Position numbers and translations under genes: made by a program. Shown here piece by piece: positions 1-64,000 of a DNA stretch of 64,000 bases. Position 1 is the first letter of the stretch; each line of letters begins with the position of its first letter. The notes beneath the pieces were generated by a model. The model searched no databases. It saw only the letters and a program-made list of their open reading frames with translations, and was not told where the DNA came from. The DNA is from Bradyrhizobium sp. AT1 (GTDB lineage Bacteria; Pseudomonadota; Alphaproteobacteria; Rhizobiales; Xanthobacteraceae): the NCBI RefSeq assembly GCF_001590795.1, contig NZ_JXDL01000001.1, positions 2,096,421 to 2,160,420 on the forward strand. The letters run 5' to 3'.

Positions 1-1
1 C

Positions 2-106
2 TTCGGCCGCATCCGGTCCGGCTATGGATTCTACGGCGCCTATCCGGATTGCTATGACTGGTATGATTTCCATCCTTCCCAACCGCTGCCGCTGAGCTGC
101 AGCTGA
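2..106 (+). CDS. C-terminal end of a small Tyr/Gly-rich hypothetical protein (partial)
   Basis: The window opens inside a reading frame that encodes 34 more residues and stops at 104-106. The tail is rich in Tyr, Gly, Asp and Pro and ends in a short Leu/Ser/Cys stretch. Such tails occur in short secreted or surface hypothetical proteins of Bradyrhizobium, but the start and most of the protein lie outside the window, so no function can be given. It could also be a chance frame. Confidence 0.4.
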   Translation, partial: FGRIRSGYGFYGAYPDCYDWYDFHPSQPLPLSCS

Positions 107-937
107 CCAGCGATCACGCGTCGATCGGTCCGGTCCGATCGAGCGCACGGCGCCTTCGTCTAGGACGGAGACGGTGCAACCACGGGATGCTCTCTCGAGA
201 GCATCTCGAACTCCACGCATGCCCGCAATCGCGAGTATCGTTGTTGCACCACGATGCGCACGACTGCGGACTTTCCAGGAGGCTGCCGCTCGCGTGAACG
301 TCATGGAAATTGTAGGCCCAAGGAGGAGTGCGCCAACGATCTCAAAAATCGAGGGTACGTTTCCGTTGCTGGCGATCTTGGGACCGCGCAGAAGAAAGCC
401 GCGGCCCTGCACATTGAGTTTGCAGCCGAATAGGAGTGAGACCTCTGGCAATCAGCGTGCTGGACGATCGATCTGAAGTTCACTAGTTTGGTATCGTATT
501 TGGATTGTAAGTATCTGCCGGAAGAAGGTTTCGATTGTGAGTGCTATTGCCGTCGGCATTGGCTTCAGACTACCGGGATATATCGTCTCGCCAGACGCAG
601 CGGAGTCCGTCCGGAGCGGCCACGTTGCGGGATTTGGGGGCCGCGGCCGAACCGGCGGACCGCCTTCCCCTGGAGTCCCGACGCACGCCGCCCATCGAGC
701 GGCCCGCGTTGTTGCGGCATATGATCATCGAGGATCTCGGTATCATCTTGCGCCGCAGGGGGAATCCAGGCCGCTCACTTTGCGATTGCGACCTCGACTG
801 ACTCGGGACGCTCCAACTGCTGATCACTTGAAGCCGACACCGGCATTCGGCTCCCCGCCGGGGACGCGACGACCGTACGCGCACTGGCCGACAAACCGGG
901 GTGATGCAAGGACTGCATCTAGCCTAAGCGGTTGCCC
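107..937. other. About 0.8 kb with no convincing gene
   Basis: Open frames here are short, overlap on both strands and lack the codon pattern of the neighbouring genes. I see no tRNA, terminator or insertion-sequence end. One short stretch (about 537-600, plus strand) translates to a segment resembling the N-terminal motif of polyketide ketosynthases (GIGFRLPG followed by SPDA). It is treated as a possible gene remnant in the findings. Confidence 0.5.
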
Positions 938-2356
938 ATGACTGATCTGCGTCCGCTGCACGACTGGTCGGGACCTCCTGCAACGCTGACTCTCTGGCGC
1001 CCGTCTGCTGCATCAATGGAAAGTGCGAAGCTCGCACCGGTGTCGCCCGTATTACCCAGTTACGAACAGGAACAGCATCTGCGCGCCTTCCGCGCGTGTG
1101 AGCAGCGGCACGAGTCGATGGCGCGGCTGCTTGTCGTTGTGTGGGACGAAGCCGGCCGGTGTGACCTCAGGGCCATGACCCATGTTGTGACTGCACATCT
1201 GCGTAGGCACGACACTTATCATAGCTGGTTCGAGGAGCGCGGCGAAGCAATAGTACGACACGTACTGACGGATCCTGCGGCGATCGAGATGGACTGTTCG
1301 ACGTTGGGTGAGGTCAGCGCGGAGGATTGGCAAGAGCATGTCATTGCGACCCCTGCACCGTTCGCGTGGGATTGCTTTCGCTTCGGCGCTCTCCAGCACA
1401 CAACCGGGTTCACTTGCTTTGCAAGCATTGACCACTTGCACGCCGATGCGACCGTTGTCGCGTTCCTGATGGCGGAGATCCGCTCAGCGTATCGCGCTGT
1501 GCGCGACGGCCAGACGTCGCTTCAATTCGGTCCGCCGGGGAGCTATCTAGCTTACTGCAGCAGTCAGCGCCAGCGCGCAGCCACGACAACGTTGGCGGAT
1601 CCTGAGGTGAAGGAGTGGATCGCGTTCCTGCATCGCAACGATGGGCGGACGCCGTCTTTCGCGTTGCCGCTCGGGGTGCTGGAGGATCGCTATCAGGCCG
1701 AGTATGTACACGTGGATGTCCTAGATGATGCCGTCATGGCCGCGTTCGAGTCCGCATGCCACGCTTCCGGCGCGCGGGTGATCGGAGGCCTGTTGGCCTG
1801 CGCGGCCCTGACCGAACGGGAATTGGCTGGGCGCTTGCGCTACAGTATTGTCACTCCCACAACGACGCGAAGATCGGCACCGGGTTTCAGAACGACCGGC
1901 TGGTGCGTTGGATTGGTGCCCATCGATTTCGAGGTCCAAGAACGAACGTTTGCGCAACTCGCCTTCACGGCCCAGCGTAACTTTGACGAACGGCGAGGCC
2001 TCGCCCACGTGCCGATCGAGCTCGTACTTGAACTCGCCGCCGGGCTGCCGACGATCCGACCCGTCGCCACGGGTGGCGTCATGCTATCCTATATGGACTC
2101 GAATTTTCCTCCGCGCAGTGCACACGTTGCGCGGGAATTGCAGCAGGGGAATGGACGAGGCTATATCAACCAAGGCATGGCCGCGCAGGTTGCGCTCTGG
2201 TTCTTCCGTACGCATCGTGGGCTCTCGCTGACGGTGGCTTATCCGGCAAACCGGACAGCCCGCGCCTCGATGCACCGGTATGTAAAGACGCTTACGGCCG
2301 CATGCCGCCAGGCGGCCGACGCATTGATGCCGACCTACTCCGATGTCGGCGCTTAG
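938..2356 (+). CDS. Condensation/PapA-like acyltransferase, first of four tandem copies
   Basis: Predicted CAT-fold acyltransferase of about 472 residues, the usual size for a stand-alone condensation domain or a PapA-type acyltransferase. The catalytic HxxxD motif reads HLHAD near residue 168 and follows a hydrophobic strand, as in the family. This class transfers an acyl group from a thioester to a hydroxyl or amine. No carrier domain is attached, so donor and acceptor are unknown. The start is uncertain: TTG 932, ATG 938 or ATG 1016 are possible and none has a strong ribosome binding site. The stop lies 2 bases before the next start, so the genes are probably cotranscribed. This copy is the most divergent of the four; the other three share further motifs. 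Confidence 0.75.
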   Translation: MTDLRPLHDWSGPPATLTLWRPSAASMESAKLAPVSPVLPSYEQEQHLRAFRACEQRHESMARLLVVVWDEAGRCDLRAMTHVVTAHLRRHDTYHSWFEERGEAIVRHVLTDPAAIEMDCSTLGEVSAEDWQEHVIATPAPFAWDCFRFGALQHTTGFTCFASIDHLHADATVVAFLMAEIRSAYRAVRDGQTSLQFGPPGSYLAYCSSQRQRAATTTLADPEVKEWIAFLHRNDGRTPSFALPLGVLEDRYQAEYVHVDVLDDAVMAAFESACHASGARVIGGLLACAALTERELAGRLRYSIVTPTTTRRSAPGFRTTGWCVGLVPIDFEVQERTFAQLAFTAQRNFDERRGLAHVPIELVLELAAGLPTIRPVATGGVMLSYMDSNFPPRSAHVARELQQGNGRGYINQGMAAQVALWFFRTHRGLSLTVAYPANRTARASMHRYVKTLTAACRQAADALMPTYSDVGA

Positions 2357-2358
2357 CG

Positions 2359-3747
2359 ATGACCTACGCCATGTCTCACCCAGAGAACGTGCCGAGCCTG
2401 CCGCCGCGCTTCGTGTCTTTCGCGGACCAGGGCATTTACCTTGCGCATACCTCACTCGGGCAGCATGCGGTCATTCAGGTGCTGTGGCGCTATCTCCGGC
2501 CTGTGGACCTGGACGCGCTGAGACAGTTCCGTGACAATCTGGCGCTCGGGCTGCTCGCACGGCTGATCAGGCCGGCGCTGCTTCCGTTCGGGCGGCACCA
2601 ATGGGTGAGCGCGCCAGCCCCATCCGCTGCTCTCGCTGTTGCCGAGCCGCCGCTTGCCCCGGAGGCGATACAGGCATGGGCCGACGCGCAGGTGGAGCTT
2701 CCCTTGGACCCCGCGCGGGGACCAGCATGGACCTTCACGATCCAAACCTTCACCGACGGCTCCACCGTGGCCTCGCTCGTGGTGTCGCACTGCATCGCGG
2801 ACGGACTGACAGTTCTAACGGCCATCAGCGAAGCCGTGCGAGGCGTGCAACGGCCGCCACTCTCTCCCGCATGGTCAGTCTGGTCGGCGCGCCGCGCCGC
2901 GACAATACTGGGTGCCGAACTCCAGCGCATGGTCCGGGACGCGCCGGCGACGCTCCGGGCGCTCGCCCAACTGGCCGGTGCGGCATACAACTCGCGCCCC
3001 ACATACACCGTGCCCACCGTGGTGCCGGCCGCGACGATCGCCGACACCCGGAGGATCGTATTTCCGTCGGCCTTCATACGCCTGCCCATGTCCCTCTGGG
3101 ATGCCAGAGCACAGTGCCGCGGTGGGAACCGATCCACGCTCCTGACCGCGGTCACCGCGGCGTTTGCCGAAGCGCTCGGTCGCGTCCGCGATGATAGTGT
3201 CACCTTGCTGATTCCCGTGAGTGAACGAGCGGGTCTGCCGCATACCGGCGGGAACGGGGTCGCGCTTGCCACCTTGAAGGTGCGTGTCGGCGAACTGCGA
3301 GGGCGCCTGCATACGTTTCAGCGGCGTCTGCGGGCTACGTTGCTGCGGACGAGACGCGAACCCAATCGACTTGCGGCACTGCTGCCCTTGGTGCCCTTTG
3401 TGCCCAGACGTGCATTTTCGGCTGCCACCCGTCTGGCGCTTGCCACGCTCGGCGACCTGCCGGTCACCTGTTCGAACTTGGGTCACTGTCCCAAGGACGT
3501 GCTCCGGATCGATGGCGGCGCGGCCGATCGTTTCTGCTTTCGCGGCATCGACCATCCGGTCGAGCGGCGCGCGATCGAGGAGCGCCGCGGTGTGGCGACC
3601 CTCTTCGCCGGCATCATTCCCGGGTTTATCATCTTGAGCTTCGTTGCCTACCAGCCCGGCGTTGTAACGAGCCCTCAGCATCTTCGTGCTCTCATCGAAC
3701 GCCTCCTGGCTGACTACGAACTTCATGGCGAGTTTTTCGATGCTTGA
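2359..3747 (+). CDS. CAT-fold (condensation/WS-DGAT-like) acyltransferase, second copy
   Basis: Protein of about 462 residues with the active-site motif HCIADG (HxxxDG), typical of condensation domains and wax-ester-synthase-like acyltransferases. Near the N terminus it has a segment reading PFGRHQWV, also found in the next two genes as PWGRPRWV and PWGRHRWV, so these three are clear paralogues. ATG 2359 sits 2 bases after the previous stop and is preferred to in-frame codons further upstream. The next gene starts inside its last codons. No signal peptide or carrier domain is visible. It probably acylates the same product as its neighbours at a different position, which is an inference from the duplication. 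Confidence 0.75.
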   Translation: MTYAMSHPENVPSLPPRFVSFADQGIYLAHTSLGQHAVIQVLWRYLRPVDLDALRQFRDNLALGLLARLIRPALLPFGRHQWVSAPAPSAALAVAEPPLAPEAIQAWADAQVELPLDPARGPAWTFTIQTFTDGSTVASLVVSHCIADGLTVLTAISEAVRGVQRPPLSPAWSVWSARRAATILGAELQRMVRDAPATLRALAQLAGAAYNSRPTYTVPTVVPAATIADTRRIVFPSAFIRLPMSLWDARAQCRGGNRSTLLTAVTAAFAEALGRVRDDSVTLLIPVSERAGLPHTGGNGVALATLKVRVGELRGRLHTFQRRLRATLLRTRREPNRLAALLPLVPFVPRRAFSAATRLALATLGDLPVTCSNLGHCPKDVLRIDGGAADRFCFRGIDHPVERRAIEERRGVATLFAGIIPGFIILSFVAYQPGVVTSPQHLRALIERLLADYELHGEFFDA

Positions 3748-5128
3748 GACGAGCGCGCCCGGCGCCCCTGCATACGCGCGGGACCGCCTCGCCTGGGTGG
3801 ACCAGGTGGCCTACGAATTGTTCAGGGTCACCGGACGAAGGCAATTGATGCAATGCCTCTGGCTCTATGATCGTGACGTGAATCTTGCCCCGCTGGCGCG
3901 AACAATTGAGCGGCTCGCCGCACTGTCCTTCAATCGGCTCATTGAGCCGTCACCCTTGCCTTGGGGAAGGCCTCGTTGGGTGAAACCGGCGGAGACGCCC
4001 ATTCTGCCCGAGCAGAGTTCGGACCTGCTGCCTCGGTCGCGGCTCCTGCAGTGGGCTAATCGGCACGCGCGCGCGCCCATAGACCCGGTCGTCGGTCCGG
4101 GGTGGCGAATGGCTATCCAGCCGTTCGACGATGGCAGCACAGCCGTGAGCATCGTCGGATCTCACGTACTCCTCGACGGAATGGGAGCCTTGCGCGCTAT
4201 CGAGGCTGCTGCAGTGGGCATCGGCGTCCCGAACCGGTATTTGCCCAAAGGCGCGCGTGGGCGGCTGTCCGGGTGGGTGTCGGACGCTTGGCAGATCCTC
4301 GCCGACGCTCCGCGCACGATGGCTGCACTCGCTCACAGTGCGCGCGCGTACCGGTACAGGCCCGCCGCCTCTCTACAGAGGCCGGCGGCTACTGTCACCG
4401 AACCGCGCCATGACCCATCAACGATCGTCGAGCTTCCGGCTGTCGCGGTGACTGTTGAATCGCGTGCTTGGTTCGCGTGCGAGCAGCGGCTGGGGGGCGG
4501 CTTGAATACGCTGCTGCCGGGCTTCGTATCGTCGCTCGCGTCTACTCTCGGCAGGCGCCGTTTCTCGGACGGCGCTATCAGCCTGCTTGTTCCCATCAAC
4601 CGAAGGCGTGGACTGGAGGACGAACGAGCGCTGGCGATCGAATTCCATATGATGAACATCGCGCCTGCAGGCCTGACCACCGACCTGCGGCCCGTGAATG
4701 CGCCGCTCAAGGCCCTTCTTCGTGGTGCGAGGAACAATCCGGCCGCCGCACTGGTTTCGTGCCTGCCGGCGATCGCCTGGATGCCGCGCACGGCCGCGAA
4801 GATGCTCGTGAACCGGGTATTCAATTATGGCGATGAGCTGCCAGTAAGCTGTTCCGACCTGGGAATTCTGCCGGACGGGCTTGCGCGCATAGACGGCGCG
4901 CCGTGCAGCCATGTGCTGACACGAGCGGTGGATGTCAACGTCACGCGCCAAGACCTGGAGCGCTCGCACGGTCATCTCGTTGTTGTGGCCTCGCGTTTCG
5001 AGAACACCATTTCCCTCTGCATCGAGGCCTGCCAGTTGGAACCAACGCCAACCACGACCGATGAACTTCGTCGCGTGACCTCCCTGACACTCGCCGACTT
5101 CGGACTCGATGCGATCATTGAGGCCTGA
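3740..5128 (+). CDS. CAT-fold acyltransferase, third copy
   Basis: Protein of about 462 residues with the motif HVLLDG (HxxxDG) and the family segment PWGRPRWV. The ATG at 3740 overlaps the stop of the preceding gene by 8 bases and is preferred to ATG 3725; either implies translational coupling. The C-terminal part has a segment reading PVSCSDLG followed by RIDGAP, matching the second gene (PVTCSNLG, RIDGGA) and, more weakly, the fourth. Soluble, with no membrane segment. Acyl donor and acceptor unknown. Confidence 0.75.
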   Translation: MLETSAPGAPAYARDRLAWVDQVAYELFRVTGRRQLMQCLWLYDRDVNLAPLARTIERLAALSFNRLIEPSPLPWGRPRWVKPAETPILPEQSSDLLPRSRLLQWANRHARAPIDPVVGPGWRMAIQPFDDGSTAVSIVGSHVLLDGMGALRAIEAAAVGIGVPNRYLPKGARGRLSGWVSDAWQILADAPRTMAALAHSARAYRYRPAASLQRPAATVTEPRHDPSTIVELPAVAVTVESRAWFACEQRLGGGLNTLLPGFVSSLASTLGRRRFSDGAISLLVPINRRRGLEDERALAIEFHMMNIAPAGLTTDLRPVNAPLKALLRGARNNPAAALVSCLPAIAWMPRTAAKMLVNRVFNYGDELPVSCSDLGILPDGLARIDGAPCSHVLTRAVDVNVTRQDLERSHGHLVVVASRFENTISLCIEACQLEPTPTTTDELRRVTSLTLADFGLDAIIEA

Positions 5129-5221
5129 CACATTGGGGCGCAGCGTCGTACATCGCCTGGAATTACCGGCCATGATGCGGCAAACTCATAGTGCAGCGAT
5201 AAGAGACAGGGAGCTCAAGAG

Positions 5222-6595
5222 GTGACTCCTGCCAACAGGTTGCGCGAACGCCGCGGCGGGGCCAACGACGCCGGCGCAGATGACGTGCTGTGCTATATGG
5301 ACCACGGCTCATTCGTTGGATTGCGCGCGCTCGGACGCGGGCCAGCGCTGCAGATCACCTGGTTATATCCCCGCCCGATCGATGAAGCCGCCGTGAGACA
5401 GTTCAGCGAGCGACTCGCACGAGGGTTTCTGGGACGCCTCCTGCAGCGTTCACCATTGCCATGGGGGCGGCACCGTTGGGTGGCCAACCCTGTGCCGGGC
5501 CCGGTGACATGGTTTCGCGACCGGCTCCCCAAGGAGAGGCTGCTTGAGTTGCGCCGGACGCTGCTCGATCTACCTGTCGATCCCGAGCGCGGACCAGGTT
5601 GGCGCCTGGCCGTTCAAGCGTTTGAGGACGGTGGCTGCGCGCTGACCATGCTGGTGTCGCACACGATCGCTGACATGCAAGCCACCAATCTGGCCATCGC
5701 TGACGCGGTGGCTGGACGACATGTCGACCATGGACTCCCAGCCCCGTCCTGGCGCTGGTCTCCGGTGATGCTGGCGCGCGACGGTGTCGAGAGCTTACGC
5801 GCCCTGCCTGGCGTTTGGCGCGCTCTGGTGGCTCTCGTGCGGCGGTCGCGCAATGGGAGCGCGGGCGTGTCGCGTCCGAGCTCCCGCGCTCGAACCGGCC
5901 ACGACCACTTTGAGCCGGCAGCGGATGTGCCACTTGTCGAGGTGGTCATGGACGCAGCGGCTTGCCAACAGCGCGCGTCGGATCTGGGCGTGGCAAGCAA
6001 CACGCTGATCGTGGCGGTCGCAGCACGGATCGCTTTCCGGGTGGGCCGCGTGGACGCCTCAGGACAGGCGAAGCTGGTGCTGCCGGTCAGCGACCGCCGT
6101 TCAGATGACCGGCGGGGCAACGCGCTGCGGTCGATCACTGTGATGGCGGACCCCGAGGCTTGCCGCAACGATCCGCGCGGCTTACAGCGAGATCTCAGGG
6201 CTGCGCTGGCCTCTCTGATCCGGCACGGCGATGATCTGTCGCCGCTGTTTCCGCTGATTCCGTATGTGCCGCTGTGGCTGGTGCGTCGTCTGGAGCGGGA
6301 GGCGCTCGGCGCTGGGCTGCCCGTTGGCTGTAGCCTGGTAGGCGAGTTGCCGCTGGACGTGAACCGCCCCTGCGGCGAGGCATCGCTTCTGCAGCTCTCC
6401 ATTCTGGAGCACTACACGGTCCCGGACCTCCAAAGGCTGGGCGGCGTGCTATTCATCGGCTGCTACCGTCTCGGTGAACGGCTTTGCTTTACCGTTTCCG
6501 GCTACGTGCCAGGCCGTGCAACGACACGCGCCGAATTGGCACCATTGGTGCGTGATGCGCTCGCGGACATGGGCCTGTGCGGGACGGTCCGTTGA
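5222..6595 (+). CDS. CAT-fold acyltransferase, fourth copy
   Basis: Protein of 457 residues from a GTG start preceded by a purine-rich GGGAG. The motif reads HTIAD (HxxxD), but the Gly that follows Asp in copies two and three is Met here, and such a change might alter acceptor choice. The segment PWGRHRWV is shared with copies two and three. A 93-base gap separates it from the third copy, longer than the other junctions, so it may have its own ribosome loading. It ends 132 bases before the convergent exporter genes. Confidence 0.72.
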   Translation: MTPANRLRERRGGANDAGADDVLCYMDHGSFVGLRALGRGPALQITWLYPRPIDEAAVRQFSERLARGFLGRLLQRSPLPWGRHRWVANPVPGPVTWFRDRLPKERLLELRRTLLDLPVDPERGPGWRLAVQAFEDGGCALTMLVSHTIADMQATNLAIADAVAGRHVDHGLPAPSWRWSPVMLARDGVESLRALPGVWRALVALVRRSRNGSAGVSRPSSRARTGHDHFEPAADVPLVEVVMDAAACQQRASDLGVASNTLIVAVAARIAFRVGRVDASGQAKLVLPVSDRRSDDRRGNALRSITVMADPEACRNDPRGLQRDLRAALASLIRHGDDLSPLFPLIPYVPLWLVRRLEREALGAGLPVGCSLVGELPLDVNRPCGEASLLQLSILEHYTVPDLQRLGGVLFIGCYRLGERLCFTVSGYVPGRATTRAELAPLVRDALADMGLCGTVR

Positions 6596-6727
6596 CGACA
6601 ACGGATAAACAAGGGGGACGTTGCATCCTTGGCCAACACTTGGCGCAACGGAAGGTGAAGCTTGATCGATCAACTCCTGCCGAGCGCCAAGATGCACCGC
6701 ATGGCGGCCAAAGCGGCTGCAGAACAC

Positions 6728-7894
6728 TCAAGCGACGCGTAGCGCGTCGACAATCTTCATGCGAGCGGCCCGTACAGCCGGCAGGAAGCCGCCGAGAAAG
6801 CCCATCACAAGCGCGAAGACGAGCGACTGCAGCACGATCCCGGGCGTCAGGACAAACCGAAATGCGAGCTCGGAGAGCGACGTCCAGTTGAGAGTCGTTA
6901 TCTTCACCTGCATCATGAGCGATGCGAACGAAAGCCCCACCACCCAGCCGACGAGCGCGAGCAGCAGCGCCTCGACAAGGAAAGCCATGAGGATCCGCGA
7001 GCGCCGAAATCCGAGCGCGCGCAGGACCCCGACCTCCACCATGCGGCTGGCGACGGCCGCGTACATCGTTATCGTCGCGCCAATGACCGCGCCCAGCGAG
7101 AACATCACTGAGAGCGTGATCCCGAGCAGCCGAATGAACCCGGAGAGCAGGCGCGACTGCTCCTCATAGAAGACGCGCTCGCGCTTGGCTTGGACGGTAA
7201 GGCGGGGATCCGATTCGAGGCGCGCCTTGAGCGCATCAAAGCTGGAGCGATCAGCGAGGCGCACTGTGACCGAGGAGAAAAAGTCTCGCCGAAACGACTG
7301 CATGAGCTGCTCGTTATCGCACCAGATCTCGGAGTCGAACCCGCTGCCCCCTGCGTCGAACCGGCCTACGATCTTCCAGTTCCGGTGAGCGAACCTGAGG
7401 CTTGATCCAACCTCGAGGTCTTCGAAACGCCCCGCGAGCGCTCCGCCCATTACGATCTCGTCCGATCCCGGGCGAAACATGCGTCCCTCGGCGAGCCGCA
7501 CCTGCGGACGCACTGCCAGAACGGCTGGGCCAACGCCGCGGACCAAAATGTTACTCGCCTGCTTGGTCTTGCTTCTTGGCCGCGCGATCAGCACAGCCAC
7601 TTCCTTCGATACGAGCGGCACGCCTTCGGCCCCGATGATCACCTCGGGCTGGCTTTCGATGATCCTGGCCTGCAGACGGTCGATCAGGCTCTGGATCTCG
7701 ACTTCCGCGGAGCGGCGTACGAAGATGACGTTCGTGTCCTCACCGGTGGCGACAAGAGTTCGCTTGAGTCCGGAGTCAAGCATGAGCACGGCAGCGTAGA
7801 CAAACACCACGAGGGCCATGCCTGTCGCGGTGAGAAAATTGGTGAATTTGCGCACCTGCAGGTTGCGCCAGCTGTAGGCGAGCAGCAACGGCAT
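6728..7894 (-). CDS. MacB/FtsX-type ABC transporter permease (second permease)
   Basis: Permease of 388 residues with the MacB/LolC/FtsX plan: an N-terminal membrane helix (about residues 13-38), a large extracytoplasmic domain (about 40-255), then three helices in the C-terminal third, ending in the family-typical segment KIVDALRVA. Such permeases do not move substrate through the membrane in the classical way; they couple ATP hydrolysis to a periplasmic adaptor that extrudes the cargo. It is the last gene of the export operon and follows the first permease with a 2-base gap. Two separate permeases suggest a heterodimer rather than the MacB homodimer. Confidence 0.85.
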   Translation of the reverse strand: MPLLLAYSWRNLQVRKFTNFLTATGMALVVFVYAAVLMLDSGLKRTLVATGEDTNVIFVRRSAEVEIQSLIDRLQARIIESQPEVIIGAEGVPLVSKEVAVLIARPRSKTKQASNILVRGVGPAVLAVRPQVRLAEGRMFRPGSDEIVMGGALAGRFEDLEVGSSLRFAHRNWKIVGRFDAGGSGFDSEIWCDNEQLMQSFRRDFFSSVTVRLADRSSFDALKARLESDPRLTVQAKRERVFYEEQSRLLSGFIRLLGITLSVMFSLGAVIGATITMYAAVASRMVEVGVLRALGFRRSRILMAFLVEALLLALVGWVVGLSFASLMMQVKITTLNWTSLSELAFRFVLTPGIVLQSLVFALVMGFLGGFLPAVRAARMKIVDALRVA

Positions 7895-7896
7895 GT

Positions 7897-9057
7897 TCAG
7901 CCTACCGCCCGAAGACCATTGACGATGCTGACATGTGCTGCCCGGCGCATCGGAAATACCGCGGCGAGGGCCCCGACCACCAAGGCCGAAAGTGCCTGCA
8001 ACATGACAGTGCTGGCGCTCACGATCAGTGCTGGGAAGAGCGTCGCGGAGAGTACGGCCAGGTGCGCGGCAACCGGGGGCGTGAGCGCTATAGCGATCGC
8101 GCCACCGATCGACGCTATCACGACGGATTCGCCAAGGATCAATCGTGCCACGTAGCCAGGGCTGAAGCCAATGGCCTTCAGCGTTGCATACTCGCGGAGT
8201 CGCTCGCGCGCCGTCATCGCCATTGTGTTGGCCATAACGGACAAGATTATAAAGATAACCACGAATGAGACGATCCGAATGGAAATGAGCATCGCCTCGG
8301 TCTGCTTCACGAAGCCGATCTGGAAAGAGCGCTCAGTCTCGGTGAGCGTCTCGGCAAACGAATTCCGGAACACTGCGTCGATTGCCTGACTGACTTCCGC
8401 GACGCGATCAATGCTGACGACGTCCACAACGAAGAAGCCGACCTGGTCAGCCTGTGCCTTGGAACGCACACGGAGTATTTCGTTCAGGTAATCCCAGCGG
8501 AAGTAAAGATGCGAGGTGTCGGTTTTAGGGTCTCGGCCGTCAAAGATGCCAGCGATCACGAACTCCCAGTTACCGGGGAAAATCGTCCCGCGTAGCTGAA
8601 TCACATTGCCCGGCTTGAAGCCGTAGCGGTTGGCGAGTTTGCGTCCTACGATCGCGCCGCGGCGGTCGCGCAGGAAGGATCGCCGTACCTCGTCCGAAAC
8701 GAGGATCTCGGGGTGCATATCTAGATAGCTCGCGGCATCGATCGCAAACTGCGGGAAGAAATTCTTCGGATCCTTGTAGATGCCGCCGAACCAGTTCATG
8801 TAGGTGACGCGTCGCACGCCGTCGACAGCGCTTATGCGCTTCTCATATGCTTGTGGCAGCGGCAGTGCGAAAGACATGGCGTTGCGGGTCAGCAGCCGCG
8901 AAGGAATGGCGCCATTGACCCCCGCGTACCACGTGTCGACGACGGTCTGGAGCACACCAAAGGCGAGAATCGCAACAACGAGCCCGAAGAGCGTCAGTGA
9001 CGTGCGGAGCCGGTGGCGCAAGACGTTGCGCGCCACGAGCTTGAGCCATTGGCTCAT
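7897..9057 (-). CDS. MacB/FtsX-type ABC transporter permease (first permease)
   Basis: Permease of about 386 residues. An N-terminal helix follows the segment WLKLVARNVLRHRLRT, then comes a periplasmic domain and three C-terminal helices with the conserved MTARERLREYATLKAIGF cytoplasmic loop that contacts the ATPase. ATG 9057 fits the family N terminus; a GTG at 9066 directly after the ATPase stop is the alternative. It is paralogous to the following permease but not identical in its extracytoplasmic domain, which supports a heteromeric exporter. No outer-membrane channel gene is in the window. Confidence 0.85.
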   Translation of the reverse strand: MSQWLKLVARNVLRHRLRTSLTLFGLVVAILAFGVLQTVVDTWYAGVNGAIPSRLLTRNAMSFALPLPQAYEKRISAVDGVRRVTYMNWFGGIYKDPKNFFPQFAIDAASYLDMHPEILVSDEVRRSFLRDRRGAIVGRKLANRYGFKPGNVIQLRGTIFPGNWEFVIAGIFDGRDPKTDTSHLYFRWDYLNEILRVRSKAQADQVGFFVVDVVSIDRVAEVSQAIDAVFRNSFAETLTETERSFQIGFVKQTEAMLISIRIVSFVVIFIILSVMANTMAMTARERLREYATLKAIGFSPGYVARLILGESVVIASIGGAIAIALTPPVAAHLAVLSATLFPALIVSASTVMLQALSALVVGALAAVFPMRRAAHVSIVNGLRAVG

Positions 9058-9066
9058 CGCTGGCAC

Positions 9067-9798
9067 TCACTCAAGGCGCTGCTCCACCAGGTAGGAAAGC
9101 TCGCCCTTCTCCAGATGCATGATGCGCTTCGCATGCGCCGCCGCGCGGCCATCATGGGTCACCATCACGATCGTCTTGCCCATCTCGCGGTTTAACCGCT
9201 GCATAATTCCAAGCACCTCCTCCGCAGACTGCCGGTCAAGGTCGCCCGTCGGCTCGTCGGCCACCAGCATCGTCGGGTCGGTGACGATCGCCCGCGCGAT
9301 CGCCACGCGTTGCTGCTGTCCGCCCGAGAGTTCCGAGGGCAAATGTTTGACGCGATCGCTCAGGCCAACGAGACTGAGCGCGAGTTGCGCGCGGTCTCGG
9401 CGTTCGCGCCGCTTTAAGCCGGTGAGCGTGAGAGGCAATTCGACGTTCTCCAGCGCTGTGAGCACAGGCATCAGGTTGTAGAATTGGAATATGAAGCCCA
9501 CGTTCGCCGCGCGCCAGTCAGCGAGATCGGCTTCCGGGAGGCGCGTGATGTCCTCGCCAGCCACCTTGATCGAGCCGTGATCTGGACTGTCGATGCCGGC
9601 GATCAGGTTGAGCAGTGTCGACTTGCCCGACCCGGACGGGCCCATCAAGGCGAGGAACTCCTTACAACGGATGTCGAATGTGAATTTGGACAGGACAGGG
9701 ACGATCTGCCCACCGCGCCGGTAGCCCTTGCTGACGTCGCGCAGCGCGATGAGCACATCTTCCCCGGTCGGCGCCTCGGAGACGCCAGTTATGCTCAC
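9067..9798 (-). CDS. MacB/LolD-type ABC transporter ATP-binding protein
   Basis: Stand-alone nucleotide-binding subunit of 243 residues. Walker A GPSGSGKS lies near residue 53, the signature LSGGQQQR near 157 and Walker B MLVADEP near 177, followed by the GDLD D-loop typical of the LolD/MacB family. It should energise the two FtsX-type permeases encoded downstream. Its start overlaps the stop of the membrane-fusion gene by four bases, so the order adaptor, ATPase, permease, permease is one operon. Confidence 0.92.
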
Positions 9799-11045
9799 TT
9801 CGTGGCCTGCTTGACGGCGCGTCCGTCAACAAGATCCCCCGGCGGTCGGATCACCACTCGTGTGCCGGCCTTGAGGTCACGAACCTCGATCTGGTCGCCC
9901 ACCTTCATACCGAGATCCACAGGCTGCAGACGGGCTTTGCCATTCTCGACGACGTAGACCTGCTGTCGTCCACCCTCCTCAACGACGGCCGCCATCGGCA
10001 CTGCAAGAATAGGCTTGCGCTCTGATTCGGCGAGTTCACGATCGAGGAAGGCCACCTTTGCGCTCATTTCCGGAAGCATCCGCGAGTCGCGCTGCGTGAA
10101 CCGGATCTTCACGAGGGTTGACGCCTTGGCACGATCCACGGTTGGGACCATCCGGCTAACCACGCCCTCGAAGCGCTCGGCGGGGATAGCGTCCAGCTGG
10201 ATCTCCACCGGTTGCCCCACATGGATGCTCAGATACGACGACTCCGCTACGTCGGCCTCCACTTCAAGCGAGTCCATGTCGGCAATGGTGACGACCGCGC
10301 CCTTGGTGTCGACCGCCTGCGAGAACGGCGTGATCGTGTCGCCGACGTTGGCGTGCCGCGTGAGGACAACGCCGTTGAAGGGCGCTCGGATAAGGGTCTG
10401 GCCGACGGCAACGTCGGACACGCGGAGATTGGCCTGCGCAGCGGCGATGGCAGCCCCGTACCCGGCAAACGCTGCTCGCGCCTTGGCGAGGCGTGCCTCA
10501 GCGGTTTCGCGCGTCGAGTCGCTTATGATGTTCTTCTCGCCGAGGGCCTCGGAGCGCCTGAACGCGATTTCCGCTTGCGTGAGCTCCGCCCGCCCCTGGG
10601 CGAGGTTGGCTTCCGCAACCTGCACGTTAGCGGCTGCCTGGTCGCGCATCGCCTGCGTGTCGCTGCTCTCGAGCCGGGCGATCACCTCACCCTCCTGCAC
10701 CTTGCTGCCTTCGAGTACGCCAAGCCACTCGAGACGGCCTGTCGCCTTCGAGGCGACGGATGCCTTGCGTTGCGCAACGACGTACCCGGTCGCGTTCAAC
10801 AGCGTCAATGCTTGTGATGGATAGACAGAGTAGATGACCGCCGTCTCGACGACGATCTGCGCATGCCGGCGCCATGCCCACGTTCCGACCCCAATGCCGG
10901 CAAGCATGGCGAGGAGAAGTACCCGCACCAGGATGCGGCGCAATCGGCTGTGACGCCGCGAGCCGGCGCCACGGTCGATCGCTAGCGCGGATAGATCGGA
11001 GGCGGCGGGTACGCCATCGCTCAGGGTTTGGGGCAGAGACATCAT
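9795..11045 (-). CDS. MacA/HlyD-type membrane-fusion (periplasmic adaptor) protein
   Basis: Protein of about 416 residues. One N-terminal transmembrane anchor lies near residues 40-60 (leucine/valine rich, after a run of Arg). It is followed by split lipoyl halves around a coiled-coil hairpin (about residues 120-220, rich in Ala, Gln and Glu), then beta-barrel and membrane-proximal domains. This is the adaptor that links an inner-membrane MacB-type pump to an outer-membrane channel. A double ATG (11,045 and 11,042) marks the start; further in-frame codons upstream would add about 100 residues of non-family sequence. It is the first gene of the exporter operon and is divergent from the glycosyltransferase. 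Confidence 0.88.
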   Translation of the reverse strand: MMSLPQTLSDGVPAASDLSALAIDRGAGSRRHSRLRRILVRVLLLAMLAGIGVGTWAWRRHAQIVVETAVIYSVYPSQALTLLNATGYVVAQRKASVASKATGRLEWLGVLEGSKVQEGEVIARLESSDTQAMRDQAAANVQVAEANLAQGRAELTQAEIAFRRSEALGEKNIISDSTRETAEARLAKARAAFAGYGAAIAAAQANLRVSDVAVGQTLIRAPFNGVVLTRHANVGDTITPFSQAVDTKGAVVTIADMDSLEVEADVAESSYLSIHVGQPVEIQLDAIPAERFEGVVSRMVPTVDRAKASTLVKIRFTQRDSRMLPEMSAKVAFLDRELAESERKPILAVPMAAVVEEGGRQQVYVVENGKARLQPVDLGMKVGDQIEVRDLKAGTRVVIRPPGDLVDGRAVKQATK

Positions 11046-11105
11046 TTTATCATCAATTTCCGAGCAATTCGCGCAGACTCTGAAGAAAATATCTCGTTGA
11101 GAAAG

Positions 11106-11134
11106 CCGTAAGCCATGCGCTGGACGACTGTCAA
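11106..11134 (-). promoter_or_regulatory. Candidate sigma-70 promoter for the exporter operon
   Basis: On the minus strand, TTGACA (11,134-11,129) is followed after 17 bases by TTACGG (11,111-11,106). The -35 box is perfect and the -10 box weak. It lies about 60 bases upstream of the membrane-fusion gene. Confidence 0.35.
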
Positions 11135-11153
11135 TTAGCATTAAAGGCGGCTC

Positions 11154-11184
11154 TTGACATCCAACTGTTCTGCTCTTCTCTAAA
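11154..11184 (+). promoter_or_regulatory. Candidate promoter for the glycosyltransferase
   Basis: TTGACA at 11,154-11,159 is followed after 19 bases by TCTAAA (11,179-11,184). The spacing is long, so this is a weak candidate. It is divergent from the exporter promoter and about 75 bases before the gene. Confidence 0.28.
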
Positions 11185-11258
11185 CTCTGAAACAAGCCGA
11201 CGGCGCCCACACCAAAGCGATTGCTATGACTTGAAACTGCGAAAACCGGAGCGCGATC

Positions 11259-12500
11259 ATTAAGTTCACCGTCGCAGTGCACGGGACACGGGGAGATATC
11301 GAACCCGCCGCGGCCGTTGCACGCGAGTTGCAGCGCCGCGGTCATGAGATCAACATGGCCGTGCCTCCCAATCTCGTTGGGTTCGCTGAGTCGGCTGGCT
11401 TATCTTCGGTGGATTCTTACGGCCCGGATTCCCAACAGCAACTAGAGGCCGAGATTTTCCACGACTGGTTCAAGTTGCGCAATCCCATCAAGGTCCTGCG
11501 GCAGGCTCGAGAGTACCTCACCAACGGCTGGGCCGAAATGAGCGAGACTCTCACCAGGCTGGCAGTCGGCTCTGATTTGATACTCAGCGGAACGACTTAT
11601 CAAGAGGTCGCCGGCAATGTGGCCGAGGCCCAAGGGGTCCCCCTTGCCGCCCTGCATTACTTCCCCGTCAGGGCGAATAATCACATGCTGCCGGTTCATT
11701 TGCCCCCGAGTTTGATCGAGCCCTTGTGGTCAGTCGTCGAGTGGTCGCACTGGCGCCTATTGAAACCGGCCTACGATGAACAGCGCCAGACCTTGGGGCT
11801 TCCGGAGTCCAAAATTCGTGCCGTGCGCCGACTCGTCGCTTATGGCGCGCTGGAGATTCAAGCCTACGACAAGGTGTTCTTTCCCGGGCTTGAGGAGCAA
11901 TGGGGCTGGAAGAGACCTTTGGTTGGCGCGATGACCTTGGAATCCGCCACGCATTCCGACGGGTCCGTGAGGTCCTGGATCGGAGCTGACCGACCGCCAA
12001 TTTACTTCGGGTTCGGCAGTATGCCGGTCGACAAACCGGCCGAGACCATTGCGCTGATCATAAACACGTGTCGGGAGCTCGGCGAACGCGCGCTGATCTG
12101 TTCGGGAGTCTTGCGCGTTGAAGGCAGAGCTCCCACGAAGGATGCCATGATGGTGCCTTCGGTCAACCACGCCGAGTTCTTGCCGCGCTGCCGAGCCATC
12201 GTTCACCATGGCGGCGCCGGCACCACTGCCGCCAGCGTGCGATCCGGCGTCCCAACTCTTGTGCTCTGGGTGGGCGCCGACCAGCCGGTGTGGGCTACAC
12301 AGATCAAACGCCTTGGGATCGGCACCTCGCGTCGTTTGTCCGCAATGACGCGGGAGACCCTTCACGATGACCTGCGGACCGTTCTCGGGTCACGATGCGC
12401 CGCTCGGGCGCGCGAGGTGGGCAATCAGATGACACCGCCGAGCCAGAGCCTGACAACTACCGTAGCCCTCCTCGAAGGGCTGGCCGCTAAGCGCGCGTGA
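11259..12500 (+). CDS. Family 1 (UGT/Gtf-like) glycosyltransferase
   Basis: GT-B fold nucleotide-sugar glycosyltransferase of about 413 residues, of the class that glycosylates lipids, sterols and macrolides. The N-terminal acceptor domain begins with the family motif VHGTRGDIEP. The donor site near the C terminus has the HHGGAGTT motif followed by a GVPTLVLWVGADQ segment. Start choice is unusual: a GGAG (11,248-11,251) sits 7 bases before an ATT at 11,259, which would give the usual N terminus IKFTVAVHGTRGD. The first standard start, GTG 11,277, has no ribosome binding site and would remove the first beta strand. It is divergent from the exporter and lies next to the acyltransferases. The sugar and the acceptor are not known. 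Confidence 0.85.
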   Translation: MKFTVAVHGTRGDIEPAAAVARELQRRGHEINMAVPPNLVGFAESAGLSSVDSYGPDSQQQLEAEIFHDWFKLRNPIKVLRQAREYLTNGWAEMSETLTRLAVGSDLILSGTTYQEVAGNVAEAQGVPLAALHYFPVRANNHMLPVHLPPSLIEPLWSVVEWSHWRLLKPAYDEQRQTLGLPESKIRAVRRLVAYGALEIQAYDKVFFPGLEEQWGWKRPLVGAMTLESATHSDGSVRSWIGADRPPIYFGFGSMPVDKPAETIALIINTCRELGERALICSGVLRVEGRAPTKDAMMVPSVNHAEFLPRCRAIVHHGGAGTTAASVRSGVPTLVLWVGADQPVWATQIKRLGIGTSRRLSAMTRETLHDDLRTVLGSRCAARAREVGNQMTPPSQSLTTTVALLEGLAAKRA

Positions 12501-12744
12501 TGTCTGCCTGTACCTCGCCGAATGAGCAGCAGGCTGGTGGCGACGGCGATGGACTCCTGAATGGGCGTCTGGTGCAACCGCAACAAAAAAGTGGCGTAGA
12601 CAAGAGAAAGCAACAATGATCCCGCATGGCATAAGCCGAGGCAGCCTTGTCCAATCCTGGCATGGCTGGCCCAACACCTCAATTGTCGGTGAATAGCCGG
12701 CCCAAATTGGACAAGGGCGCCATCCGGGCCGCATCGGAGAGATT

Positions 12745-13605
12745 ATGGTTGAGAATGCTCATTCGACAGGTCGGCCGTTCGATCCCCGTTCCGCATGGTC
12801 CGGGCTGTCCCAAGCAGAACGCGACGCCGCCTATGACAACAACGCGGCCGTCAAGAACAGCGCGGCCCTGATCGCCGAACGGAACGAGGCCTCCGGCCGG
12901 CTGCGGAGCACGCTGAAATCCCACCTCGATCTGCCTTACGGCGAGCGGGCGAACAACAAGATCGATCTCTATCCGGCCGCGAGGCCCGAAGCGCCCTGCC
13001 TGGTGTTCCTGCATGGCGGTTATTGGCAGCGAAATTCGCGCGAATTGTTCGCCATGCTGGTCGAGGGCATCGCCGCCCATGGCTGGTCGGTTGCCATTCC
13101 CGGCTATTCGCTGGCGCCCGAGGTGTCCCTCACCGACATCGTCGCCGAGGTCCCGCGCGCGCTCGACTGGCTCGCCGCAAATGGCGCGTCCCATGGCGTT
13201 GCCGGACCGCTCGTGCTGTCGGGCTGGTCCGCGGGTGCCCATCTCGTCGCGATGGCGCTGGACCATCCGGCCGTCCATGCTGGACTGGCGATCTCGGGCG
13301 TCTACGATCTCGCCCCGATCCGCGATACCGGTCTCAACAACGCGTTGAAGTTGACCGATGACGAGATCGCCAAACTCTCGCCGCTTCGCCTGCCCGTGAC
13401 GCAGAAACGGCTCGACATCGCCTATGGCAGCAACGAGCTGCCGGCGCTCGTCTGCGATTCAATCGCTCTACACGACAAGCGCTCGGCGGCCAAGGCGCCG
13501 GGCAAGCTCATCCCGGTCGAAGGCGCCGATCACTTCACCATTCTCGAGGCATTGCGGAGGCCGGGCGGCATCCTGGTGGACGCTGCCCGCGGGCTGCTGG
13601 ACTAA
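12745..13605 (+). CDS. Alpha/beta hydrolase, kynurenine-formamidase-like
   Basis: Cytoplasmic esterase/formamidase of 286 residues in the HSL/KynB-like branch. The oxyanion-hole motif HGGYW lies near residue 91 and the nucleophile motif GWSAG (GxSxG) near 160; the acid and His of the triad fall in the C-terminal third, with ADHFT providing the likely His. The start at ATG 12,745 leaves a 244-base gap after the glycosyltransferase, so it is probably a separate transcription unit. It converges with the long catabolic operon, whose substrates may be related (N-acyl or formyl compounds), though this is inference only. Confidence 0.75.
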   Translation: MVENAHSTGRPFDPRSAWSGLSQAERDAAYDNNAAVKNSAALIAERNEASGRLRSTLKSHLDLPYGERANNKIDLYPAARPEAPCLVFLHGGYWQRNSRELFAMLVEGIAAHGWSVAIPGYSLAPEVSLTDIVAEVPRALDWLAANGASHGVAGPLVLSGWSAGAHLVAMALDHPAVHAGLAISGVYDLAPIRDTGLNNALKLTDDEIAKLSPLRLPVTQKRLDIAYGSNELPALVCDSIALHDKRSAAKAPGKLIPVEGADHFTILEALRRPGGILVDAARGLLD

Positions 13606-13725
13606 AACTGCGAAAACAACCCCATGCACAGTACAAATGCCTTTGTTCTCAAAGGCGAATTTCTGGCCGCAGATTGACGTCGTGGACGGCATCGACGCGC
13701 CGGGCAAAACAGGGGCATGATGACA

Positions 13726-14050
13726 TCATCGCCCCGACCGCGACTCCTCCGACCCAATCCAGATTTGCCCGCCTGTGATCCGCACCGGATAGAGCCGCAA
13801 CGGCGGACTGGGCCATCCCGCAGTGATCGCGCCGTCCCGCAAATCGAATGACGCGGCATGGCGCGGGCAGAACAGCCGCCCGGCCGCCACATGCCCAAGT
13901 CCGAGATCGGCCTGTTCGTGCGGACAGGCGCGGGCGCAGGCGACGACATCGCCGTCGTTCCAGATCACGAGCAAATCGCGCCCGGCGACGCGAACGATCA
14001 TCTCTCCCTTCAGCCGGTCGAGATCGCAGATCGGAATCCACCCGGCCTCG

Positions 14051-14079
<29 letters not shown>
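13726..14079 (-). CDS. Rieske-type [2Fe-2S] ferredoxin
   Basis: Small protein of 117 residues carrying one Rieske domain. The cluster ligands appear as CPHEQADL near residue 51 and CPRHAASFDL near residue 71 (CxH and CxxH motifs). Such stand-alone Rieske proteins pass electrons to a ring-hydroxylating oxygenase or form part of a demethylase. It is the last gene of the long operon. ATG 14,079 overlaps the upstream ATPase gene by 29 bases; a GTG at 14,058 overlapping the stop is equally possible. No oxygenase alpha subunit is in the window. Confidence 0.85.
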
Positions 14080-14747
<668 letters not shown>

Positions 14748-14767
<20 letters not shown>

Positions 14768-15530
14768 GTCCGAGATAGGCCTCGATCACGGCTGGATCGT
14801 TGCGGATCACGTCTGGCGTCCCCTCGGCGATGATGCGGCCGTAATTGAGCACCACGATGCGGTCCGAAACCGTCATCACCATTGGCATATCGTGCTCGAC
14901 CAGCAGGATGGTGATGCCGCGGTCGCGGATACTGCGGACAAGCTCGACGAACCGGTGGGTCTCCGAGGCATTCATGCCCGAGACGGGCTCGTCGAGCAGC
15001 AGCATCGACGGCTCGGCGGCGAGCGCCAGTGCGACACCGACGAGACGCTGCTCGCCGTACGAGAGCGAACCGGCCAGATCGTGCGCACGGCGTTCGAGCC
15101 CGACCCATTCGATCAGCTCGCCCGCCTTCTGCCGGAGCTTGCGCTCGGAAGCGCGCGCGCCGGGCAGGCCAAGGATGGCATCGAGCAGCCGCACCCGGCC
15201 CTGACGATGCAGGCCGATCAGGAGATTGTGGTAGACGGTGTCGTTGGGGAACACGGAAGTGCGCTGGAACGTGCGGATCAGGCCGAGATCGGCGATCTCG
15301 TGCGGCTTCAATCCGGTGAGCGTCGTGCCCTGATAGGTGACCTGGCCCGCGCTCGGCGTCAGGAAGCCGGTCATGACGTTGAAGGCGGTGGTCTTGCCGG
15401 CGCCGTTCGGCCCGATCAGGCTGACGATCTCGCCCTCGCCCACCGTAAAGCTCATGTCGGAGATCGCGACCAGCCCGCCGAAGCGGACGGCGACCTGATC
15501 GATCGTCATGGCAATATTGCGCGCCGTCAT
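14748..15530 (-). CDS. Branched-chain/amide-type ABC importer ATP-binding protein (LivG-like)
   Basis: ATPase of about 260 residues in the LivG branch. Walker A GPNGAGKTTAFNV, a signature reading LSYGEQRL instead of LSGGQ (common in this branch) and Walker B MLLLDEPVSGMN are visible. ATG 15,530 overlaps the stop of the LivM-like gene (ATGA), which fixes the start; further upstream codons belong to that gene in another frame. Partner of the LivF-like subunit. Confidence 0.92.
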
Positions 15531-16576
15531 CACGCCGGCTCCTTGGCGCCGGTTTCGGTGAGAGCCACCGGAGCCAGCGCCGGTGCATTGCTCCGCCGCC
15601 GCGAGAACCGCTGGGCGAGCGATGGCACGATGCCACGGGGCAAGACGAACAGAATGGCCATCAGCACGCCGCCATAGGCTATCCATTGCGCTTCCGGCGC
15701 CATCACCGGCCGCAGCGCCACCGGCAGCAGGCCGAAGATCAGGCCGCCGACGACCGGGCCGGCCAGCGAGCCCTTGCCGCCGCTAATCACCATGATGACC
15801 ATGGTGACGGTGTTGATGAAGGCGAAGACTTCGGGGTCGATGATCCGGATGTAGTGCGCATAGAGGCTGCCGGCGGCGCCCGCGATCGCGGCCGAGATCA
15901 CGGCTGCGATCGTGAGCGTCCTGGTGACGTCGATGCCGACAGAGACGGCCAGCGTCTCGTTCTCCATCAGCCCGCGCATGGCGCGGCCGAAATGGGAATG
16001 AACGAGGCGCGCGATCAGGAGATAGGCCATCAGCGCCACGACCAGTACGAGATAGTAGTTGTGCATCTTGGTGCGCAGCGTCATCTCGCCGAAGCCAGGC
16101 AAAGGCAGCGCGATCGAGGGAATATTGGTCAGCGCCAGCGGCCCCTGTGTCAGCTCGACCCAGTTCAGCGCCACCAGCCGCACGACCTCCGCAAAGGAGA
16201 TCGTCACGATGACGAAATAGGCGCCGCGGACCCGGAACGAGAGCAGCCCGACGAAATAGCCGCACAATCCGGCGACCAGGATCGCCAGCACGAAGCCCGC
16301 GATGGGCGGCCAGGGCGCGTGCACCAGCCGCAAGTCTCCGGGCAGGCCGACATCGAAACCGAGCGACGTCAGCGCGCTGACATAGGCGCCGATGCCGAAA
16401 AACGCGATATGGCCGAGGCTGAGCTGGCCGGTAAAGCCGAGCAGCAAATTGAGGCTCATCGCGCCGATGACGAAGATTCCGGTCGTGATCAGCGCGTTGA
16501 GAAGATAGGGATCGCGCAGCCAGAGCGGCACCGAGGCCAGGGCCGCGACAAGGAGAATGGTGATGACCGCCCTCAT
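15530..16576 (-). CDS. Branched-chain-type ABC importer permease (LivM-like)
   Basis: Integral membrane protein of 348 residues with about nine or ten hydrophobic helices. The LivM hallmark segment reads LLLGFTGQLSLGHIAFFGIG near residue 45, and the ATPase-contacting loop lies in the centre (GRAMRGLMENE). A basic C-terminal tail of about 25 residues extends past the last helix. It overlaps both neighbours by four bases. The substrate cannot be told from the permease; the operon suggests a nitrogen-containing ring or amide. Confidence 0.9.
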   Translation of the reverse strand: MRAVITILLVAALASVPLWLRDPYLLNALITTGIFVIGAMSLNLLLGFTGQLSLGHIAFFGIGAYVSALTSLGFDVGLPGDLRLVHAPWPPIAGFVLAILVAGLCGYFVGLLSFRVRGAYFVIVTISFAEVVRLVALNWVELTQGPLALTNIPSIALPLPGFGEMTLRTKMHNYYLVLVVALMAYLLIARLVHSHFGRAMRGLMENETLAVSVGIDVTRTLTIAAVISAAIAGAAGSLYAHYIRIIDPEVFAFINTVTMVIMVISGGKGSLAGPVVGGLIFGLLPVALRPVMAPEAQWIAYGGVLMAILFVLPRGIVPSLAQRFSRRRSNAPALAPVALTETGAKEPA

Positions 16577-17445
16577 CCGACGCGCTCCGCGCGCGCGAAC
16601 AGGCCGGTCGGCTTGAAGATGAGGACCGCGATGATGATCAGAAAGCCCATGGCGTCGCGATAGCCCGACGAGACGTAACCGGCGCCGAGCTCCTCGGCGA
16701 GCGCCAGAATGAAGCCGCCGATCACAGCGCCGGTGATGTTGCCGAGGCCGCCGAGGATGACAATGGCGAACGCCTTGACGGCGGCGAGGTCACCCATTTG
16801 CGGGAAGATGACGTAGACCGGTCCGAGCAGAGCTCCCGCCGCGGCGGCGAGGCTGGAGCCGATCGCGAAAGTCGAGGTGTAGATCATGTCGACATTGACG
16901 CCCATCAGCGCGGCCGTGTCGTGGTCCTGGAACGTCGCCCGCATCGCACGTCCCAGGCTGGTCCTGTTGATGAGCAGATATGTCACCAGGATCAGCAGCG
17001 CCGCTGCGGCGAGGACGAACAGACGCAGCCAGGAGACCGAGACCGGCCCGAGCACCAGCGGCGCCTCGGGAAACGGCGTGGTGACCGATTTGGCGACGCC
17101 GCCCCAGATCCACAGCGCGCCCGACTGCATCGCGATCCAGGCCCCGATCATCACCAGCATCGTGGTGTCGATGTCGGAGCCACGCAAAGGCCGCAGCAAT
17201 GTCAGCTCGATGGCCGCCCCGAGCAGCCATCCGGCCAGGACGGCGACGGGGAGCGCGAGAAAGAAATTCAGTCCGAGCTGCTGCACCACGATGAACATGA
17301 TGTAGGCGCCGAACGTATAGAGCACGCCGTGCGTGAAGTTCACGACGTTCATGATGCCGAAAATCAACGTCAACCCGATGCCCAGCAGCGCATAAGTGCC
17401 GCCGAGCACGAGCATGTTGACCAGATGCTGGAGAAACTCGCTCAA
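16573..17445 (-). CDS. Branched-chain-type ABC importer permease (LivH-like)
   Basis: Integral membrane protein of 290 residues with about eight helices. The LivH hallmark NVVNFTHGVLYTFGAY lies near residue 33 and the coupling-loop segment GRAMRATFQDHDTAALMGVN near 165. It forms the channel with the LivM-like partner. A GC-rich hairpin lies between it and the binding-protein gene upstream. Confidence 0.92.
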   Translation of the reverse strand: MSEFLQHLVNMLVLGGTYALLGIGLTLIFGIMNVVNFTHGVLYTFGAYIMFIVVQQLGLNFFLALPVAVLAGWLLGAAIELTLLRPLRGSDIDTTMLVMIGAWIAMQSGALWIWGGVAKSVTTPFPEAPLVLGPVSVSWLRLFVLAAAALLILVTYLLINRTSLGRAMRATFQDHDTAALMGVNVDMIYTSTFAIGSSLAAAAGALLGPVYVIFPQMGDLAAVKAFAIVILGGLGNITGAVIGGFILALAEELGAGYVSSGYRDAMGFLIIIAVLIFKPTGLFARAERVG

Positions 17446-17466
17446 AACCGTTCCCGAATGACTTGG

Positions 17467-17493
17467 GCGAGAGCGGCGGTATGCCGTCCTCGC
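17467..17493 (-). other. Intercistronic hairpin after the binding-protein gene
   Basis: An inverted repeat with 5-base outer arms (GCGAG/CTCGC) and 4-base inner arms (CGGC/GCCG) around a GGTAT loop lies between the binding-protein stop and the LivH-like start. There is no T-run, so it is more likely an RNA-stabilising or attenuating stem than a terminator. The same arrangement recurs at 45,188 and 59,235. Confidence 0.45.
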
Positions 17494-17506
17494 GCTTGAC
17501 CCGACG

Positions 17507-18661
17507 CTAGAGCGTCTTCATCCCGACCTTGCCGTCGTTGATCTCGATGAGATAGACGTTCGGTTGGCTCTGACCGCTCTCCTTGCCCTCGGGGCCGGAC
17601 TTGCGGAACACGATGTCGCCGTTCAGCCCCTTGATGTTGATGTCCCAGAACGCCGCCTTGATCGCCGCCGGCTCGGCCTTGCCGGCCTTCTCGATCGCGG
17701 CCGCCACGGTGCGGATGCCGTCATAGCCGCGGAAACTCTCGGTGCAGCCGGCGAACTCGAAACCGCGCTTCTTCCATTCGGTGATGAAATAGTTGGTTGC
17801 TTCCGGGTTCGGGGTCTTGTCCGGGAACCACGGCAGGAAGGTGGTCAGATGCATGGTGCCGTTGGCGGCTGCTCCCGCCTGGGCGATGATCTGGTCCGGG
17901 TTCTGCGAGCCGCCGGTGGTGATGATGCGCTTCTTCAGGCCCAGCGCAGCCGCCTGCTTGAAGATCAGCGTCAACTGATCGACCGCGGTCGTGACGATGA
18001 CCGTCTCGGAATCCGAGCTCTTGATCTTGGAGAGCTGCGCGCTCATGTCCTGCGCGCCCTGGTCCATGGTCTCGACCAGGCCGATAGCGATGCCCTTCTC
18101 CTTCATCATCTTGCTGAAGTCTTCGGCGGTGCCGCGGCCCCAGTCGTTGTTGATGACGAGGAAGTCGACCTTCTTCAGCGCGAGCTTGTCGACGATGACC
18201 TTGAACGCCGCGGCCTCGACTGCCGAGGGCGGCGAGATGCGGAAGATGAAGGGATTGCCCGTCGTCGTAATCTTGCCGGAGGACGAGGTTTCCACCACCA
18301 TCGGCGTCTCGTATTCCATCAGCTTCGGCATCACCGCGAGCGTCAGGCTCGAGCCCCAGGCGCCCATCAGCACCGGGACCTTGTCGCTGGTGATAAGCTT
18401 CTCGGCAACGGCGGCAGCCTCCGTCGGGTTGCTCTTGTTGTCCTCGATGACGAGCTCGATCTTCTTGCCGAGCACGCCACCTTTGGCGTTGATCTCGTCG
18501 GCGGCGATCTTCGCGCCGTTGACGACGTAGGTGCCGGACGCCGCAAACGCGCCGGTGAGCGGCTCGTTGACGCCGATCTTGATGGTCTGCGCCCCCGCGG
18601 CGCCGCCGACCAAGGCCGTCGTCAGCGCGATTGTCCGAACCAGTCCAAGTGCCCGTGTCAT
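17507..18661 (-). CDS. Periplasmic substrate-binding protein of a branched-chain-type ABC importer
   Basis: Protein of 384 residues. A Sec signal peptide of about 24 residues ends in GGAAGAQ, followed by the type I periplasmic-binding fold with the family start IKIGVNEPLTGAFAASGTYV. It binds a small solute and delivers it to the permeases encoded downstream. The operon around it (molybdenum hydroxylase, amidohydrolase) suggests an N-heterocyclic or cyclic amide ligand rather than an amino acid; this is inference. A 77-base gap separates it from the hydroxylase genes. Confidence 0.9.
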   Translation of the reverse strand: MTRALGLVRTIALTTALVGGAAGAQTIKIGVNEPLTGAFAASGTYVVNGAKIAADEINAKGGVLGKKIELVIEDNKSNPTEAAAVAEKLITSDKVPVLMGAWGSSLTLAVMPKLMEYETPMVVETSSSGKITTTGNPFIFRISPPSAVEAAAFKVIVDKLALKKVDFLVINNDWGRGTAEDFSKMMKEKGIAIGLVETMDQGAQDMSAQLSKIKSSDSETVIVTTAVDQLTLIFKQAAALGLKKRIITTGGSQNPDQIIAQAGAAANGTMHLTTFLPWFPDKTPNPEATNYFITEWKKRGFEFAGCTESFRGYDGIRTVAAAIEKAGKAEPAAIKAAFWDINIKGLNGDIVFRKSGPEGKESGQSQPNVYLIEINDGKVGMKTL

Positions 18662-18738
18662 GTTGTCTCTCCAAATCCCACGCTGTTGATGTCTAATGCA
18701 GTCCAGGCTTCGTCACTTTTCAATGTGCGAGCACACCG

Positions 18739-19926
18739 TCACCCCGCTCCGCTCCGGCGGCCAAGGACGCGGGCGATCCGCGCGCGCAGAACGTCCGATA
18801 CGATCGACCAGACACTGAGCTCCGCCGACGTCTTCGGCCCCGACGGCACACCGGACATGTGGCGATCGAGATTGGCGGCGAAATCCGCGACCAGGCGCCG
18901 GGCGAGATCGCGCACAAGACCAGGACGACCGACCTGGGCGAGCGTCCCCGTGAGCGTGTAGCCGATCGACAATTCGACGGCGGTCGCCGCGCCGCCCTCG
19001 AGCGGCAGCAGGCAATAACGGATCTCGCCTTGCGTCGCCGAATGGCTGCGCTGGTCGGTGCCGATGCCGACGATGCGCCCCGAGAGCGTCGCGGGATCGC
19101 GTTCGACGCGCGCAGCGCCCTCGAAGCTTGCTGCGATCGGGCCGAGCCTGACGCGGATCAAACCCTCCACGCGCTCCGGCCTCGGCGGCGATGTCAGCGA
19201 TACGCCGGGGAGGCAGGCCGCGATGCCTGCGACATCATCGAACATCGCGAACACTTTTGCCGGCGGGTGCGCCAGCGTGAAACCCTGATCGAGCACGGTC
19301 GCCGGGGTAAAGTCGGCGATGCTGCCCGGCGCGATACTCTCCCGTGCCGGAACCGGCGACTGCCGCGCAGGCTGCGGCTCGCTGCGATCGGCTGCGGCAC
19401 GCCCCGATCCGGCGGGACCGAGACCGGTGCGGCCGCCATTGGTCAGCGGCGCGATGCTGCGCGCGCGCCTCGCCTCGATCACGGACTGAACCGCGCGCAC
19501 GATTCCGACATAGCCGGTGCAGCGGCAGAGATTGCCGCTGAGGCCAACGCGGATGCGGCGTTCGTCGGCGTCAGGCAGACGCAGGACGAGGTCGCGCGCC
19601 GAAACCAGCATGCCGGGGGTGCAATAGCCGCACTGAAGCGCGTGCTCGCGCGTGAAGGCGGCGCGCAGCTCGGTCGTGACCTCGTCCTCGTCGAGACCTT
19701 CGATCGTGGTGATATCAGCGCCCTCGCAGGCCACCGCATAGGTGATGCAGGATCGCACCGGCACACCGTCGAGCAGCACGGTGCAGGCGCCGCAGACGCC
19801 GTGCTCGCAGCCGAGATGCGTTCCGGTGAGATCGAGCTTGTCGCGGACGAAATCTGCCAGGCAGGTGCGCGGCTCGGCCGATAGCTCCACCGCCTGCTTG
19901 TTGACGTTGAGCGCGATCGTGGTCAT
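18739..19926 (-). CDS. Fused [2Fe-2S] subunit and CoxG-like protein of a molybdenum hydroxylase
   Basis: Fusion protein of 395 residues. Residues 1 to about 155 are a complete small iron-sulfur subunit: plant-type cluster motif GCEHGVCGACT near 39, then CGYCTPGM near 98 and CRCTGYVGI near 134 for the second cluster. After a Pro/Ala/Arg-rich linker, residues from about 210 form an SRPBCC (CoxG) domain with PPAKVFAMFDDVAGIAACLPG. CoxG proteins help recruit or mature carbon-monoxide-dehydrogenase-like enzymes at the membrane. The start overlaps the FAD-subunit stop by four bases. The usual CoxG C-terminal membrane anchor is not obvious. Confidence 0.88.
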   Translation of the reverse strand: MTTIALNVNKQAVELSAEPRTCLADFVRDKLDLTGTHLGCEHGVCGACTVLLDGVPVRSCITYAVACEGADITTIEGLDEDEVTTELRAAFTREHALQCGYCTPGMLVSARDLVLRLPDADERRIRVGLSGNLCRCTGYVGIVRAVQSVIEARRARSIAPLTNGGRTGLGPAGSGRAAADRSEPQPARQSPVPARESIAPGSIADFTPATVLDQGFTLAHPPAKVFAMFDDVAGIAACLPGVSLTSPPRPERVEGLIRVRLGPIAASFEGAARVERDPATLSGRIVGIGTDQRSHSATQGEIRYCLLPLEGGAATAVELSIGYTLTGTLAQVGRPGLVRDLARRLVADFAANLDRHMSGVPSGPKTSAELSVWSIVSDVLRARIARVLGRRSGAG

Positions 19927-20759
19927 GCCGCGGCCTCCTGGACCGCGCGCTTCAGCACGCCGACATGGATGTGGCGCTGCACGACGTCGTCGATCCCGGC
20001 CTTGGCCAGAACAGCGTCGGCGATTCCTGCGTCGAAACGTTCCTTGTAGTCCGCAGCGATCCGCCCGCCGAACAGCCCGGCCGCGTCGGTAAGGACGATC
20101 GGCGCCGTGTCGATCGCCCCGATCACGACCCGGGCGGTGGCGGCAGCCGGATCAATCAGCACCGCGCCGATGGCGTGGGCGAACTCGCCGGTCTTGCGGC
20201 AGCTCTTGGCGTAGCCCCAATGCGCCGAAGCCGACCGGGTCGGGACGTGGATCGACTCGACGATCTCCCCTGCCTGAAGCGCCGATTCCAGAGCGCCGAC
20301 GACAAAGGCTTCGATCGTCATCGTTCGCGCGCCGGCACAACTGCGCAGCGTCATACGCGCGCCCAGCGCGGCCAGCGCCGAAATCCAGTCCGCGGCGGGA
20401 TCGGCATGGCTGAGCGAGCCGCCGATCGTGCCGCGGTTGCGCACGGCACGATAGGCGATGTTGGCCGCGACGGCGCGCATGGCGCCGCGGGTGACATCCG
20501 CCGTGCGACCGTCCTCGATGTCGGCATGGGTGACCAGCGCGCCGAGCACCAGCTCGCCACCGGACACGTCCGCGCGCTTGAGTTCCGTAAGGCCGGAGAT
20601 ATCGATGATCAGCTCCGGCTGCACCAGGCGCAGATTGAGCATCGGCCCGAGCGACTGGCCGCCGGCAATGATCTTGGCCGATCCGTTGCTTGCGGCCAGC
20701 ATCGACAGCGCGGCATCGAGATCGCGCGGACGTTCGTAAGCAAAGGGCGCCGGTTTCAT
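19923..20759 (-). CDS. FAD-binding medium subunit of a molybdenum hydroxylase (CoxM-like)
   Basis: Protein of 278 residues with the FAD-binding motifs AGGQSLGPMLNLRL near residue 32 and TIGGSLSHADPAAD near 111, diagnostic of the medium subunit of xanthine-dehydrogenase/CO-dehydrogenase-type enzymes. It takes electrons from the iron-sulfur subunit. It overlaps both neighbouring genes by four bases, so the three subunits are translationally coupled in the order large, medium, small. Confidence 0.93.
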   Translation of the reverse strand: MKPAPFAYERPRDLDAALSMLAASNGSAKIIAGGQSLGPMLNLRLVQPELIIDISGLTELKRADVSGGELVLGALVTHADIEDGRTADVTRGAMRAVAANIAYRAVRNRGTIGGSLSHADPAADWISALAALGARMTLRSCAGARTMTIEAFVVGALESALQAGEIVESIHVPTRSASAHWGYAKSCRKTGEFAHAIGAVLIDPAAATARVVIGAIDTAPIVLTDAAGLFGGRIAADYKERFDAGIADAVLAKAGIDDVVQRHIHVGVLKRAVQEAAA

Positions 20760-23149
20760 GCCGCGCTCCTCTCGGTCGCGCGCGCGGCGAGCACCGCTGC
20801 GACGACGCGATGCGGCGTGATCGGCGATTGCATCAGCTCGACGCCGAGCGGGCGTAGCGCGTCGTTGACGGCGTTGGCGATCGCAGCGGGGGGCGCGATC
20901 GCCCCGCCCTCGCCGATGCCCTTCACGCCGAACTGCGTATAGGGCGACGGCGTTTCCATGTGATCGAGGCGCGCTGCGGGAACTTCGGTCGCGCCGGGAA
21001 GCAGATAATCGGCCAGCGTCGTCGCCAGCGGCTGACCGGACGCGTCGAACGGCATCTCCTCATAGAGCGCGGTGCCGATGCCCTGGGCGAGACCGCCGTA
21101 GATCTGGCCGTCGACGACGAGCGGATTGACCAGCACGCCGCCGTCCTCGACGATCACATAGTCCAGAATTTCCACCTCGCCGAGATCGGGATCGACAGCG
21201 ACGACGGCGGCATGCGCGGCATAGCTGAAGGTCCCGCTGTCGCGCACGGGCTTGTAGCCTTGCGTCACCTCCAGTCCGCCGGGATCGACATCGGCCGGCA
21301 GATCCTGCGGGCGGCGATACCAGGTGTGGGCGATGGTCTTCAGGCTGACGCTGCCGTTGACGCCGCGTACCTCGCCGTTCTGCAGCACCACCGAGGCCGG
21401 ATCGTGCTGCAACAGCTTTGCCCCGATGCGCCTGGCGCGTTCGCCGAGCTCGCGGCAGGCTGTCGCCACTGCGCCACCTGCCATCACCATCGAGCGCGAG
21501 CCCCAGGTGCCGGTCGAATAGGGCGTCATCGCGGTGTCGCCGAGGATGATGCGAATCTTCGCGACGTCTATTCCCAGCATTTCATGCGCGACCTGGGCGA
21601 GCGTCGTCTCCATGCCCTGCCCGTGCGAATGCACGCCGACCCGCAATTCGAGGCCGCCGTCCGGCGTCAGGCGCGCCGATGCCTGCTCGTGGCCCGGGAC
21701 CATCGGGATACCCCAGCCGGAATAGACCGAGGTGCCGTGCGCTGCCTGCTCGCAATAGATGGAGACGCCGACGCCGATGCGGCGGCCGTCAGCCTCGCCC
21801 CGGCCTTGTTTGGCGCGAATGGCATCGATGTCCACCGCGGCGAGCGCGCGGCGCATCGCTTCCGGATAGTCACCGCTGTCGAAATGCTTCTTGGTGATGT
21901 TGTCGAACGGCATCTGCTCCGGCAGCACCAGATTGCGCAGCCGCACCTCGCCGGGCTCGAGCCCGGCCTCGGCCGCAACGAGGTCGAGCATCAGCTCCAG
22001 CGCAAAGCAGACGCCGGTCCGCGCGACGCCGCGATAGGGCAGGATCGGGCATTTGTTGGTCGCGACCGAGAAGGTCCGGCAGCGATAGGCCGGCATCTTG
22101 TAGGGGCCGGGCAAAATGCTCGCGACCTGCGCGGCCTCCAGGCACGCCGAGAACGGATAGGACGAGTAGGCTCCGGAATCCACCGTCGCCTCGCAATCGA
22201 TGCCGCGTAGCGTGCCGTCGCGGTCGGCATAGAGCGTGATCCTGTAATGATGCTCGCGGCAATTCGAGCTGGCGACGAGGTGCTCGCGTCGGTCTTCGAT
22301 CCAGCGCACGGGATGGCCGCGCTGCATGGTCAGCCAGGACAGGCAGACTTCTTCCGGCAGGAGAATGCCCTTGTGGCCGAAACCGCCGCCGACATCCGGC
22401 GAGATGACCCGGATCTGGCCCTCCTCCATGCCCAGGCATTCGGCAAGGCCGCTGCGTGTGATGTGTGGCATCTGCGCCGCCGAATGCAGCGTGAGCTGAT
22501 CGAGCCGCCGGTCGAACGTCGCGACCACGCCGCGGCCTTCCAGCGGCGACATGCATTGCCGAGCGGTCGAGATCTCGCGCGTCACCTTGATCGGCGCGTC
22601 GAGCGCGGCGGAGATGTCGACCTCGTAATTGGTCTCGAGGAAGACGTTGTCGCCCCAATGCTCGTGCACCAGGGCCGAGGCGGGCTCGCGTGCCTTCAGC
22701 ATGTCCGTGATGGCGGGCAGCTCCTCCAGGTCGAGCGTCACGGAGGCCGCGATGTCCTCGGCCTCGGCGCGGGTCGGCGCAACGCACATCGCGACGAGTT
22801 CACCGACCTGGCGCACCTTTCCGGTGGCGAGCACCGGCTGCTCGGATATCTTGAAGCCCGGAAGTCCCGACACCGCGCGGATCGGCTTGATGCCGACGAG
22901 ATCGGCCGCCGTGAACACGCTGCCGCGATGACGCTCCGGCACGTGGATGCCGCAGATCCGCGCATGCGCCTGTGGGCTGCGCACGAAGGCGACGTCCTGA
23001 AGACCTGCGAGCCTGATGTCGGCGACGTACTGGCCCCGGCCGCGCATCAGGCGGTCGTCCTCCTTCCGTGGCAGTCGTGCGCCCACGCCCTGCCCGGATT
23101 GGCCCGAAGGAAACTCTCGCTCGCTCCGCACGTCGGCGCCCTCCTTCAC
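20756..23149 (-). CDS. Molybdopterin large subunit, xanthine-dehydrogenase family (CoxL form-II-like)
   Basis: Catalytic subunit of 797 residues binding molybdenum-cytosine dinucleotide. The active-site loop reads PYRGVARTG, not the AYxCSFR of true aerobic CO dehydrogenase, so this is a form-II-like hydroxylase that inserts oxygen from water into an N-heterocycle or aldehyde. Other family marks are DVGGGFGHKG near residue 250 and GVKGIGEGG with a catalytic-type Glu near the C terminus. The GTG start at 23,149 follows the amidohydrolase stop by 9 bases; GTG 23,131 is an alternative. Confidence 0.9.
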   Translation of the reverse strand: MKEGADVRSEREFPSGQSGQGVGARLPRKEDDRLMRGRGQYVADIRLAGLQDVAFVRSPQAHARICGIHVPERHRGSVFTAADLVGIKPIRAVSGLPGFKISEQPVLATGKVRQVGELVAMCVAPTRAEAEDIAASVTLDLEELPAITDMLKAREPASALVHEHWGDNVFLETNYEVDISAALDAPIKVTREISTARQCMSPLEGRGVVATFDRRLDQLTLHSAAQMPHITRSGLAECLGMEEGQIRVISPDVGGGFGHKGILLPEEVCLSWLTMQRGHPVRWIEDRREHLVASSNCREHHYRITLYADRDGTLRGIDCEATVDSGAYSSYPFSACLEAAQVASILPGPYKMPAYRCRTFSVATNKCPILPYRGVARTGVCFALELMLDLVAAEAGLEPGEVRLRNLVLPEQMPFDNITKKHFDSGDYPEAMRRALAAVDIDAIRAKQGRGEADGRRIGVGVSIYCEQAAHGTSVYSGWGIPMVPGHEQASARLTPDGGLELRVGVHSHGQGMETTLAQVAHEMLGIDVAKIRIILGDTAMTPYSTGTWGSRSMVMAGGAVATACRELGERARRIGAKLLQHDPASVVLQNGEVRGVNGSVSLKTIAHTWYRRPQDLPADVDPGGLEVTQGYKPVRDSGTFSYAAHAAVVAVDPDLGEVEILDYVIVEDGGVLVNPLVVDGQIYGGLAQGIGTALYEEMPFDASGQPLATTLADYLLPGATEVPAARLDHMETPSPYTQFGVKGIGEGGAIAPPAAIANAVNDALRPLGVELMQSPITPHRVVAAVLAARATERSAA

Positions 23150-23158
23150 CGCCCGGCC

Positions 23159-24466
23159 TTATGCCGCGACGGCCTGCGGCAGGATCGGCGCGACCGCGTC
23201 GAAGCGCGTGCCGGCGCGCAGGCAGAAGGCCGGCTGCAGCAGACGCTCGGCGATCACCTCGTTGTTCTCGTTGTCCTTCAGGACGAAGCGGCCGTTCTGC
23301 TCCGACAGCACGGAGACGTCGGCCGCCATGCCGACCTTGAGCGCGCCGATCTCCTCGCTGCGGCCCAGCATTTTCGCGGGATTCGAGGTGACCATCGGCA
23401 CCACCTGCTCGAGCGACAGGCCAAGCGCCATCATCGAGCTCATCGCCTGGACCAGGCTGAACTTGGCCTGGCCGGCGAAGGGATGGTTCTCCTCGTCCTC
23501 ATGCTGGTCGGGCGTTCCGGCCGGCGCGGGCACATGGGTGTTGTAACCGTGGATGTCGGCGCCGAGCGTGCTCGGAATGATGCCGGCGGCGATCGCCTTC
23601 TTCGCGAGCCGATACGAGAAGTGGCTGCCGTGACCGACATCGACCTTGAGGCCGCGATCCAGCGCGGCCTGGATCACCGGGTGCACCTCGCCCTCGCGGT
23701 TGACGAAGCCGCCTGGATGGCGCGTGAAGGGATGGGCGAGGATGTCGCCCTCGCGCAGCAGTGGGATCACGCGCGTGAGGATGGTGTCGGCATCCTCGCC
23801 ATTGGCGCCGCTCTCGGGCAGACCCCAGAGCTGGCCGAAATGCACATAGACCGGAAGATCGGCGCGCTTGCCGATTTCCGCCGCCATCTCGATGACGCGG
23901 ATGCCCCAGCGCGCGAAGCCGCCGATCTCGGCATGGGCCTTGATGCCGCGGACGATGTCGAGATTGGCCGTCGCCGCCTTGACGGTCGCGTCGATATCGA
24001 CGCCATCCGGGCTGTAGAGCTGCGGATAGAAGTGCCCCTCGAGTCCGCCGACAAGATAGGCCGACAGGAACGCATAGACGCGCGAGGCCGAAGCTTCCGC
24101 GATGAAATGGCGAAAACCGGGCAGCGTCATGCAGGACGGACCACCCTGATCGACCAGCGTCGTCACGCCCGACTGCACGCCGACCATGTCGGGGTTCATG
24201 CCGAAACGTCCCGAGACATATTGATAGACATGCGCGTGGGTATCGATCAGCCCGGGCAGCACCAGCTTGCCGCCGACATCGACGACCTCCTTCGCGCTGG
24301 TCGGCAGAATGTCGGGCGCGAGCGCTGCGATCTTGCCGTTGCGGATCGCGACATCCCGGATGCCGTCCACGCCCGAGGCCGGGCAGATCACGCGACCGCC
24401 GCGCAGCAGAAGGTCGAAGCTCGCTGTGACGGAGCTGGCAGTAACAGAGCTGGCAGTAACAGACAT
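23159..24466 (-). CDS. Metal-dependent amidohydrolase, dihydroorotase/D-aminoacylase-like
   Basis: Cytoplasmic TIM-barrel amidohydrolase of about 435 residues. The first metal site reads DTHAHVYQYVSG near residue 70, further His ligands are likely within KAHAEIGG and DVGHGSHFSY, and the catalytic Asp is probably in ADIHGYN. Such enzymes hydrolyse cyclic amides or N-acyl amino acids. ATG 24,466 has a strong GAGGAG ribosome binding site; upstream in-frame codons would run into the operators. The N terminus is a threefold SVTAS repeat before the family start FDLLLRGGRVICP. It is the first gene of the operon, so it probably acts on the product or substrate of the molybdenum hydroxylase. Confidence 0.82.
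   Translation of the reverse strand: MSVTASSVTASSVTASFDLLLRGGRVICPASGVDGIRDVAIRNGKIAALAPDILPTSAKEVVDVGGKLVLPGLIDTHAHVYQYVSGRFGMNPDMVGVQSGVTTLVDQGGPSCMTLPGFRHFIAEASASRVYAFLSAYLVGGLEGHFYPQLYSPDGVDIDATVKAATANLDIVRGIKAHAEIGGFARWGIRVIEMAAEIGKRADLPVYVHFGQLWGLPESGANGEDADTILTRVIPLLREGDILAHPFTRHPGGFVNREGEVHPVIQAALDRGLKVDVGHGSHFSYRLAKKAIAAGIIPSTLGADIHGYNTHVPAPAGTPDQHEDEENHPFAGQAKFSLVQAMSSMMALGLSLEQVVPMVTSNPAKMLGRSEEIGALKVGMAADVSVLSEQNGRFVLKDNENNEVIAERLLQPAFCLRAGTRFDAVAPILPQAVAA
24417..24461. repeat. 15-base tandem repeat coding SVTAS three times
   Basis: Two identical 15-base units (24,432-24,446 and 24,447-24,461) and one diverged unit (24,417-24,431) encode a threefold SVTAS at the amidohydrolase N terminus. 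In-frame unit gain or loss would change only this disordered tail. Confidence 0.8.
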
Positions 24467-24511
24467 GGCGCTCTCCTCGGTCCCGCGCGGGCGGTTGCCT
24501 CGCCCGCAAAT

Positions 24512-24529
24512 TACGAAGCATGCTTCGCA
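24512..24529. promoter_or_regulatory. Operator 1, MarR-type palindrome
   Basis: TACGAAGCATGCTTCGCA is an 18-base near-perfect inverted repeat between the amidohydrolase and marR genes. It matches operator 2 at all but one position. Confidence 0.75.
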
Positions 24530-24536
24530 TTTCGAT

Positions 24537-24556
24537 ATACGAAGCATGCTTCGTAT
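24537..24556. promoter_or_regulatory. Operator 2, perfect 20-base palindrome
   Basis: ATACGAAGCATGCTTCGTAT is a perfect 20-base palindrome in the divergent region. It directly abuts the candidate marR -35 box and covers the likely minus-strand promoter, so binding should control both directions. The centres of operators 1 and 2 are 26 bases apart. Confidence 0.8.
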
Positions 24557-24557
24557 T

Positions 24558-24585
24558 TTGACAAAAGCAAGCATCGTGCCATGAT
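24558..24585 (+). promoter_or_regulatory. Candidate marR promoter
   Basis: TTGACA at 24,558-24,563 is followed after 16 bases by CATGAT at 24,580-24,585. It begins 2 bases after operator 2, which suggests autoregulation. Confidence 0.45.
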
Positions 24586-24636
24586 CAAGCGGTGGCGGAC
24601 GCAGTCGAATCGAGCTAAGCGCGGCAAGGTTTTGGG

Positions 24637-25146
24637 TTGGGAGAGCGTGCATTGCGGCAAGCACAGAAGCGTCGCGGCGGGACCAGGCACCGGCCATGGC
24701 CATTGTCGCAACGCCCCGGCTATCTGATCCGGCGGCTGCATCAGATTCACGTCGCGCTGTTTCAGGACGCCTGTGGCGCGTTCGAGGTCACGCCGCTGCA
24801 ATACAGCCTGCTCTCCGCGCTGGCGGTGCGCGAAACCGCCGATCAGACCACTTTGGCGGCCGATATCGCCCTCGACCGGACCACGACCACCGGCGCATTG
24901 AAGCGCCTGGCGGCGCGAAACCTGGTCGAGCGCGCCGTCAACAAGGACGATCGCCGGGCGCGATCGTGCCGCCTGACACCGGCCGGCGCTGCCCTGCTCG
25001 TCAAGATCGAGGGTGCCGCACGACGGGCGCACCGTGCGACGCTCGGTGATCTCAGCGAAAAGGAACAGGCGCTGTTCATTGAAATGATGCAGCGCATCGT
25101 GGCCGGCAACCCCAGTCGCGACAGTGCCGCTGCCCTATTCGACTAG
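24637..25146 (+). CDS. MarR-family transcriptional regulator
   Basis: Winged-helix regulator of 170 residues. The MarR core runs from residue about 25, with the recognition region LAADIALDRTTTTGALKRL and the wing motif DRRARSCRLTPAG. TTG 24,637 has an AAGG 7 bases upstream, which supports this start. It is divergent from the hydroxylase operon and followed by the permease. Three copies of one palindrome border its own gene and its neighbours, so it is very likely the repressor of all of them; the ligand is probably a pathway substrate. Confidence 0.88.
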   Translation: MGERALRQAQKRRGGTRHRPWPLSQRPGYLIRRLHQIHVALFQDACGAFEVTPLQYSLLSALAVRETADQTTLAADIALDRTTTTGALKRLAARNLVERAVNKDDRRARSCRLTPAGAALLVKIEGAARRAHRATLGDLSEKEQALFIEMMQRIVAGNPSRDSAAALFD

Positions 25147-25380
25147 GCGCGGCTGCTACGCTTTTGGAGTTGGGCTGCTCAATTTATCATCGTACCGCTG
25201 CCCGCCCGGGCAACGCTCCCCTGCTGGCCGGCAATCCGGGCGTGCCGCGGCGACGGCGCTGGAGACATCAAACGGCATTTGAAAACGCAGTCGCAATCCT
25301 GCGCGTGCCACGCCGCATCCGCCGACGGCGGCACGCCCCTGCCCGGCCGCGCGACCCATGGCATGATTTATGCTGCGATG

Positions 25381-25400
25381 ATGCGAAGCGTGCTTCGTAT
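25381..25400. promoter_or_regulatory. Operator 3, upstream of the NCS1 permease
   Basis: ATGCGAAGCGTGCTTCGTAT matches operator 2 at 18 of 20 positions and lies 11 bases before the permease start. This puts the permease under the same MarR regulator. Confidence 0.72.
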
Positions 25401-25411
25401 TGGGGGATGTC

Positions 25412-26830
25412 ATGACGGATTCCGAACTTCGCGCTGATGGACACAGCATCGAGCCAATTCCCGATGCGGACCGGGACTCCACCGGGCCGCAGCAGATGTG
25501 GATCTGGGCCGGCGCCAACATCGCACCGGTCAACTGGGCGCTCGGCGCGCTCGGCATCATCCTCAAGCTCGGCCTGATGGAGACGATCGCGGTGATCGTG
25601 CTCGGCAACATCGTGGGCTGCGCGATCTTCGCGACCTTCGCGGTGATGGGACACAAGACCGGCGTCAACCAGATGGTGCTGAGCCGGTCCGCCTTCGGCG
25701 TCCGTGGCGCCTATCTGCCGAGCATCCTGATGTTCCTGATGACGTTGGGCTGGATCGGCGTCAACACCTACTTCCCGGTGAAAGTCTCGATGGGCATTCT
25801 CGGCCAGTTCGGCGTGCCCGACACCTGGCTGATCGAGATCGTCGTCATCACGCTGGTGATGGCGGTGCAGGTGCTGATCGGAATCTACGGCTTCTATGCG
25901 ATCCGCACCTTCGAGAAATACACCGTGCCGCCGACCATCGCGATCATGGTGCTGATGAGCGTCCTGGCCTGGACGCGTCCCGGCGTCGTCAACTGGAGCC
26001 TGACCACCTCGCTGCCGCCCGGCGCGCATCTCGCAATGCTGACGCTGCTGATGACGGCGATCGGCGTCGGCTGGGGCATCTCCTGGGTGACCTGGGCCTC
26101 GGACTATTCGCGCTTCGTGCCGAAAAGCGTGCCGTCGAAATCCGTGTTCTGGTACAGTTATGTCGGCATGTTCGTGCCGACGGTCTGGCTCGGCATCCTG
26201 GGTGCCACCATCGCCTCGACGACGCTGGACACCGATCCCGCCAAGATGGTGAGCGCGGTATTCGGCGGCCCGGTCAGCATCCTCGTGCTGCTGATGGTGC
26301 TGCACGGCCCGATCGCCACCAACATCCTCAACGTCTATTCGGCAACGCTGGCGGCGCTGAGTGCGGGTCTCAAGTTCTCGCGCTTCTGGCTCACCGTCAT
26401 CGTCGGCATCGCAGGCTATCTGGTCACCCTCTACTTCATCTTCGCGCCGTCCTTTGCCAAGGCGTTCGACAACTGGATGATCGGCCTGCTGCTGTGGATG
26501 AGCCCCTGGGCCGGCGTGGTGCTCGCGGACTTCTTCATCAAGCGCAAGGGCCAGATCGACATTGCCGAGCTCTACCGCTCGCCGGAGACCAGCACCTATG
26601 GCGACATCAACTGGGCCGGCATGATCGCCTTCTTCGCCGGCCTCGTTGCGGGCTGGCTGGTGCAGGACGGACTCGTCAGTGCGCTGCAGGGGCCGATCTC
26701 GACCAACCTGCTCGGCGGCGCCGATCTGAGCTGGCTGTTTGGAATTGGCGTGGCGGGCCTGACCTATCTTGCGCTGAGCAAGCTTGTCACCTCGCCTTCC
26801 TCGATCGTTGCGAGCGGCGCGGGCAGATAG
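25412..26830 (+). CDS. NCS1-family nucleobase permease (CodB-like cytosine/purine permease)
   Basis: Integral membrane protein of 472 residues with about twelve helices. Family marks are NIAPVNWALGALG near the N terminus, MGHKTGVNQMVLSRSAFGVRG near residue 82 and GPIATNILNVYSATLAALS in the second half. NCS1 carriers take up cytosine, purines, allantoin or hydantoin with protons or sodium. ATG 25,412 has a GGGGGA ribosome binding site and is preferred to TTG 25,400. Operator 3 lies directly upstream. It probably imports the ring compound processed by the divergent operon. Confidence 0.9.
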   Translation: MTDSELRADGHSIEPIPDADRDSTGPQQMWIWAGANIAPVNWALGALGIILKLGLMETIAVIVLGNIVGCAIFATFAVMGHKTGVNQMVLSRSAFGVRGAYLPSILMFLMTLGWIGVNTYFPVKVSMGILGQFGVPDTWLIEIVVITLVMAVQVLIGIYGFYAIRTFEKYTVPPTIAIMVLMSVLAWTRPGVVNWSLTTSLPPGAHLAMLTLLMTAIGVGWGISWVTWASDYSRFVPKSVPSKSVFWYSYVGMFVPTVWLGILGATIASTTLDTDPAKMVSAVFGGPVSILVLLMVLHGPIATNILNVYSATLAALSAGLKFSRFWLTVIVGIAGYLVTLYFIFAPSFAKAFDNWMIGLLLWMSPWAGVVLADFFIKRKGQIDIAELYRSPETSTYGDINWAGMIAFFAGLVAGWLVQDGLVSALQGPISTNLLGGADLSWLFGIGVAGLTYLALSKLVTSPSSIVASGAGR

Positions 26831-26920
26831 CAGCGAGGGAGACTGGGCGCGAATGCTTGACACGCGCGCCACGGCAGGCGTTCCAAGCTGTGACGCAACT
26901 CGGGCGAGCTCGCGACGAGC

Positions 26921-27415
26921 TCAGCCTGCGCTTGCTTCAATGGTGTGGTAAGCACGGCCGAAATAGATCAGATTGTCCGTGCAGACCGATCTTTGCAAGG
27001 CCACGACCCGGCAGAACAGCACGTCATGCGTGCCGACGCTGACGACCTCGGAAATCCGGCAGTCGAAAGCGGGCGCACAGTCGGCCAGGATCGGCGCGCC
27101 GGTTGCGAGTGTCGACCACGCGGCGGCGGCAAAGCGTTCCTCGGCCGGCACCTTGCCGCCGAACAGACGAGACAGCGGCGCGTGCCTTGCCGAGAGCACG
27201 TTGACGCACACCACCCTGTTACGCGTCACGCTGGCATAGGCCGACGACGCGCGGTTCATGCACACCAGAAGCGTCGGCGGATCGTCGGTGACGCTGCAAA
27301 TCGCAGATGCGGTAAAACCGGCGCGGCCCGCGCTGCCGTCGGTTGTCACGAGAGTGACGGCCGCACCGAGATAGGCCATGGCGTCGCGGTAATCCTGAGA
27401 GGCCACGTTCTGCAT
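26921..27415 (-). CDS. FMN reductase of a two-component oxygenase (RutF/HpaC-like)
   Basis: Flavin-reductase-like protein of 164 residues. Family marks: RDAMAYLGAAVTLVTTDG, then GFTASAICSVTDDPPTLLVCMN, VNVLSARH and a C-terminal HTIEAS. It reduces FMN with NAD(P)H to feed a partner monooxygenase. ATG 27,415 has a GAGGA 5 bases upstream; GTG 27,427 overlaps the previous stop. It is the last gene of the operon. The likely partner, an FMN-dependent monooxygenase, is encoded at 36,798 in the divergent operon. Confidence 0.85.
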   Translation of the reverse strand: MQNVASQDYRDAMAYLGAAVTLVTTDGSAGRAGFTASAICSVTDDPPTLLVCMNRASSAYASVTRNRVVCVNVLSARHAPLSRLFGGKVPAEERFAAAAWSTLATGAPILADCAPAFDCRISEVVSVGTHDVLFCRVVALQRSVCTDNLIYFGRAYHTIEASAG

Positions 27416-27423
27416 CGTCGTCC

Positions 27424-28677
27424 TCACGTCTCGATGACAGCCGCGACCGAAAATTCGCGCAGCACCTGTGCAAGCACGGACGCGCCGGCGGCGACATGAT
27501 CAGGCTCGGCCCATTCGTGCTCGACATGGCTTGCGCCGTCACGACACGGAATAAAGATCATCGCGGCCGGACAAATCTTTGCGAGATGACGCGCGTCATG
27601 ACCGGCGGCCGACAGGATGGCCATCGCAGGATAGCCCTGTTCGCGCGCCGCCGCTGCGATGCTCGCCCGCAGGCGCGGATCGAAGGCGTTCGACGGCGCA
27701 TCGACGAGCGGCGTCACCGTCACCGTGCACGGTGGGGCGTGCTCGCGGCAAAGAACTGCGATACGCGCACCGGCCGCGTCGAGCACCGCATTGTCGGGAT
27801 GGCGCAGATCGATGCTGAAGCTGACGCGAGATGGCACGACTGACGGCGCGTTCGGCACGACCGTAGCCCGGCCGATGGTAAACTTGATGTCGGCATCGAC
27901 GGCGCCGATCTCGGCATGGAGCGCACTCGCCATCCGGGCGAAGGCCGCGAGTGCATCCCGCCTTTCCTGCTGCGGGAGCGTGCCGGCGTGTCCCTCGGCG
28001 CCCTCGACCATCACATGAAAGGTCTTCTTGCCCTGGATGCCGGTCACAACGCCGATCGTGCAGGCGGCCGCCTCCAGCCGCGGTCCCTGCTCGATGTGCA
28101 GCTCCAGATAGGCCCCGGCCGCGCCGCCGAGCGGCCTGTGCGGCAGATCGGGAAAAGCCCGGTGGAGGCGATCGAGCGCTTCGCCGACGCTGACGCCGTC
28201 CGCGTCGCGCGCCGCGCGGATCGCATCGATGTCGCGTTCACCGCTAAACGCCTCCGAACCCATCATGCCCGGCGCGAAGCGCGAGCCTTCCTCGTTCATC
28301 CAGGCGACGACGATGACGTCGCGCGCGGCCTTGCCGTCCTGCTCGGCCAGAGAGACGACCGCTTCGAGCGCGGCCATCACTCCGGCCGCACCGTCGAATT
28401 TCCCGCCGGTCGGCTGGCTATCGAGATGACTGCCGAGCAGAAGCGGCGGCGTAGCGCGGTCGCGGCCCGCCAGCGTCAGGAACAGGTTTCCCGCGGCATC
28501 CGTCGACGGCGTCAAGCCCGCATCGCGCGCCCAGCCGATCACGCGGTGCCAGGCGGCGATCTCTCCGTCGCTTAGCGCCTGGCGATTGACCCCGCCGGCA
28601 GGAGTCGCGCCGATCTCGGCAAGCGACATCAAGCGCGTCCAGAGCCGATCCGCGTTGATCAAGGTGCCAGATCCCAT
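27424..28677 (-). CDS. M20-family Zn-dependent amidohydrolase (N-carbamoylase/allantoate/ureidopropionase type)
   Basis: Metallopeptidase-fold amidohydrolase of 417 residues. Metal ligands are visible as GSHLDSQPTGGKFDG near residue 82, MNEEGSRF near 128, LHIEQGP near 193 and a C-terminal SHVEHEW. This HyuC-like branch removes the carbamoyl or ureido group from products of hydantoin, pyrimidine or purine ring opening, releasing ammonia and CO2. It lies between the RutD-like hydrolase and the flavin reductase, consistent with a late step in ring degradation. The exact substrate cannot be assigned. Confidence 0.88.
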   Translation of the reverse strand: MGSGTLINADRLWTRLMSLAEIGATPAGGVNRQALSDGEIAAWHRVIGWARDAGLTPSTDAAGNLFLTLAGRDRATPPLLLGSHLDSQPTGGKFDGAAGVMAALEAVVSLAEQDGKAARDVIVVAWMNEEGSRFAPGMMGSEAFSGERDIDAIRAARDADGVSVGEALDRLHRAFPDLPHRPLGGAAGAYLELHIEQGPRLEAAACTIGVVTGIQGKKTFHVMVEGAEGHAGTLPQQERRDALAAFARMASALHAEIGAVDADIKFTIGRATVVPNAPSVVPSRVSFSIDLRHPDNAVLDAAGARIAVLCREHAPPCTVTVTPLVDAPSNAFDPRLRASIAAAAREQGYPAMAILSAAGHDARHLAKICPAAMIFIPCRDGASHVEHEWAEPDHVAAGASVLAQVLREFSVAAVIET

Positions 28678-28681
28678 CGAC

Positions 28682-29563
28682 CTACTTCGTGCGCATGATC
28701 TGGCCCGGCAGCGCGCGCGGATCGCGCGGCAGCCAGCGCCCGGCCTCGACCTGGGCGATGAATTCGGCGAGCAGCGCGTTGAACGCCGCCGGTTCTTCCA
28801 GATTAAGCGTGTGGCCGGTCTTGGGAAAGACCGAGAGGCCGCAGGCCGGAATGGTCTTCTTCAGGAAGATGCCGGGCTGGAGACAGTGATCGTCCTCGTC
28901 GCCGACGACGACCAGCGTCGGCACCATCATCTTTTTGAGGTCGTCCTCCAGATCGTAGAAGGAGGGGCGACGCGCCTGGACACCGCGCATGGTGTTGGCG
29001 GCGCCGCGATCGGAATGGGTGGCGAGGCGATCGGCGAATTCCTGCCAGCCGCGCGGATCCTTGTTCTGGAACTGCACCCGGCTCGCACCAAGTGCATAGA
29101 TCTTGGAAAACTCCTTGGCGCCCTGCTTCTCGAAATTGTCGGCGACTTCGAGCGAGACGCCGCGGAAATAGTCCTCGAATTCTTTCTCGCAGCCATAGCC
29201 GGCGCCGGCCACGGTGAGCGAGAGCGCGCGCTCCGGCGTGCGCAGGCCGAAATGCACCGTGCAGAAGCCGCCCATCGACAGGCCAACGACGTGCGCCTTG
29301 TCGATCCCGAGCGCATCGAGCACGGCGACCGCATCGTCCGCCGCAATCGCCTGCGAATAGGCCTCCACACCGTCGGGCACATCCGACGGCGGATAGCCGC
29401 GCGCAGCATAGGTGATGCAGCGATGACGCCGGCTGAAATAGCGCAGCTGCGGCTCCCAGCTTGCGTGATTGCCGCCGAACTCGTGGATGAAGAGGATCGG
29501 CGTGCCCTCGCCCGCCTCTTCCATGTGGAGCTTCACGCCGTCTTTCGTCGTGATCATCGTCAT
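28682..29563 (-). CDS. Alpha/beta hydrolase (RutD/enol-lactonase-like)
   Basis: Hydrolase of about 294 residues. The oxyanion region is HEFGGNHASW, the nucleophile elbow GLSMGGF (GxSxG), the acidic residue likely in VVGDEDDH and the catalytic His in KTGHTLNLEEP. Members hydrolyse carbamates, enol lactones or C-C bonds. ATG 29,563 lies 9 bases after an AGGA; ATG 29,569 is too close to it. The stop of the aminotransferase is only a few bases upstream, so the genes are cotranscribed. Confidence 0.85.
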   Translation of the reverse strand: MTMITTKDGVKLHMEEAGEGTPILFIHEFGGNHASWEPQLRYFSRRHRCITYAARGYPPSDVPDGVEAYSQAIAADDAVAVLDALGIDKAHVVGLSMGGFCTVHFGLRTPERALSLTVAGAGYGCEKEFEDYFRGVSLEVADNFEKQGAKEFSKIYALGASRVQFQNKDPRGWQEFADRLATHSDRGAANTMRGVQARRPSFYDLEDDLKKMMVPTLVVVGDEDDHCLQPGIFLKKTIPACGLSVFPKTGHTLNLEEPAAFNALLAEFIAQVEAGRWLPRDPRALPGQIMRTK

Positions 29564-29574
29564 CGGCATCGTTC

Positions 29575-30720
29575 CTAGAATTGCGGCGGCAGGTCGTTGA
29601 GCGTGCGTGCCTGCGCGACCATCTCCGGCAGCAGCGTGCAGAGCTTTTCGACCCAGGCTTGCGGCACGGAGGTGCTGATCTTCACGAAGCGGTCGCCGAA
29701 ACGCTGGGTGTGGTAGGTGCCCTGGCGGATCATGATGCCCTGACGGCGATAGCACTCGACCAGCGCCTCCGGGCGAATGCCGGCGGCAATGGTTTCAAGC
29801 ACCAGGAAGTTGCCGTGCGAGGGCATGATCGGCAGCGCCAGACCCTCAATTCCGGCCGCCGCCTCCTGGATCATCGCCTTGTTGGAGCGGTCCGTGCTGC
29901 GGACCTTCTTCATCCATTCGGCTTTGACCGACAATCCCGCCTGCGCCGCGCGCTGGGCGATGACGCTGGCGCCGAGCACGCTGCTGGAGGTCTGCGCCAG
30001 TTCCTCGAACAGATCGGGCGCGGCGACGAGCGCACCGATCCGCAAGCCCGCGAGCCCGAGCCATTTCGAAAAACTGGTCGAGACCACCGAGCCTTGCGGG
30101 GCGACATGAAGCGCCGGAGTGTGGCCATCGGCAAAATCGCGGTAGGTGCAGTCGTGCACCAGCAATGCGCCGCAATCGCGCGCGATCTCTGCAAAGCTCT
30201 CGATCTCCTCGCGCGTGTAACGGATGCCGAGCGGATTGTTGGGATCGACGAGGTAGATGATCGCGGTGCGCTCGTCGACATTCGCCTTCAACGCCTCGGG
30301 CGTCAGGCGGTAGTTGCAGGCGGGATCGTAGATCGGAATCTCGATCACCTCGGCGCCCTGCTGGCGCGCGAACAGGCACGGCCATTTCCAGGTCGGATCC
30401 GTCGTGACCAGCGTGGTGCCGGGCTTGCAGCGGGAGCGGCAGATCATGGCCAGCGCGTTGACGCCGCCCTCGGTCACCAGCGCTTCTGTGCCGGGCGTGC
30501 CGAGATCCGCGACGATCGCCGCGCGCAGCGCCTCGAATCCGAGCGGCGGGGCATAGGCGTTGAACTCGCCCGCCTCGATCGAGCGCAACATCGCCTCGCG
30601 CACGGCGGGATGGCTCTCGATATGGTTGGTGTTCTGGCCGAGCCAGTAGAGCCCCGGCGTCGCCGAGAGCTCGTCGAAATAGCGGTTGCGGACCAGTGCC
30701 GCGGGTTCAGGCTTCGACAT
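29575..30720 (-). CDS. Class I/II PLP-dependent aminotransferase
   Basis: Fold-type I aminotransferase of 381 residues. The cofactor-binding segments are LVDPNNPLGIRYT near residue 157, HDCTYRDF near 189 and the Schiff-base Lys in STSFSKWLGLAGLRIG near 214. It moves an amino group between an amine or amino acid and a keto acid. In this operon it may process a beta-amino acid or aldehyde left after ring opening, which is inference. It starts 7 bases before the SDR stop. Confidence 0.9.
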   Translation of the reverse strand: MSKPEPAALVRNRYFDELSATPGLYWLGQNTNHIESHPAVREAMLRSIEAGEFNAYAPPLGFEALRAAIVADLGTPGTEALVTEGGVNALAMICRSRCKPGTTLVTTDPTWKWPCLFARQQGAEVIEIPIYDPACNYRLTPEALKANVDERTAIIYLVDPNNPLGIRYTREEIESFAEIARDCGALLVHDCTYRDFADGHTPALHVAPQGSVVSTSFSKWLGLAGLRIGALVAAPDLFEELAQTSSSVLGASVIAQRAAQAGLSVKAEWMKKVRSTDRSNKAMIQEAAAGIEGLALPIMPSHGNFLVLETIAAGIRPEALVECYRRQGIMIRQGTYHTQRFGDRFVKISTSVPQAWVEKLCTLLPEMVAQARTLNDLPPQF

Positions 30721-30727
30721 CGACGCC

Positions 30728-31507
30728 TCAGATCACCGAACCGCGTGCGGCGATGCCGCCGTCGATCGTCACCACGGTGCCGGTGATGTAGCCGGATCGC
30801 GGCGAGGACAGGAAGGCGACGAGATCGGCAACTTCCTCCGACGTTGCAGGACGCTTGCCCGGATATTTGTCGAACAGCTCCTCCCAGCGGCCTTCGTCGC
30901 CGAGCATGTCGATCGCCTTGCGCTTCATGATCTTGAGCATGCGGTCAGTCGCAACGGGCCCCGGATTAACCGCGACGACGCGCACGCCGTGGTCGAGGCT
31001 GCGGCCGCCGAGCGCCTTGGTGAAGGACATCAGCGCCGCATTGCCGGTCGAGCCCGCGATGTAGCTCGCATCCCAGTTCTCACCGGAATTGCCGATGATG
31101 TTGATGATGACGCCGTCCTTGCCCTTCATGCGCGGATAATAGAGACGCGACAGCGTGATGTAGCCGAACACCTTGAGATCGAAGCCGCGCCGCCAGGCGG
31201 CATCATCGAGGATCTCCAGGGAGCCGGCGGGAATATCGCCAGCATTGTTGACGAGGATGTCGATGTCGCCGACCTCGGCCGCGAGCTTCTCCATCGCAAC
31301 GGTGCTCGACAGGTCTTGCGCATGGACGGTGATCTTCACCCCAAAGCGCACCTCCAGCTCCCGCTTGGCCTGGAGCATGGCTTCGCCGTTGCGGGCGGCG
31401 AGATGCAGGTGACACCCCTCCGCCGCGAAGAGCTCGGCCACCGCAAGTCCAATTCCTTTCGACGCGCCGGTGATCAGGGCGGTCTTGTTCGTCAGCTTCA
31501 GGTCCAC
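30728..31507 (-). CDS. SDR-family oxidoreductase with a non-standard active site
   Basis: Rossmann-fold dehydrogenase of about 260 residues. Cofactor motif TGASKGIG near residue 14, NNAG near 87 and a catalytic-type Ser in IIGNSGE. The usual YxxxK is YIAGS: the Lys position is Ser. Related SDRs with this YIAGS-type motif probably exist, but activity by the standard mechanism is doubtful. GTG 31,507 with a CGGA upstream fits the family start; an earlier start would add non-family residues. It is the first structural gene after the GntR gene, with a regulatory-like box just upstream. Confidence 0.85.
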   Translation of the reverse strand: MDLKLTNKTALITGASKGIGLAVAELFAAEGCHLHLAARNGEAMLQAKRELEVRFGVKITVHAQDLSSTVAMEKLAAEVGDIDILVNNAGDIPAGSLEILDDAAWRRGFDLKVFGYITLSRLYYPRMKGKDGVIINIIGNSGENWDASYIAGSTGNAALMSFTKALGGRSLDHGVRVVAVNPGPVATDRMLKIMKRKAIDMLGDEGRWEELFDKYPGKRPATSEEVADLVAFLSSPRSGYITGTVVTIDGGIAARGSVI

Positions 31508-31528
31508 TCCGGGTCTCCAGGATGCAAC

Positions 31529-31540
31529 ATAGATATACAA
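31529..31540. promoter_or_regulatory. GntR-type operator candidate upstream of the SDR gene
   Basis: ATAGATATACAA matches ATAGGTATACAT at 32,310 in 10 of 12 positions. It is AT-rich and palindromic around TATA, as in GntR/FadR-type sites, and lies about 20 bases before the SDR start. Confidence 0.45.
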
Positions 31541-31575
31541 GTTCTAGCAATTTGCATACCAAGAGGCGGTGCGGA

Positions 31576-32289
31576 TCACTCAAACGCGGCGAGGAAGTCC
31601 AAGAGATTGTCGCCGAGCAGGTTGACGTGGTCCCGCATGGCGCTGTGCGCCCGCTCGGGATCATGCGCCAGGATCGCCTGCATGATCGCCTCGTGCTCGC
31701 GAATGGTATCGGCGATCCGGTTCGGCATCCGCGTCACCCGCCGGCGATAGGCCGCCACCTGGTTGCGCAGCTTGCGGGTCTGATCGGCCAGGAAGGCGTT
31801 GCGCGAAGCTTCATAGATCGCTTCGTGGAATTCCTGGTTGATGTCGTAGAAGACGTCGATGTCGGCGGTTTTGCCGGCCGTCACAAGCCGCTGGTGAATC
31901 TCGCCAATTTCAGCTCCCCAAGCCTGGGAGACACGGCGGGCGGCAAGCCGGGCGCAGAGGCCCTCCAGCTCCGCCATGACCTGAAACATCTCGATCAGGG
32001 CCTGCGCCTTGATGCTGCGGACCGTCGCACCCTGCCGGCCGCGCAGCTCGACCAAATTATTGGCGGCCATCAGGCGGAACGCCTCCCGCACCGGCGTGCG
32101 CGAGACGCCAAAACGCTGCGCGATCTCCTGCTCGTCGAGCCGGCTGCCCGGCTCGAGGTGTCCTGCTGCGATCGCGCCTTCGAGCTTCTGGCGCAGGCAC
32201 TCCGCGAGCGTCATGCCGGGACTTGGCGCCAGGGAATCCTGCCTGTTTTTCACGCGTGTGCCTCCGACATGTGCACCAATATCCGCCAT
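31576..32289 (-). CDS. GntR-family (FadR/VanR-like, FCD domain) transcriptional regulator
   Basis: Regulator of 237 residues. The winged-helix domain lies at about 25-90 with EIAQRFGVSRTPVREAFRLM, followed by an all-helical FCD effector domain with metal-ligand-type Asp/His residues. A TATAC-containing palindrome sits between its start and the divergent ABC operon, and a similar box precedes the SDR gene. This suggests it controls both operons and itself. Ligands of this branch are usually small organic acids. Confidence 0.9.
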   Translation of the reverse strand: MADIGAHVGGTRVKNRQDSLAPSPGMTLAECLRQKLEGAIAAGHLEPGSRLDEQEIAQRFGVSRTPVREAFRLMAANNLVELRGRQGATVRSIKAQALIEMFQVMAELEGLCARLAARRVSQAWGAEIGEIHQRLVTAGKTADIDVFYDINQEFHEAIYEASRNAFLADQTRKLRNQVAAYRRRVTRMPNRIADTIREHEAIMQAILAHDPERAHSAMRDHVNLLGDNLLDFLAAFE

Positions 32290-32309
32290 TATGTTTCTCC
32301 AAAGCCAAT

Positions 32310-32321
32310 ATAGGTATACAT
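32310..32321. promoter_or_regulatory. GntR-type operator candidate in the divergent region
   Basis: ATAGGTATACAT, centred on the palindrome GTATAC (32,314-32,319), lies 21 bases upstream of the GntR gene and faces the ABC operon. It shares 10 of 12 bases with the box before the SDR gene. Confidence 0.5.
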
Positions 32322-32516
32322 AATGGCGCCCTTATCCCAGCGAAGTGGTCTGTCTCTCCCGGAGAACACAGGTCTCTCCAGTCTTTTCGCCATCGATCTC
32401 GCAAGTCTTATGCCTGATTTGTCCAGAAATCGCACTGGCACACGAGTTGCTAAGAGATTTTGACGCGGTCCGCTTTCGTATGCGAATGGCCGCCGCCATT
32501 ATACAAGGACATCCCG

Positions 32517-33380
32517 GTGCAGGCTGCCCGCCTCCCTCATCCCGGACCGGCTACTGAGACCCCACCGGCTCAAGCCAAGCCTGAGCCGCTGCTGGAACTG
32601 CGCGCGATCGACAAGACCTTCGGCTCCGTCGCGGCGCTCTCGGGACTTCAGGCCAGCGTCGCCCCCGGCGAGTTCGTTACCGTCGTAGGCCCCAGCGGAT
32701 GCGGCAAGAGCACTCTCTTTAATATAGTCGCGGGCCTCGAAGAGCCCGATGCCGGCGGCATCCTGCGTTTCGAGGGCAACAGCTGCCATGCCGCCGATCT
32801 GCTCGGCCGCGTCTCCTTCATGCCGCAGCGCGATTTGCTGTTTCCCTGGCGCAACGTGGTGGACAACGCCATCCTCGCGCTCGAGGTCGAGGGCATGAAG
32901 CGCGACCAGGCGCGCGCCAAGGCGCTCAAGATGCTGCCCGAGTTCGGCCTCGCCGGTTTCGAGAAGCAATATCCCAATCAATTGTCCGGCGGCATGCGCC
33001 AGCGCGTCGCCTTGATGCGGACCTTCCTGTTCGAGCGCGACCTGATGCTGCTCGACGAGCCGTTCGGTGCGCTCGACGCGCTGACACGGGCGATGATGCA
33101 ACGTTGGCTGCTCGACGTCTGGCAGAAATACCGCCGCACCATCCTTTTCATCACCCATGACGTCGACGAGGCGATCTTCCTCGGCGACCGCGTGCTCGTC
33201 ATGACCGCGCGTCCCGGCTCGGTGAAGCTCGAACAAATCGTCGACCTCCCGCGCCCGCGCCGGCCGGAGATCGTCACCTCCCCCGAATTCGTGCGCCTCA
33301 AACGCACGCTGCTCGATGCGATCGAGGAGGAAAGCATGAAATCGTTCCAATCCTCCATCGCGCAAGAGAAGACGCCATGA
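32517..33380 (+). CDS. NitT/TauT-family ABC importer ATP-binding protein
   Basis: ATPase of about 287 residues of the SsuB/TauB/ThiZ type. Walker A GPSGCGKST, signature LSGGMRQR and Walker B LMLLDEPFGALD are present, and the H-loop is FITHDVDEAIFL. GTG 32,517 has AAGGA 7-8 bases upstream and is preferred to an in-frame start at 32,460 that lacks one. It starts the plus-strand operon and overlaps the aldolase gene by four bases. Confidence 0.9.
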   Translation: MQAARLPHPGPATETPPAQAKPEPLLELRAIDKTFGSVAALSGLQASVAPGEFVTVVGPSGCGKSTLFNIVAGLEEPDAGGILRFEGNSCHAADLLGRVSFMPQRDLLFPWRNVVDNAILALEVEGMKRDQARAKALKMLPEFGLAGFEKQYPNQLSGGMRQRVALMRTFLFERDLMLLDEPFGALDALTRAMMQRWLLDVWQKYRRTILFITHDVDEAIFLGDRVLVMTARPGSVKLEQIVDLPRPRRPEIVTSPEFVRLKRTLLDAIEEESMKSFQSSIAQEKTP

Positions 33381-34168
33381 ACGCGATGTCGATGAGAGAA
33401 CCCCGTGCAGCCCCGCAGGGCGTCGATCCGGCCGAGTGGGAGGCCCGGATCAAGCTCGCGGCCTGCTATCGCATGGTCGCCAGACTCGGCATGGACGATT
33501 TGATCTACAATCACATCTCCCTACGCGTGCCCGGCCATGAGGATCAGTTCCTCATCAACCCCTATGGGTTGCTGTTCGACGAGATCAGCGCGTCGAGCCT
33601 CGTCAAGATCGATACCAAAGGCAACAAGCTCGACGACACGCCGCAGGCCGTCAACGTCGCGGCCTTTGTCATCCATGCCGCGATCCACACCTCGAACCAC
33701 GACGCAGCCTGCGTGCTGCACACCCACTCCGACGCGAGCGTCGCGGTCTCAGGACAAGAGAAGGGCCTGTTGCCGCTCAGCCAGTTCGCGATGCGCTTCT
33801 ACGAGCGCCAGGCCTTCCACGACTATGAAGGCGTCGCCATCGACCTCGACGAGCAGGTCCGCCTGGTGCGCGATCTCGGTCCCCACAAGGTCATGCTGAT
33901 GCGCAACCACGGCATCCTCACCGTGGGCCGGTCGCCGGGCGAGGCCTTCATGCTGCTTTATTACTTTGAGCGCGCCGCGCGGATCCAGCTCCAGATGCAG
34001 GCGGCGGCCGCAGCCGGCGCCAAGCTGGTGATGCCGCCGCACGAGGTCTGCGAGAAAGCCGCGCGCCAGTTCTGGGAACTGCAGGGCGACATCCTCGTGC
34101 CCGGCGAACGCGAATGGCCGGCGCTGATGCGCCAGCTCGATCGCACCGATCCGTCCTATCGCAATTGA
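33377..34168 (+). CDS. Class II aldolase/adducin-family protein
   Basis: Zn-dependent aldolase-fold protein of 263 residues. The metal site appears as HTHSD (two His) near residue 114 and RNHGILTVG near 175; the N-terminal YNHISLRVPG is family-typical. Members cleave or decarboxylate phospho-sugars or related hydroxy acids. It lies between the ATPase and the binding protein of an importer, so its substrate may derive from the imported compound. No partner kinase is present. Confidence 0.85.
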   Translation: MNAMSMREPRAAPQGVDPAEWEARIKLAACYRMVARLGMDDLIYNHISLRVPGHEDQFLINPYGLLFDEISASSLVKIDTKGNKLDDTPQAVNVAAFVIHAAIHTSNHDAACVLHTHSDASVAVSGQEKGLLPLSQFAMRFYERQAFHDYEGVAIDLDEQVRLVRDLGPHKVMLMRNHGILTVGRSPGEAFMLLYYFERAARIQLQMQAAAAAGAKLVMPPHEVCEKAARQFWELQGDILVPGEREWPALMRQLDRTDPSYRN

Positions 34169-34191
34169 TTGTCACCGCCTGGAGTTTGACC

Positions 34192-35208
34192 ATGTTGAGC
34201 CGACGCCACGCCCTCTCCGCCCTCTCCGCCATCGCACTGGCGACCGGCTCGCTTGTCACGGCTGCGCCCGCCGCTGAATTGCAGAAGGCGAGCCTGCGCC
34301 TGAAATGGCTGCCGCAGGCACAGTTCGCCGGCTTCTACGTCGCGGCAGCCAAGGGCTACTACAAGGCCGAGGGTATCGACCTCACCATCAATCCCGGCGG
34401 ACCCAATCTGCTCACCGAAAACCTGGTTGCGACCGGCGCCGACACGTTCGGTCTGTCGGGTGGCACCGATAGCGTGTTCGCGGCCCGCGACAAGGGCCTG
34501 CCGATCGTCTGCATCGGCGTGTCCCATCAGATCACGCCGTTCATCTTCGTCACCCGCAAGGACGGGCCGGTGAAGACGATCCAGGACTTCAAGGGCAAGA
34601 CCGTCACCACCTGGTTCACCGGCGCCAATCACGTGCTGAACGGCATGCTGGCCAAGGAAGGCATCAAGCCGGACGAATTGAAGATCCAGCCGCAGCAGGT
34701 CTCAGTGACGCCCTTCGTCGACGGCAATGTCGATGTGGTCACGGCGACCTATTACAACGAGTTCTACACCATCCAGTCGCGCATGCCGAAGGACAGCCTG
34801 AAGACCTTCGTCGCCGAGGATTACGGCATCACCTTCCCGCGCGACACGCTGATCGTGGCAGAGGCGACCGCCAAGGAGAAGCCCGAGCTCGTCAAGGCAT
34901 TCCTGCGCGCCTCGCTGAAGGGCTGGAAAGATGCCTTCGCTGACCCCAAGGGCGCCGTCGACACCGTGATGGCCGCGGCCCCGACACTCGACCGCGCGCA
35001 GCAGGAGTTCATGCTGACCGAGGTAAAGCGGCTAATGACCGCCGGCGCGGCGGCGAAGAACGGCATGTTCTGGATCGACACCGATGCGGTCAGGACCGCC
35101 CACGACTTCTTCCTGAAATATGGTGTGATCTCCAAGCCGGTCGATCTCGCTGCCGCCTATGACGCCAGCTTCATCCAGAGCGTCCCGGCGGCGGACCGGC
35201 TGCCGTGA
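34192..35208 (+). CDS. NMT1/THI5-like (ThiY/SsuA-type) substrate-binding protein
   Basis: Periplasmic binding protein of 338 residues with a signal peptide of about 27 residues (RR near the start, ending in AAPAAE). The mature part begins LRLKWLPQAQFAGFYVAAAKG, the signature of pyrimidine- or riboflavin-precursor-type binding proteins in the NMT1/THI5 group. The second lobe is QDFKGKTVTTWFTG. ATG 34,192 follows a GGAG. Its stop overlaps the first permease. Ligand unknown, but an aromatic N-heterocycle fits both the family and the neighbouring oxygenase. Confidence 0.87.
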   Translation: MLSRRHALSALSAIALATGSLVTAAPAAELQKASLRLKWLPQAQFAGFYVAAAKGYYKAEGIDLTINPGGPNLLTENLVATGADTFGLSGGTDSVFAARDKGLPIVCIGVSHQITPFIFVTRKDGPVKTIQDFKGKTVTTWFTGANHVLNGMLAKEGIKPDELKIQPQQVSVTPFVDGNVDVVTATYYNEFYTIQSRMPKDSLKTFVAEDYGITFPRDTLIVAEATAKEKPELVKAFLRASLKGWKDAFADPKGAVDTVMAAAPTLDRAQQEFMLTEVKRLMTAGAAAKNGMFWIDTDAVRTAHDFFLKYGVISKPVDLAAAYDASFIQSVPAADRLP

Positions 35209-36014
35209 GCAGCCCTGCCGCGACATCGCTCGTTGAAGACCGTACGGCCACGCGGTCGATTCCGGTTCCGCTGCGCAAGCTGGCCCGGCTGCTGCTCGGC
35301 CTCGCCGTCGCGGCGGTGATCTGGGAAGGCGCGGTGCTGCTGTTCGCCATCCGGCCCTATTATCTGCCGCGGCTCAGTACGATCCTGATGGCGATGGCGG
35401 CGACGCCTCGGGCCTATATCGATGGCTTCCTGCGCACGCTTGCCGAGACGCTGATCGGCTTTGCCGCGGGCGGCGCCTTCGGCGTGCTCATGGGCATCGT
35501 GTTCTTCCGCGTCCGGGCGCTGCGCGAGATGATCTTCCCGATCTTTGTGGTGTCGCAGACCATTCCGGTCATCGCCTTCGGCGCGCTGGTCGTGCTGTGG
35601 TTCGGCAACACCCTGCTCGCCAAGGCAATCATCGCGTTCTACCTGACCTTCTTTCCGGTGACCGTGAACACGCTGCTGGGACTGGAGACCGTCGATCCCA
35701 AGCAGGTCGCCCTGATGCGTAGCTTTGGCGCCTCCAATCGCCAGCTCCTGCTGCGCCTGCAGCTTCCAACGGCGCTGCCGCAGATCTTCGTGGCGTTGCG
35801 GCTCGCGGCATCGCTGAGCCTCGTCGGCGCCATTGTCGGCGAATGGTTCGGCGACACCACCGGCCTCGGCGTGCTGCTGCTGCAGGCCATGTTCACCGAG
35901 AACGTCGTCGCGATCTGGGGCGCCCTGCTCGCCGCAGCCCTGCTCGGCACCGGCTTCTATGCGGTCGTCGCTGCGGTCGAGCGGCGGCTCGTGTTCTGGA
36001 GTGCCGAGCAATGA
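35205..36014 (+). CDS. NitT/TauT-type ABC importer permease, first copy
   Basis: Membrane protein of 269 residues with about six helices and the coupling-loop segment RSFGASNRQLLLRLQLPTAL near residue 170. GTG 35,205 overlaps the binding-protein stop (GTGA). It forms the channel with the next gene; two distinct permeases replace the usual homodimer of this transporter class. Confidence 0.9.
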   Translation: MSSPAATSLVEDRTATRSIPVPLRKLARLLLGLAVAAVIWEGAVLLFAIRPYYLPRLSTILMAMAATPRAYIDGFLRTLAETLIGFAAGGAFGVLMGIVFFRVRALREMIFPIFVVSQTIPVIAFGALVVLWFGNTLLAKAIIAFYLTFFPVTVNTLLGLETVDPKQVALMRSFGASNRQLLLRLQLPTALPQIFVALRLAASLSLVGAIVGEWFGDTTGLGVLLLQAMFTENVVAIWGALLAAALLGTGFYAVVAAVERRLVFWSAEQ

Positions 36015-36769
36015 ACCCCGCTGTTGCCGCTCCCTCGCTCGCCGTCCAGCGCGGCATCCTCGGCGCCGTGCTCCTGATCGCCTGCTGGGAGGGTGCCGCA
36101 CGCGGCCTGCATCTGCCGGCCTATGTGCTCCCAGCCGTCAGCGACATCCTCCTGGGCCTTTGGTCCAAGCGCGCAATCCTCATCGATGCTGCCGGCTACA
36201 CCCTGCTTGAGGCACTCGCGGGTTATGGTCTTGGCTGTCTGATCGGCATCGGCCTTGCCATCGCTATCGCGCTGGTGCCGGCGTTGCGTAGCGCAATCCT
36301 GCCGCTCGCGACCGCGATCAATTCGGTGCCTGTGGTCGGCTATTCGCCGCTGATCCTGCTCTGGTTCGGCATCGGCGTCAGCTCGAAGATCGTGATGGTG
36401 GCGATGGCCGTGAGCTTCACCATCCTGCTGTCCATGCTGGCCGGGCTGGACCGCGTCGATCGCCGCGCCGTCGATCTCATGAAGAGTTTTGGCGCCAGCC
36501 GTTTTGGCGTGCTGTGGCGCCTGCGGCTGCCGACCGCCCTGCCGCTGCTGCTCTCCGGCATGCGCGTCTCCACGGTGCGCAGCGTGATCGTGGCGATCGT
36601 CACAGAAATGCTGGGCGCACAAGGCGGGCTCGGCTGGGTGATCTATCAGGCCGTGCTCCAGATCGACTTCGTCCAGGTCTGGTCGGCCATCTTTGTCGCC
36701 TCCGCGGCGAGCCTCGCCTTCTTCGGCCTGATCGGTTTCCTCGAACGAAGAATCCTGTTCTGGACATGA
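36011..36769 (+). CDS. NitT/TauT-type ABC importer permease, second copy
   Basis: Membrane protein of 252 residues, paralogous to the preceding permease, with the coupling-loop segment KSFGASRFGVLWRLRLPTAL. ATG 36,011 overlaps the previous stop. About six helices, no signal peptide. Likely heterodimer partner of the first permease. Confidence 0.9.
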   Translation: MNPAVAAPSLAVQRGILGAVLLIACWEGAARGLHLPAYVLPAVSDILLGLWSKRAILIDAAGYTLLEALAGYGLGCLIGIGLAIAIALVPALRSAILPLATAINSVPVVGYSPLILLWFGIGVSSKIVMVAMAVSFTILLSMLAGLDRVDRRAVDLMKSFGASRFGVLWRLRLPTALPLLLSGMRVSTVRSVIVAIVTEMLGAQGGLGWVIYQAVLQIDFVQVWSAIFVASAASLAFFGLIGFLERRILFWT

Positions 36770-36792
36770 CGCCAGGAACCACGCCAGGAACG
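36769..36792 (+). repeat. 12-base tandem duplication carrying two ribosome binding sites
   Basis: ACGCCAGGAACC and ACGCCAGGAACG follow each other directly upstream of the monooxygenase gene. Each unit holds an AGGA; the second lies at a good distance from ATG 36,798. Confidence 0.7.
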
Positions 36793-36797
36793 ACACC

Positions 36798-38102
36798 ATG
36801 AAACGACAGATGCATCTCGGCCTGTTCATCCTGGGGACCGGCAGCCATGTCGCGGGCTGGCGCTATCCCGGCGCGGTCGACAGCTTTCAGGATTTTGCTG
36901 CGATCCAGGCGATTGGCCGCACCGCCGAGCGCGGCAAATTCGACTTGATCTTCATGGGGGACAATCTCTACGCCGATGCCGCCGCTCATCCCTCCTACAC
37001 GCTGCGGCTGGAGCCGTTGACCATGCTGGCGGCGCTGTCGACCTCGACCAGCCATATCGGCCTCGGCGCCACTGTCTCCACCACCTACAGCGATCCGTTC
37101 TCGGTCGCGCGCGTGTTTGCTTCCCTTGATCACATCTCGAGGGGACGTGCTGCGTGGAACGCAGTGACGACGGCCAATCCGGCAACGGCGGCGAATTTCG
37201 GCACCACCCATCCCGACCACGCGCGCCGCTACGAAATGGCCGGCGAATTCCTCGACGTCGTCAACGGATTGTGGGACGGCTGGGCGGATGATGCGATCGT
37301 CGCCGACCGCACGAGCGGCCTCTATATCGATCCGGCAAAACTGCGCCCGATCGACCATGAAGGCGCGTTCTTCAAGGTCAAGGGCCCGCTCAACATCGGT
37401 CGCAGCCCGCAGGGCCGCCCCGTCGTGCTCCAGGCCGGCGGCTCCGAGGCCGGACAAGCGCTGGCTGCGCGTACGGCCGACATCGTGTTCTCGGTGGTGC
37501 AGGACATCGAGGAGGCCAAGGCCGGCTACGCGTCACTGAAGACACGCCTGCCCGCGTTCGGCCGCAGGCCCGAGGATGTCACCGTGCTGCCGGGCGTGAT
37601 GCCCGTTGTCGGTCGCACCGACAAGGACGCGTTCGAGAAACTCAACACGCTGCAGAGTTTCGTCAGTGGCAGCAATGCGCTCGCCATCCTGTCCGACCGC
37701 TTCGGGCGCGACATGTCGGCCTATGATCTCGATGGGCCGATTCCTGATATCGCCCCGTCCGACAACTATCACAGCTTTGCCAGCGTCATGCTCGCCAAGG
37801 GTCGCCGCGAGAACATGACGCTGCGCGATCTCTACAATCTCACGGCCGCCGCCCGCGGCCATTGGGTGCTGTGCGGCTCCGCCGAGCGCATCGCCGACAC
37901 GCTCCAGCTCTGGTTCGAGGAGCACGCCGCCGACGGCTTTAACGTCATGCCTCCTTACTTTCACGAAGGGTTTGAGGATTTCGTCGAGCTGGTGGTTCCG
38001 ATCCTCCAGGAACGTGGTCTCTTCCGCGCTGACTATGGCGGCGTAACCTTGCGCGATCATCTCGGCTTGCTGCGACCGGAGAACGCTCGCTTCTCAAGCT
38101 AA
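36798..38102 (+). CDS. FMN-dependent monooxygenase, NtaA/DszA (LLM) family
   Basis: Luciferase-fold monooxygenase of 434 residues. Family marks are MHLGLFILGTGSHVAGWRYP at the N terminus, SVARVFASLDHISRGRAAWN near residue 102 and PVVLQAGGSEAGQALAA near 214. It uses reduced FMN made by a separate reductase, probably the RutF-like protein at 26,921. Members open pyrimidine rings or oxidise chelators, sulfur heterocycles or N-alkyl groups. It ends the plus-strand operon, downstream of the importer. Confidence 0.88.
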   Translation: MKRQMHLGLFILGTGSHVAGWRYPGAVDSFQDFAAIQAIGRTAERGKFDLIFMGDNLYADAAAHPSYTLRLEPLTMLAALSTSTSHIGLGATVSTTYSDPFSVARVFASLDHISRGRAAWNAVTTANPATAANFGTTHPDHARRYEMAGEFLDVVNGLWDGWADDAIVADRTSGLYIDPAKLRPIDHEGAFFKVKGPLNIGRSPQGRPVVLQAGGSEAGQALAARTADIVFSVVQDIEEAKAGYASLKTRLPAFGRRPEDVTVLPGVMPVVGRTDKDAFEKLNTLQSFVSGSNALAILSDRFGRDMSAYDLDGPIPDIAPSDNYHSFASVMLAKGRRENMTLRDLYNLTAAARGHWVLCGSAERIADTLQLWFEEHAADGFNVMPPYFHEGFEDFVELVVPILQERGLFRADYGGVTLRDHLGLLRPENARFSS

Positions 38103-38202
38103 GCGCCGTCTTTCGCAGCCATGAGACACCGCCCGCAACTTGTTCGCGGCGTTGTCAGTTGCACACGAAGCATGGTGAAACCGATGCCTCACCCGCAACA
38201 AC

Positions 38203-38964
38203 TCAAAACTGAACCCCTCGCGTGAGGGCGCCGTCCACAACGAGGTTGGTTCCCGTGATGAAACTAGCGGCGCGGCTGGCGAGGAAGACCGCTGCGTTGG
38301 CCATTTCCTGCGGCGTCCCCATCCGCCCCGTTGGGTTGAGCGCCAGCGCGGTCTTGTAGAGCTCGGGGTTGTTGTCCTTGATCATGTCCCAGACGCCGCC
38401 GTCGAAATAGGTGTTGCCTGGCGAGACCGAATTGGCGCGGATGCCCTTTGCGGCGAGCTGATTGGCGAGGCCTTGCGTGTAGTGGATGATCGCCGCCTTG
38501 AAGGTGCCGTAGGGACCGGCGGCGAAATCGACCTCGCGCCCCGAGACGCTCGATATGGTCACGATCGCGCCGGCAGCGCTCTTCTCAAGATAAGGCATGG
38601 CCGCATTCACCAGCCGGACCGTGCCCATCATGTCGGTCGCGAATTCCTTCTCCCAGCTTTCGTCATCCTGTCCGATCGCAAGCGCGCTAACATTGGCGAC
38701 GACGACGTCGATGCCGCCGAGCTTTGCCGCCATGTCTTCGACCCAGGCCTTCAATACGGCCGCATTGGCGACGTCGACCGCGCCGCCGAAGGCTCCAACG
38801 CCCTTGGCCTTGAGCGCGGCGACCGTGCTCTCGACCTCGGCGAGGTTGCGGGCGCACACACCGACATTGGCGCCTTCGGCGGCAAATGTCTCGGCGATGG
38901 CCCGGCCGATTCCCTTGGTGCTGCCGGTAACAAGAACCTTGGCATCCTTGAGTCCCAGATCCAT
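38203..38964 (-). CDS. SDR-family oxidoreductase (FabG-like)
   Basis: Dehydrogenase of about 254 residues with the cofactor motif TGSTKGIGRAIAETF, a catalytic Ser in TISSVSG and the YGTFK (YxxxK) pair. ATG 38,964 fits the family start; in-frame sequence further upstream is not family-like. It is the last gene of the amide operon, 19 bases after the nitrilase stop. Its role next to nitrilase and formamidase is not clear. Confidence 0.88.
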   Translation of the reverse strand: MDLGLKDAKVLVTGSTKGIGRAIAETFAAEGANVGVCARNLAEVESTVAALKAKGVGAFGGAVDVANAAVLKAWVEDMAAKLGGIDVVVANVSALAIGQDDESWEKEFATDMMGTVRLVNAAMPYLEKSAAGAIVTISSVSGREVDFAAGPYGTFKAAIIHYTQGLANQLAAKGIRANSVSPGNTYFDGGVWDMIKDNNPELYKTALALNPTGRMGTPQEMANAAVFLASRAASFITGTNLVVDGALTRGVQF

Positions 38965-38983
38965 GTTCAGATTCCTTTTTGGT

Positions 38984-40723
38984 TCAGTAATTGTTCGCGA
39001 CGGCCTTGACCAATCCGCGATAGCTGTGCGGCATGCGCATCGAGACCAGATCCTTTCGGCGCACGACATTGGTCGGATAGACGCTGTCGAGATTGGTGGT
39101 GTCGACCAAAGCGGTTGCAAGGCCCGTGCCGCCGGCCGCAATCGCCTCACGCCGCGGAAACGCGAACGTATCAGGGCCGAACACGCCGCTCAGCCCGGGA
39201 TAGAAGCGTTCGGGATCGGCGACATTGGCGAAGGCGACAAACAAGTTGTTCTCGCCGGCGCGAACGCGCAGATGATGCCAGTGATGCGGATCCGGCCCTG
39301 TGGGAATCGGCTTCGGCTGCTCGACTTCCGTGCCGGCATGCGCCGAGCTGAAGCGGCCCTTGATCGCGGCAGGACAGGCGATGAGATCGCAGCCGCGCAG
39401 CGCCAGCACCCGGCCCGCCTCGGGAAACGAGGCATCGTGTCCGATCAACAGCCCGATTCGGCCGATCGGCGTGTCGACGACGGTCCAGCCCTCTCCGGGC
39501 GTCGCCCAGCTTCGCTCGCCGGCGGTAAGATGCGTCTTGCGATAGACCGAGATGTCCCCATCCGGAGCAACCAGGCAGGCGCTGTTGTAGAGCGTGCCGC
39601 CGGCGCGCTCCGCAAGGCCGCAGACGAGATAGAGACCGAGCTCCGCGGCGAGCTCCTCAAGACGATCGGTCACTGGACCGGGTATCGGCTGCGCCGACGT
39701 CGCGGGATCGCCGAGACCGGTGACCGCAAGCTCCGGAAACACGACGAGATCCGCACCCTCCGCGCTGGCCTTACGCGCGAGTGCCGCGATCTCCTCGAAA
39801 TTCTGGTCGATGTCGTCGCGAGGCGCAAATTGCGCGACGCTGACGCGTGACGTCTTGCCGGGCGGCCACGGCTCATGGCCGTAGAGACCGAAGAAGTCAC
39901 GCGGATTCCAGCTGAACGTGTCGGTCAGAAGCTCCGGATAGAGCTCCGGCCGGCGCTGCGAGAAAACGGCCTCGCCAAGCACGCGGCGGGCACGCGCGGC
40001 GTCGAGGTCGATCTCCGACAGCAGCACGCCGTCGCCCTTGTCGAGCACGGCGATCACCTGCCCGTCCGGCGCGATCACGCAGCTGCCGCCGCTGAACTGC
40101 ACGGTCCGCTCCAGCCCCCACCGATTGCTCTCGATGACATAACAACCGTTCTCGAACGCGCGGCTGATCCAATAAGGCGCCGGCGTGCGCTCCGCCAGCC
40201 AGTTCGAAATGTGGCAAATGACGTCGGCGCCGCCGAGCGCCATCAGCCGCGCGGTCTCCACGAAATGGATGTCCATGCAGATCAGCAGCGCGATCCGCCC
40301 GATCGGCGTGTCGAACACCTGATTGTGCAGATCGCCCGCCGCCGCCCATTTCGGCTCGGAGATGTAGGGATGCGTCTTGCGGTGGCGGCCGACGATGCCG
40401 TCGGGCCCGATCAAAACGGCCGAATTGAAGTAGATGCCGTCCTGGTCGACCTCAGGCATGCCGACAACGATATAGCAGTCGTGCCTGGCCGCCAGCGCCG
40501 CAAAGCGGTCCGTGGTCGGCCCCGGAATCGCCTCGACGAAGGGGGCGACCTCGGCACGGTCGAACCAGCAATAGCCGGTCGTGCCCATCTCCGGCGTGAC
40601 GATCAGCTTTGCACCGGCCTCCGCCGCCTGCCCGCAAAGCTCAAGCAGGCGCGCGACGTTGCGCTCCTTCTCGAACATGACAGGCTCAAACTGGACGGCG
40701 GCGACTTTATGCTTGGTGGACAT
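38984..40723 (-). CDS. Tandem two-domain nitrilase-superfamily amidohydrolase
   Basis: Protein of 579 residues made of two carbon-nitrogen-hydrolase domains (about 5-275 and 293-575). The first has the full catalytic set: Glu45 (TPEMG), Lys116 (RHRKTHPY) and Cys149 (LLICMD). The second keeps Glu331 (FPELA) and Lys396 (YRKTHLT), but the nucleophile position is Gly428 (LLIGHDASFPE). The C-terminal domain is therefore probably inactive and structural or regulatory. The active half should hydrolyse an amide or nitrile. Stand-alone nitrilases are half this length. Confidence 0.87.
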   Translation of the reverse strand: MSTKHKVAAVQFEPVMFEKERNVARLLELCGQAAEAGAKLIVTPEMGTTGYCWFDRAEVAPFVEAIPGPTTDRFAALAARHDCYIVVGMPEVDQDGIYFNSAVLIGPDGIVGRHRKTHPYISEPKWAAAGDLHNQVFDTPIGRIALLICMDIHFVETARLMALGGADVICHISNWLAERTPAPYWISRAFENGCYVIESNRWGLERTVQFSGGSCVIAPDGQVIAVLDKGDGVLLSEIDLDAARARRVLGEAVFSQRRPELYPELLTDTFSWNPRDFFGLYGHEPWPPGKTSRVSVAQFAPRDDIDQNFEEIAALARKASAEGADLVVFPELAVTGLGDPATSAQPIPGPVTDRLEELAAELGLYLVCGLAERAGGTLYNSACLVAPDGDISVYRKTHLTAGERSWATPGEGWTVVDTPIGRIGLLIGHDASFPEAGRVLALRGCDLIACPAAIKGRFSSAHAGTEVEQPKPIPTGPDPHHWHHLRVRAGENNLFVAFANVADPERFYPGLSGVFGPDTFAFPRREAIAAGGTGLATALVDTTNLDSVYPTNVVRRKDLVSMRMPHSYRGLVKAVANNY

Positions 40724-40736
40724 GATCCGGCCGACC

Positions 40737-41726
40737 TCAAACGAGATAAGATTTCTTGATCGAGGCGCCGAGCGTATATTTGGGATCGACCATGTTGCCG
40801 AGGCGGATGCGGCCGGCCTGGGTCAACAGCATGTAGGCGTCGATCTCGTCAAAGCCGTAGTTGGCCGCCATCCAGCGGCACAGCTCGCGATAGGCAATGC
40901 GGGCCGCATCCTCCATCGGCCGCGCCGAGCCGATAGTCATGATGAAATCCCTGGTTTCGAGCCGCGGCCAGGCGATGGTCCAGTTCTTGATGAGGTCGAT
41001 CTGCACGGTCGTCACGGTCGGATGCTCAATGGCGACGCCGCAGAGCTCGCCGTCGCCTTGCGCGGCGTGGCAATCACCGAGATAGAGCAGCGCGCCCTTG
41101 GTGTTGACCGGAAGGTAGATGACGGCCCCGACGCCGACATCCGGCAGGTCCATGTTGCCGCCGTAATAGTCCGGAACCAGCGAGGAAATCGCCTCGATCT
41201 CGGGCGACGTGCCGATGGTTCCGATGAAAGGCTCATAGGGCAGCGTGATCTTGTCGTTCCATTTCGTGCCGGTTTTCGCATCGATCTCGAGCTTCTTGAC
41301 GCGCTCCGGCAGTGCCGGATTGAGCAGCGCCGTATTGCCCGTGCTGACCAAGCCGCCGAAGTCAGGCATGATGACTGTCGTGCCCCGCGGCTGCGGCCCG
41401 CGCGGCACGATGCTCTCAATATAGACCGCGAGCGCATCGCCCTTCTCGGCGCCGTTGACATGGATCGGCCCATTCTGCGGGTTGAGGAACGGGAAGTTGA
41501 GGATCTTCGACGGGCTGTCCGTTTCCTTCTTGATGGCGCCCTCGAACGCGTCGTGCGTCTCGGCGGCGACGACCGCACCGGGATCGACGGTCAGCACCGG
41601 CCCTACATAAGGACCGTAGACGTAGTGGTACTTGCCCTGCTCGGCCTCCGTGATCGTGTATTGCTTGCCACGCTCGCCCTTGGCGACGCCTTTGCGCGCC
41701 ATGATGGAATCGTTCTGCCAGGCCAT
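40737..41726 (-). CDS. fmdA: Acetamidase/formamidase family protein
   Basis: Formamidase-type amidohydrolase of about 330 residues. Family marks: HVNGAEKGDALAVYIESI in the N-terminal half and GDCHAAQGDGELCGVAIE in the C-terminal half. It hydrolyses formamide or short amides to ammonia and the acid. ATG 41,726 fits the family start; 31 bases separate it from the UrtE-like ATPase. Its place downstream of an amide importer and of amiC/amiR strongly supports a short-amide substrate. It is shorter than some FmdA proteins of about 400 residues, so the substrate may differ. Confidence 0.8.
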   Translation of the reverse strand: MAWQNDSIMARKGVAKGERGKQYTITEAEQGKYHYVYGPYVGPVLTVDPGAVVAAETHDAFEGAIKKETDSPSKILNFPFLNPQNGPIHVNGAEKGDALAVYIESIVPRGPQPRGTTVIMPDFGGLVSTGNTALLNPALPERVKKLEIDAKTGTKWNDKITLPYEPFIGTIGTSPEIEAISSLVPDYYGGNMDLPDVGVGAVIYLPVNTKGALLYLGDCHAAQGDGELCGVAIEHPTVTTVQIDLIKNWTIAWPRLETRDFIMTIGSARPMEDAARIAYRELCRWMAANYGFDEIDAYMLLTQAGRIRLGNMVDPKYTLGASIKKSYLV

Positions 41727-41757
41727 TGCTGTTCTCCTTGGTTGGGCGTCTTTTCTT

Positions 41758-42486
41758 TCAAACTGCCAGATGGCGGCGCATCTCCGCCTCGTCATCGAGG
41801 GCGGATCGACCGAGACTTGCAACGATACGACCCTTGTCCATGACATAGCAGCGCTGCGCCATGGCGCGGATCATGTCGAGATTCTGTTCGACCAGGATAA
41901 TGGTCACGCCGGTCCTGCGGTTGAGCTCGACCATGTTGCGCGCGATGTCTTGGACGATGTTGGGTTGGATGCCCTCCGAGGGCTCGTCGAGCAGAATCAG
42001 ATTGGGATCGGCAATCAGCACCCGTCCGATCGCGAGCTGCTGCTGCTGGCCGCCGGACATGGTGCCGGCACGCTGGTGCCAGCGCTCTTCGAGGATCGGG
42101 AAGGCCTCGACGATCTTGCGCCGCCCCGCCTCGGGAATGCGGCCACCCTTGATCGCGGCGCCGACAGCGACGTTCTCGCCGACGGTGAGGCGCGGAAACA
42201 CGTCGCGCCCCTGCGGCACATAGCCCATGCCGAGGCGCGCCCGCTTGTGCGCCGGCAGTGTCTCCACCGCCTCGCCGCGATAGACGATCGAGCCGCTCAT
42301 CGCCGGTACGAGGCCGATCAGGCTCTTCATCAGCGTCGATTTGCCGACGCCGTTGCGTCCGATCACGGCGACGATCTCGCCTTCCCGCACCTCGATCTCG
42401 AGGCCTTGCAGCACCGGCTTGCCGCCATAGCCGGCGCGAAGGCCCAGCGTCGAGAGGATCACTTCCTTGCGCGGCATATCAAGCAT
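41758..42486 (-). CDS. UrtE-like ABC importer ATP-binding protein (amide/urea system 1)
   Basis: ATPase of about 242 residues. Walker A GRNGVGKSTLMKSLIG, signature MSGGQQQQL and Walker B LILLDEPSEGIQPNIV are present; the last segment is typical of UrtE. ATG 42,486 overlaps the stop of the preceding ATPase by eight bases; ATG 42,477 is a second option. Part of an importer with the order binding protein, permease, permease, ATPase, ATPase. Confidence 0.9.
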   Translation of the reverse strand: MLDMPRKEVILSTLGLRAGYGGKPVLQGLEIEVREGEIVAVIGRNGVGKSTLMKSLIGLVPAMSGSIVYRGEAVETLPAHKRARLGMGYVPQGRDVFPRLTVGENVAVGAAIKGGRIPEAGRRKIVEAFPILEERWHQRAGTMSGGQQQQLAIGRVLIADPNLILLDEPSEGIQPNIVQDIARNMVELNRRTGVTIILVEQNLDMIRAMAQRCYVMDKGRIVASLGRSALDDEAEMRRHLAV

Positions 42487-43195
42487 GGGCCTGCCCCAGA
42501 TAGATCGCCGCCACGCGCTCATCGGCCACGATCTCGTCGATCGAGCCTTGCGCAAACACCTGACCGAGATGCAGCACCGTGACGCGCTGAGCGACCTGAC
42601 GCACGAACGCCATGTCGTGCTCGATCGCCAGCACAGTCATGCCGCCGGCATTGAGCCGTTGCACCATCTCGCCGGTCATGTGAGTTTCCTCCGGTGACAT
42701 GCCGGCAGTCGGCTCGTCCAGCAGCAGGAGGCGCGGCTTCAGGCTGATCGCCATGCCGATCTCCAGCCATTGCTTTTGGCCGTGGCTGAGATTGCCCGCC
42801 GTCTGCGCCTGCTCAGCTTCGAGCCCGAGAAAACCGAGCTGCCGGTCGATCTCGGCATCAAGCTCGGCGCCGCGATGCCGGCTCTGCAAGGCGATCTCGA
42901 GGTTCTGGCGCACGGACAGGCCCTTGAAGACGCCCGGCACCTGGAACTTGACGGACAGGCCACGATGAATTCGCGCAAAGGATTTCAGCGCCGTGATGTT
43001 CTCACCCGCGAAAACGATCTCGCCACTGCCCGGATGATGCTCGCCCAGGATCAGCCGGAACAACGTGCTCTTGCCCGCACCATTCGGACCGATCAGGCAA
43101 TGGATCTCGCCTGGCTCCAATGTGAGGTTCACGGCGTTGGTGACGTGAAGGCCGCCAAAATGCTTGTTGAGATCGCGCAGCTCCAGCAGTGACAT
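42479..43195 (-). CDS. UrtD-like ABC importer ATP-binding protein (amide/urea system 1)
   Basis: ATPase of 238 residues. Walker A GPNGAGKSTLFRLILG, Walker B LLLLDEPTAGMSPEET and a signature reading LSHGQKQWLEIG, the variant found in UrtD proteins. ATG 43,195 overlaps the UrtC-like stop (ATGA), which fixes the start. Confidence 0.91.
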   Translation of the reverse strand: MSLLELRDLNKHFGGLHVTNAVNLTLEPGEIHCLIGPNGAGKSTLFRLILGEHHPGSGEIVFAGENITALKSFARIHRGLSVKFQVPGVFKGLSVRQNLEIALQSRHRGAELDAEIDRQLGFLGLEAEQAQTAGNLSHGQKQWLEIGMAISLKPRLLLLDEPTAGMSPEETHMTGEMVQRLNAGGMTVLAIEHDMAFVRQVAQRVTVLHLGQVFAQGSIDEIVADERVAAIYLGQAHA

Positions 43196-44259
43196 CAGCC
43201 GGCCCTCTGCGTGAAGCGGGCCGCCAGGCGACCGATCCAGTTCATCGCCCCGAGCACAAGACCGTTCGGCGCGATCAGGACCGTGAGCACGAGCAGCACG
43301 CCCATGAAGACCAGCGCGTACTGGCTGCCGTAGATCGTCAGCGCCTGGAAGGCGGCGAGCACCACCAGCGTGCCGACCACCGTCGAGGTCAGATCGCTGC
43401 GGCCGCCAACTGCGACCCAGATGAGCGGCAGCGCCGCCGCCGTCATGCCCATGCTCGATGGCGTGATGTACTGCCCCCACGCGGTGTAGAGCACGCCGGA
43501 GAGTCCCGCGAGCGCGGCGCCGACGACGAACGTTATGAGCTGGTATCTGCGGATGTCGTAGCCGAGCATCTCCGCCCTCTCCGGGTTCTCGCGGATCGCA
43601 ACGATGACGTTGCCGAACGACGAGTTCATCAGGATGCGCAGCGCGAGATAGACGAAGACCAGAAGGCCCAGCACGAAATAGTAGAGCCCGACATCGGCGA
43701 ACAGCACGATCGGTTCGCCCGGCCAGGGGATAGTGAGCGGCGGCATCGCGCTCATCCCGTTGAAGCCGTTCAGCCGTGCAGTGCCGATGTGCCATTCCGG
43801 CCCTGCGGTTTGCGCCATGAAGCGCTCCAGCATCAGGGTCACGGCAAGCGTGACGATGCCGAGGAAGACGCCCGCTATGCGGCCGAAGAACATGAAATAG
43901 CCGAGCAACACCGCAAACAACGCGGCGATCGCCACCGCAATCACCAGCGCCAGCAGCGTAAAGCCGTAGCCCGAGCCGAAATTGAGAGTGAGGACGCCGT
44001 AGCCGTAGCCGGCGATCCCGAAGAACGCCGTTTGCCCGAAGGAGAGTGAGCCGCCATACCCCCAGATCACGCAAAGACTGAGCGCGATGAAGACCCAGAC
44101 GAGAAAATACACGGTGTTGCCGACAGTGTAACCGTCGCTGAACAGCGGATAGGCCAACGCGACCGCGAGCACGAACGCAAACAGGCTCCAGAATCCGGGA
44201 CCGCGACCGACGGTCTGCGGGCCTTCAAGACGGCGAAACAGCGAGAACAATCCAGTCAC
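43195..44259 (-). CDS. UrtC-like ABC importer permease (amide/urea system 1)
   Basis: Membrane protein of 354 residues with about ten helices and the LivM/UrtC hallmark GYGGSLSFGQTAFFGIAGYG near residue 68. A coupling-loop segment VAIRENPERAEMLGYD lies near 222. It forms the channel with the UrtB-like subunit; a 15-base gap separates the two genes. Confidence 0.9.
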   Translation of the reverse strand: MTGLFSLFRRLEGPQTVGRGPGFWSLFAFVLAVALAYPLFSDGYTVGNTVYFLVWVFIALSLCVIWGYGGSLSFGQTAFFGIAGYGYGVLTLNFGSGYGFTLLALVIAVAIAALFAVLLGYFMFFGRIAGVFLGIVTLAVTLMLERFMAQTAGPEWHIGTARLNGFNGMSAMPPLTIPWPGEPIVLFADVGLYYFVLGLLVFVYLALRILMNSSFGNVIVAIRENPERAEMLGYDIRRYQLITFVVGAALAGLSGVLYTAWGQYITPSSMGMTAAALPLIWVAVGGRSDLTSTVVGTLVVLAAFQALTIYGSQYALVFMGVLLVLTVLIAPNGLVLGAMNWIGRLAARFTQRAG

Positions 44260-44274
44260 GACGCCATCACTCCG

Positions 44275-45147
44275 TCAGGTACGCTCGCGCAGCACGAAAC
44301 CGGAGATGCCTTTCGGCAGAACCCGGACCACGATGATGACTGCGACCAGCAGGCCGATCTGGCCGAACAATTGCCCCTGCCAGGATGTCATCACGGATTT
44401 CACCACGGCAAGCACGCCGCCCGCCGGCGCCGTGCCGAGGAAGACGTCCGCGCCGCCGATCACGACCGTGACGAAAGCCTCCATGATGAAAGTCGCCCCC
44501 ATGGTCGGCACCAGCGTCATAGTCGGCGCGTAGAGTCCGCCGGCGAGGCCAGCGAGCCCTGCTCCGCAGGCAAAGGTGAGGCTGTAGATCAGGCGCGTGT
44601 CGACACCGAGCGCCGCCGCCATGTGCGGCACCTGGATGGTGGCCCGCGCCAGCACGCCGAAGCGCGTCCAGTTAAATAGCGCGTAGAGCGCGGCGAGTAC
44701 GCCGAGCGCCGCGCAGAACAGCACGAGGCGGTAGATCGAATAGGAGTAGTCGCCAACCTGAAAACTGCCGAACGGGGTGCCGACACCAGCCATGGTCGAG
44801 CCGACCATGATCAGCGTGCCCTGCGTCGCGATCAAGCTGAGTCCCCAGGTCGCGACGATCGTGTCAAGCGGACGGTCGTAGAGATGGCGGATCACCGCAA
44901 GCTCGACCAGGACCCCGACCAACGCCGATACGACAGTGCCCGCCAGGATACCCAGCGGCAGCGGCAGGCCGGCATGCACGGCCGCCGCGGTAACATAGGC
45001 TCCGCACATGATGAACTCACCATGCGCAAGATTGATCACGCCCATCATGCCGAAGATCACTGCGAGCCCGCAGGCCGACAGCACCAGAAACGCAAAGGCG
45101 TCGCCGAATTGATAGAGCGCCGAAAAGACGTGGGTCGCGATGTCCAT
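44275..45147 (-). CDS. UrtB-like ABC importer permease (amide/urea system 1)
   Basis: Membrane protein of 290 residues with about eight helices and the LivH/UrtB hallmark GVINLAHGEFIMCGAY near residue 36. A coupling-loop segment LARATIQVPHMAAALGVD lies near 170. A long hairpin separates it from the upstream binding-protein gene. Confidence 0.9.
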   Translation of the reverse strand: MDIATHVFSALYQFGDAFAFLVLSACGLAVIFGMMGVINLAHGEFIMCGAYVTAAAVHAGLPLPLGILAGTVVSALVGVLVELAVIRHLYDRPLDTIVATWGLSLIATQGTLIMVGSTMAGVGTPFGSFQVGDYSYSIYRLVLFCAALGVLAALYALFNWTRFGVLARATIQVPHMAAALGVDTRLIYSLTFACGAGLAGLAGGLYAPTMTLVPTMGATFIMEAFVTVVIGGADVFLGTAPAGGVLAVVKSVMTSWQGQLFGQIGLLVAVIIVVRVLPKGISGFVLRERT

Positions 45148-45187
45148 GAACCAACCGATGTGTGGGAAGACGCGGTGAGATATCCGT

Positions 45188-45222
45188 GATCGTCCCGGCC
45201 CGCCGCGAGGGTCGGGACGATC
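45188..45222 (-). other. 14-base intercistronic stem-loop after the binding-protein gene
   Basis: GATCGTCCCGGCCC and GGGTCGGGACGATC pair over 14 positions (one G-T type wobble) around a 7-base loop. There is no T-run on the minus strand. The position, just 3' of a binding-protein gene and before its permease, is typical of stems that protect an abundant upstream mRNA. Confidence 0.7.
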
Positions 45223-45231
45223 AACCGCCGG

Positions 45232-46485
45232 TCAGGGTTTCGGCGGCGGATTCGACGGCGTGTACTGCGCCATCGGATCTTTCTTGGTGAGATCGCAGCC
45301 GGCTTCCCCCAGCCAGTACGGCTTGATGTCCTCCCAGGTCTTCGGAAAGGAGATCGAATGATCGGCGCCGACCTTGGCGAGATAGATCGTGTGGGACATG
45401 TGCTGACTCTTCGGGTCGATGCAGACCTTGCCTTCCGGCGCGTCCATGCAGACGTCGCCCATCGCGATCACCTTCCGAATGTCCTCGCGCTTGGTCGACT
45501 TCGCCCGCTCCACCATCTGCTTGTAGAGATAGACAGCCAGATAGGAGTTCTCGGCCTCCTGGTTCACGTAGGGTTCACTCGGGAACTTCGCCTTGAACTT
45601 GGCGTAAAACTCCTTGCTCTTCGGCGAGTCGATTTCCTCGATGTAGTTTGTGGTGACGTACATGTCCTTCAGGCTCGGCGGCTTGAAGCGCTTGTGCTCG
45701 TAGCCCTGGCCGACGTTGACGGAGGATGCCATCGGCAGGTTGACGTTGGCAGAAGCCGCCTGCTCATAATAGGAGGCCTGCGCTGTGCCGACCAACAGCG
45801 TGACTACGAAGTCTGGCTTGGCCTTCTGGATGTTCTGGATGCTCTGCGAGAACTGCGACACGCCGAGCGGGATGAACTCCTCGCCGGCCATCTTGCCGCC
45901 GTTCTCCTTGACGATCTTGCGGACCCATTCCGCCGAGATCTGGCCGAAATTGTAGTCGGCGGCGAGCGTGTAGACGTTCTTCCCGTACTTCTCCATCATG
46001 TAGGGAATGAGCGTCGAGAACTGTTGCTCCGGTACTGCGCCAGTGACGATCATGTGGCCGTCGCAAACGCCGCCTTCGTACTGGTTGTTGTAGAAGGCAA
46101 AGCCGTTGAACTGGTCGACGATCGGCCGATACGCCTCGCGCGAAGCCGAGGAAAATCCCGCGAACACGACATCGACCTTGTCGCGCTGGAGCACGCGGCG
46201 CATGAACTCCTGGTAGCGGGTGTTGTCGGACTGGGTGTCGTAAGGGACGAGCTCCAGCGGCCGGCCCATGATGCCGCCCGCCTTGTTGATCTCGTCCGCG
46301 GCGAGCTGGATGGCGTGGACCTTGCCGATCGTGGCCGCCGCGAAGTCGCCGGACTGATCCTCCAGCACCCCGAGCTTGATCGGATTCTCCGCTGCGATTG
46401 CAAACTGTGATCCGACAGGTGATCCGAGGACAAGCGTCCCCGTGAGGGCTGCGGCACGCAGCCCCCGCAATACAGACTTGCTCAT
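45232..46485 (-). CDS. Amide/urea-type periplasmic binding protein (FmdD/UrtA-like, system 1)
   Basis: Protein of 417 residues. A signal peptide of about 31 residues is followed by the type I binding fold starting IKLGVLEDQSGDFAAATIGK. The segments SASREAYRPIV and NNQYEGGVCDGHMI line the ligand cleft and are shared with the system-2 protein (SASREAVRPTF, NVLYEGGVCDRNTF). It should bind a short-chain amide or urea. It lies directly after amiR (10-base gap), so it is induced by the AmiC/AmiR system. Confidence 0.87.
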   Translation of the reverse strand: MSKSVLRGLRAAALTGTLVLGSPVGSQFAIAAENPIKLGVLEDQSGDFAAATIGKVHAIQLAADEINKAGGIMGRPLELVPYDTQSDNTRYQEFMRRVLQRDKVDVVFAGFSSASREAYRPIVDQFNGFAFYNNQYEGGVCDGHMIVTGAVPEQQFSTLIPYMMEKYGKNVYTLAADYNFGQISAEWVRKIVKENGGKMAGEEFIPLGVSQFSQSIQNIQKAKPDFVVTLLVGTAQASYYEQAASANVNLPMASSVNVGQGYEHKRFKPPSLKDMYVTTNYIEEIDSPKSKEFYAKFKAKFPSEPYVNQEAENSYLAVYLYKQMVERAKSTKREDIRKVIAMGDVCMDAPEGKVCIDPKSQHMSHTIYLAKVGADHSISFPKTWEDIKPYWLGEAGCDLTKKDPMAQYTPSNPPPKP

Positions 46486-46495
46486 TTTGCTTCTC

Positions 46496-47161
46496 CTAAA
46501 TGGCTCGCTTGTTGCCGCCTTGCAGCATGATGCCGGTCGTGCGGCCGGTCGTGTCGGGTGGCTTCACCCGCTTGCTCAGAAACTCTTCGCAGTAGAGTTC
46601 CATGTTCTGCCGCGCGCGCATGCTTTCGCGACGGAGCTGGGAATAGGCACTTTCCTCGTCGAGGCCGCCCTGCTGCATCAGCAGGATCACGGCCCGGATC
46701 ACCGCGCGGCGGCCGCGGCGGCGCTCCTCGAGGTCCTGCAGGCGGTCGCTCATTTCGGCGCGCAGCAGGAACTGGTTGATGCCCATGAACAGAGACGTGT
46801 AGACGGCGCCGCCATGCACCGGCTTGCGCAGGAACGAGGTCGCACCGAGATTGACCAGCGCTTTCAGCCGGCTCGGCGCCTCGACGCCGACGAGGCCGAT
46901 CACCGGCACGGGCGGCAGATGCGAGGTCGGATTGAGCTCGATCACGACAGCGCCCTCGAGATCGCCGTCGACGAAAAGGATATCGCGGTCGGCCTGGAGA
47001 CTCGCAATGTCGATCTGGGCGCGGCCATCGACGATCTCGGGGTATTCTGTGGAGACGCCGAGCTTGGCCAGTGTCGTTTCGAGCGCGCTCTCCCATCCAC
47101 CGCGCCGGGTGATGACGATGGCGCGGCCACCCTTGAAGTTCTGAAGCAGTCGAGAGCTCAT
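46496..47161 (-). CDS. amiR: AmiR-like ANTAR-domain transcription antiterminator
   Basis: Protein of 221 residues. An N-terminal pseudo-receiver domain (about 12-125) is followed by a coiled coil (about 135-150) and an ANTAR RNA-binding domain (about 150-205) with RRAVIRAVILLMQQGGL and AYSQLRRESMRARQNMELYC. AmiR binds a hairpin in the leader transcript and prevents termination when AmiC releases it. The start overlaps amiC by four bases. A terminator lies directly upstream of amiC, the expected target. Confidence 0.88.
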   Translation of the reverse strand: MSSRLLQNFKGGRAIVITRRGGWESALETTLAKLGVSTEYPEIVDGRAQIDIASLQADRDILFVDGDLEGAVVIELNPTSHLPPVPVIGLVGVEAPSRLKALVNLGATSFLRKPVHGGAVYTSLFMGINQFLLRAEMSDRLQDLEERRRGRRAVIRAVILLMQQGGLDEESAYSQLRRESMRARQNMELYCEEFLSKRVKPPDTTGRTTGIMLQGGNKRAI

Positions 47162-48318
47162 GATTGCACCACTTTCAAAAGCGGAGAGCGCATTGCGCTG
47201 GCAAAGCGCGGCGACGACTGGACGAGATAGGGATCGGGCGCGATCGGCTCACGGGATTCCAGCAGCACTTCGAACTGCCCGTTCGCAGCCGAGCGGCCGA
47301 TCCGTGGCGTGAGCCAGGCGTGAAAGGTCTGTCGGTCGATACGGACTTCGCCTTGCGGCGCGCGGAGCCGTCGGTCGGCCACGGCAGCGCGCACCTTGCG
47401 CGCATCGTCAGTGCCGGCCTGAGACAGCGCGGCTGCGAGCAGCTTGACGGCGATGTAGGAGGACTCCGCATCGGCCGACGAGACCGGCCCGTCCGGGAAG
47501 GATTGCGCATAGGCCTCGATGAACGCGGCATTCTCCGGCGAATTCAGCGACGAGAAATAGACGCTTGACGACAGATGCCCGTCGACCGCGTCGAGGCCGA
47601 TCTCCGGCAATTCCGGTTCTGATAGCGTGCAGCTCGCGACCGGAATTTCCGCAGCCTGATCGATGCCACGCGCTCGGCAGGCGGCGCGGAACGCGCGGAA
47701 GAACGCATAGGCGCTGGTGCCGATCAGATTGTTGAAGACGAAGTCCGGGCGCTGGTCGATGATCGCCTCGATGACCTGGTCGACCTCGATGTCGCCTACC
47801 GAGAGATAGCGTTCGGCGAGCACCGTGCCTCCGTGCGCAATCAGCGCCTCGCGGAAGATCCGGTTGTTCTCCCAGGCCCAGATATAGTTCGAGCCAACGC
47901 AGAAGGCCCGCAAACCGACGCGGGATGCGAGATAGTCGACAAGTGGCAACACGTGCTGGTTTGGCGCCGCACCGGTGTAGATGACGTTGTCGGAACTCTC
48001 GAAGCCTTCGTAATGCGAGGGATACCACAACAGCCCGTCGAACTTCTCGAAGCACGGAATCACTTCCTTGCGGCTCGACGAAGTGTAGCAGCCGACCACC
48101 TGGCGGATGCCGGAGCCAAGCAGCTCCAGGCTGAGCGAACGGTAGCGCGGCAGCTCGCCGGAGGGATTGACGACGACCGGCTCGAGCTCGACGTCGGAGC
48201 TGCAGGCATTGACCTCCTGAAACGCCAACAATGCGCCATTGAGGATCGAACGCGCAACGACGCTATAGGAGCCCGTCGTCGAGAACATCACGCCGATACG
48301 ATAGTGCTTGCGCGTCAT
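47158..48318 (-). CDS. amiC: AmiC-like cytoplasmic amide sensor and negative regulator
   Basis: Protein of about 386 residues with the type I periplasmic-binding fold but no signal peptide, as in AmiC. It starts MTRKHYRIGVMFSTTGSYS. Ligand-site segments include YTSSSRKEVIPCFEKFDG, SHYEGFESS and GSNYIWAWENNRI. AmiC holds AmiR inactive until a short amide binds. ATG 48,318 is preferred; an earlier in-frame codon at 48,348 would start inside the terminator. It is the first gene of the operon. Confidence 0.88.
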   Translation of the reverse strand: MTRKHYRIGVMFSTTGSYSVVARSILNGALLAFQEVNACSSDVELEPVVVNPSGELPRYRSLSLELLGSGIRQVVGCYTSSSRKEVIPCFEKFDGLLWYPSHYEGFESSDNVIYTGAAPNQHVLPLVDYLASRVGLRAFCVGSNYIWAWENNRIFREALIAHGGTVLAERYLSVGDIEVDQVIEAIIDQRPDFVFNNLIGTSAYAFFRAFRAACRARGIDQAAEIPVASCTLSEPELPEIGLDAVDGHLSSSVYFSSLNSPENAAFIEAYAQSFPDGPVSSADAESSYIAVKLLAAALSQAGTDDARKVRAAVADRRLRAPQGEVRIDRQTFHAWLTPRIGRSAANGQFEVLLESREPIAPDPYLVQSSPRFASAMRSPLLKVVQS

Positions 48319-48329
48319 CACTCGATCCA

Positions 48330-48368
48330 AAAACAAAAAAACGCCCACCGGCTGTCAAGCCGAGGGCG
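48330..48368 (-). terminator. Leader intrinsic terminator upstream of amiC
   Basis: On the minus strand a hairpin (CGCCC/GGGCG outer, CGGCT/AGCCG inner, TGAC loop; 48,368-48,342) is followed by seven T, one G and five more T. It ends about 12 bases before amiC and reads toward it, so it would stop leader transcripts unless antiterminated. Confidence 0.82.
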
Positions 48369-48450
48369 CCCTCGCCGCCAACCAAACACGCGCTTGCGCG
48401 TGGCGTTGGAAATGGTTTGAACTTGTCGCGTTGACGGGCTGTCTTGCCCG
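48361..48450 (-). promoter_or_regulatory. Candidate antitermination hairpins in the amiC leader
   Basis: On the minus strand, three stems precede or overlap the terminator. The first is CGGGC-AAGACA-GCCCG with a six-base loop (48,450-48,435). The second is CACGCG-CAAG-CGCGTG (48,402-48,387). The third is the palindrome CGAGGGCGCCCTCG (48,374-48,361), which shares bases with the terminator's first arm. The third and the terminator exclude each other. The first loop starts with A as in ANTAR-bound RNA, but the loops do not fully match the A1/G4 pattern. Confidence 0.4.
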
Positions 48451-48563
48451 ACGCTTGCCCGTTACGGTCGTTGAGATCGAATGCGATGTCAAGCGCGTTG
48501 TTGCAGCGGAGATTGCCACGAATCTTATCGAGGTGCGGCAAAACTGTGCAGAGGAGGCGCGTG

Positions 48564-48815
48564 CTATGCCGGCCATCGAACAAGCCGGTCGCCCGCCATC
48601 GCGATGACGCTCCAGTCATGCAGCATCGGAACCATTTCGGCCGCGGCCCATGCAGCATGCTGATCGACGTATGCGGGCTGGCGGGCGCCTCGATGCGCCG
48701 TGAACACGACAAAGGTGCCACTGTCCCAGTTGCCGACATCCAAGATGTAGCGTGCGACCGCGCCATAGGCCGTCGAGCATACGACCATCCGGATCTCCAA
48801 GGCCGATATCGCCAA
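48564..48815 (-). CDS. Possible small hypothetical protein
   Basis: An 83-residue frame (or 74 residues from the inner ATG at 48,788) with GC-rich third positions and no family I recognise. It has Trp and Tyr spread through a mixed sequence ending in GDRLVRWPA. It overlaps a gene remnant on the other strand at its 5' end and lies in the gap between ureD and amiC. It may be a chance frame. Confidence 0.3.
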   Translation of the reverse strand: MAISALEIRMVVCSTAYGAVARYILDVGNWDSGTFVVFTAHRGARQPAYVDQHAAWAAAEMVPMLHDWSVIAMAGDRLVRWPA

Positions 48816-48951
48816 CCTCGAGAAATATCATCAGGCGCTGGCGTCAGCAGAACGCGGCGGGCGCTGGCGTGAGGCCGTGGAAGTAAACTGGCAATCCCAC
48901 CACACGCTCTACCAGGCCGCCGACGCACAGGTTCGACGATGGGCCCTCTTG
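48769..48951 (+). pseudogene. Remnant of a GntR/FCD-domain regulator gene
   Basis: The plus strand encodes a fragment of about 61 residues containing ADIANLEKYHQALASAERGG, then [18 protein letters not shown]. This matches the middle of FCD effector domains (charged helix, then NxxFHxxLYxAA with Phe replaced by Ser). There is no DNA-binding domain: a stop (48,766-48,768) precedes it. Its 3' end runs under the last residues of ureD on the other strand. Confidence 0.6.
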
Positions 48952-49727
48952 ATGATCTCGACTGCTGCTCGCAGCGATCTGAGGTCCAGCGCCGCGAGCC
49001 GCACGCCGAGCCCCGAGGAAGCCGGCATCACGCTTGCAGCGGCATACAGCCCGGATATTTCGTCCAACGCGACCATGAGCGCCGCCTGAGTGGCTACCAG
49101 ATCGTGCGGCGACGGCCGCACGAGATACGCCGATCCAAAGGCACGGTAACCACGAAATATAGCGTCCTGCGGACGGTACAGACGGGAGCGATCGACCATC
49201 AACGGCTCGGGAACCGATCGCCGCAGACGGAACACCGATTCCAGCTCGCGAAAGCCGCGAGCATGACCGCCTGGATCATGCATCGTGAAGGCATCGACGA
49301 CAAGCGCGCTGGCGTCGTCGGCGCAATCGAGCTCGATGCATTGGCGGAGTGCGGCATCAGGGAACATGATGCGCGGCTCGGGCAGATATTCGAGGCTGCT
49401 GCCACTCGAGACGTGCAGCTTCACCGTCTCCGTTGCAAGGACGGCCGGATCCGCGCGGTGCACGGATGTTGCGCCCTGATTGGTCAAGCAGACATCCGTA
49501 CCGGGATGGAGTACGAAGCGCTGCGTCAGGCAGTCTTCGCCGTGGACTGCGCCGCTTCCGGTCTGCACGATGACGCTCAGGCGACCCGGCCGGTCCGCAT
49601 CGACATGGAAACTGCGCGTCAGAACGAACGGCCACGCGAACATGCGCCGCTCAATGACCGTCCGACCGGCCCGGCGAACGAAGCTGAGATCGAGCCGCGG
49701 CTCGTCCGTTGTCGCGTCGCGCGTCAC
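48909..49727 (-). CDS. ureD: Urease accessory protein UreD
   Basis: Protein of 272 residues of the UreD/UreH family, which with UreF and UreG delivers nickel to the urease apoenzyme. Visible family marks are [20 protein letters not shown] near residue 57, [11 protein letters not shown] near 82 and [14 protein letters not shown] near 112. It is the last gene of the urease operon and overlaps ureG by four bases. The last 15 or so residues lie on DNA shared with a regulator remnant, so the tail may be newly acquired. Confidence 0.9.
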
Positions 49728-50374
49728 GTCCGGAACAGCACTTCACGCTCGAGGAGATCGACGATTGCATCGATCCCTTCGCCGCGCCGGCAATTGGTGA
49801 GCAGTACCGGTCGTTCGCCACGGACGCCCAGGGCCTCGCGATGCATCCGATCCAGGTCGACACCGACATGCGGCGCCAGATCGATCTTGTTGATGACGAG
49901 GAGGTCGGCCCGAATGACGCCGGGACCTCGCTTGCGCGGAATGTCGTCCCCACCGGCAACGTCGATCACGAACATCCAGAAGTCGGTCAGATCCCTTGAG
50001 AAGGTCGAAGCGAGATTGTCGCCGCCGCTTTCCAGCAGGATCAATTCGACGCCGGGGAAGCGGCGCTCGAGCTCGTCCGCGGCCTCGATGTTCAGGGTGG
50101 GATCCTCGCGAATGACCGTGTGGGGGCAGGCACCCGCCTCGACCGCCGAAACGCGCGCCGGATCGATCAACCCGGAGCGCCTGATCCGCTCGGCGTCCTC
50201 GGCCGTGACGAGATCGTTGGTGATGACGGCGATGTCGATCCCGCGCGTCAGAAGCGCCGGGATCAGACGCTCGACCAGCGCCGTCTTGCCAGAGCCGACC
50301 GGACCTCCAATCCCGACCCGCGCGGCCGCGATCTGCGGCTCGGCCGTAGCACTCCTCAATGCAATCCGGCTCAT
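49724..50374 (-). CDS. ureG: Urease accessory GTPase UreG
   Basis: SIMIBI-class GTPase of about 216 residues. P-loop [18 protein letters not shown], nickel-site motif [10 protein letters not shown], the [15 protein letters not shown] segment and the NKIDLAP guanine-specificity motif are all present. It couples GTP hydrolysis to nickel transfer. ATG 50,374 overlaps the ureC stop (ATGA); an earlier in-frame start at 50,422 would lie within ureC. Confidence 0.95.
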
Positions 50375-52077
50375 CGCAGCATGTACCTCCGCGCGAGCGG
50401 CACCCTGGTTGCGGGCGGACACATCAGAAGCTTGCCATCCGCCCGCACTTCGAATGTCTGCGGATCAACCTCCACATGCGGCTTGGCGACGTTGCGGACC
50501 ATATCGGTCTTGCGCAGCTTCCGGACATTCTTGATCTGAACGAGATCGCGGGTCAGTCCATGCTTGCGCCCGATATCGGCCTCTAGCGCAAGCTTTGACA
50601 CGAAGTTGACGCCCAGCCGCGCCGGCGCGGCGCCCAGCGCGCCCCACATCCGCTTCTGGATCATCGGTTCCGACAGGCCGAGGCTGCCATTGCCGTCACC
50701 CATTGCGGCCCAGACGACGAAGCCGTTCTTGATCACCATGTAGGGCTTGATGCCGAACGAAGCACGCGGCCACAGCACAAGATCGGCCATCTTGCCGACC
50801 TCGACCGAGCCGATCTCGTGGTCGATACCGACCGCGATGGCTGGGTTGATGGTGAGTTTTGCAATGTAACGCTTGATGCGCTCATTGTCGGCCCGCGCCG
50901 TCGTCTCTTCAGGCAGGCGGCCGATGCGATCCTTCATCACGCTGGCAAGCTGCCAGCATTTGGCGACGTTCTCGGCGAGACGGCCCATGCCCTGGGTGTC
51001 CGTGCCGAAGATCGAGATCGCACCCATGTCATGGAGAAAGTCTTCCGCGGCCATGGATTGCGCGCGCACGCGCGCCTCGCCAAACATGACGTCCTCGGGT
51101 GCGTTGTAGTTGAGCTGATGACAGATCATCGTCATCGGCACCCCCTCCTCCATGCCGTAGGAAGTATAGGGGTTGGTTGGATTGGTGGAGGACGGGATAA
51201 CGTTGTCCCACGACACGACCTTGAGCAGGTCCGGCGCGTGACCGCCGCCGGCGCCCTCGACGTGGTACATGTGGATGGTGCGCCCGTCCACCGCAGCCAT
51301 CGTGTCCTCGCAGAAGCCGTACTCGTTGATGGAGTCAGTATGGAGGTGAACCGCAAAATCGTTGCGGTCGGCCGCGACCAGACTCTTGTCGATCACGTCG
51401 GGCGCCGCGCCGAAATCTTCATGGATCTTGACCGACATGCCGCCCGAGGCGACCGCCTCCTCGACCGCTTCGGGATTGGACCCGCCGCGTCCGAACAGCG
51501 CGCAATTGAGCGGCGAGAACTCGATTGCCTGAAGGAATCGCCCGAACGTCGCGGCCGCACCCGTCCCGACGTCGAAGACGGGGCCCGACCCGTTGCCGAT
51601 CATCGTCGTGATGCCGCCGGCCAGGGCGTGATCCGACTGCTCTGGTGAGATCAAATGAGCGTGCGACTCGATCGCGCCGGCCGTGACGATGAAGGGACCG
51701 CCGGCGATCGGTGCGGTGCTGTGACCCACGACCATGTCAGGATGCACGTCCGGCATCACGTCGGGATTGCCCGCCTTACCGATTCCGACGATGCGGCCGT
51801 CGCGGATGCCGATGTCGGCCTTCACGATGCCGGTAACAGCGTCGACGATGGTCGCGTTCTTGATCACGACGTCGAGGGCCTTGTGCGACGAGGTGCTGTG
51901 CGCGTTGACGCCCTCGCCGTCGCGCAGGTTCTTTCCGGCCCCAACCAGCAGCTCGTGTCCGTAGGTCGTGTAGTCGTGCTCGATCTCGGCAAGCAGCTTG
52001 GTATCGGCCAGCCGGACCAGATCGCCCCTGGTCGGTCCGTAGAGCTCGCCATAGGCGCGTCGCGTCAGGATTGCCAT
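50371..52077 (-). CDS. ureC: Urease subunit alpha
   Basis: Nickel-dependent urea amidohydrolase of 568 residues, full family length. Metal and active-site residues are present: HAH near 139, the carbamylated Lys217 and His219 in VKIHED, His246, His272 in YHVEG, Cys319-His320 on the flap and Asp360. From Lys217 on these fall at the positions known from Klebsiella UreC. Residue 321 is Gln where CHHL is usual, and the region between the first His pair and Lys217 is about five residues shorter. ATG 52,077 is preferred to TTG 52,083. Confidence 0.95.
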
Positions 52078-52079
52078 GA

Positions 52080-52778
52080 TCAAGCCCCCTGATATCCGCG
52101 ATCGCGGGCGCGCTTGAGCGCGTCGTCGCGCGCGGAGGGCGCATCCAGCGGACCGTTGACGAGCCCTGCCTGCCCGAGCACGATTCGCGCGCCACCGATC
52201 GGGACCAGGCGCACGGACTTAACGACGCCCGGTTCGAAGCGCACCCCTGCGCCTGCGGGCCGGTCGACCTTCATGCCCCAGGCCGCCGCACGGTCGAACC
52301 GAAGTGCACGATTGACTTCGAAGAAATGGGTGTGGCTGCGGACCTGCACGTCGCGATCACCGGTGTTGACGACGTCGATGGTGATCGCCGGGAGGTCCGC
52401 GAAGCTCTCGATATCCGCGCCGTCTGCGATGATCTCGCCGGGCACCAGCTCGTCGGCAACAGCCGTATCGCTCGGCGCGATCGGCTCGAACACCGCCATA
52501 ACCTTGGTGCCCTCGGCGAACAGGCACTCGATGTAGAGCATTGGAATCATCTGGGCGACCCCCGGCTCGACGTCATCCGTCGTCAACAGCCGGCCGGCCA
52601 TGTCGCGGATCTCGGCATAGGGCAGATCACGGCGCGCCGCGGTCATGACCTCGTCGGTGATGTAGGCGACCGCTTCGGGATGGCTCAGCCGAATCCCGAG
52701 CGACCGGTTGCGGCGCGCCATCTGCGCGGCACTAAAGATCACGAGACGGTCCATCTCGGTGGGCGACAGATTCATCAT
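52080..52778 (-). CDS. ureAB: Fused urease gamma-beta subunit
   Basis: Protein of about 233 residues joining the gamma subunit (about 1-100: NLSPTEMDRLVIFSAAQMAR, HPEAVAYITDEV) to the beta subunit (about 125-230: ELVPGEIIADG, RSHTHFFEVNRALRFDR, FEPGVVKSVRLVPIGG). Such fusions occur in Helicobacter and some other bacteria; many rhizobia have separate ureA and ureB. A double ATG (52,778/52,775) with GGTGACC upstream marks the start. The stop precedes ureC by 2 bases. Confidence 0.93.
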   Translation of the reverse strand: MMNLSPTEMDRLVIFSAAQMARRNRSLGIRLSHPEAVAYITDEVMTAARRDLPYAEIRDMAGRLLTTDDVEPGVAQMIPMLYIECLFAEGTKVMAVFEPIAPSDTAVADELVPGEIIADGADIESFADLPAITIDVVNTGDRDVQVRSHTHFFEVNRALRFDRAAAWGMKVDRPAGAGVRFEPGVVKSVRLVPIGGARIVLGQAGLVNGPLDAPSARDDALKRARDRGYQGA

Positions 52779-52794
52779 GGCAAGGTCACCTCCT

Positions 52795-53475
52795 TCATGT
52801 CGTGAACATTCGGACATGCCGGAGCGGTCCGCGCGCGATCGCGATGTCGATGAACGGCGTGAAGCTCGCCGGCTCGGCGTCAGGCGGCGGCGTCTCCGCG
52901 AGCAGTTCGGCAAGCAGACCGCGCGCCGCCGACTGGCTCCGCTGGGCTTCGACATGACCGACGATGCCAAGCCTCACGGCGGCGCTGACGAGGCCGGTCA
53001 CGAGCGTCCAGCCCGACATCAGCTCGGTCGCCTCCAGGGTGAAATCCGCGTCCCGGCTGACCACGGCCTGCGCGACCGGCAAATGACCCAGCCGCGCATC
53101 CGACGACACGAGCTGCCGGTAAGCGACCGACAGCGGGCCGTCGAGCTTGACCCAGACCCCGAGCAACGCCCTGCCCGCGCGGCGTGAACCGTCCCGCATC
53201 TCCGCCGACGACGTACCGGCCTCGGCGAGGCGGTCGATGGCAGCGATCGCCGCGCTGTCCGTCGCGTAAAAGGCCCGGCGCAGCAGGATGCGATCCATGG
53301 TCGCCCAACGCCGCGCCAGCTGGTCGGCAATGATGCGGTCCAATTCGTTGCGATTGGCGAGCATGCCGTCGGCCGCGAGCCCTTCGAGCCCCCAGGAAAA
53401 GGCGAAGCCGCCCGCGGGGTAGGCGCTGTCGCCCAGTTGCAGCAGCGCCAGCGCCTGCAATCTATCGAACAGCAT
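52795..53475 (-). CDS. ureF: Urease accessory protein UreF
   Basis: All-helical protein of about 226 residues. The N-terminal LLQLGDSAYPAGGFAFSWGLEG is diagnostic of UreF, which activates the UreG GTPase within the UreDFG complex. ATG 53,475 overlaps the ureE 3' end by 14 bases. The C-terminal part is variable, as in the family. Confidence 0.92.
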   Translation of the reverse strand: MLFDRLQALALLQLGDSAYPAGGFAFSWGLEGLAADGMLANRNELDRIIADQLARRWATMDRILLRRAFYATDSAAIAAIDRLAEAGTSSAEMRDGSRRAGRALLGVWVKLDGPLSVAYRQLVSSDARLGHLPVAQAVVSRDADFTLEATELMSGWTLVTGLVSAAVRLGIVGHVEAQRSQSAARGLLAELLAETPPPDAEPASFTPFIDIAIARGPLRHVRMFTT

Positions 53476-53917
53476 CGACCTCTCCCACCTCTCTGGACTC
53501 GAGCAGCGGCTTGATGCGCGCGCGATAGGTCTCGAGCGGACCGTCCAGCAGCACGACGAGACAATCGCCGTCGAAACGGACCCGCCAGTGCAGATTGCCG
53601 GCATTCCAGCCGAGCTTGAGCGCGGCTGCCTGGTCCGCCGGCCGCAGCCGCCAACTCTCCTGCTCGCCGAAGCGAACGATGATGGCGCGATCGTGCGCGA
53701 GGAACAGCAGAGCGCCATCGACCAGCTCCTCGTCGCGATCCAGGCTAACCGCGCAATCGGTGCCGCGGTCGGTGGTCAGACGGAACCGTTTCCGGCCGAC
53801 ATCCGCGGGCGGCACGAACAACAGCTCGATGCCACCGTGATGCTCGACATGGTGGAGACGCCCAGCATAGGCAGCGTCGTCGCTTCGTCCGATGATGCCA
53901 TGAAGCCGCAGCGCCAT
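53462..53917 (-). CDS. ureE: Urease accessory protein UreE (short form)
   Basis: Nickel metallochaperone of about 151 residues. Family features: RLTTDRGTDCAVSLDRDEEL in the N-terminal peptide-binding domain and WNAGNLHWRVRFDGD in the metal-binding domain. There is no His-rich tail, so fewer nickel ions would be bound. ATG 53,917 directly follows a strong GGAGGGG and is preferred to TTG 53,935. First gene of the urease set, order E-F-AB-C-G-D. Confidence 0.83.
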   Translation of the reverse strand: MALRLHGIIGRSDDAAYAGRLHHVEHHGGIELLFVPPADVGRKRFRLTTDRGTDCAVSLDRDEELVDGALLFLAHDRAIIVRFGEQESWRLRPADQAAALKLGWNAGNLHWRVRFDGDCLVVLLDGPLETYRARIKPLLESREVGEVDAVR

Positions 53918-53949
53918 GATCCCCTCCAGCAACAATCGTCGGCATTCCT

Positions 53950-54252
53950 CTAGCGGAGCGTCGCCGACACCTCCCGGGAGGTCACCAGGATGACCTCCCC
54001 GTCGAGAATGGGCTTGGCGATGCCGAAGAAGGTTGCGACGACCGCCGAGCCGTTGTGCCGCTCCATCGCCGACTTGTCGGCAAAGCGCTCATAGGTCGTG
54101 AAGACGCACGGGTCGTCCTCACTCTGCGAGACGAAGAACCCCATCGTTTCGGGTTCGTTGGCAGCCACGTTGGCAGCAACGGTCAAGAGCGCGTCACGCA
54201 TCATGGACTCGTGGCCCGCCTTCGCCCTGATAACGGCGGTAATCGTGATCAT
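53950..54252 (-). CDS. Small ABM-domain (antibiotic biosynthesis monooxygenase-like) protein
   Basis: Protein of 100 residues, one ferredoxin-like ABM domain with the marks ITAVIRAKAGHE, EPETMGFFVSQSEDDP and TYERFADKSAMERHN. Members are cofactor-free oxygenases, quinol monooxygenases or structural proteins, so function cannot be set. It starts inside the amidase stop (ATGA) and lies between amidase and ureE, so it is part of the amide/urea operon. Confidence 0.8.
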   Translation of the reverse strand: MITITAVIRAKAGHESMMRDALLTVAANVAANEPETMGFFVSQSEDDPCVFTTYERFADKSAMERHNGSAVVATFFGIAKPILDGEVILVTSREVSATLR

Positions 54253-55766
54253 CAGAACTTCTTCCAGTCGCCGTCGGCTTCGAACGCGCTGGCCGCCTGA
54301 TAGATGGTCGCCTCGTTGTAGTCTTTGGCGATCAGCATCAAGCCGACCGGTAGGCCGTCCGAGAGGCCGCAAGGGATGCTCATCGCCGGATGGCCCGTGA
54401 CGTCGAATGGACTCGTGGTGGCCGTCATCTCGAAAGCACGCTGGACGATCTCGGAGAGCGGAGCGTCCTTGGCGGGGATCGGCGTGGCGACGCAGGGCAA
54501 AGTCGGCATCAGCAGCAAGTCATAAGAGCCAAACACTGCATCATAGGCGGCCTTGGCAGCGATCGCGATGTTGCGCGATTTGGCATAATAGCGGCCGCGA
54601 TAGTGGCTGACGCCCCACTGCCCGACCAGCATGGTGAGCTTGAGCGTCTCCGACAAATCGTCGGCGCGGTTGCGCCAGCTGGAATGGGCGTCGAGAAGCC
54701 CGACGTCATAGAGCCCCTTCCAGTTGAAGCCCATGCCGTTGCCGATCATCATCTGGACCAGAAAACCTTCCAGCGTGATCGGATTCCAGGCGGCGAGCGC
54801 GTGCAGGTGCTCCGGGATCGAGACCTCCGACACACTGGCACCGAGTTTCGCGAAGCGCTCGGCGCCGGCCTTCACTTTGCTGGCCACGCCCTCCTGCATG
54901 TTGGCAACGGCAAATCCCTCCTTGAGAATGCCGATTTTCATGCCCTTCACGCCTTTGCGGAGCATTTCCGTGTAGCTCGTGACCTTCGGCGCATATTGGC
55001 GCGGATCAAGTCCGTCGGGACCTGCAAGCACCTCCAGCAACAACGCGTTGTCGGCGACGTTGGCCGTCATGGGGCCGGTGTGGTCGATGGTCGACTCGAT
55101 CGGCATCACGCCCGTATAAGGCACGAGCCCGTGTGTCGCCTTCATGCCGTAGATGCCGCAATAGGACGCCGGAATTCGGATCGAACCGCCCTGGTCGCCG
55201 CCGATCGACATGTCGACCTCGCCGGCCGCGACCAGCGCGGCGCTGCCCGACGAGGACCCGCCGGCCGAATACCCCATCTTCAGCGGATTATGGACCGGCG
55301 CCGGATGGGAGGTATGGCTGCCGCCCGACAAACAGAAATGCTCGCACACGGCCTTGCCGACGATGGTGCCGCCGGCATCGAGAATGCGGGTTACGATGGT
55401 CGCATCTGCCGCGGGAATGAAGCCTTCAAGCGTGGTCGATCCGTTCATCATGGGAACGCCGGCCAGAGCAACGTTATCCTTCAGCACGACCGTGCGGCCA
55501 GCGAGCTTTCCGCCCGCTGCACCCTTGACTTCGGTCTTGATCGCCCAGGCGCCGTATTTGTTGTCCTTCGGCATCGGCTTGGAGCCCGGCGTACGCGGGT
55601 ATTTGACCGGCGGCAGCGGGTTCGGCAGTTCGTCGACGACATCGTAGGCATCGAACATCCCGCCCATCAGCGAGAGATAGCTTCCAGCCTCTTCGACCGT
55701 CATGTTCATGTGCAGGCTCGCAGCGAGCTCGGCGACATCCTCGGCGGTCGGGCGCTTGATAGACAT
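54252..55766 (-). CDS. Amidase-signature-family amidase
   Basis: Serine amidase of 504 residues. The Ser-cisSer-Lys triad is Lys96 (VVLKDNVA), Ser171 (GGSSSGSA) and Ser195 ([12 protein letters not shown]), with the exact 75- and 24-residue spacing of the family. It should release ammonia from an amide or from a carbamate-type intermediate. With the importer upstream and urease downstream it could convert an imported amide or ureide. The 83-base gap to the ATPase gene is short enough for one operon. Confidence 0.92.
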
Positions 55767-55849
55767 GAGTCATCCTTTCTTGTGAAGACAAGCTGGCAGA
55801 GAAAACATCGATCGCGTTCGCAATGGCCGGCGCGGAGCGCCGAAACTGA

Positions 55850-56551
55850 CTAGGCTGGATGCATGGTCGCATCCCGCGCCAGAAGGCTTTCACGGTCGAG
55901 CTCGCCCGTGATGCGTCCCTTCTGGATATTGAGGATCCGGTCGGAGAGCGAGGTGATGAATTCGAGGTTCTGCTCGACGACGATCAACGACATGCTCCAG
56001 CGCTTCTTGAGCGCGAGCAGCGTCTCGATGATCTCCTCGATGATCGACGGCTGGATGCCCTCGGTGGGTTCGTCCAGCAGGATGAGCTTCGGCCTGGTGC
56101 AGAGACAGCGGGCCAGCGCGAGCAATTGCTGCTCGCCGCCCGACAGCGCTCCGCCACGCCGGTCGAGCAGGCGCACCAGGCGCGGAAAGTCCTGCAACAC
56201 GGCATCGATCACGGCGCGATCTTCCTTCGGCGCGGCAGCCAGCCCCATGCGCAAATTCTCGTAGACGCTGAGGTCGGGAAAGATCTCCCTGCCCTGCGGC
56301 ACGAGCCCAATTCCCAAGCGCGACCGCTCGTGCGGCTTGAGATGGGTGATTGTCCCGCCCGCGAAAGTGACCGCCCCGCCGGTGGTCGGCAGGTGCCCCA
56401 TCAACGCCCGCAACGTCGTGGTCTTACCCATGCCGTTGTGACCAAGAATGCCGAGATACTCGCCATTCTGAACCTTCATGTCGATACCGAACAGAATCGG
56501 AATTCGACCATAGCCGGACCGCAGATCCTTGACCTCGAGGAGCGCACTCAT
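55850..56551 (-). CDS. UrtE-like ABC importer ATP-binding protein (amide/urea system 2)
   Basis: ATPase of 233 residues. Walker A GHNGMGKTTTLRALMG, signature LSGGEQQLL and Walker B LILLDEPTEGIQPSII are present; the last is typical of UrtE. It overlaps the UrtD-like gene by four bases. Part of a second complete importer, distinct in sequence from system 1. Confidence 0.9.
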   Translation of the reverse strand: MSALLEVKDLRSGYGRIPILFGIDMKVQNGEYLGILGHNGMGKTTTLRALMGHLPTTGGAVTFAGGTITHLKPHERSRLGIGLVPQGREIFPDLSVYENLRMGLAAAPKEDRAVIDAVLQDFPRLVRLLDRRGGALSGGEQQLLALARCLCTRPKLILLDEPTEGIQPSIIEEIIETLLALKKRWSMSLIVVEQNLEFITSLSDRILNIQKGRITGELDRESLLARDATMHPA

Positions 56552-57282
56552 GCCGCTACCTTCTTGCCGAGATAGACATCGCGCACGCGCTGATCGGCCA
56601 ACACCTTGTCCACGGTATCTTCGACCAGCACGCGCCCCTGGTGGAACACCGTCACCTTCTTGGCGATCTGCTTGATGAATTCCATATCGTGCTCGACGAC
56701 GATGATCGCCCGGCTCTTGTTGATCTCGCGAATGATCGCGGCCGTGTGCAACGTCTCCTCGTCGGTCATTCCGGCCGCTGGCTCATCGAGCAAGATCAAT
56801 TCCGGTTCGGCAGCCAATACCATGCCGATTTCCACCCACTGGCGCTGTCCATGCGACAGCGTGGTAACGATGCGGTCGGCATGATCGGTCAACCGTGTCA
56901 TCTCCAGCACGGCATCGACCGCGGGGCCCTGCGCCCGCGGCGTCGCCTTGCGGCGGACGGCGAGCCAGATGTTCTCGCGCACCGAGAGACCGTTGAAAAC
57001 ATTGGGTACTTGCGTCTTGATCCCGATGCCCATGCGGGCGATCTCGTGCGACAGCTTGCCGGCGATCGGCTGGCCGCGAAATGCGATCGCGCCGGAGGTC
57101 GGCACCAATTGTCCGGTCAGCGTCTTGAAGAACGTGCTCTTGCCGGCGCCGTTCGGTCCAATCAAGCAGCGCAGCTCCATCTCCTCCAGGGTGAAGGTGA
57201 TGTCGTCATTGGCGACCACACCGCCAAACCGCATCGTGAGGTGCTCGGCCTTCAGCAGGGGAACAAGGTCCGCCATGGTCAT
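56548..57282 (-). CDS. UrtD-like ABC importer ATP-binding protein (amide/urea system 2)
   Basis: ATPase of 244 residues. Walker A GPNGAGKSTFFKTLTG, Walker B LILLDEPAAGMTDEET and the UrtD-type signature LSHGQRQWVEIG are present. It overlaps the stop of the UrtC-like permease by four bases. The same LSHGQ variant appears in the system-1 protein. Confidence 0.91.
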   Translation of the reverse strand: MTMADLVPLLKAEHLTMRFGGVVANDDITFTLEEMELRCLIGPNGAGKSTFFKTLTGQLVPTSGAIAFRGQPIAGKLSHEIARMGIGIKTQVPNVFNGLSVRENIWLAVRRKATPRAQGPAVDAVLEMTRLTDHADRIVTTLSHGQRQWVEIGMVLAAEPELILLDEPAAGMTDEETLHTAAIIREINKSRAIIVVEHDMEFIKQIAKKVTVFHQGRVLVEDTVDKVLADQRVRDVYLGKKVAA

Positions 57283-58343
57283 TCAGCCCCGGCCATGTGG
57301 GACGCTGCCGCCGAGGACGGTACCTGCTCGTCAACAAGCTGCTTTTTCGCTTTGGGCGCGTGCACCAGCCGCATCACGAGGTCGCGCGCAGTCGGCACCA
57401 ACCCCTTCGGCAGCAACAGCACGAACACGATCAGGACTGCTCCGAGAACGAGGTTCGAATTCAAGGCCTGTTGCGAGCCGATATAGGCGACGATATATTC
57501 GATCAGGACGCAGCCGACGATTGGTCCGAGCAAGGTGCCGAGACCGCCCACCGTGATCCAGATGATGATCTCGGCCGACAGGGACAGGCTGAAAATGGTC
57601 GGGCCGACGAACGCGCCCCAGTTGACATAGAGCGCCCCGGCCAGTCCCGCGATCGCACCGCTCAGAATGAAGGCCAACAGCTTGACCTTACGCGGATCGT
57701 AGCCGAGCAGCGAGGCCCGCACCTCGTTCTCGCGGACGGCCACCACGATGCGACCGGCCGGGAGGGACAGCAACAGGCGCAGCAGCAGGAACACTCCCAG
57801 CAACACGCCGCCCGTCACCCACCACGATTGTTCCGGCGACAACGCCTGATCCGGATAGAATGGCACGTTGAAGGTCGGCACGGCCGGCATGCCGTTGAAA
57901 CCGCCGAGCAACGCCTTGCCGATCCTGTATTCGTCCCCCGAGGTCGAGTTCACGCAATTGAACAGGATCAGCGTGACGGTCAGCGTGATCACACCAAGAT
58001 AGACGTCGGAGATGCGACCAAAGAAGATGAAATAGCCCAGGATCGCGGCGAACAGCGCTGGGATGATGATGGCGAGCAGAATCGACGGCGTCGAATCCTG
58101 GAAATTGACCGCTGATATCGCGTAGGCATAGCCGCCCAGGCCAAAGAAAGCCGTCTGGCCGAACGACAAGATGCCGCCAAAGCCCCAGATAAAGGCAAGG
58201 CTGAGCGCCAGCACCGCCATCGCCGCGAACAATGTCAGTTGCATCATCGCGAACAGTTCGAGCACGCTGGGAATCACCGCGATCGCAACGATCGCGAGAA
58301 CGACGACGACCGCCTGGGCCACGAGGCTGAAGCGGACGGCCAT
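57279..58343 (-). CDS. UrtC-like ABC importer permease (amide/urea system 2)
   Basis: Membrane protein of 354 residues with about ten helices and the hallmark GFGGILSFGQTAFFGLGGYA near residue 48. A coupling-loop segment VAVRENEVRASLLGYD lies near 205. ATG 58,343 overlaps the UrtB-like stop (TAATG), which fixes the start. Confidence 0.9.
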   Translation of the reverse strand: MAVRFSLVAQAVVVVLAIVAIAVIPSVLELFAMMQLTLFAAMAVLALSLAFIWGFGGILSFGQTAFFGLGGYAYAISAVNFQDSTPSILLAIIIPALFAAILGYFIFFGRISDVYLGVITLTVTLILFNCVNSTSGDEYRIGKALLGGFNGMPAVPTFNVPFYPDQALSPEQSWWVTGGVLLGVFLLLRLLLSLPAGRIVVAVRENEVRASLLGYDPRKVKLLAFILSGAIAGLAGALYVNWGAFVGPTIFSLSLSAEIIIWITVGGLGTLLGPIVGCVLIEYIVAYIGSQQALNSNLVLGAVLIVFVLLLPKGLVPTARDLVMRLVHAPKAKKQLVDEQVPSSAAASHMAGAE

Positions 58344-59209
58344 TACAAATTCCCCTTGAAGAAGCGTCCGGAGATGCCCTGCGGCAGCAGACGAATCAGC
58401 ACGATCGCCGTCGTGAACACGAGAACCTCGCCATAGACCGGCGTGGTGAAATAGGCGCCGACCTGATTGACCGCGCCGAACAGGCTCGCTGCCGACATCG
58501 TGCCCGACAACATGGCTGCGCCACCGCCGACGACCGTCATGAAGGCCTTGGCGACATAGGCACCGCCCATGCCGGGCGTGATACCCGATACGGGCGCCAC
58601 CAGGCCGCCGGCCAATCCGGTGACAGCGGCGCCGACCACGAACGTGCTCATGTAGACCCTGGTCGGATTGACACCCAGCGTCGCCGCCATCGCCGGATTT
58701 TGCATGGTCGCACGCGCGATCAACCCCAGCCGTGTGTAACGCATGACGCCGTAGACCAGCACCATCATGCCAATCGCCATGCCGGCCAGAAACAGCGTGT
58801 AATAGCTGGATTGGTAGGAACCGATGGAGAAGCCGCCGAGCGGCGTCGGCACCCCCTGTTGCGTGTTGCCGTAGATCGTCGTGATGATACCGATGATCAG
58901 GAGGCTCAGCCCCCAGGTCGCCAGCATGGAATCGACGAGACGCCCATAAAGAAAGCGAATGAGGCAGCGCTCGATGACGAGACCCACGAGGCCGACGAAA
59001 AGAGGCGCGACGATCAGCATCGCGATCCAGATGTTGACGCCGGCATTGGCCGATATGACGGTCGCGTAGGCACCGAGCATGATGAACTCGCCATGGGCGA
59101 GGTTGATGATCTTCATCATGCCGAAGATGATCGCCAGTCCGAGGCACAGCAGGAACAACGACGATATTCCGTTCAGGACGTCGAGCGCGACGATGAGGTA
59201 GATCGCCAT
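58343..59209 (-). CDS. UrtB-like ABC importer permease (amide/urea system 2)
   Basis: Membrane protein of about 288 residues with about eight helices and the hallmark KIINLAHGEFIMLGAY near residue 32. ATG 59,209 fits the family start after an AGAAAAA-rich ribosome binding site. A hairpin separates it from the binding-protein gene. Confidence 0.9.
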   Translation of the reverse strand: MAIYLIVALDVLNGISSLFLLCLGLAIIFGMMKIINLAHGEFIMLGAYATVISANAGVNIWIAMLIVAPLFVGLVGLVIERCLIRFLYGRLVDSMLATWGLSLLIIGIITTIYGNTQQGVPTPLGGFSIGSYQSSYYTLFLAGMAIGMMVLVYGVMRYTRLGLIARATMQNPAMAATLGVNPTRVYMSTFVVGAAVTGLAGGLVAPVSGITPGMGGAYVAKAFMTVVGGGAAMLSGTMSAASLFGAVNQVGAYFTTPVYGEVLVFTTAIVLIRLLPQGISGRFFKGNL

Positions 59210-59234
59210 TCTTTTTCTTTCAGGCCCCAATATA

Positions 59235-59263
59235 CCGGGCGCCGCCGATTGAGCGGGGCCCGG
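59235..59263 (-). other. Intercistronic hairpin after the system-2 binding-protein gene
   Basis: CCGGGC/GCCCGG outer arms and CCGC/GCGG inner arms flank a CGATTGA loop. It lies between the binding-protein stop and the permease start, with no T-run. The same position carries hairpins in the two other branched-chain-type importers of the window. Confidence 0.62.
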
Positions 59264-59269
59264 CACGCG

Positions 59270-60520
59270 TCAGAGATTGATGATGTACTGCTTGGTGTCG
59301 GTCGGATTCTTGACGAGATCGCACACGCTCGCCGTGTCAGCCGGCTTGACGTCGGAATAGCTCTCCAGCACCGACCATTTGCGATCCTTCACTTCGGCGA
59401 GAAACGCGTTGCGGGTGGTGTGATGGGTCGGCTTGTCCAGTGAGACCTTGCCGCTCGGACCGTCGAAGGCGATCCCGCTCTCCAGCGCCTCGATCACCTT
59501 CATGCGGTCGATGCTGGCGGCCTTCTTCACGCCTTCCGCCCATAGCATGGCGCCCTCGTAGGTGCAGGCGGCGAGCTCGCTGACATAGGGGGAGTCCGGA
59601 TGCGCCTTCTTGATCTTTTCGACGAAGCTCTTGGAGGCAGGCGTGGCGAGCTCCTCGAAATAGCCATACGCGCCGAGAATCGAATCGCTCTCCGCAGCAT
59701 CGAGCGTCGTCGGCTCATTGACGAGACCGAAGGTGGTCGACGCGATCGGAATCTTGCCCTTCATGCCGGCCGAGGTCCATTGCCGGTAGAAGGCGGTGTG
59801 GTTGCCGCCGACCAACGCCGACAGGATGAGGTCGGGCTTCGCAGCCTGGATCTTCGAGATGGTCGTGCCGAAATTGGTGACATCGAGCGGGAAGAAGTCG
59901 GTCGACAGCACTTCGCCCCCATTGTCCTTGACGTATTTCGTCATCCACTTCGCGGTAATCTGACCGTAATTGTAGTCGGCGGCGATGATATAGGCCTTCT
60001 TGCCCGCCTTCTTCATCGCGCTCGGCACCAGCTTCTCGACCGTCTGCGCGGGCGTTGTGCCGGTACAGAAGGTGTTGCGATCGCAGACACCGCCTTCGTA
60101 GAGCACGTTGTAAAAGTAGAGAACCTTGAAGCGGTCGAAGGTCGGACGCACCGCCTCGCGCGACGCCGAGGTGATGCCGCCGTGGACCACATCGACCTTA
60201 TCCTTCACCGCGAGCTGTTGCGCGAATTGCGAATACATCTGGATGTTGGACTGAGTGTCGTAGTGGATGACCTTCAGCGGCCGCCCGAGCAGGCCGCCGC
60301 CGGCGTTGATTTCATCCACGGCGAGCTGAAGCGCGTAGACCATGGGGGTCCCCGAGGCCGCGATCGGACCCGACTGGTCGTGCAGACTGCCGACGACGAT
60401 CGGCTTTTCGGCGCCGAACGCGCCGGAGCGGAAGACCGCGGGCGCGGCAATCAATGTCGTCGTGGCTAAGGCCGAGTGCCGCAAGAAGCGGCGACGGGAG
60501 AAAGGCATAGACGTCCCCAT
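59270..60520 (-). CDS. Amide/urea-type periplasmic binding protein (UrtA/FmdD-like, system 2)
   Basis: Protein of about 416 residues (412 if started at ATG 60,508). An N-terminal twin-arginine-type signal (SRRRFLRHSA) precedes the type I binding fold, starting IVVGSLHDQSGPIAASGTPM. Ligand-site segments SASREAVRPTF and LYEGGVCDRNTF match the system-1 protein. Export by Tat is suggested because the arginine pair is followed by a moderately hydrophobic stretch. The 52-base AT-rich gap before it may hold an extra promoter. Confidence 0.87.
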   Translation of the reverse strand: MGTSMPFSRRRFLRHSALATTTLIAAPAVFRSGAFGAEKPIVVGSLHDQSGPIAASGTPMVYALQLAVDEINAGGGLLGRPLKVIHYDTQSNIQMYSQFAQQLAVKDKVDVVHGGITSASREAVRPTFDRFKVLYFYNVLYEGGVCDRNTFCTGTTPAQTVEKLVPSAMKKAGKKAYIIAADYNYGQITAKWMTKYVKDNGGEVLSTDFFPLDVTNFGTTISKIQAAKPDLILSALVGGNHTAFYRQWTSAGMKGKIPIASTTFGLVNEPTTLDAAESDSILGAYGYFEELATPASKSFVEKIKKAHPDSPYVSELAACTYEGAMLWAEGVKKAASIDRMKVIEALESGIAFDGPSGKVSLDKPTHHTTRNAFLAEVKDRKWSVLESYSDVKPADTASVCDLVKNPTDTKQYIINL

Positions 60521-60572
60521 ACTTTTTGATACGGAAAATATTAAGAATACAATATTTGAAAAAGCAAGTGTT

Positions 60573-61622
60573 TTATCGACGCGTAATGATCGAGAAGTCG
60601 TAGCCGTCGACCCGCGCCAGATAGATGGGGTGCCGACCACCGACGACGGATCGCGCTTGATCGCCCCGGGCCGTGCGCTGCTGGAATGTTCGGCCGTACA
60701 GGCGCATCAACTCGCGCGCATCGAGGCTCGCCGCTTCCTCGATCAGGGCTGCGAGCGAGTAGATTCCTTCGTAGCAGGATTGACCAAAGGCATTCACGGG
60801 CGGGGGACTATCGCCGAACGCCGTATGATAGCGCTCCAGGAACGCACCATTGTTGCGCGAGCGGATCGACGCATAGTAGCTTGAGGTCGCGTAGAGGTTT
60901 TCGGTCGCGTCGACATCGAGGCCATACGCCACGGTCTCGTCGATCGCCGAAGAAAATCGTAGGACGCGCGAGCTCAATCCTGCCGCGTAGAACGCGCGAT
61001 TGAATGCGATGCAGTCGAGCCCCAGGAAATACGGAAGAACGACGTCCGAGCGCGTGGCTTTGATCCGCTCCACGATCTCATCGAAATCGTGCCGACCAAC
61101 GGGCAGGTAGTGCTCTCCCGTCACCGTCCCCCCAACGCGGGCGATCAGAGTTCGCGCGATCCGTAGCGACGAGCGCGGCCATACGTAGTCGTTGCCGCAG
61201 AGGAAATAACGGCGCGCGTGCTTCGCTTCCGAAAGCCATTGAACCGCGGGCGCAAGAAGCTCGTCGGCTGTCTCGCCGGTCGCCATGACATCCGACGAGG
61301 GTGAGTGCCCTTCGAACTGGGGAGTATAGATGAAGGGAACCCGGCCAGCGGCGACGCGCGCAACGAGATCGCGCGCAAAGCTGGGCAACATCCCGACGAT
61401 GCCGTCGACACCATCGATGTCGATGGCGTCGCGCGCAGCCCGGCCCGCGCTCGCGCCGGTCTCTCCGGCATCCACCACGCGCAGCTCGACCGGACGCCGC
61501 AGTATGCCGGACATTTTGTTGATTTCGTCGACAGCCAAGCGGCCGCAGGCCTCCGCCGATGGGGCCCAAAGTCCCGCTGCTCCGCTCTGCGGGATGAGCA
61601 GACATATCAAAACGCTGCGCAA
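60573..61622 (-). CDS. AmiC-like sensor protein without an adjacent AmiR
   Basis: Type I binding-fold protein of about 349 residues that resembles AmiC: no clear signal peptide, start RSVLICLLIPQSGAAGLWAP, and ligand-site segments EINKMSGILRRPVELRVVD and FLCGNDYVWPRSSLRIARTL. The start is a TTG (61,622) with GGAG nine bases upstream; that GGAG lies in a stem-loop. It precedes the system-2 binding protein, as amiC precedes system 1, but no ANTAR gene follows. It may be a sensor for system 2 or a second binding protein. Confidence 0.72.
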   Translation of the reverse strand: MRSVLICLLIPQSGAAGLWAPSAEACGRLAVDEINKMSGILRRPVELRVVDAGETGASAGRAARDAIDIDGVDGIVGMLPSFARDLVARVAAGRVPFIYTPQFEGHSPSSDVMATGETADELLAPAVQWLSEAKHARRYFLCGNDYVWPRSSLRIARTLIARVGGTVTGEHYLPVGRHDFDEIVERIKATRSDVVLPYFLGLDCIAFNRAFYAAGLSSRVLRFSSAIDETVAYGLDVDATENLYATSSYYASIRSRNNGAFLERYHTAFGDSPPPVNAFGQSCYEGIYSLAALIEEAASLDARELMRLYGRTFQQRTARGDQARSVVGGRHPIYLARVDGYDFSIITRR

Positions 61623-61629
61623 CGTCGGT

Positions 61630-61649
61630 GTCTCCGCACTTCCGGAGAC
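61630..61649 (-). promoter_or_regulatory. Stem-loop covering the ribosome binding site of the AmiC-like gene
   Basis: GTCTCCG-GAAGTG-CGGAGAC on the minus strand forms a perfect 7-base stem with a six-base loop. The GGAG used by the TTG start lies in the 3' arm, so the stem would hide it. It could instead be a protein-binding palindrome. Confidence 0.5.
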
Positions 61650-61869
61650 TTACGACTCACGAATCGTGCCAACGGCCGACCGGTCTCGGTAACGCCCGTT
61701 CTGCCGGGAAAGCACTCAGTCTCGGAGGCGGATTGCCTTTTTTTCGACCGCAGGCGGCAGCATCAGCCCGTCCATTAGGCAATCGGAGCCAAGGCTGCTT
61801 TCCACTTGCTCGATTTTGCATTCCAAGGCAAAGGTTGAAATCTCAAGTAATTCGCCGAGGGCTGACAAA

Positions 61870-62334
61870 GTGGATCTACCTGACCTCATCCGGGGCGTGA
61901 ATCGCCGGCTCGAACAGGTGTTGGAGGCGGAGCTCAAGCCTAAGGGCGTGTCTCTGCATCAGTACCGTGTGCTCGAGGCGCTGACTGAACGGAATGGGCT
62001 GCCGATGGGCGATCTGGCAACACGGCTCTTTGTCGATGGTCCGACGCTCACAAAAATCATCGATAAGATGGTTGAATCGGCCGAGGTCTATCGTGGACCC
62101 GACCCACATGACCGGCGCAAGGTTCTGATCTTCCTCTCGCGCAGGGGAGCTGCGCATTTCGAGGACGTTGGCCCGCTGATAACGTCCATTCAGCGAGAGA
62201 TTTTCGACAGACTTGGCAAATCGGATGCCGCAGCTTTGACTAACCTGCTCTCAGAGCTGCTCTGCGACACTGTTTCCTGGCCCTCACTTACGTCTCACGG
62301 GCAGGCCCGTTCGCGCGTTACTCCAGAGCAGTGA
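61870..62334 (+). CDS. MarR-family transcriptional regulator
   Basis: Winged-helix regulator of about 154 residues. MarR marks: GVSLHQYRVLEALTERNGL, LATRLFVDGPTLTKIIDKM and DPHDRRKVLIFLSRRG. GTG 61,870 has a GAGGG about 7 bases upstream; TTG 61,816 without one would add 18 residues. It is divergent from the AmiC-like gene and may control the system-2 operon. No copy of the other MarR palindrome is seen here. Confidence 0.85.
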   Translation: MDLPDLIRGVNRRLEQVLEAELKPKGVSLHQYRVLEALTERNGLPMGDLATRLFVDGPTLTKIIDKMVESAEVYRGPDPHDRRKVLIFLSRRGAAHFEDVGPLITSIQREIFDRLGKSDAAALTNLLSELLCDTVSWPSLTSHGQARSRVTPEQ

Positions 62335-62880
62335 CCATCCGCCACAACGTCTCGACCAGCACGGCGCAGCCCTTGTCGAGGGCTTCAGGTGCCGTGAATT
62401 CGCGCGGATTGTGGCTGAGTCCGCCCTGACTCGGTACGAATATGAGCGAAGCCGGGATGCGTTTCTGGATCGCGAGCACATCATGCCCCGTGACGGTCTT
62501 GAGTGTCATGGCTTTGCAGTGGAGATCGCTCGCGACGGCCATGATCAACTCAACGCCGGCCGGATCGCGGAAGGGAGCCGACCGCCTCTCGTCGGCAGCG
62601 TCGAAATGCCCGCTCCGATCTCGCCGGCCTCGCGCTCGATGCTGCGGCACCCTATTGAACGACCAAAGGCGACGACAACGAGCTTGGATTTTCTGCCACC
62701 AAAGACGGGCGCCTAAGCGATCTACTGTCGGCTCCGCGCGCTCACGTCCCGCTTCAAAAGGCATGCTTACGTTGGCGGACGGAAGAGCTTTCGTAATCTC
62801 CCGGTGCTGGCTGCGCTGACCGTGGAATCCGGCATGACCAAGCTGAAGACCACGACGTTCGGCATTCGCGGCGACGGGCC
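62318..62880 (-). pseudogene. Broken M20-family N-carbamoylase (HyuC-like)
   Basis: The last 90 or so residues read as a normal HyuC C terminus, including TGHDVLAIQKRIP and FVPSQGGLSHNPREF. Upstream, the family continues in another frame (SIEREAGEIGAGISTLPT), then returns in the first frame (SAPFRDPAGVELIMAVA), so at least one frameshift has occurred. The N-terminal catalytic half with the metal ligands is missing. It adjoins the hydantoinase gene, its usual partner. Confidence 0.7.
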
Positions 62881-62921
62881 GACAAACTGACCGCTGTCGC
62901 GTGGCGAGGTCGCGCACAAGA

Positions 62922-64000
62922 TCAGATCAAGCTCGATTTGCCGCGGCTGAGAACTTCGCCGGCGCCCTTGGTTCCGACGATCCGTCCCTGTTCACACACC
63001 ACGCGCCCGCGGGCTATGGTCGTCACCGGCCAGCCCGTGATCTCGTATCCCTCCCAGGGCGTGTAGTCCGAGCCGTGATGCAGATCGGCCTGCCGGATCG
63101 GCTTCGTCAGCTTCGGGTCCCACAGCGCGATATCGGCATCGAAGCCGACGCCGATCGACCCCTTGCGCGGATAGAGCCCGTAAATCCTCGCGTGATTGGT
63201 CGCGGTCAGCTCGACGAATTTCTGGCGGGTGATCCGACCCTTCGAGACGCCTTCGGAGAACAGGATCGGCAGCCGCGTCTCGACCCCGGGAATGCCGTTC
63301 GGCACCCAGCGGAACGAGGTGCGCGCGTTCGGTGTCAGTTTGCCCTTGGGGTCGTCGTAGCGGAATGGGCAATGATCGGACGAGAAGGTCTGGAACACGC
63401 CTGATGTGATGCCCTCCCAGATCGCCTGCTGGCTCTCGACATCGCGCGGCGGCGGCGAACAGACATATTTCGCGCCCGTGATGTCCATGTTCAGGCCCTT
63501 CATGTCGTCCGCCGTCAGCGTGATGTATTGCGGGCAGGTCTCCGCATGCACCGGCAGCCCGCGCTGCTGGGCCCAGCGAACCTGCTCCATTGCCTCGCGC
63601 CCCGAGACGTGCACGATCATGATGGGAACGCCGATCACCTCGGCATGGCTGATGGCGCGATGCGTCGCCTCGCGCTCGACTGCCTGCGGCCGCGAGGTGC
63701 CATGATAATAAGGCGCGATGTGGCCCTCGCGCTCGAGCTTGCTGGTGAGGAAGCGGATGGCGTCGTAACCCTCGCAATGGACCATCACCAGCGCTTCTTC
63801 GCGGCGCGCCACGTCGAACACCTCCAGCAACTGCTTGTCGCTGAGCACGAGGTCGTCATAGGTCATGAACACCTTGAACGAGGTGTAGCCGTCCTTGACG
63901 AGGGCCGGCAGCTCCTGCCCGAGCACGACCGCGGTCGGATCGGAGATGATGAGATGGAAGGCGGTATCGATGTAGCACTCGCCTTCGGCGAGCTTGCGGT
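62922..64000 (-). CDS. D-hydantoinase/dihydropyrimidinase (partial, N terminus beyond window)
   Basis: TIM-barrel cyclic amidohydrolase, 359 residues visible. The carbamylated-Lys region FKVFMTYDDLVLS lies near the visible start, with VHCEGYDA, the metal-site segment HVSGREAMEQV, ETCPQYITLTADD and SSDHCPFRYDD following in the family order. It opens hydantoin or dihydropyrimidine rings to N-carbamoyl acids. The next enzyme, a carbamoylase, is broken directly downstream. The frame runs through 64,000, so roughly the first 100 or more residues, with the first metal His pair, are outside. Confidence 0.9.
   Translation of the reverse strand, partial: RKLAEGECYIDTAFHLIISDPTAVVLGQELPALVKDGYTSFKVFMTYDDLVLSDKQLLEVFDVARREEALVMVHCEGYDAIRFLTSKLEREGHIAPYYHGTSRPQAVEREATHRAISHAEVIGVPIMIVHVSGREAMEQVRWAQQRGLPVHAETCPQYITLTADDMKGLNMDITGAKYVCSPPPRDVESQQAIWEGITSGVFQTFSSDHCPFRYDDPKGKLTPNARTSFRWVPNGIPGVETRLPILFSEGVSKGRITRQKFVELTATNHARIYGLYPRKGSIGVGFDADIALWDPKLTKPIRQADLHHGSDYTPWEGYEITGWPVTTIARGRVVCEQGRIVGTKGAGEVLSRGKSSLI

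Follow-up and report, generated by a model that had tools for sequence, protein, structure and literature searches.

A probable ANTAR-type antitermination leader ahead of its own regulator genes in Bradyrhizobium sp. AT1

Background

A leader of about 120 nt lies on the minus strand between ureD and amiC of Bradyrhizobium sp. AT1. Does it only end the urease transcript, or does it decide whether amiC and the genes behind it are transcribed? A first-pass annotation of the window (the whole 64,000-nucleotide stretch analysed here, whose positions are used throughout) took the second view and proposed a switch read by an ANTAR protein. We argue that the leader is very probably an ANTAR-type antitermination switch run by the AmiR encoded just downstream. 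This reading is supported by distant relatives with canonical loops and by a covariance model, which show homology to ANTAR targets.

The leader and its hairpins

Along the minus strand the region begins with a CTTGAC box at 48488-48493, which resembles a -35 element, and a weak -10-like block, GACCGT, at 48464-48469. About 415 nt (48494-48908) separate ureD from the box. P1 follows at 48428-48454, with an outer stem GCGT/ACGC, an inner stem GGGC/GCCC and the hexaloop AAGACA. The linker between P1 and P2 holds a middle helix at 48378-48409, CCAAC/GTTGG with ACGC/GCGT on top. P2, the predicted antiterminator hairpin, is GGC-GAGGGC-GCC at 48365-48376. The intrinsic terminator, GCGCCC-T-CGGC..GCCG-GT-GGGCGT with a run of seven T, spans 48335-48369 and reads into amiC, whose ATG is at 48318-48316. 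This ATG is our choice of start; the frame is open from a GTG at 48348.

Most of these parts had been noticed in the first pass. The T-run hairpin it placed about 12 bases before amiC is the terminator, and a second T5 (48333-48329) ends 10 nt ahead of the ATG. The palindrome it saw overlapping the terminator's first arm is GAGGGCGCCCTC at 48362-48373, and the useful competing stem in it is P2. Its upstream hairpin with a six-base loop, CGGGC-AAGACA-GCCCG at 48435-48450, sits inside the longer P1. The middle helix was absent from that annotation and is found between its hairpins. The 3' arm of P2 (GCC) sits in the 5' arm of the terminator, so P2 and the terminator are mutually exclusive on paper.

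Folding alone gives only moderate evidence for these structures. The terminator has a z of -3.15 as a 43-nt segment (3 of 200 shuffles as good) and -1.93 as a 51-nt segment (8 of 200). P1 has -2.04 (6 of 200), the middle helix -1.92 (10 of 200) and the whole 141 nt -1.67 (13 of 200). A consensus scan listed no promoter and, in place of the terminator with its interrupted stem, gave the middle helix.

The genes behind the leader

amiC (47158-48318, minus strand like all the genes of this run) encodes a ligand sensor of 386 aa with a periplasmic-binding fold (PF13433, E 6.3e-131) and, judged by eye, no evident signal peptide, as expected of a cytoplasmic sensor. It matches P. aeruginosa AmiC (1pea) at E 2.3e-70 and urea-binding proteins more weakly (E 7e-48 to 6e-47), so its ligand could be an amide or urea. 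amiR (46496-47161) encodes an antiterminator of 221 aa. Its ANTAR domain is clear (PF03861, E 8.8e-12, 45.1 bits with a cut-off of 27.3), and its N-terminal domain scores 20.8 bits against PF21332 (AmiR_N), below the cut-off of 27. By profile it matches AmiR 1qo0_D at E 6.2e-8 and EutV 6wsh at E 5.5e-5. The available text of PMC8934654 names Tyr164, Arg168, Met172, Asn173, Arg175 and Arg177 as RNA contacts of EutV. If the EutV numbering is shifted by two against the chain, as we assume, then Tyr164, Arg168, Met172 and Arg175 correspond to Y173, R177, M181 and R184 of AmiR, which are invariant in 14 AmiRs, while Asn173 and Arg177 correspond to R182 and N186 and differ.

A urea-type ABC importer follows at 41758-46485, with a substrate-binding protein, two permeases and two ATPases by Pfam; the binding protein scores 626.8 bits against TIGR03669 (cut-off 494.8). 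Behind it, at 38203-41846, Pfam finds an acetamidase/formamidase-family protein, a double CN-hydrolase protein and an SDR. The first of these is far below the cut-off of the NCBIfam formamidase model. The importer, judged by spacing, and the genes through the SDR would be co-transcribed with amiC-amiR, and the operon probably ends with the last three. Annotated plasmids of Methylobacterium, Shinella, Paracoccus, Skermanella and Rhizobium show the same succession of an amiC-type gene, an ANTAR gene, the importer and acetamidase/formamidase. A sixth plasmid, from Palleronia, was read only as far as the importer and has the same order to there.

Elsewhere in the window an orphan AmiC-like gene without an AmiR (60576-61622, minus strand) lies upstream of a second urea-type importer, and a divergent MarR-family gene (61816-62331, plus strand) adjoins it. 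We take this pair to recall NhhC/NhhD of Rhodococcus. A short ORF at 62321-62917 (minus strand) matches only the second half of Peptidase_M20 and is perhaps a remnant.

Conservation of the leader

A search for AmiR relatives gave 50 loci. One is from Kaistia and the other 49 are from Bradyrhizobium, Tardiphaga, Rhodopseudomonas and one other Xanthobacteraceae genome; the closest AmiR, 95% identical, is from B. betae. In all 50 amiC abuts amiR, at least four T stand just before amiC, and a similar leader precedes the pair. Aligned, these leaders have the promoter box, P1, the middle helix, P2 and the terminator in common. Identical segments (L021, L028, L038, L051) were left out of this alignment, A1.

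Across 47 distinct leaders a structure of 27 pairs has standard pairs in 99.9% of its 1269 cells; with the partners shifted by 1-3 columns, 32.4-51.5% of cells are paired. Eight pairs have two-sided changes against 1.7 in shuffles, none of 500 being as high. These changes fall in P1, the middle helix and the terminator. The two helices of P1 are paired in 99.5% and 100% of cells; the middle helix (helices 3 and 4) and the terminator (helix 5) are each paired in 100% and have two-sided changes in three pairs each. The three pairs of P2 are invariant in the 47 leaders, so P2 is neutral as covariation evidence, neither for nor against. Conservation and covariation exclude a chance origin of the structures.

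At E 1e-30 AmiR relatives are present in 25 of 397 genomes of the order and 5 of 15 of the window's genus, with its own genome counted in both, and the distribution of the module in the genus is patchy. Of the 24 loci other than the window's own, covariance model R1 recovered the leader at 22, and at least four of these 22 (L053, L057, L058, L059) have an AmiR identical to one already used; the two exceptions are L076, an incomplete locus, and L077. R1 matched in 23 of 149 family genomes, and in 19 of the 23 the match stands before amiC. The weak matches in the other four (L099-L102) were put down to chance or ordinary terminators by ORF inspection. Within the window's own genome the next R1 matches after the amiC leader have E 2.7 and 9.5. 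No AmiR relative was found in viral contigs. A pattern scan of the leaders at 22 more loci (L110-L131, AmiR identity 25-34% where found) gave no consistent P1 or P2. These 22 and the duplicates L055, L078, L081, L083, L084 and L091 were left out of the loop and promoter counts below.

How the switch would work

In all 47 leaders the terminator state is the computed minimum-energy state. Forcing P2 costs 2.6-15.1 kcal/mol across them and 7.5 in the window, where the forced P2 closes to a tetraloop. Termination is therefore the predicted default. P1 is in both computed states in 40 of the 47 leaders, and the middle helix in 36. Since P2 is costly, some agent must hold it closed, and the neighbouring AmiR is the obvious agent.

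We propose the following route. Transcription would begin immediately 5' of P1. Left to itself, the nascent RNA would fold into the terminator and RNA polymerase would stop before amiC. Some readthrough would make a little AmiC and AmiR. AmiC would bind its ligand, which the gene content suggests is a short amide or urea, and AmiR would be released. Released AmiR could then bind P1, P2 or both and keep P2 closed, which would block the terminator and let amiC, amiR, the importer and the formamidase-family gene be transcribed. The leader that AmiR would open precedes amiR, so the switch would control its own regulator by positive feedback.

The probable promoter and alternative explanations

The simplest alternative is that the hairpin is only the 3' terminator of the urease cluster and that amiC is transcribed from elsewhere. 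It is true that ureD, on the same strand, ends about 455 nt upstream of P1 and that the consensus scan gave no promoter. The first-pass annotation had itself let its reading hang on a promoter upstream of the hairpin. Sequence evidence points to one: of 94 leaders (not all distinct), 88 have a CTTGAC box 43-44 nt 5' of the P1 inner stem, and the window's is among them. The exceptions are L019 at 46 nt, L134 at 41 with TTTACA, L135 at 47, L068, for which P1 was mis-picked, and L077 and L137, where no box was found. Next comes a -10-like block whose spacing hardly varies; most distant leaders have AGCCTA or similar there and the window has ACCGTA. This block is probably the -10, and the start site is probably just 5' of P1. 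P1, the middle helix and P2 are conserved, the first two with covariation. Similar leaders also occur where the upstream gene is unrelated or divergent. At none of the six plasmid loci is the upstream gene annotated as urease, and at two it is divergent; the hairpin is therefore more than the end of a urease transcript. We consider a mere urease terminator extremely unlikely.

It is worth considering whether the leader is an antitermination switch read mainly by another protein. The genome has a second ANTAR gene (C1:828405), whose product may be NasT-like, and the window loops depart from the consensus. Against this, 19 family genomes carry the element in cis to amiC-amiR, it is present in some form at five of the six plasmid amiC-amiR loci, and the window's own genome has only one convincing element. 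We regard reading by the second protein, or by both, as unlikely. A leader that acts on translation or mRNA stability instead of termination is less likely still. In its favour, Shinella and Rhizobium plasmid relatives (L133, L136) keep the promoter box, P1 and P2 without a T run, about 120 nt upstream of amiC, and these two are possibly a translational or Rho-dependent form. However, at least four T follow P2 in 88 of the 92 leaders scored, the window's included, and the window's probable ribosome site is outside the hairpin. L067 has three T only. L077 and L137 have amiC-amiR, a P2-like hexaloop and a T run, and no -35 or P1 by the patterns used; they were left out of the 92-leader loop counts for want of the -35 pattern. 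Antitermination by the neighbouring AmiR is the explanation we carry forward.

Descent from ANTAR targets

The window leader has the general form of an ANTAR target. P1 and P2 are two hairpins with stems of at least 3 bp and hexanucleotide loops, and P2 overlaps the 5' arm of an intrinsic terminator. Rfam 15 gave no match up to E 5 in 48250-49000. Its sole match in the whole window is 5_ureB_sRNA at 51634-51916 (plus strand, 42.1 bits, cut-off 40), antisense inside ureC, and is probably conservation of urease coding.

In the distant relatives the two loops are those of textbook ANTAR targets, for example AAAGAT/AGCGAC in L068. Alignment A3 holds 15 of these leaders, chosen for their linkage and R1 match without regard to the loops; two are nitrile hydratase leaders. 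A1 and G4 of P1 and G4 of P2 are invariant in all 15, and A1 of P2 is present in 12, which means that P1 has both bases in 15 of 15 and P2 in 12 of 15. The P1 pairs covary, although the overall count of pairs with two-sided changes does not exceed that in shuffles (85 of 500 as high). The upper stem of the terminator is poorly preserved, with 84% of terminator cells paired.

The first-pass annotation had suggested a covariance-model search for the element. Model R2 was built from the 15 leaders of A3, none of them from the window's genus as the tool groups genera, and it picks the window leader as the best match in the 7.5-Mb genome (E 5.3e-7). The next match (E 0.03) is on the strand opposite a permease-like ORF and was rejected, so by R1 and R2 no other AmiR target in this genome is convincing. 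Weak R2 matches elsewhere (L139, L160, L163, L164, L166) were likewise set aside by ORF inspection as chance or ordinary terminators. The R2 match and the canonical loops of the distant leaders imply that the window leader is a homologue of canonical ANTAR targets, though its own loops break the rule. Judged by its sequence kin, it is an ANTAR antitermination element by descent, but a departed one, placed before its own regulator genes.

Departures from the recognition rules

The rules for ANTAR recognition, A1 and G4 in both loops and a short linker, rest largely on EutV. The window leader follows neither. Its P1 loop, AAGACA, has A1 without G4, and its P2 loop, GAGGGC, has G4 without A1. The linker is 59 nt from the P1 inner stem to P2, or 51 from the outer stem. 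It runs to 29-67 nt in the 91 of 92 leaders where P2 was found, and part of it is helix in most. The middle-helix pattern is present in 34 of 34 leaders of the window's group and 27 of 27 other near relatives (61 of 61 together), and in 12 of 31 of the distant group.

The loops follow the same groups, with the caution that the rule used to pick P2 in these counts favours G4. In the window's group P1 has A1 in 34 of 34 leaders and G4 in 4, and P2 has G1 in 33 and G4 in 31. The 27 other near relatives have A1 in 25 and G4 in 21 at P1, and G1 in 26 and G4 in 21 at P2. Among the 31 distant leaders P1 has A1 in 30 and G4 in 31, and the P2 found in 30 has A1 in 25 and G4 in 30; both bases are present together in P1 of 30 of the 31 and in P2 of 25. 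In a 78-row AmiR tree, which has some weak forks and a root placed only for drawing, G4 of P1 is kept in 40 of 40 rows outside two clades. Inside them, the window's clade has it in 4 of 34 rows and the Rhodopseudomonas clade in 0 of 4. Most simply, this history would be two losses with a few regains.

Changes of this kind impair EutV function. Mutating bases of the A1/G4 type lowered EutV-dependent induction and binding (PMC3369931, available text), and lengthening the linker by 20 nt abolished EutV antitermination in vitro (PMC8934654, available text). One can imagine that the CCAAC/GTTGG helix would shorten the path from P1 to P2. We tentatively suggest, at somewhat less than even chances, a three-helix ANTAR element. 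The linker helix would replace the short linker and set the geometry of P1 and P2, base-specific reading of P1 would be lost, and P2 would antiterminate, helped by P1 only through its position; in other genera, AmiR of this kind would also open a divergent nitrile hydratase operon. If this is true, nature has made linker and G4 changes like those that weaken or abolish EutV function and has retained the switch. About ninety natural leaders keep the architecture and break the rules in defined clades, which makes them a test of the features that are needed and of the single-hexaloop model.

Second elements before nitrile hydratase genes

Nine genomes (G111, G170, G215, G293, G326, G363, G463, G483, G531) have a second, divergent element beside the first. 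We inspected the genes behind it in five (G170, G215, G293, G326, G531), which by the tool's grouping represent three genera in three families, and found nitrile hydratase beta and alpha in all five. The leaders at L104:8329-8420 and L103:7495-7586, both on the minus strand, are ANTAR-type, stand upstream of the nitrile hydratase beta-alpha genes and are back to back with amiC-amiR. Divergent nitrile hydratase leaders of the same type occur at L168, L169, L170, L180 and L181. A CbtA cobalt-transporter gene comes after the nitrile hydratase genes at L104. A distant second R2 match is present in G210. A text search of the literature, with subscription papers mostly outside it, gave no paper naming both ANTAR and nitrile hydratase. 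The prediction is that antitermination controls nitrile hydratase genes in some bacteria. The work also provides an RNA model with which amide, urea and nitrile operons of alphaproteobacteria can be searched; Rfam 15 had no match to the window leader.

Comparison with known systems

The ami operon of P. aeruginosa also has an AmiC sensor, an AmiR antiterminator and a leader terminator ahead of an operon that includes the regulators. The first-pass annotation had set the two apart, which is only partly right. The operon here does begin with amiC-amiR, behind which lie a five-gene urea-type importer and a formamidase-family gene, and it has no amiE at the head. But amiC and amiR are downstream of the leader in Pseudomonas too, so autogenous control is not new. 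Autogenous control of AmiC-AmiR is known in kind. Searching the literature by titles and the beginnings of abstracts, with subscription papers mostly outside the coverage, we found no description of this leader among the papers listed.

The eut, nasF and amiE leaders, as the available texts of PMC3369931 and PMC8934654 describe them, share much with this one. P1 is followed by P2, P2 is in the 5' arm of the terminator, the folds are mutually exclusive, an ANTAR protein is encoded and nitrogen genes are downstream. The distant relatives of the window leader share A1 and G4 in both loops with them. The window leader differs in that P1 lacks G4 and has an extra outer stem, and P2 lacks A1 and can close to a tetraloop. 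The linker differs too: it is 5-12 nt in eut leaders and 2-25 nt was allowed in an actinobacterial survey (PMC8164766, available text), against 59 nt with a conserved helix here. A prediction from 2012 had already placed ANTAR RNAs ahead of urea transporters (PMC3369931, available text).

Two other systems should be considered. A plasmid-borne acetamidase operon of Klebsiella sp. KOS9 has amiC, amiR, an ABC transporter and amiE (PMC13209695); the likeness, as far as its description goes, is AmiC, AmiR and an ABC transporter in one operon, and the available text describes no leader RNA. NasS-NasT of Paracoccus (PMC5424462) and Bradyrhizobium (PMC6759348), in the available texts, is likewise a sensor-antiterminator pair with leader hairpins before nitrogen genes. 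In Paracoccus the regulators are a separate unit upstream of the nasA leader (PMC5424462, available text), whereas here the leader precedes the regulators. G269 has the nas-like order, with regulators first and leader second: the end of amiC, amiR, a P1/terminator leader (R2 E 6.5e-4, P2 not canonical) and nitrile hydratase succeed each other at L167:14-2888.
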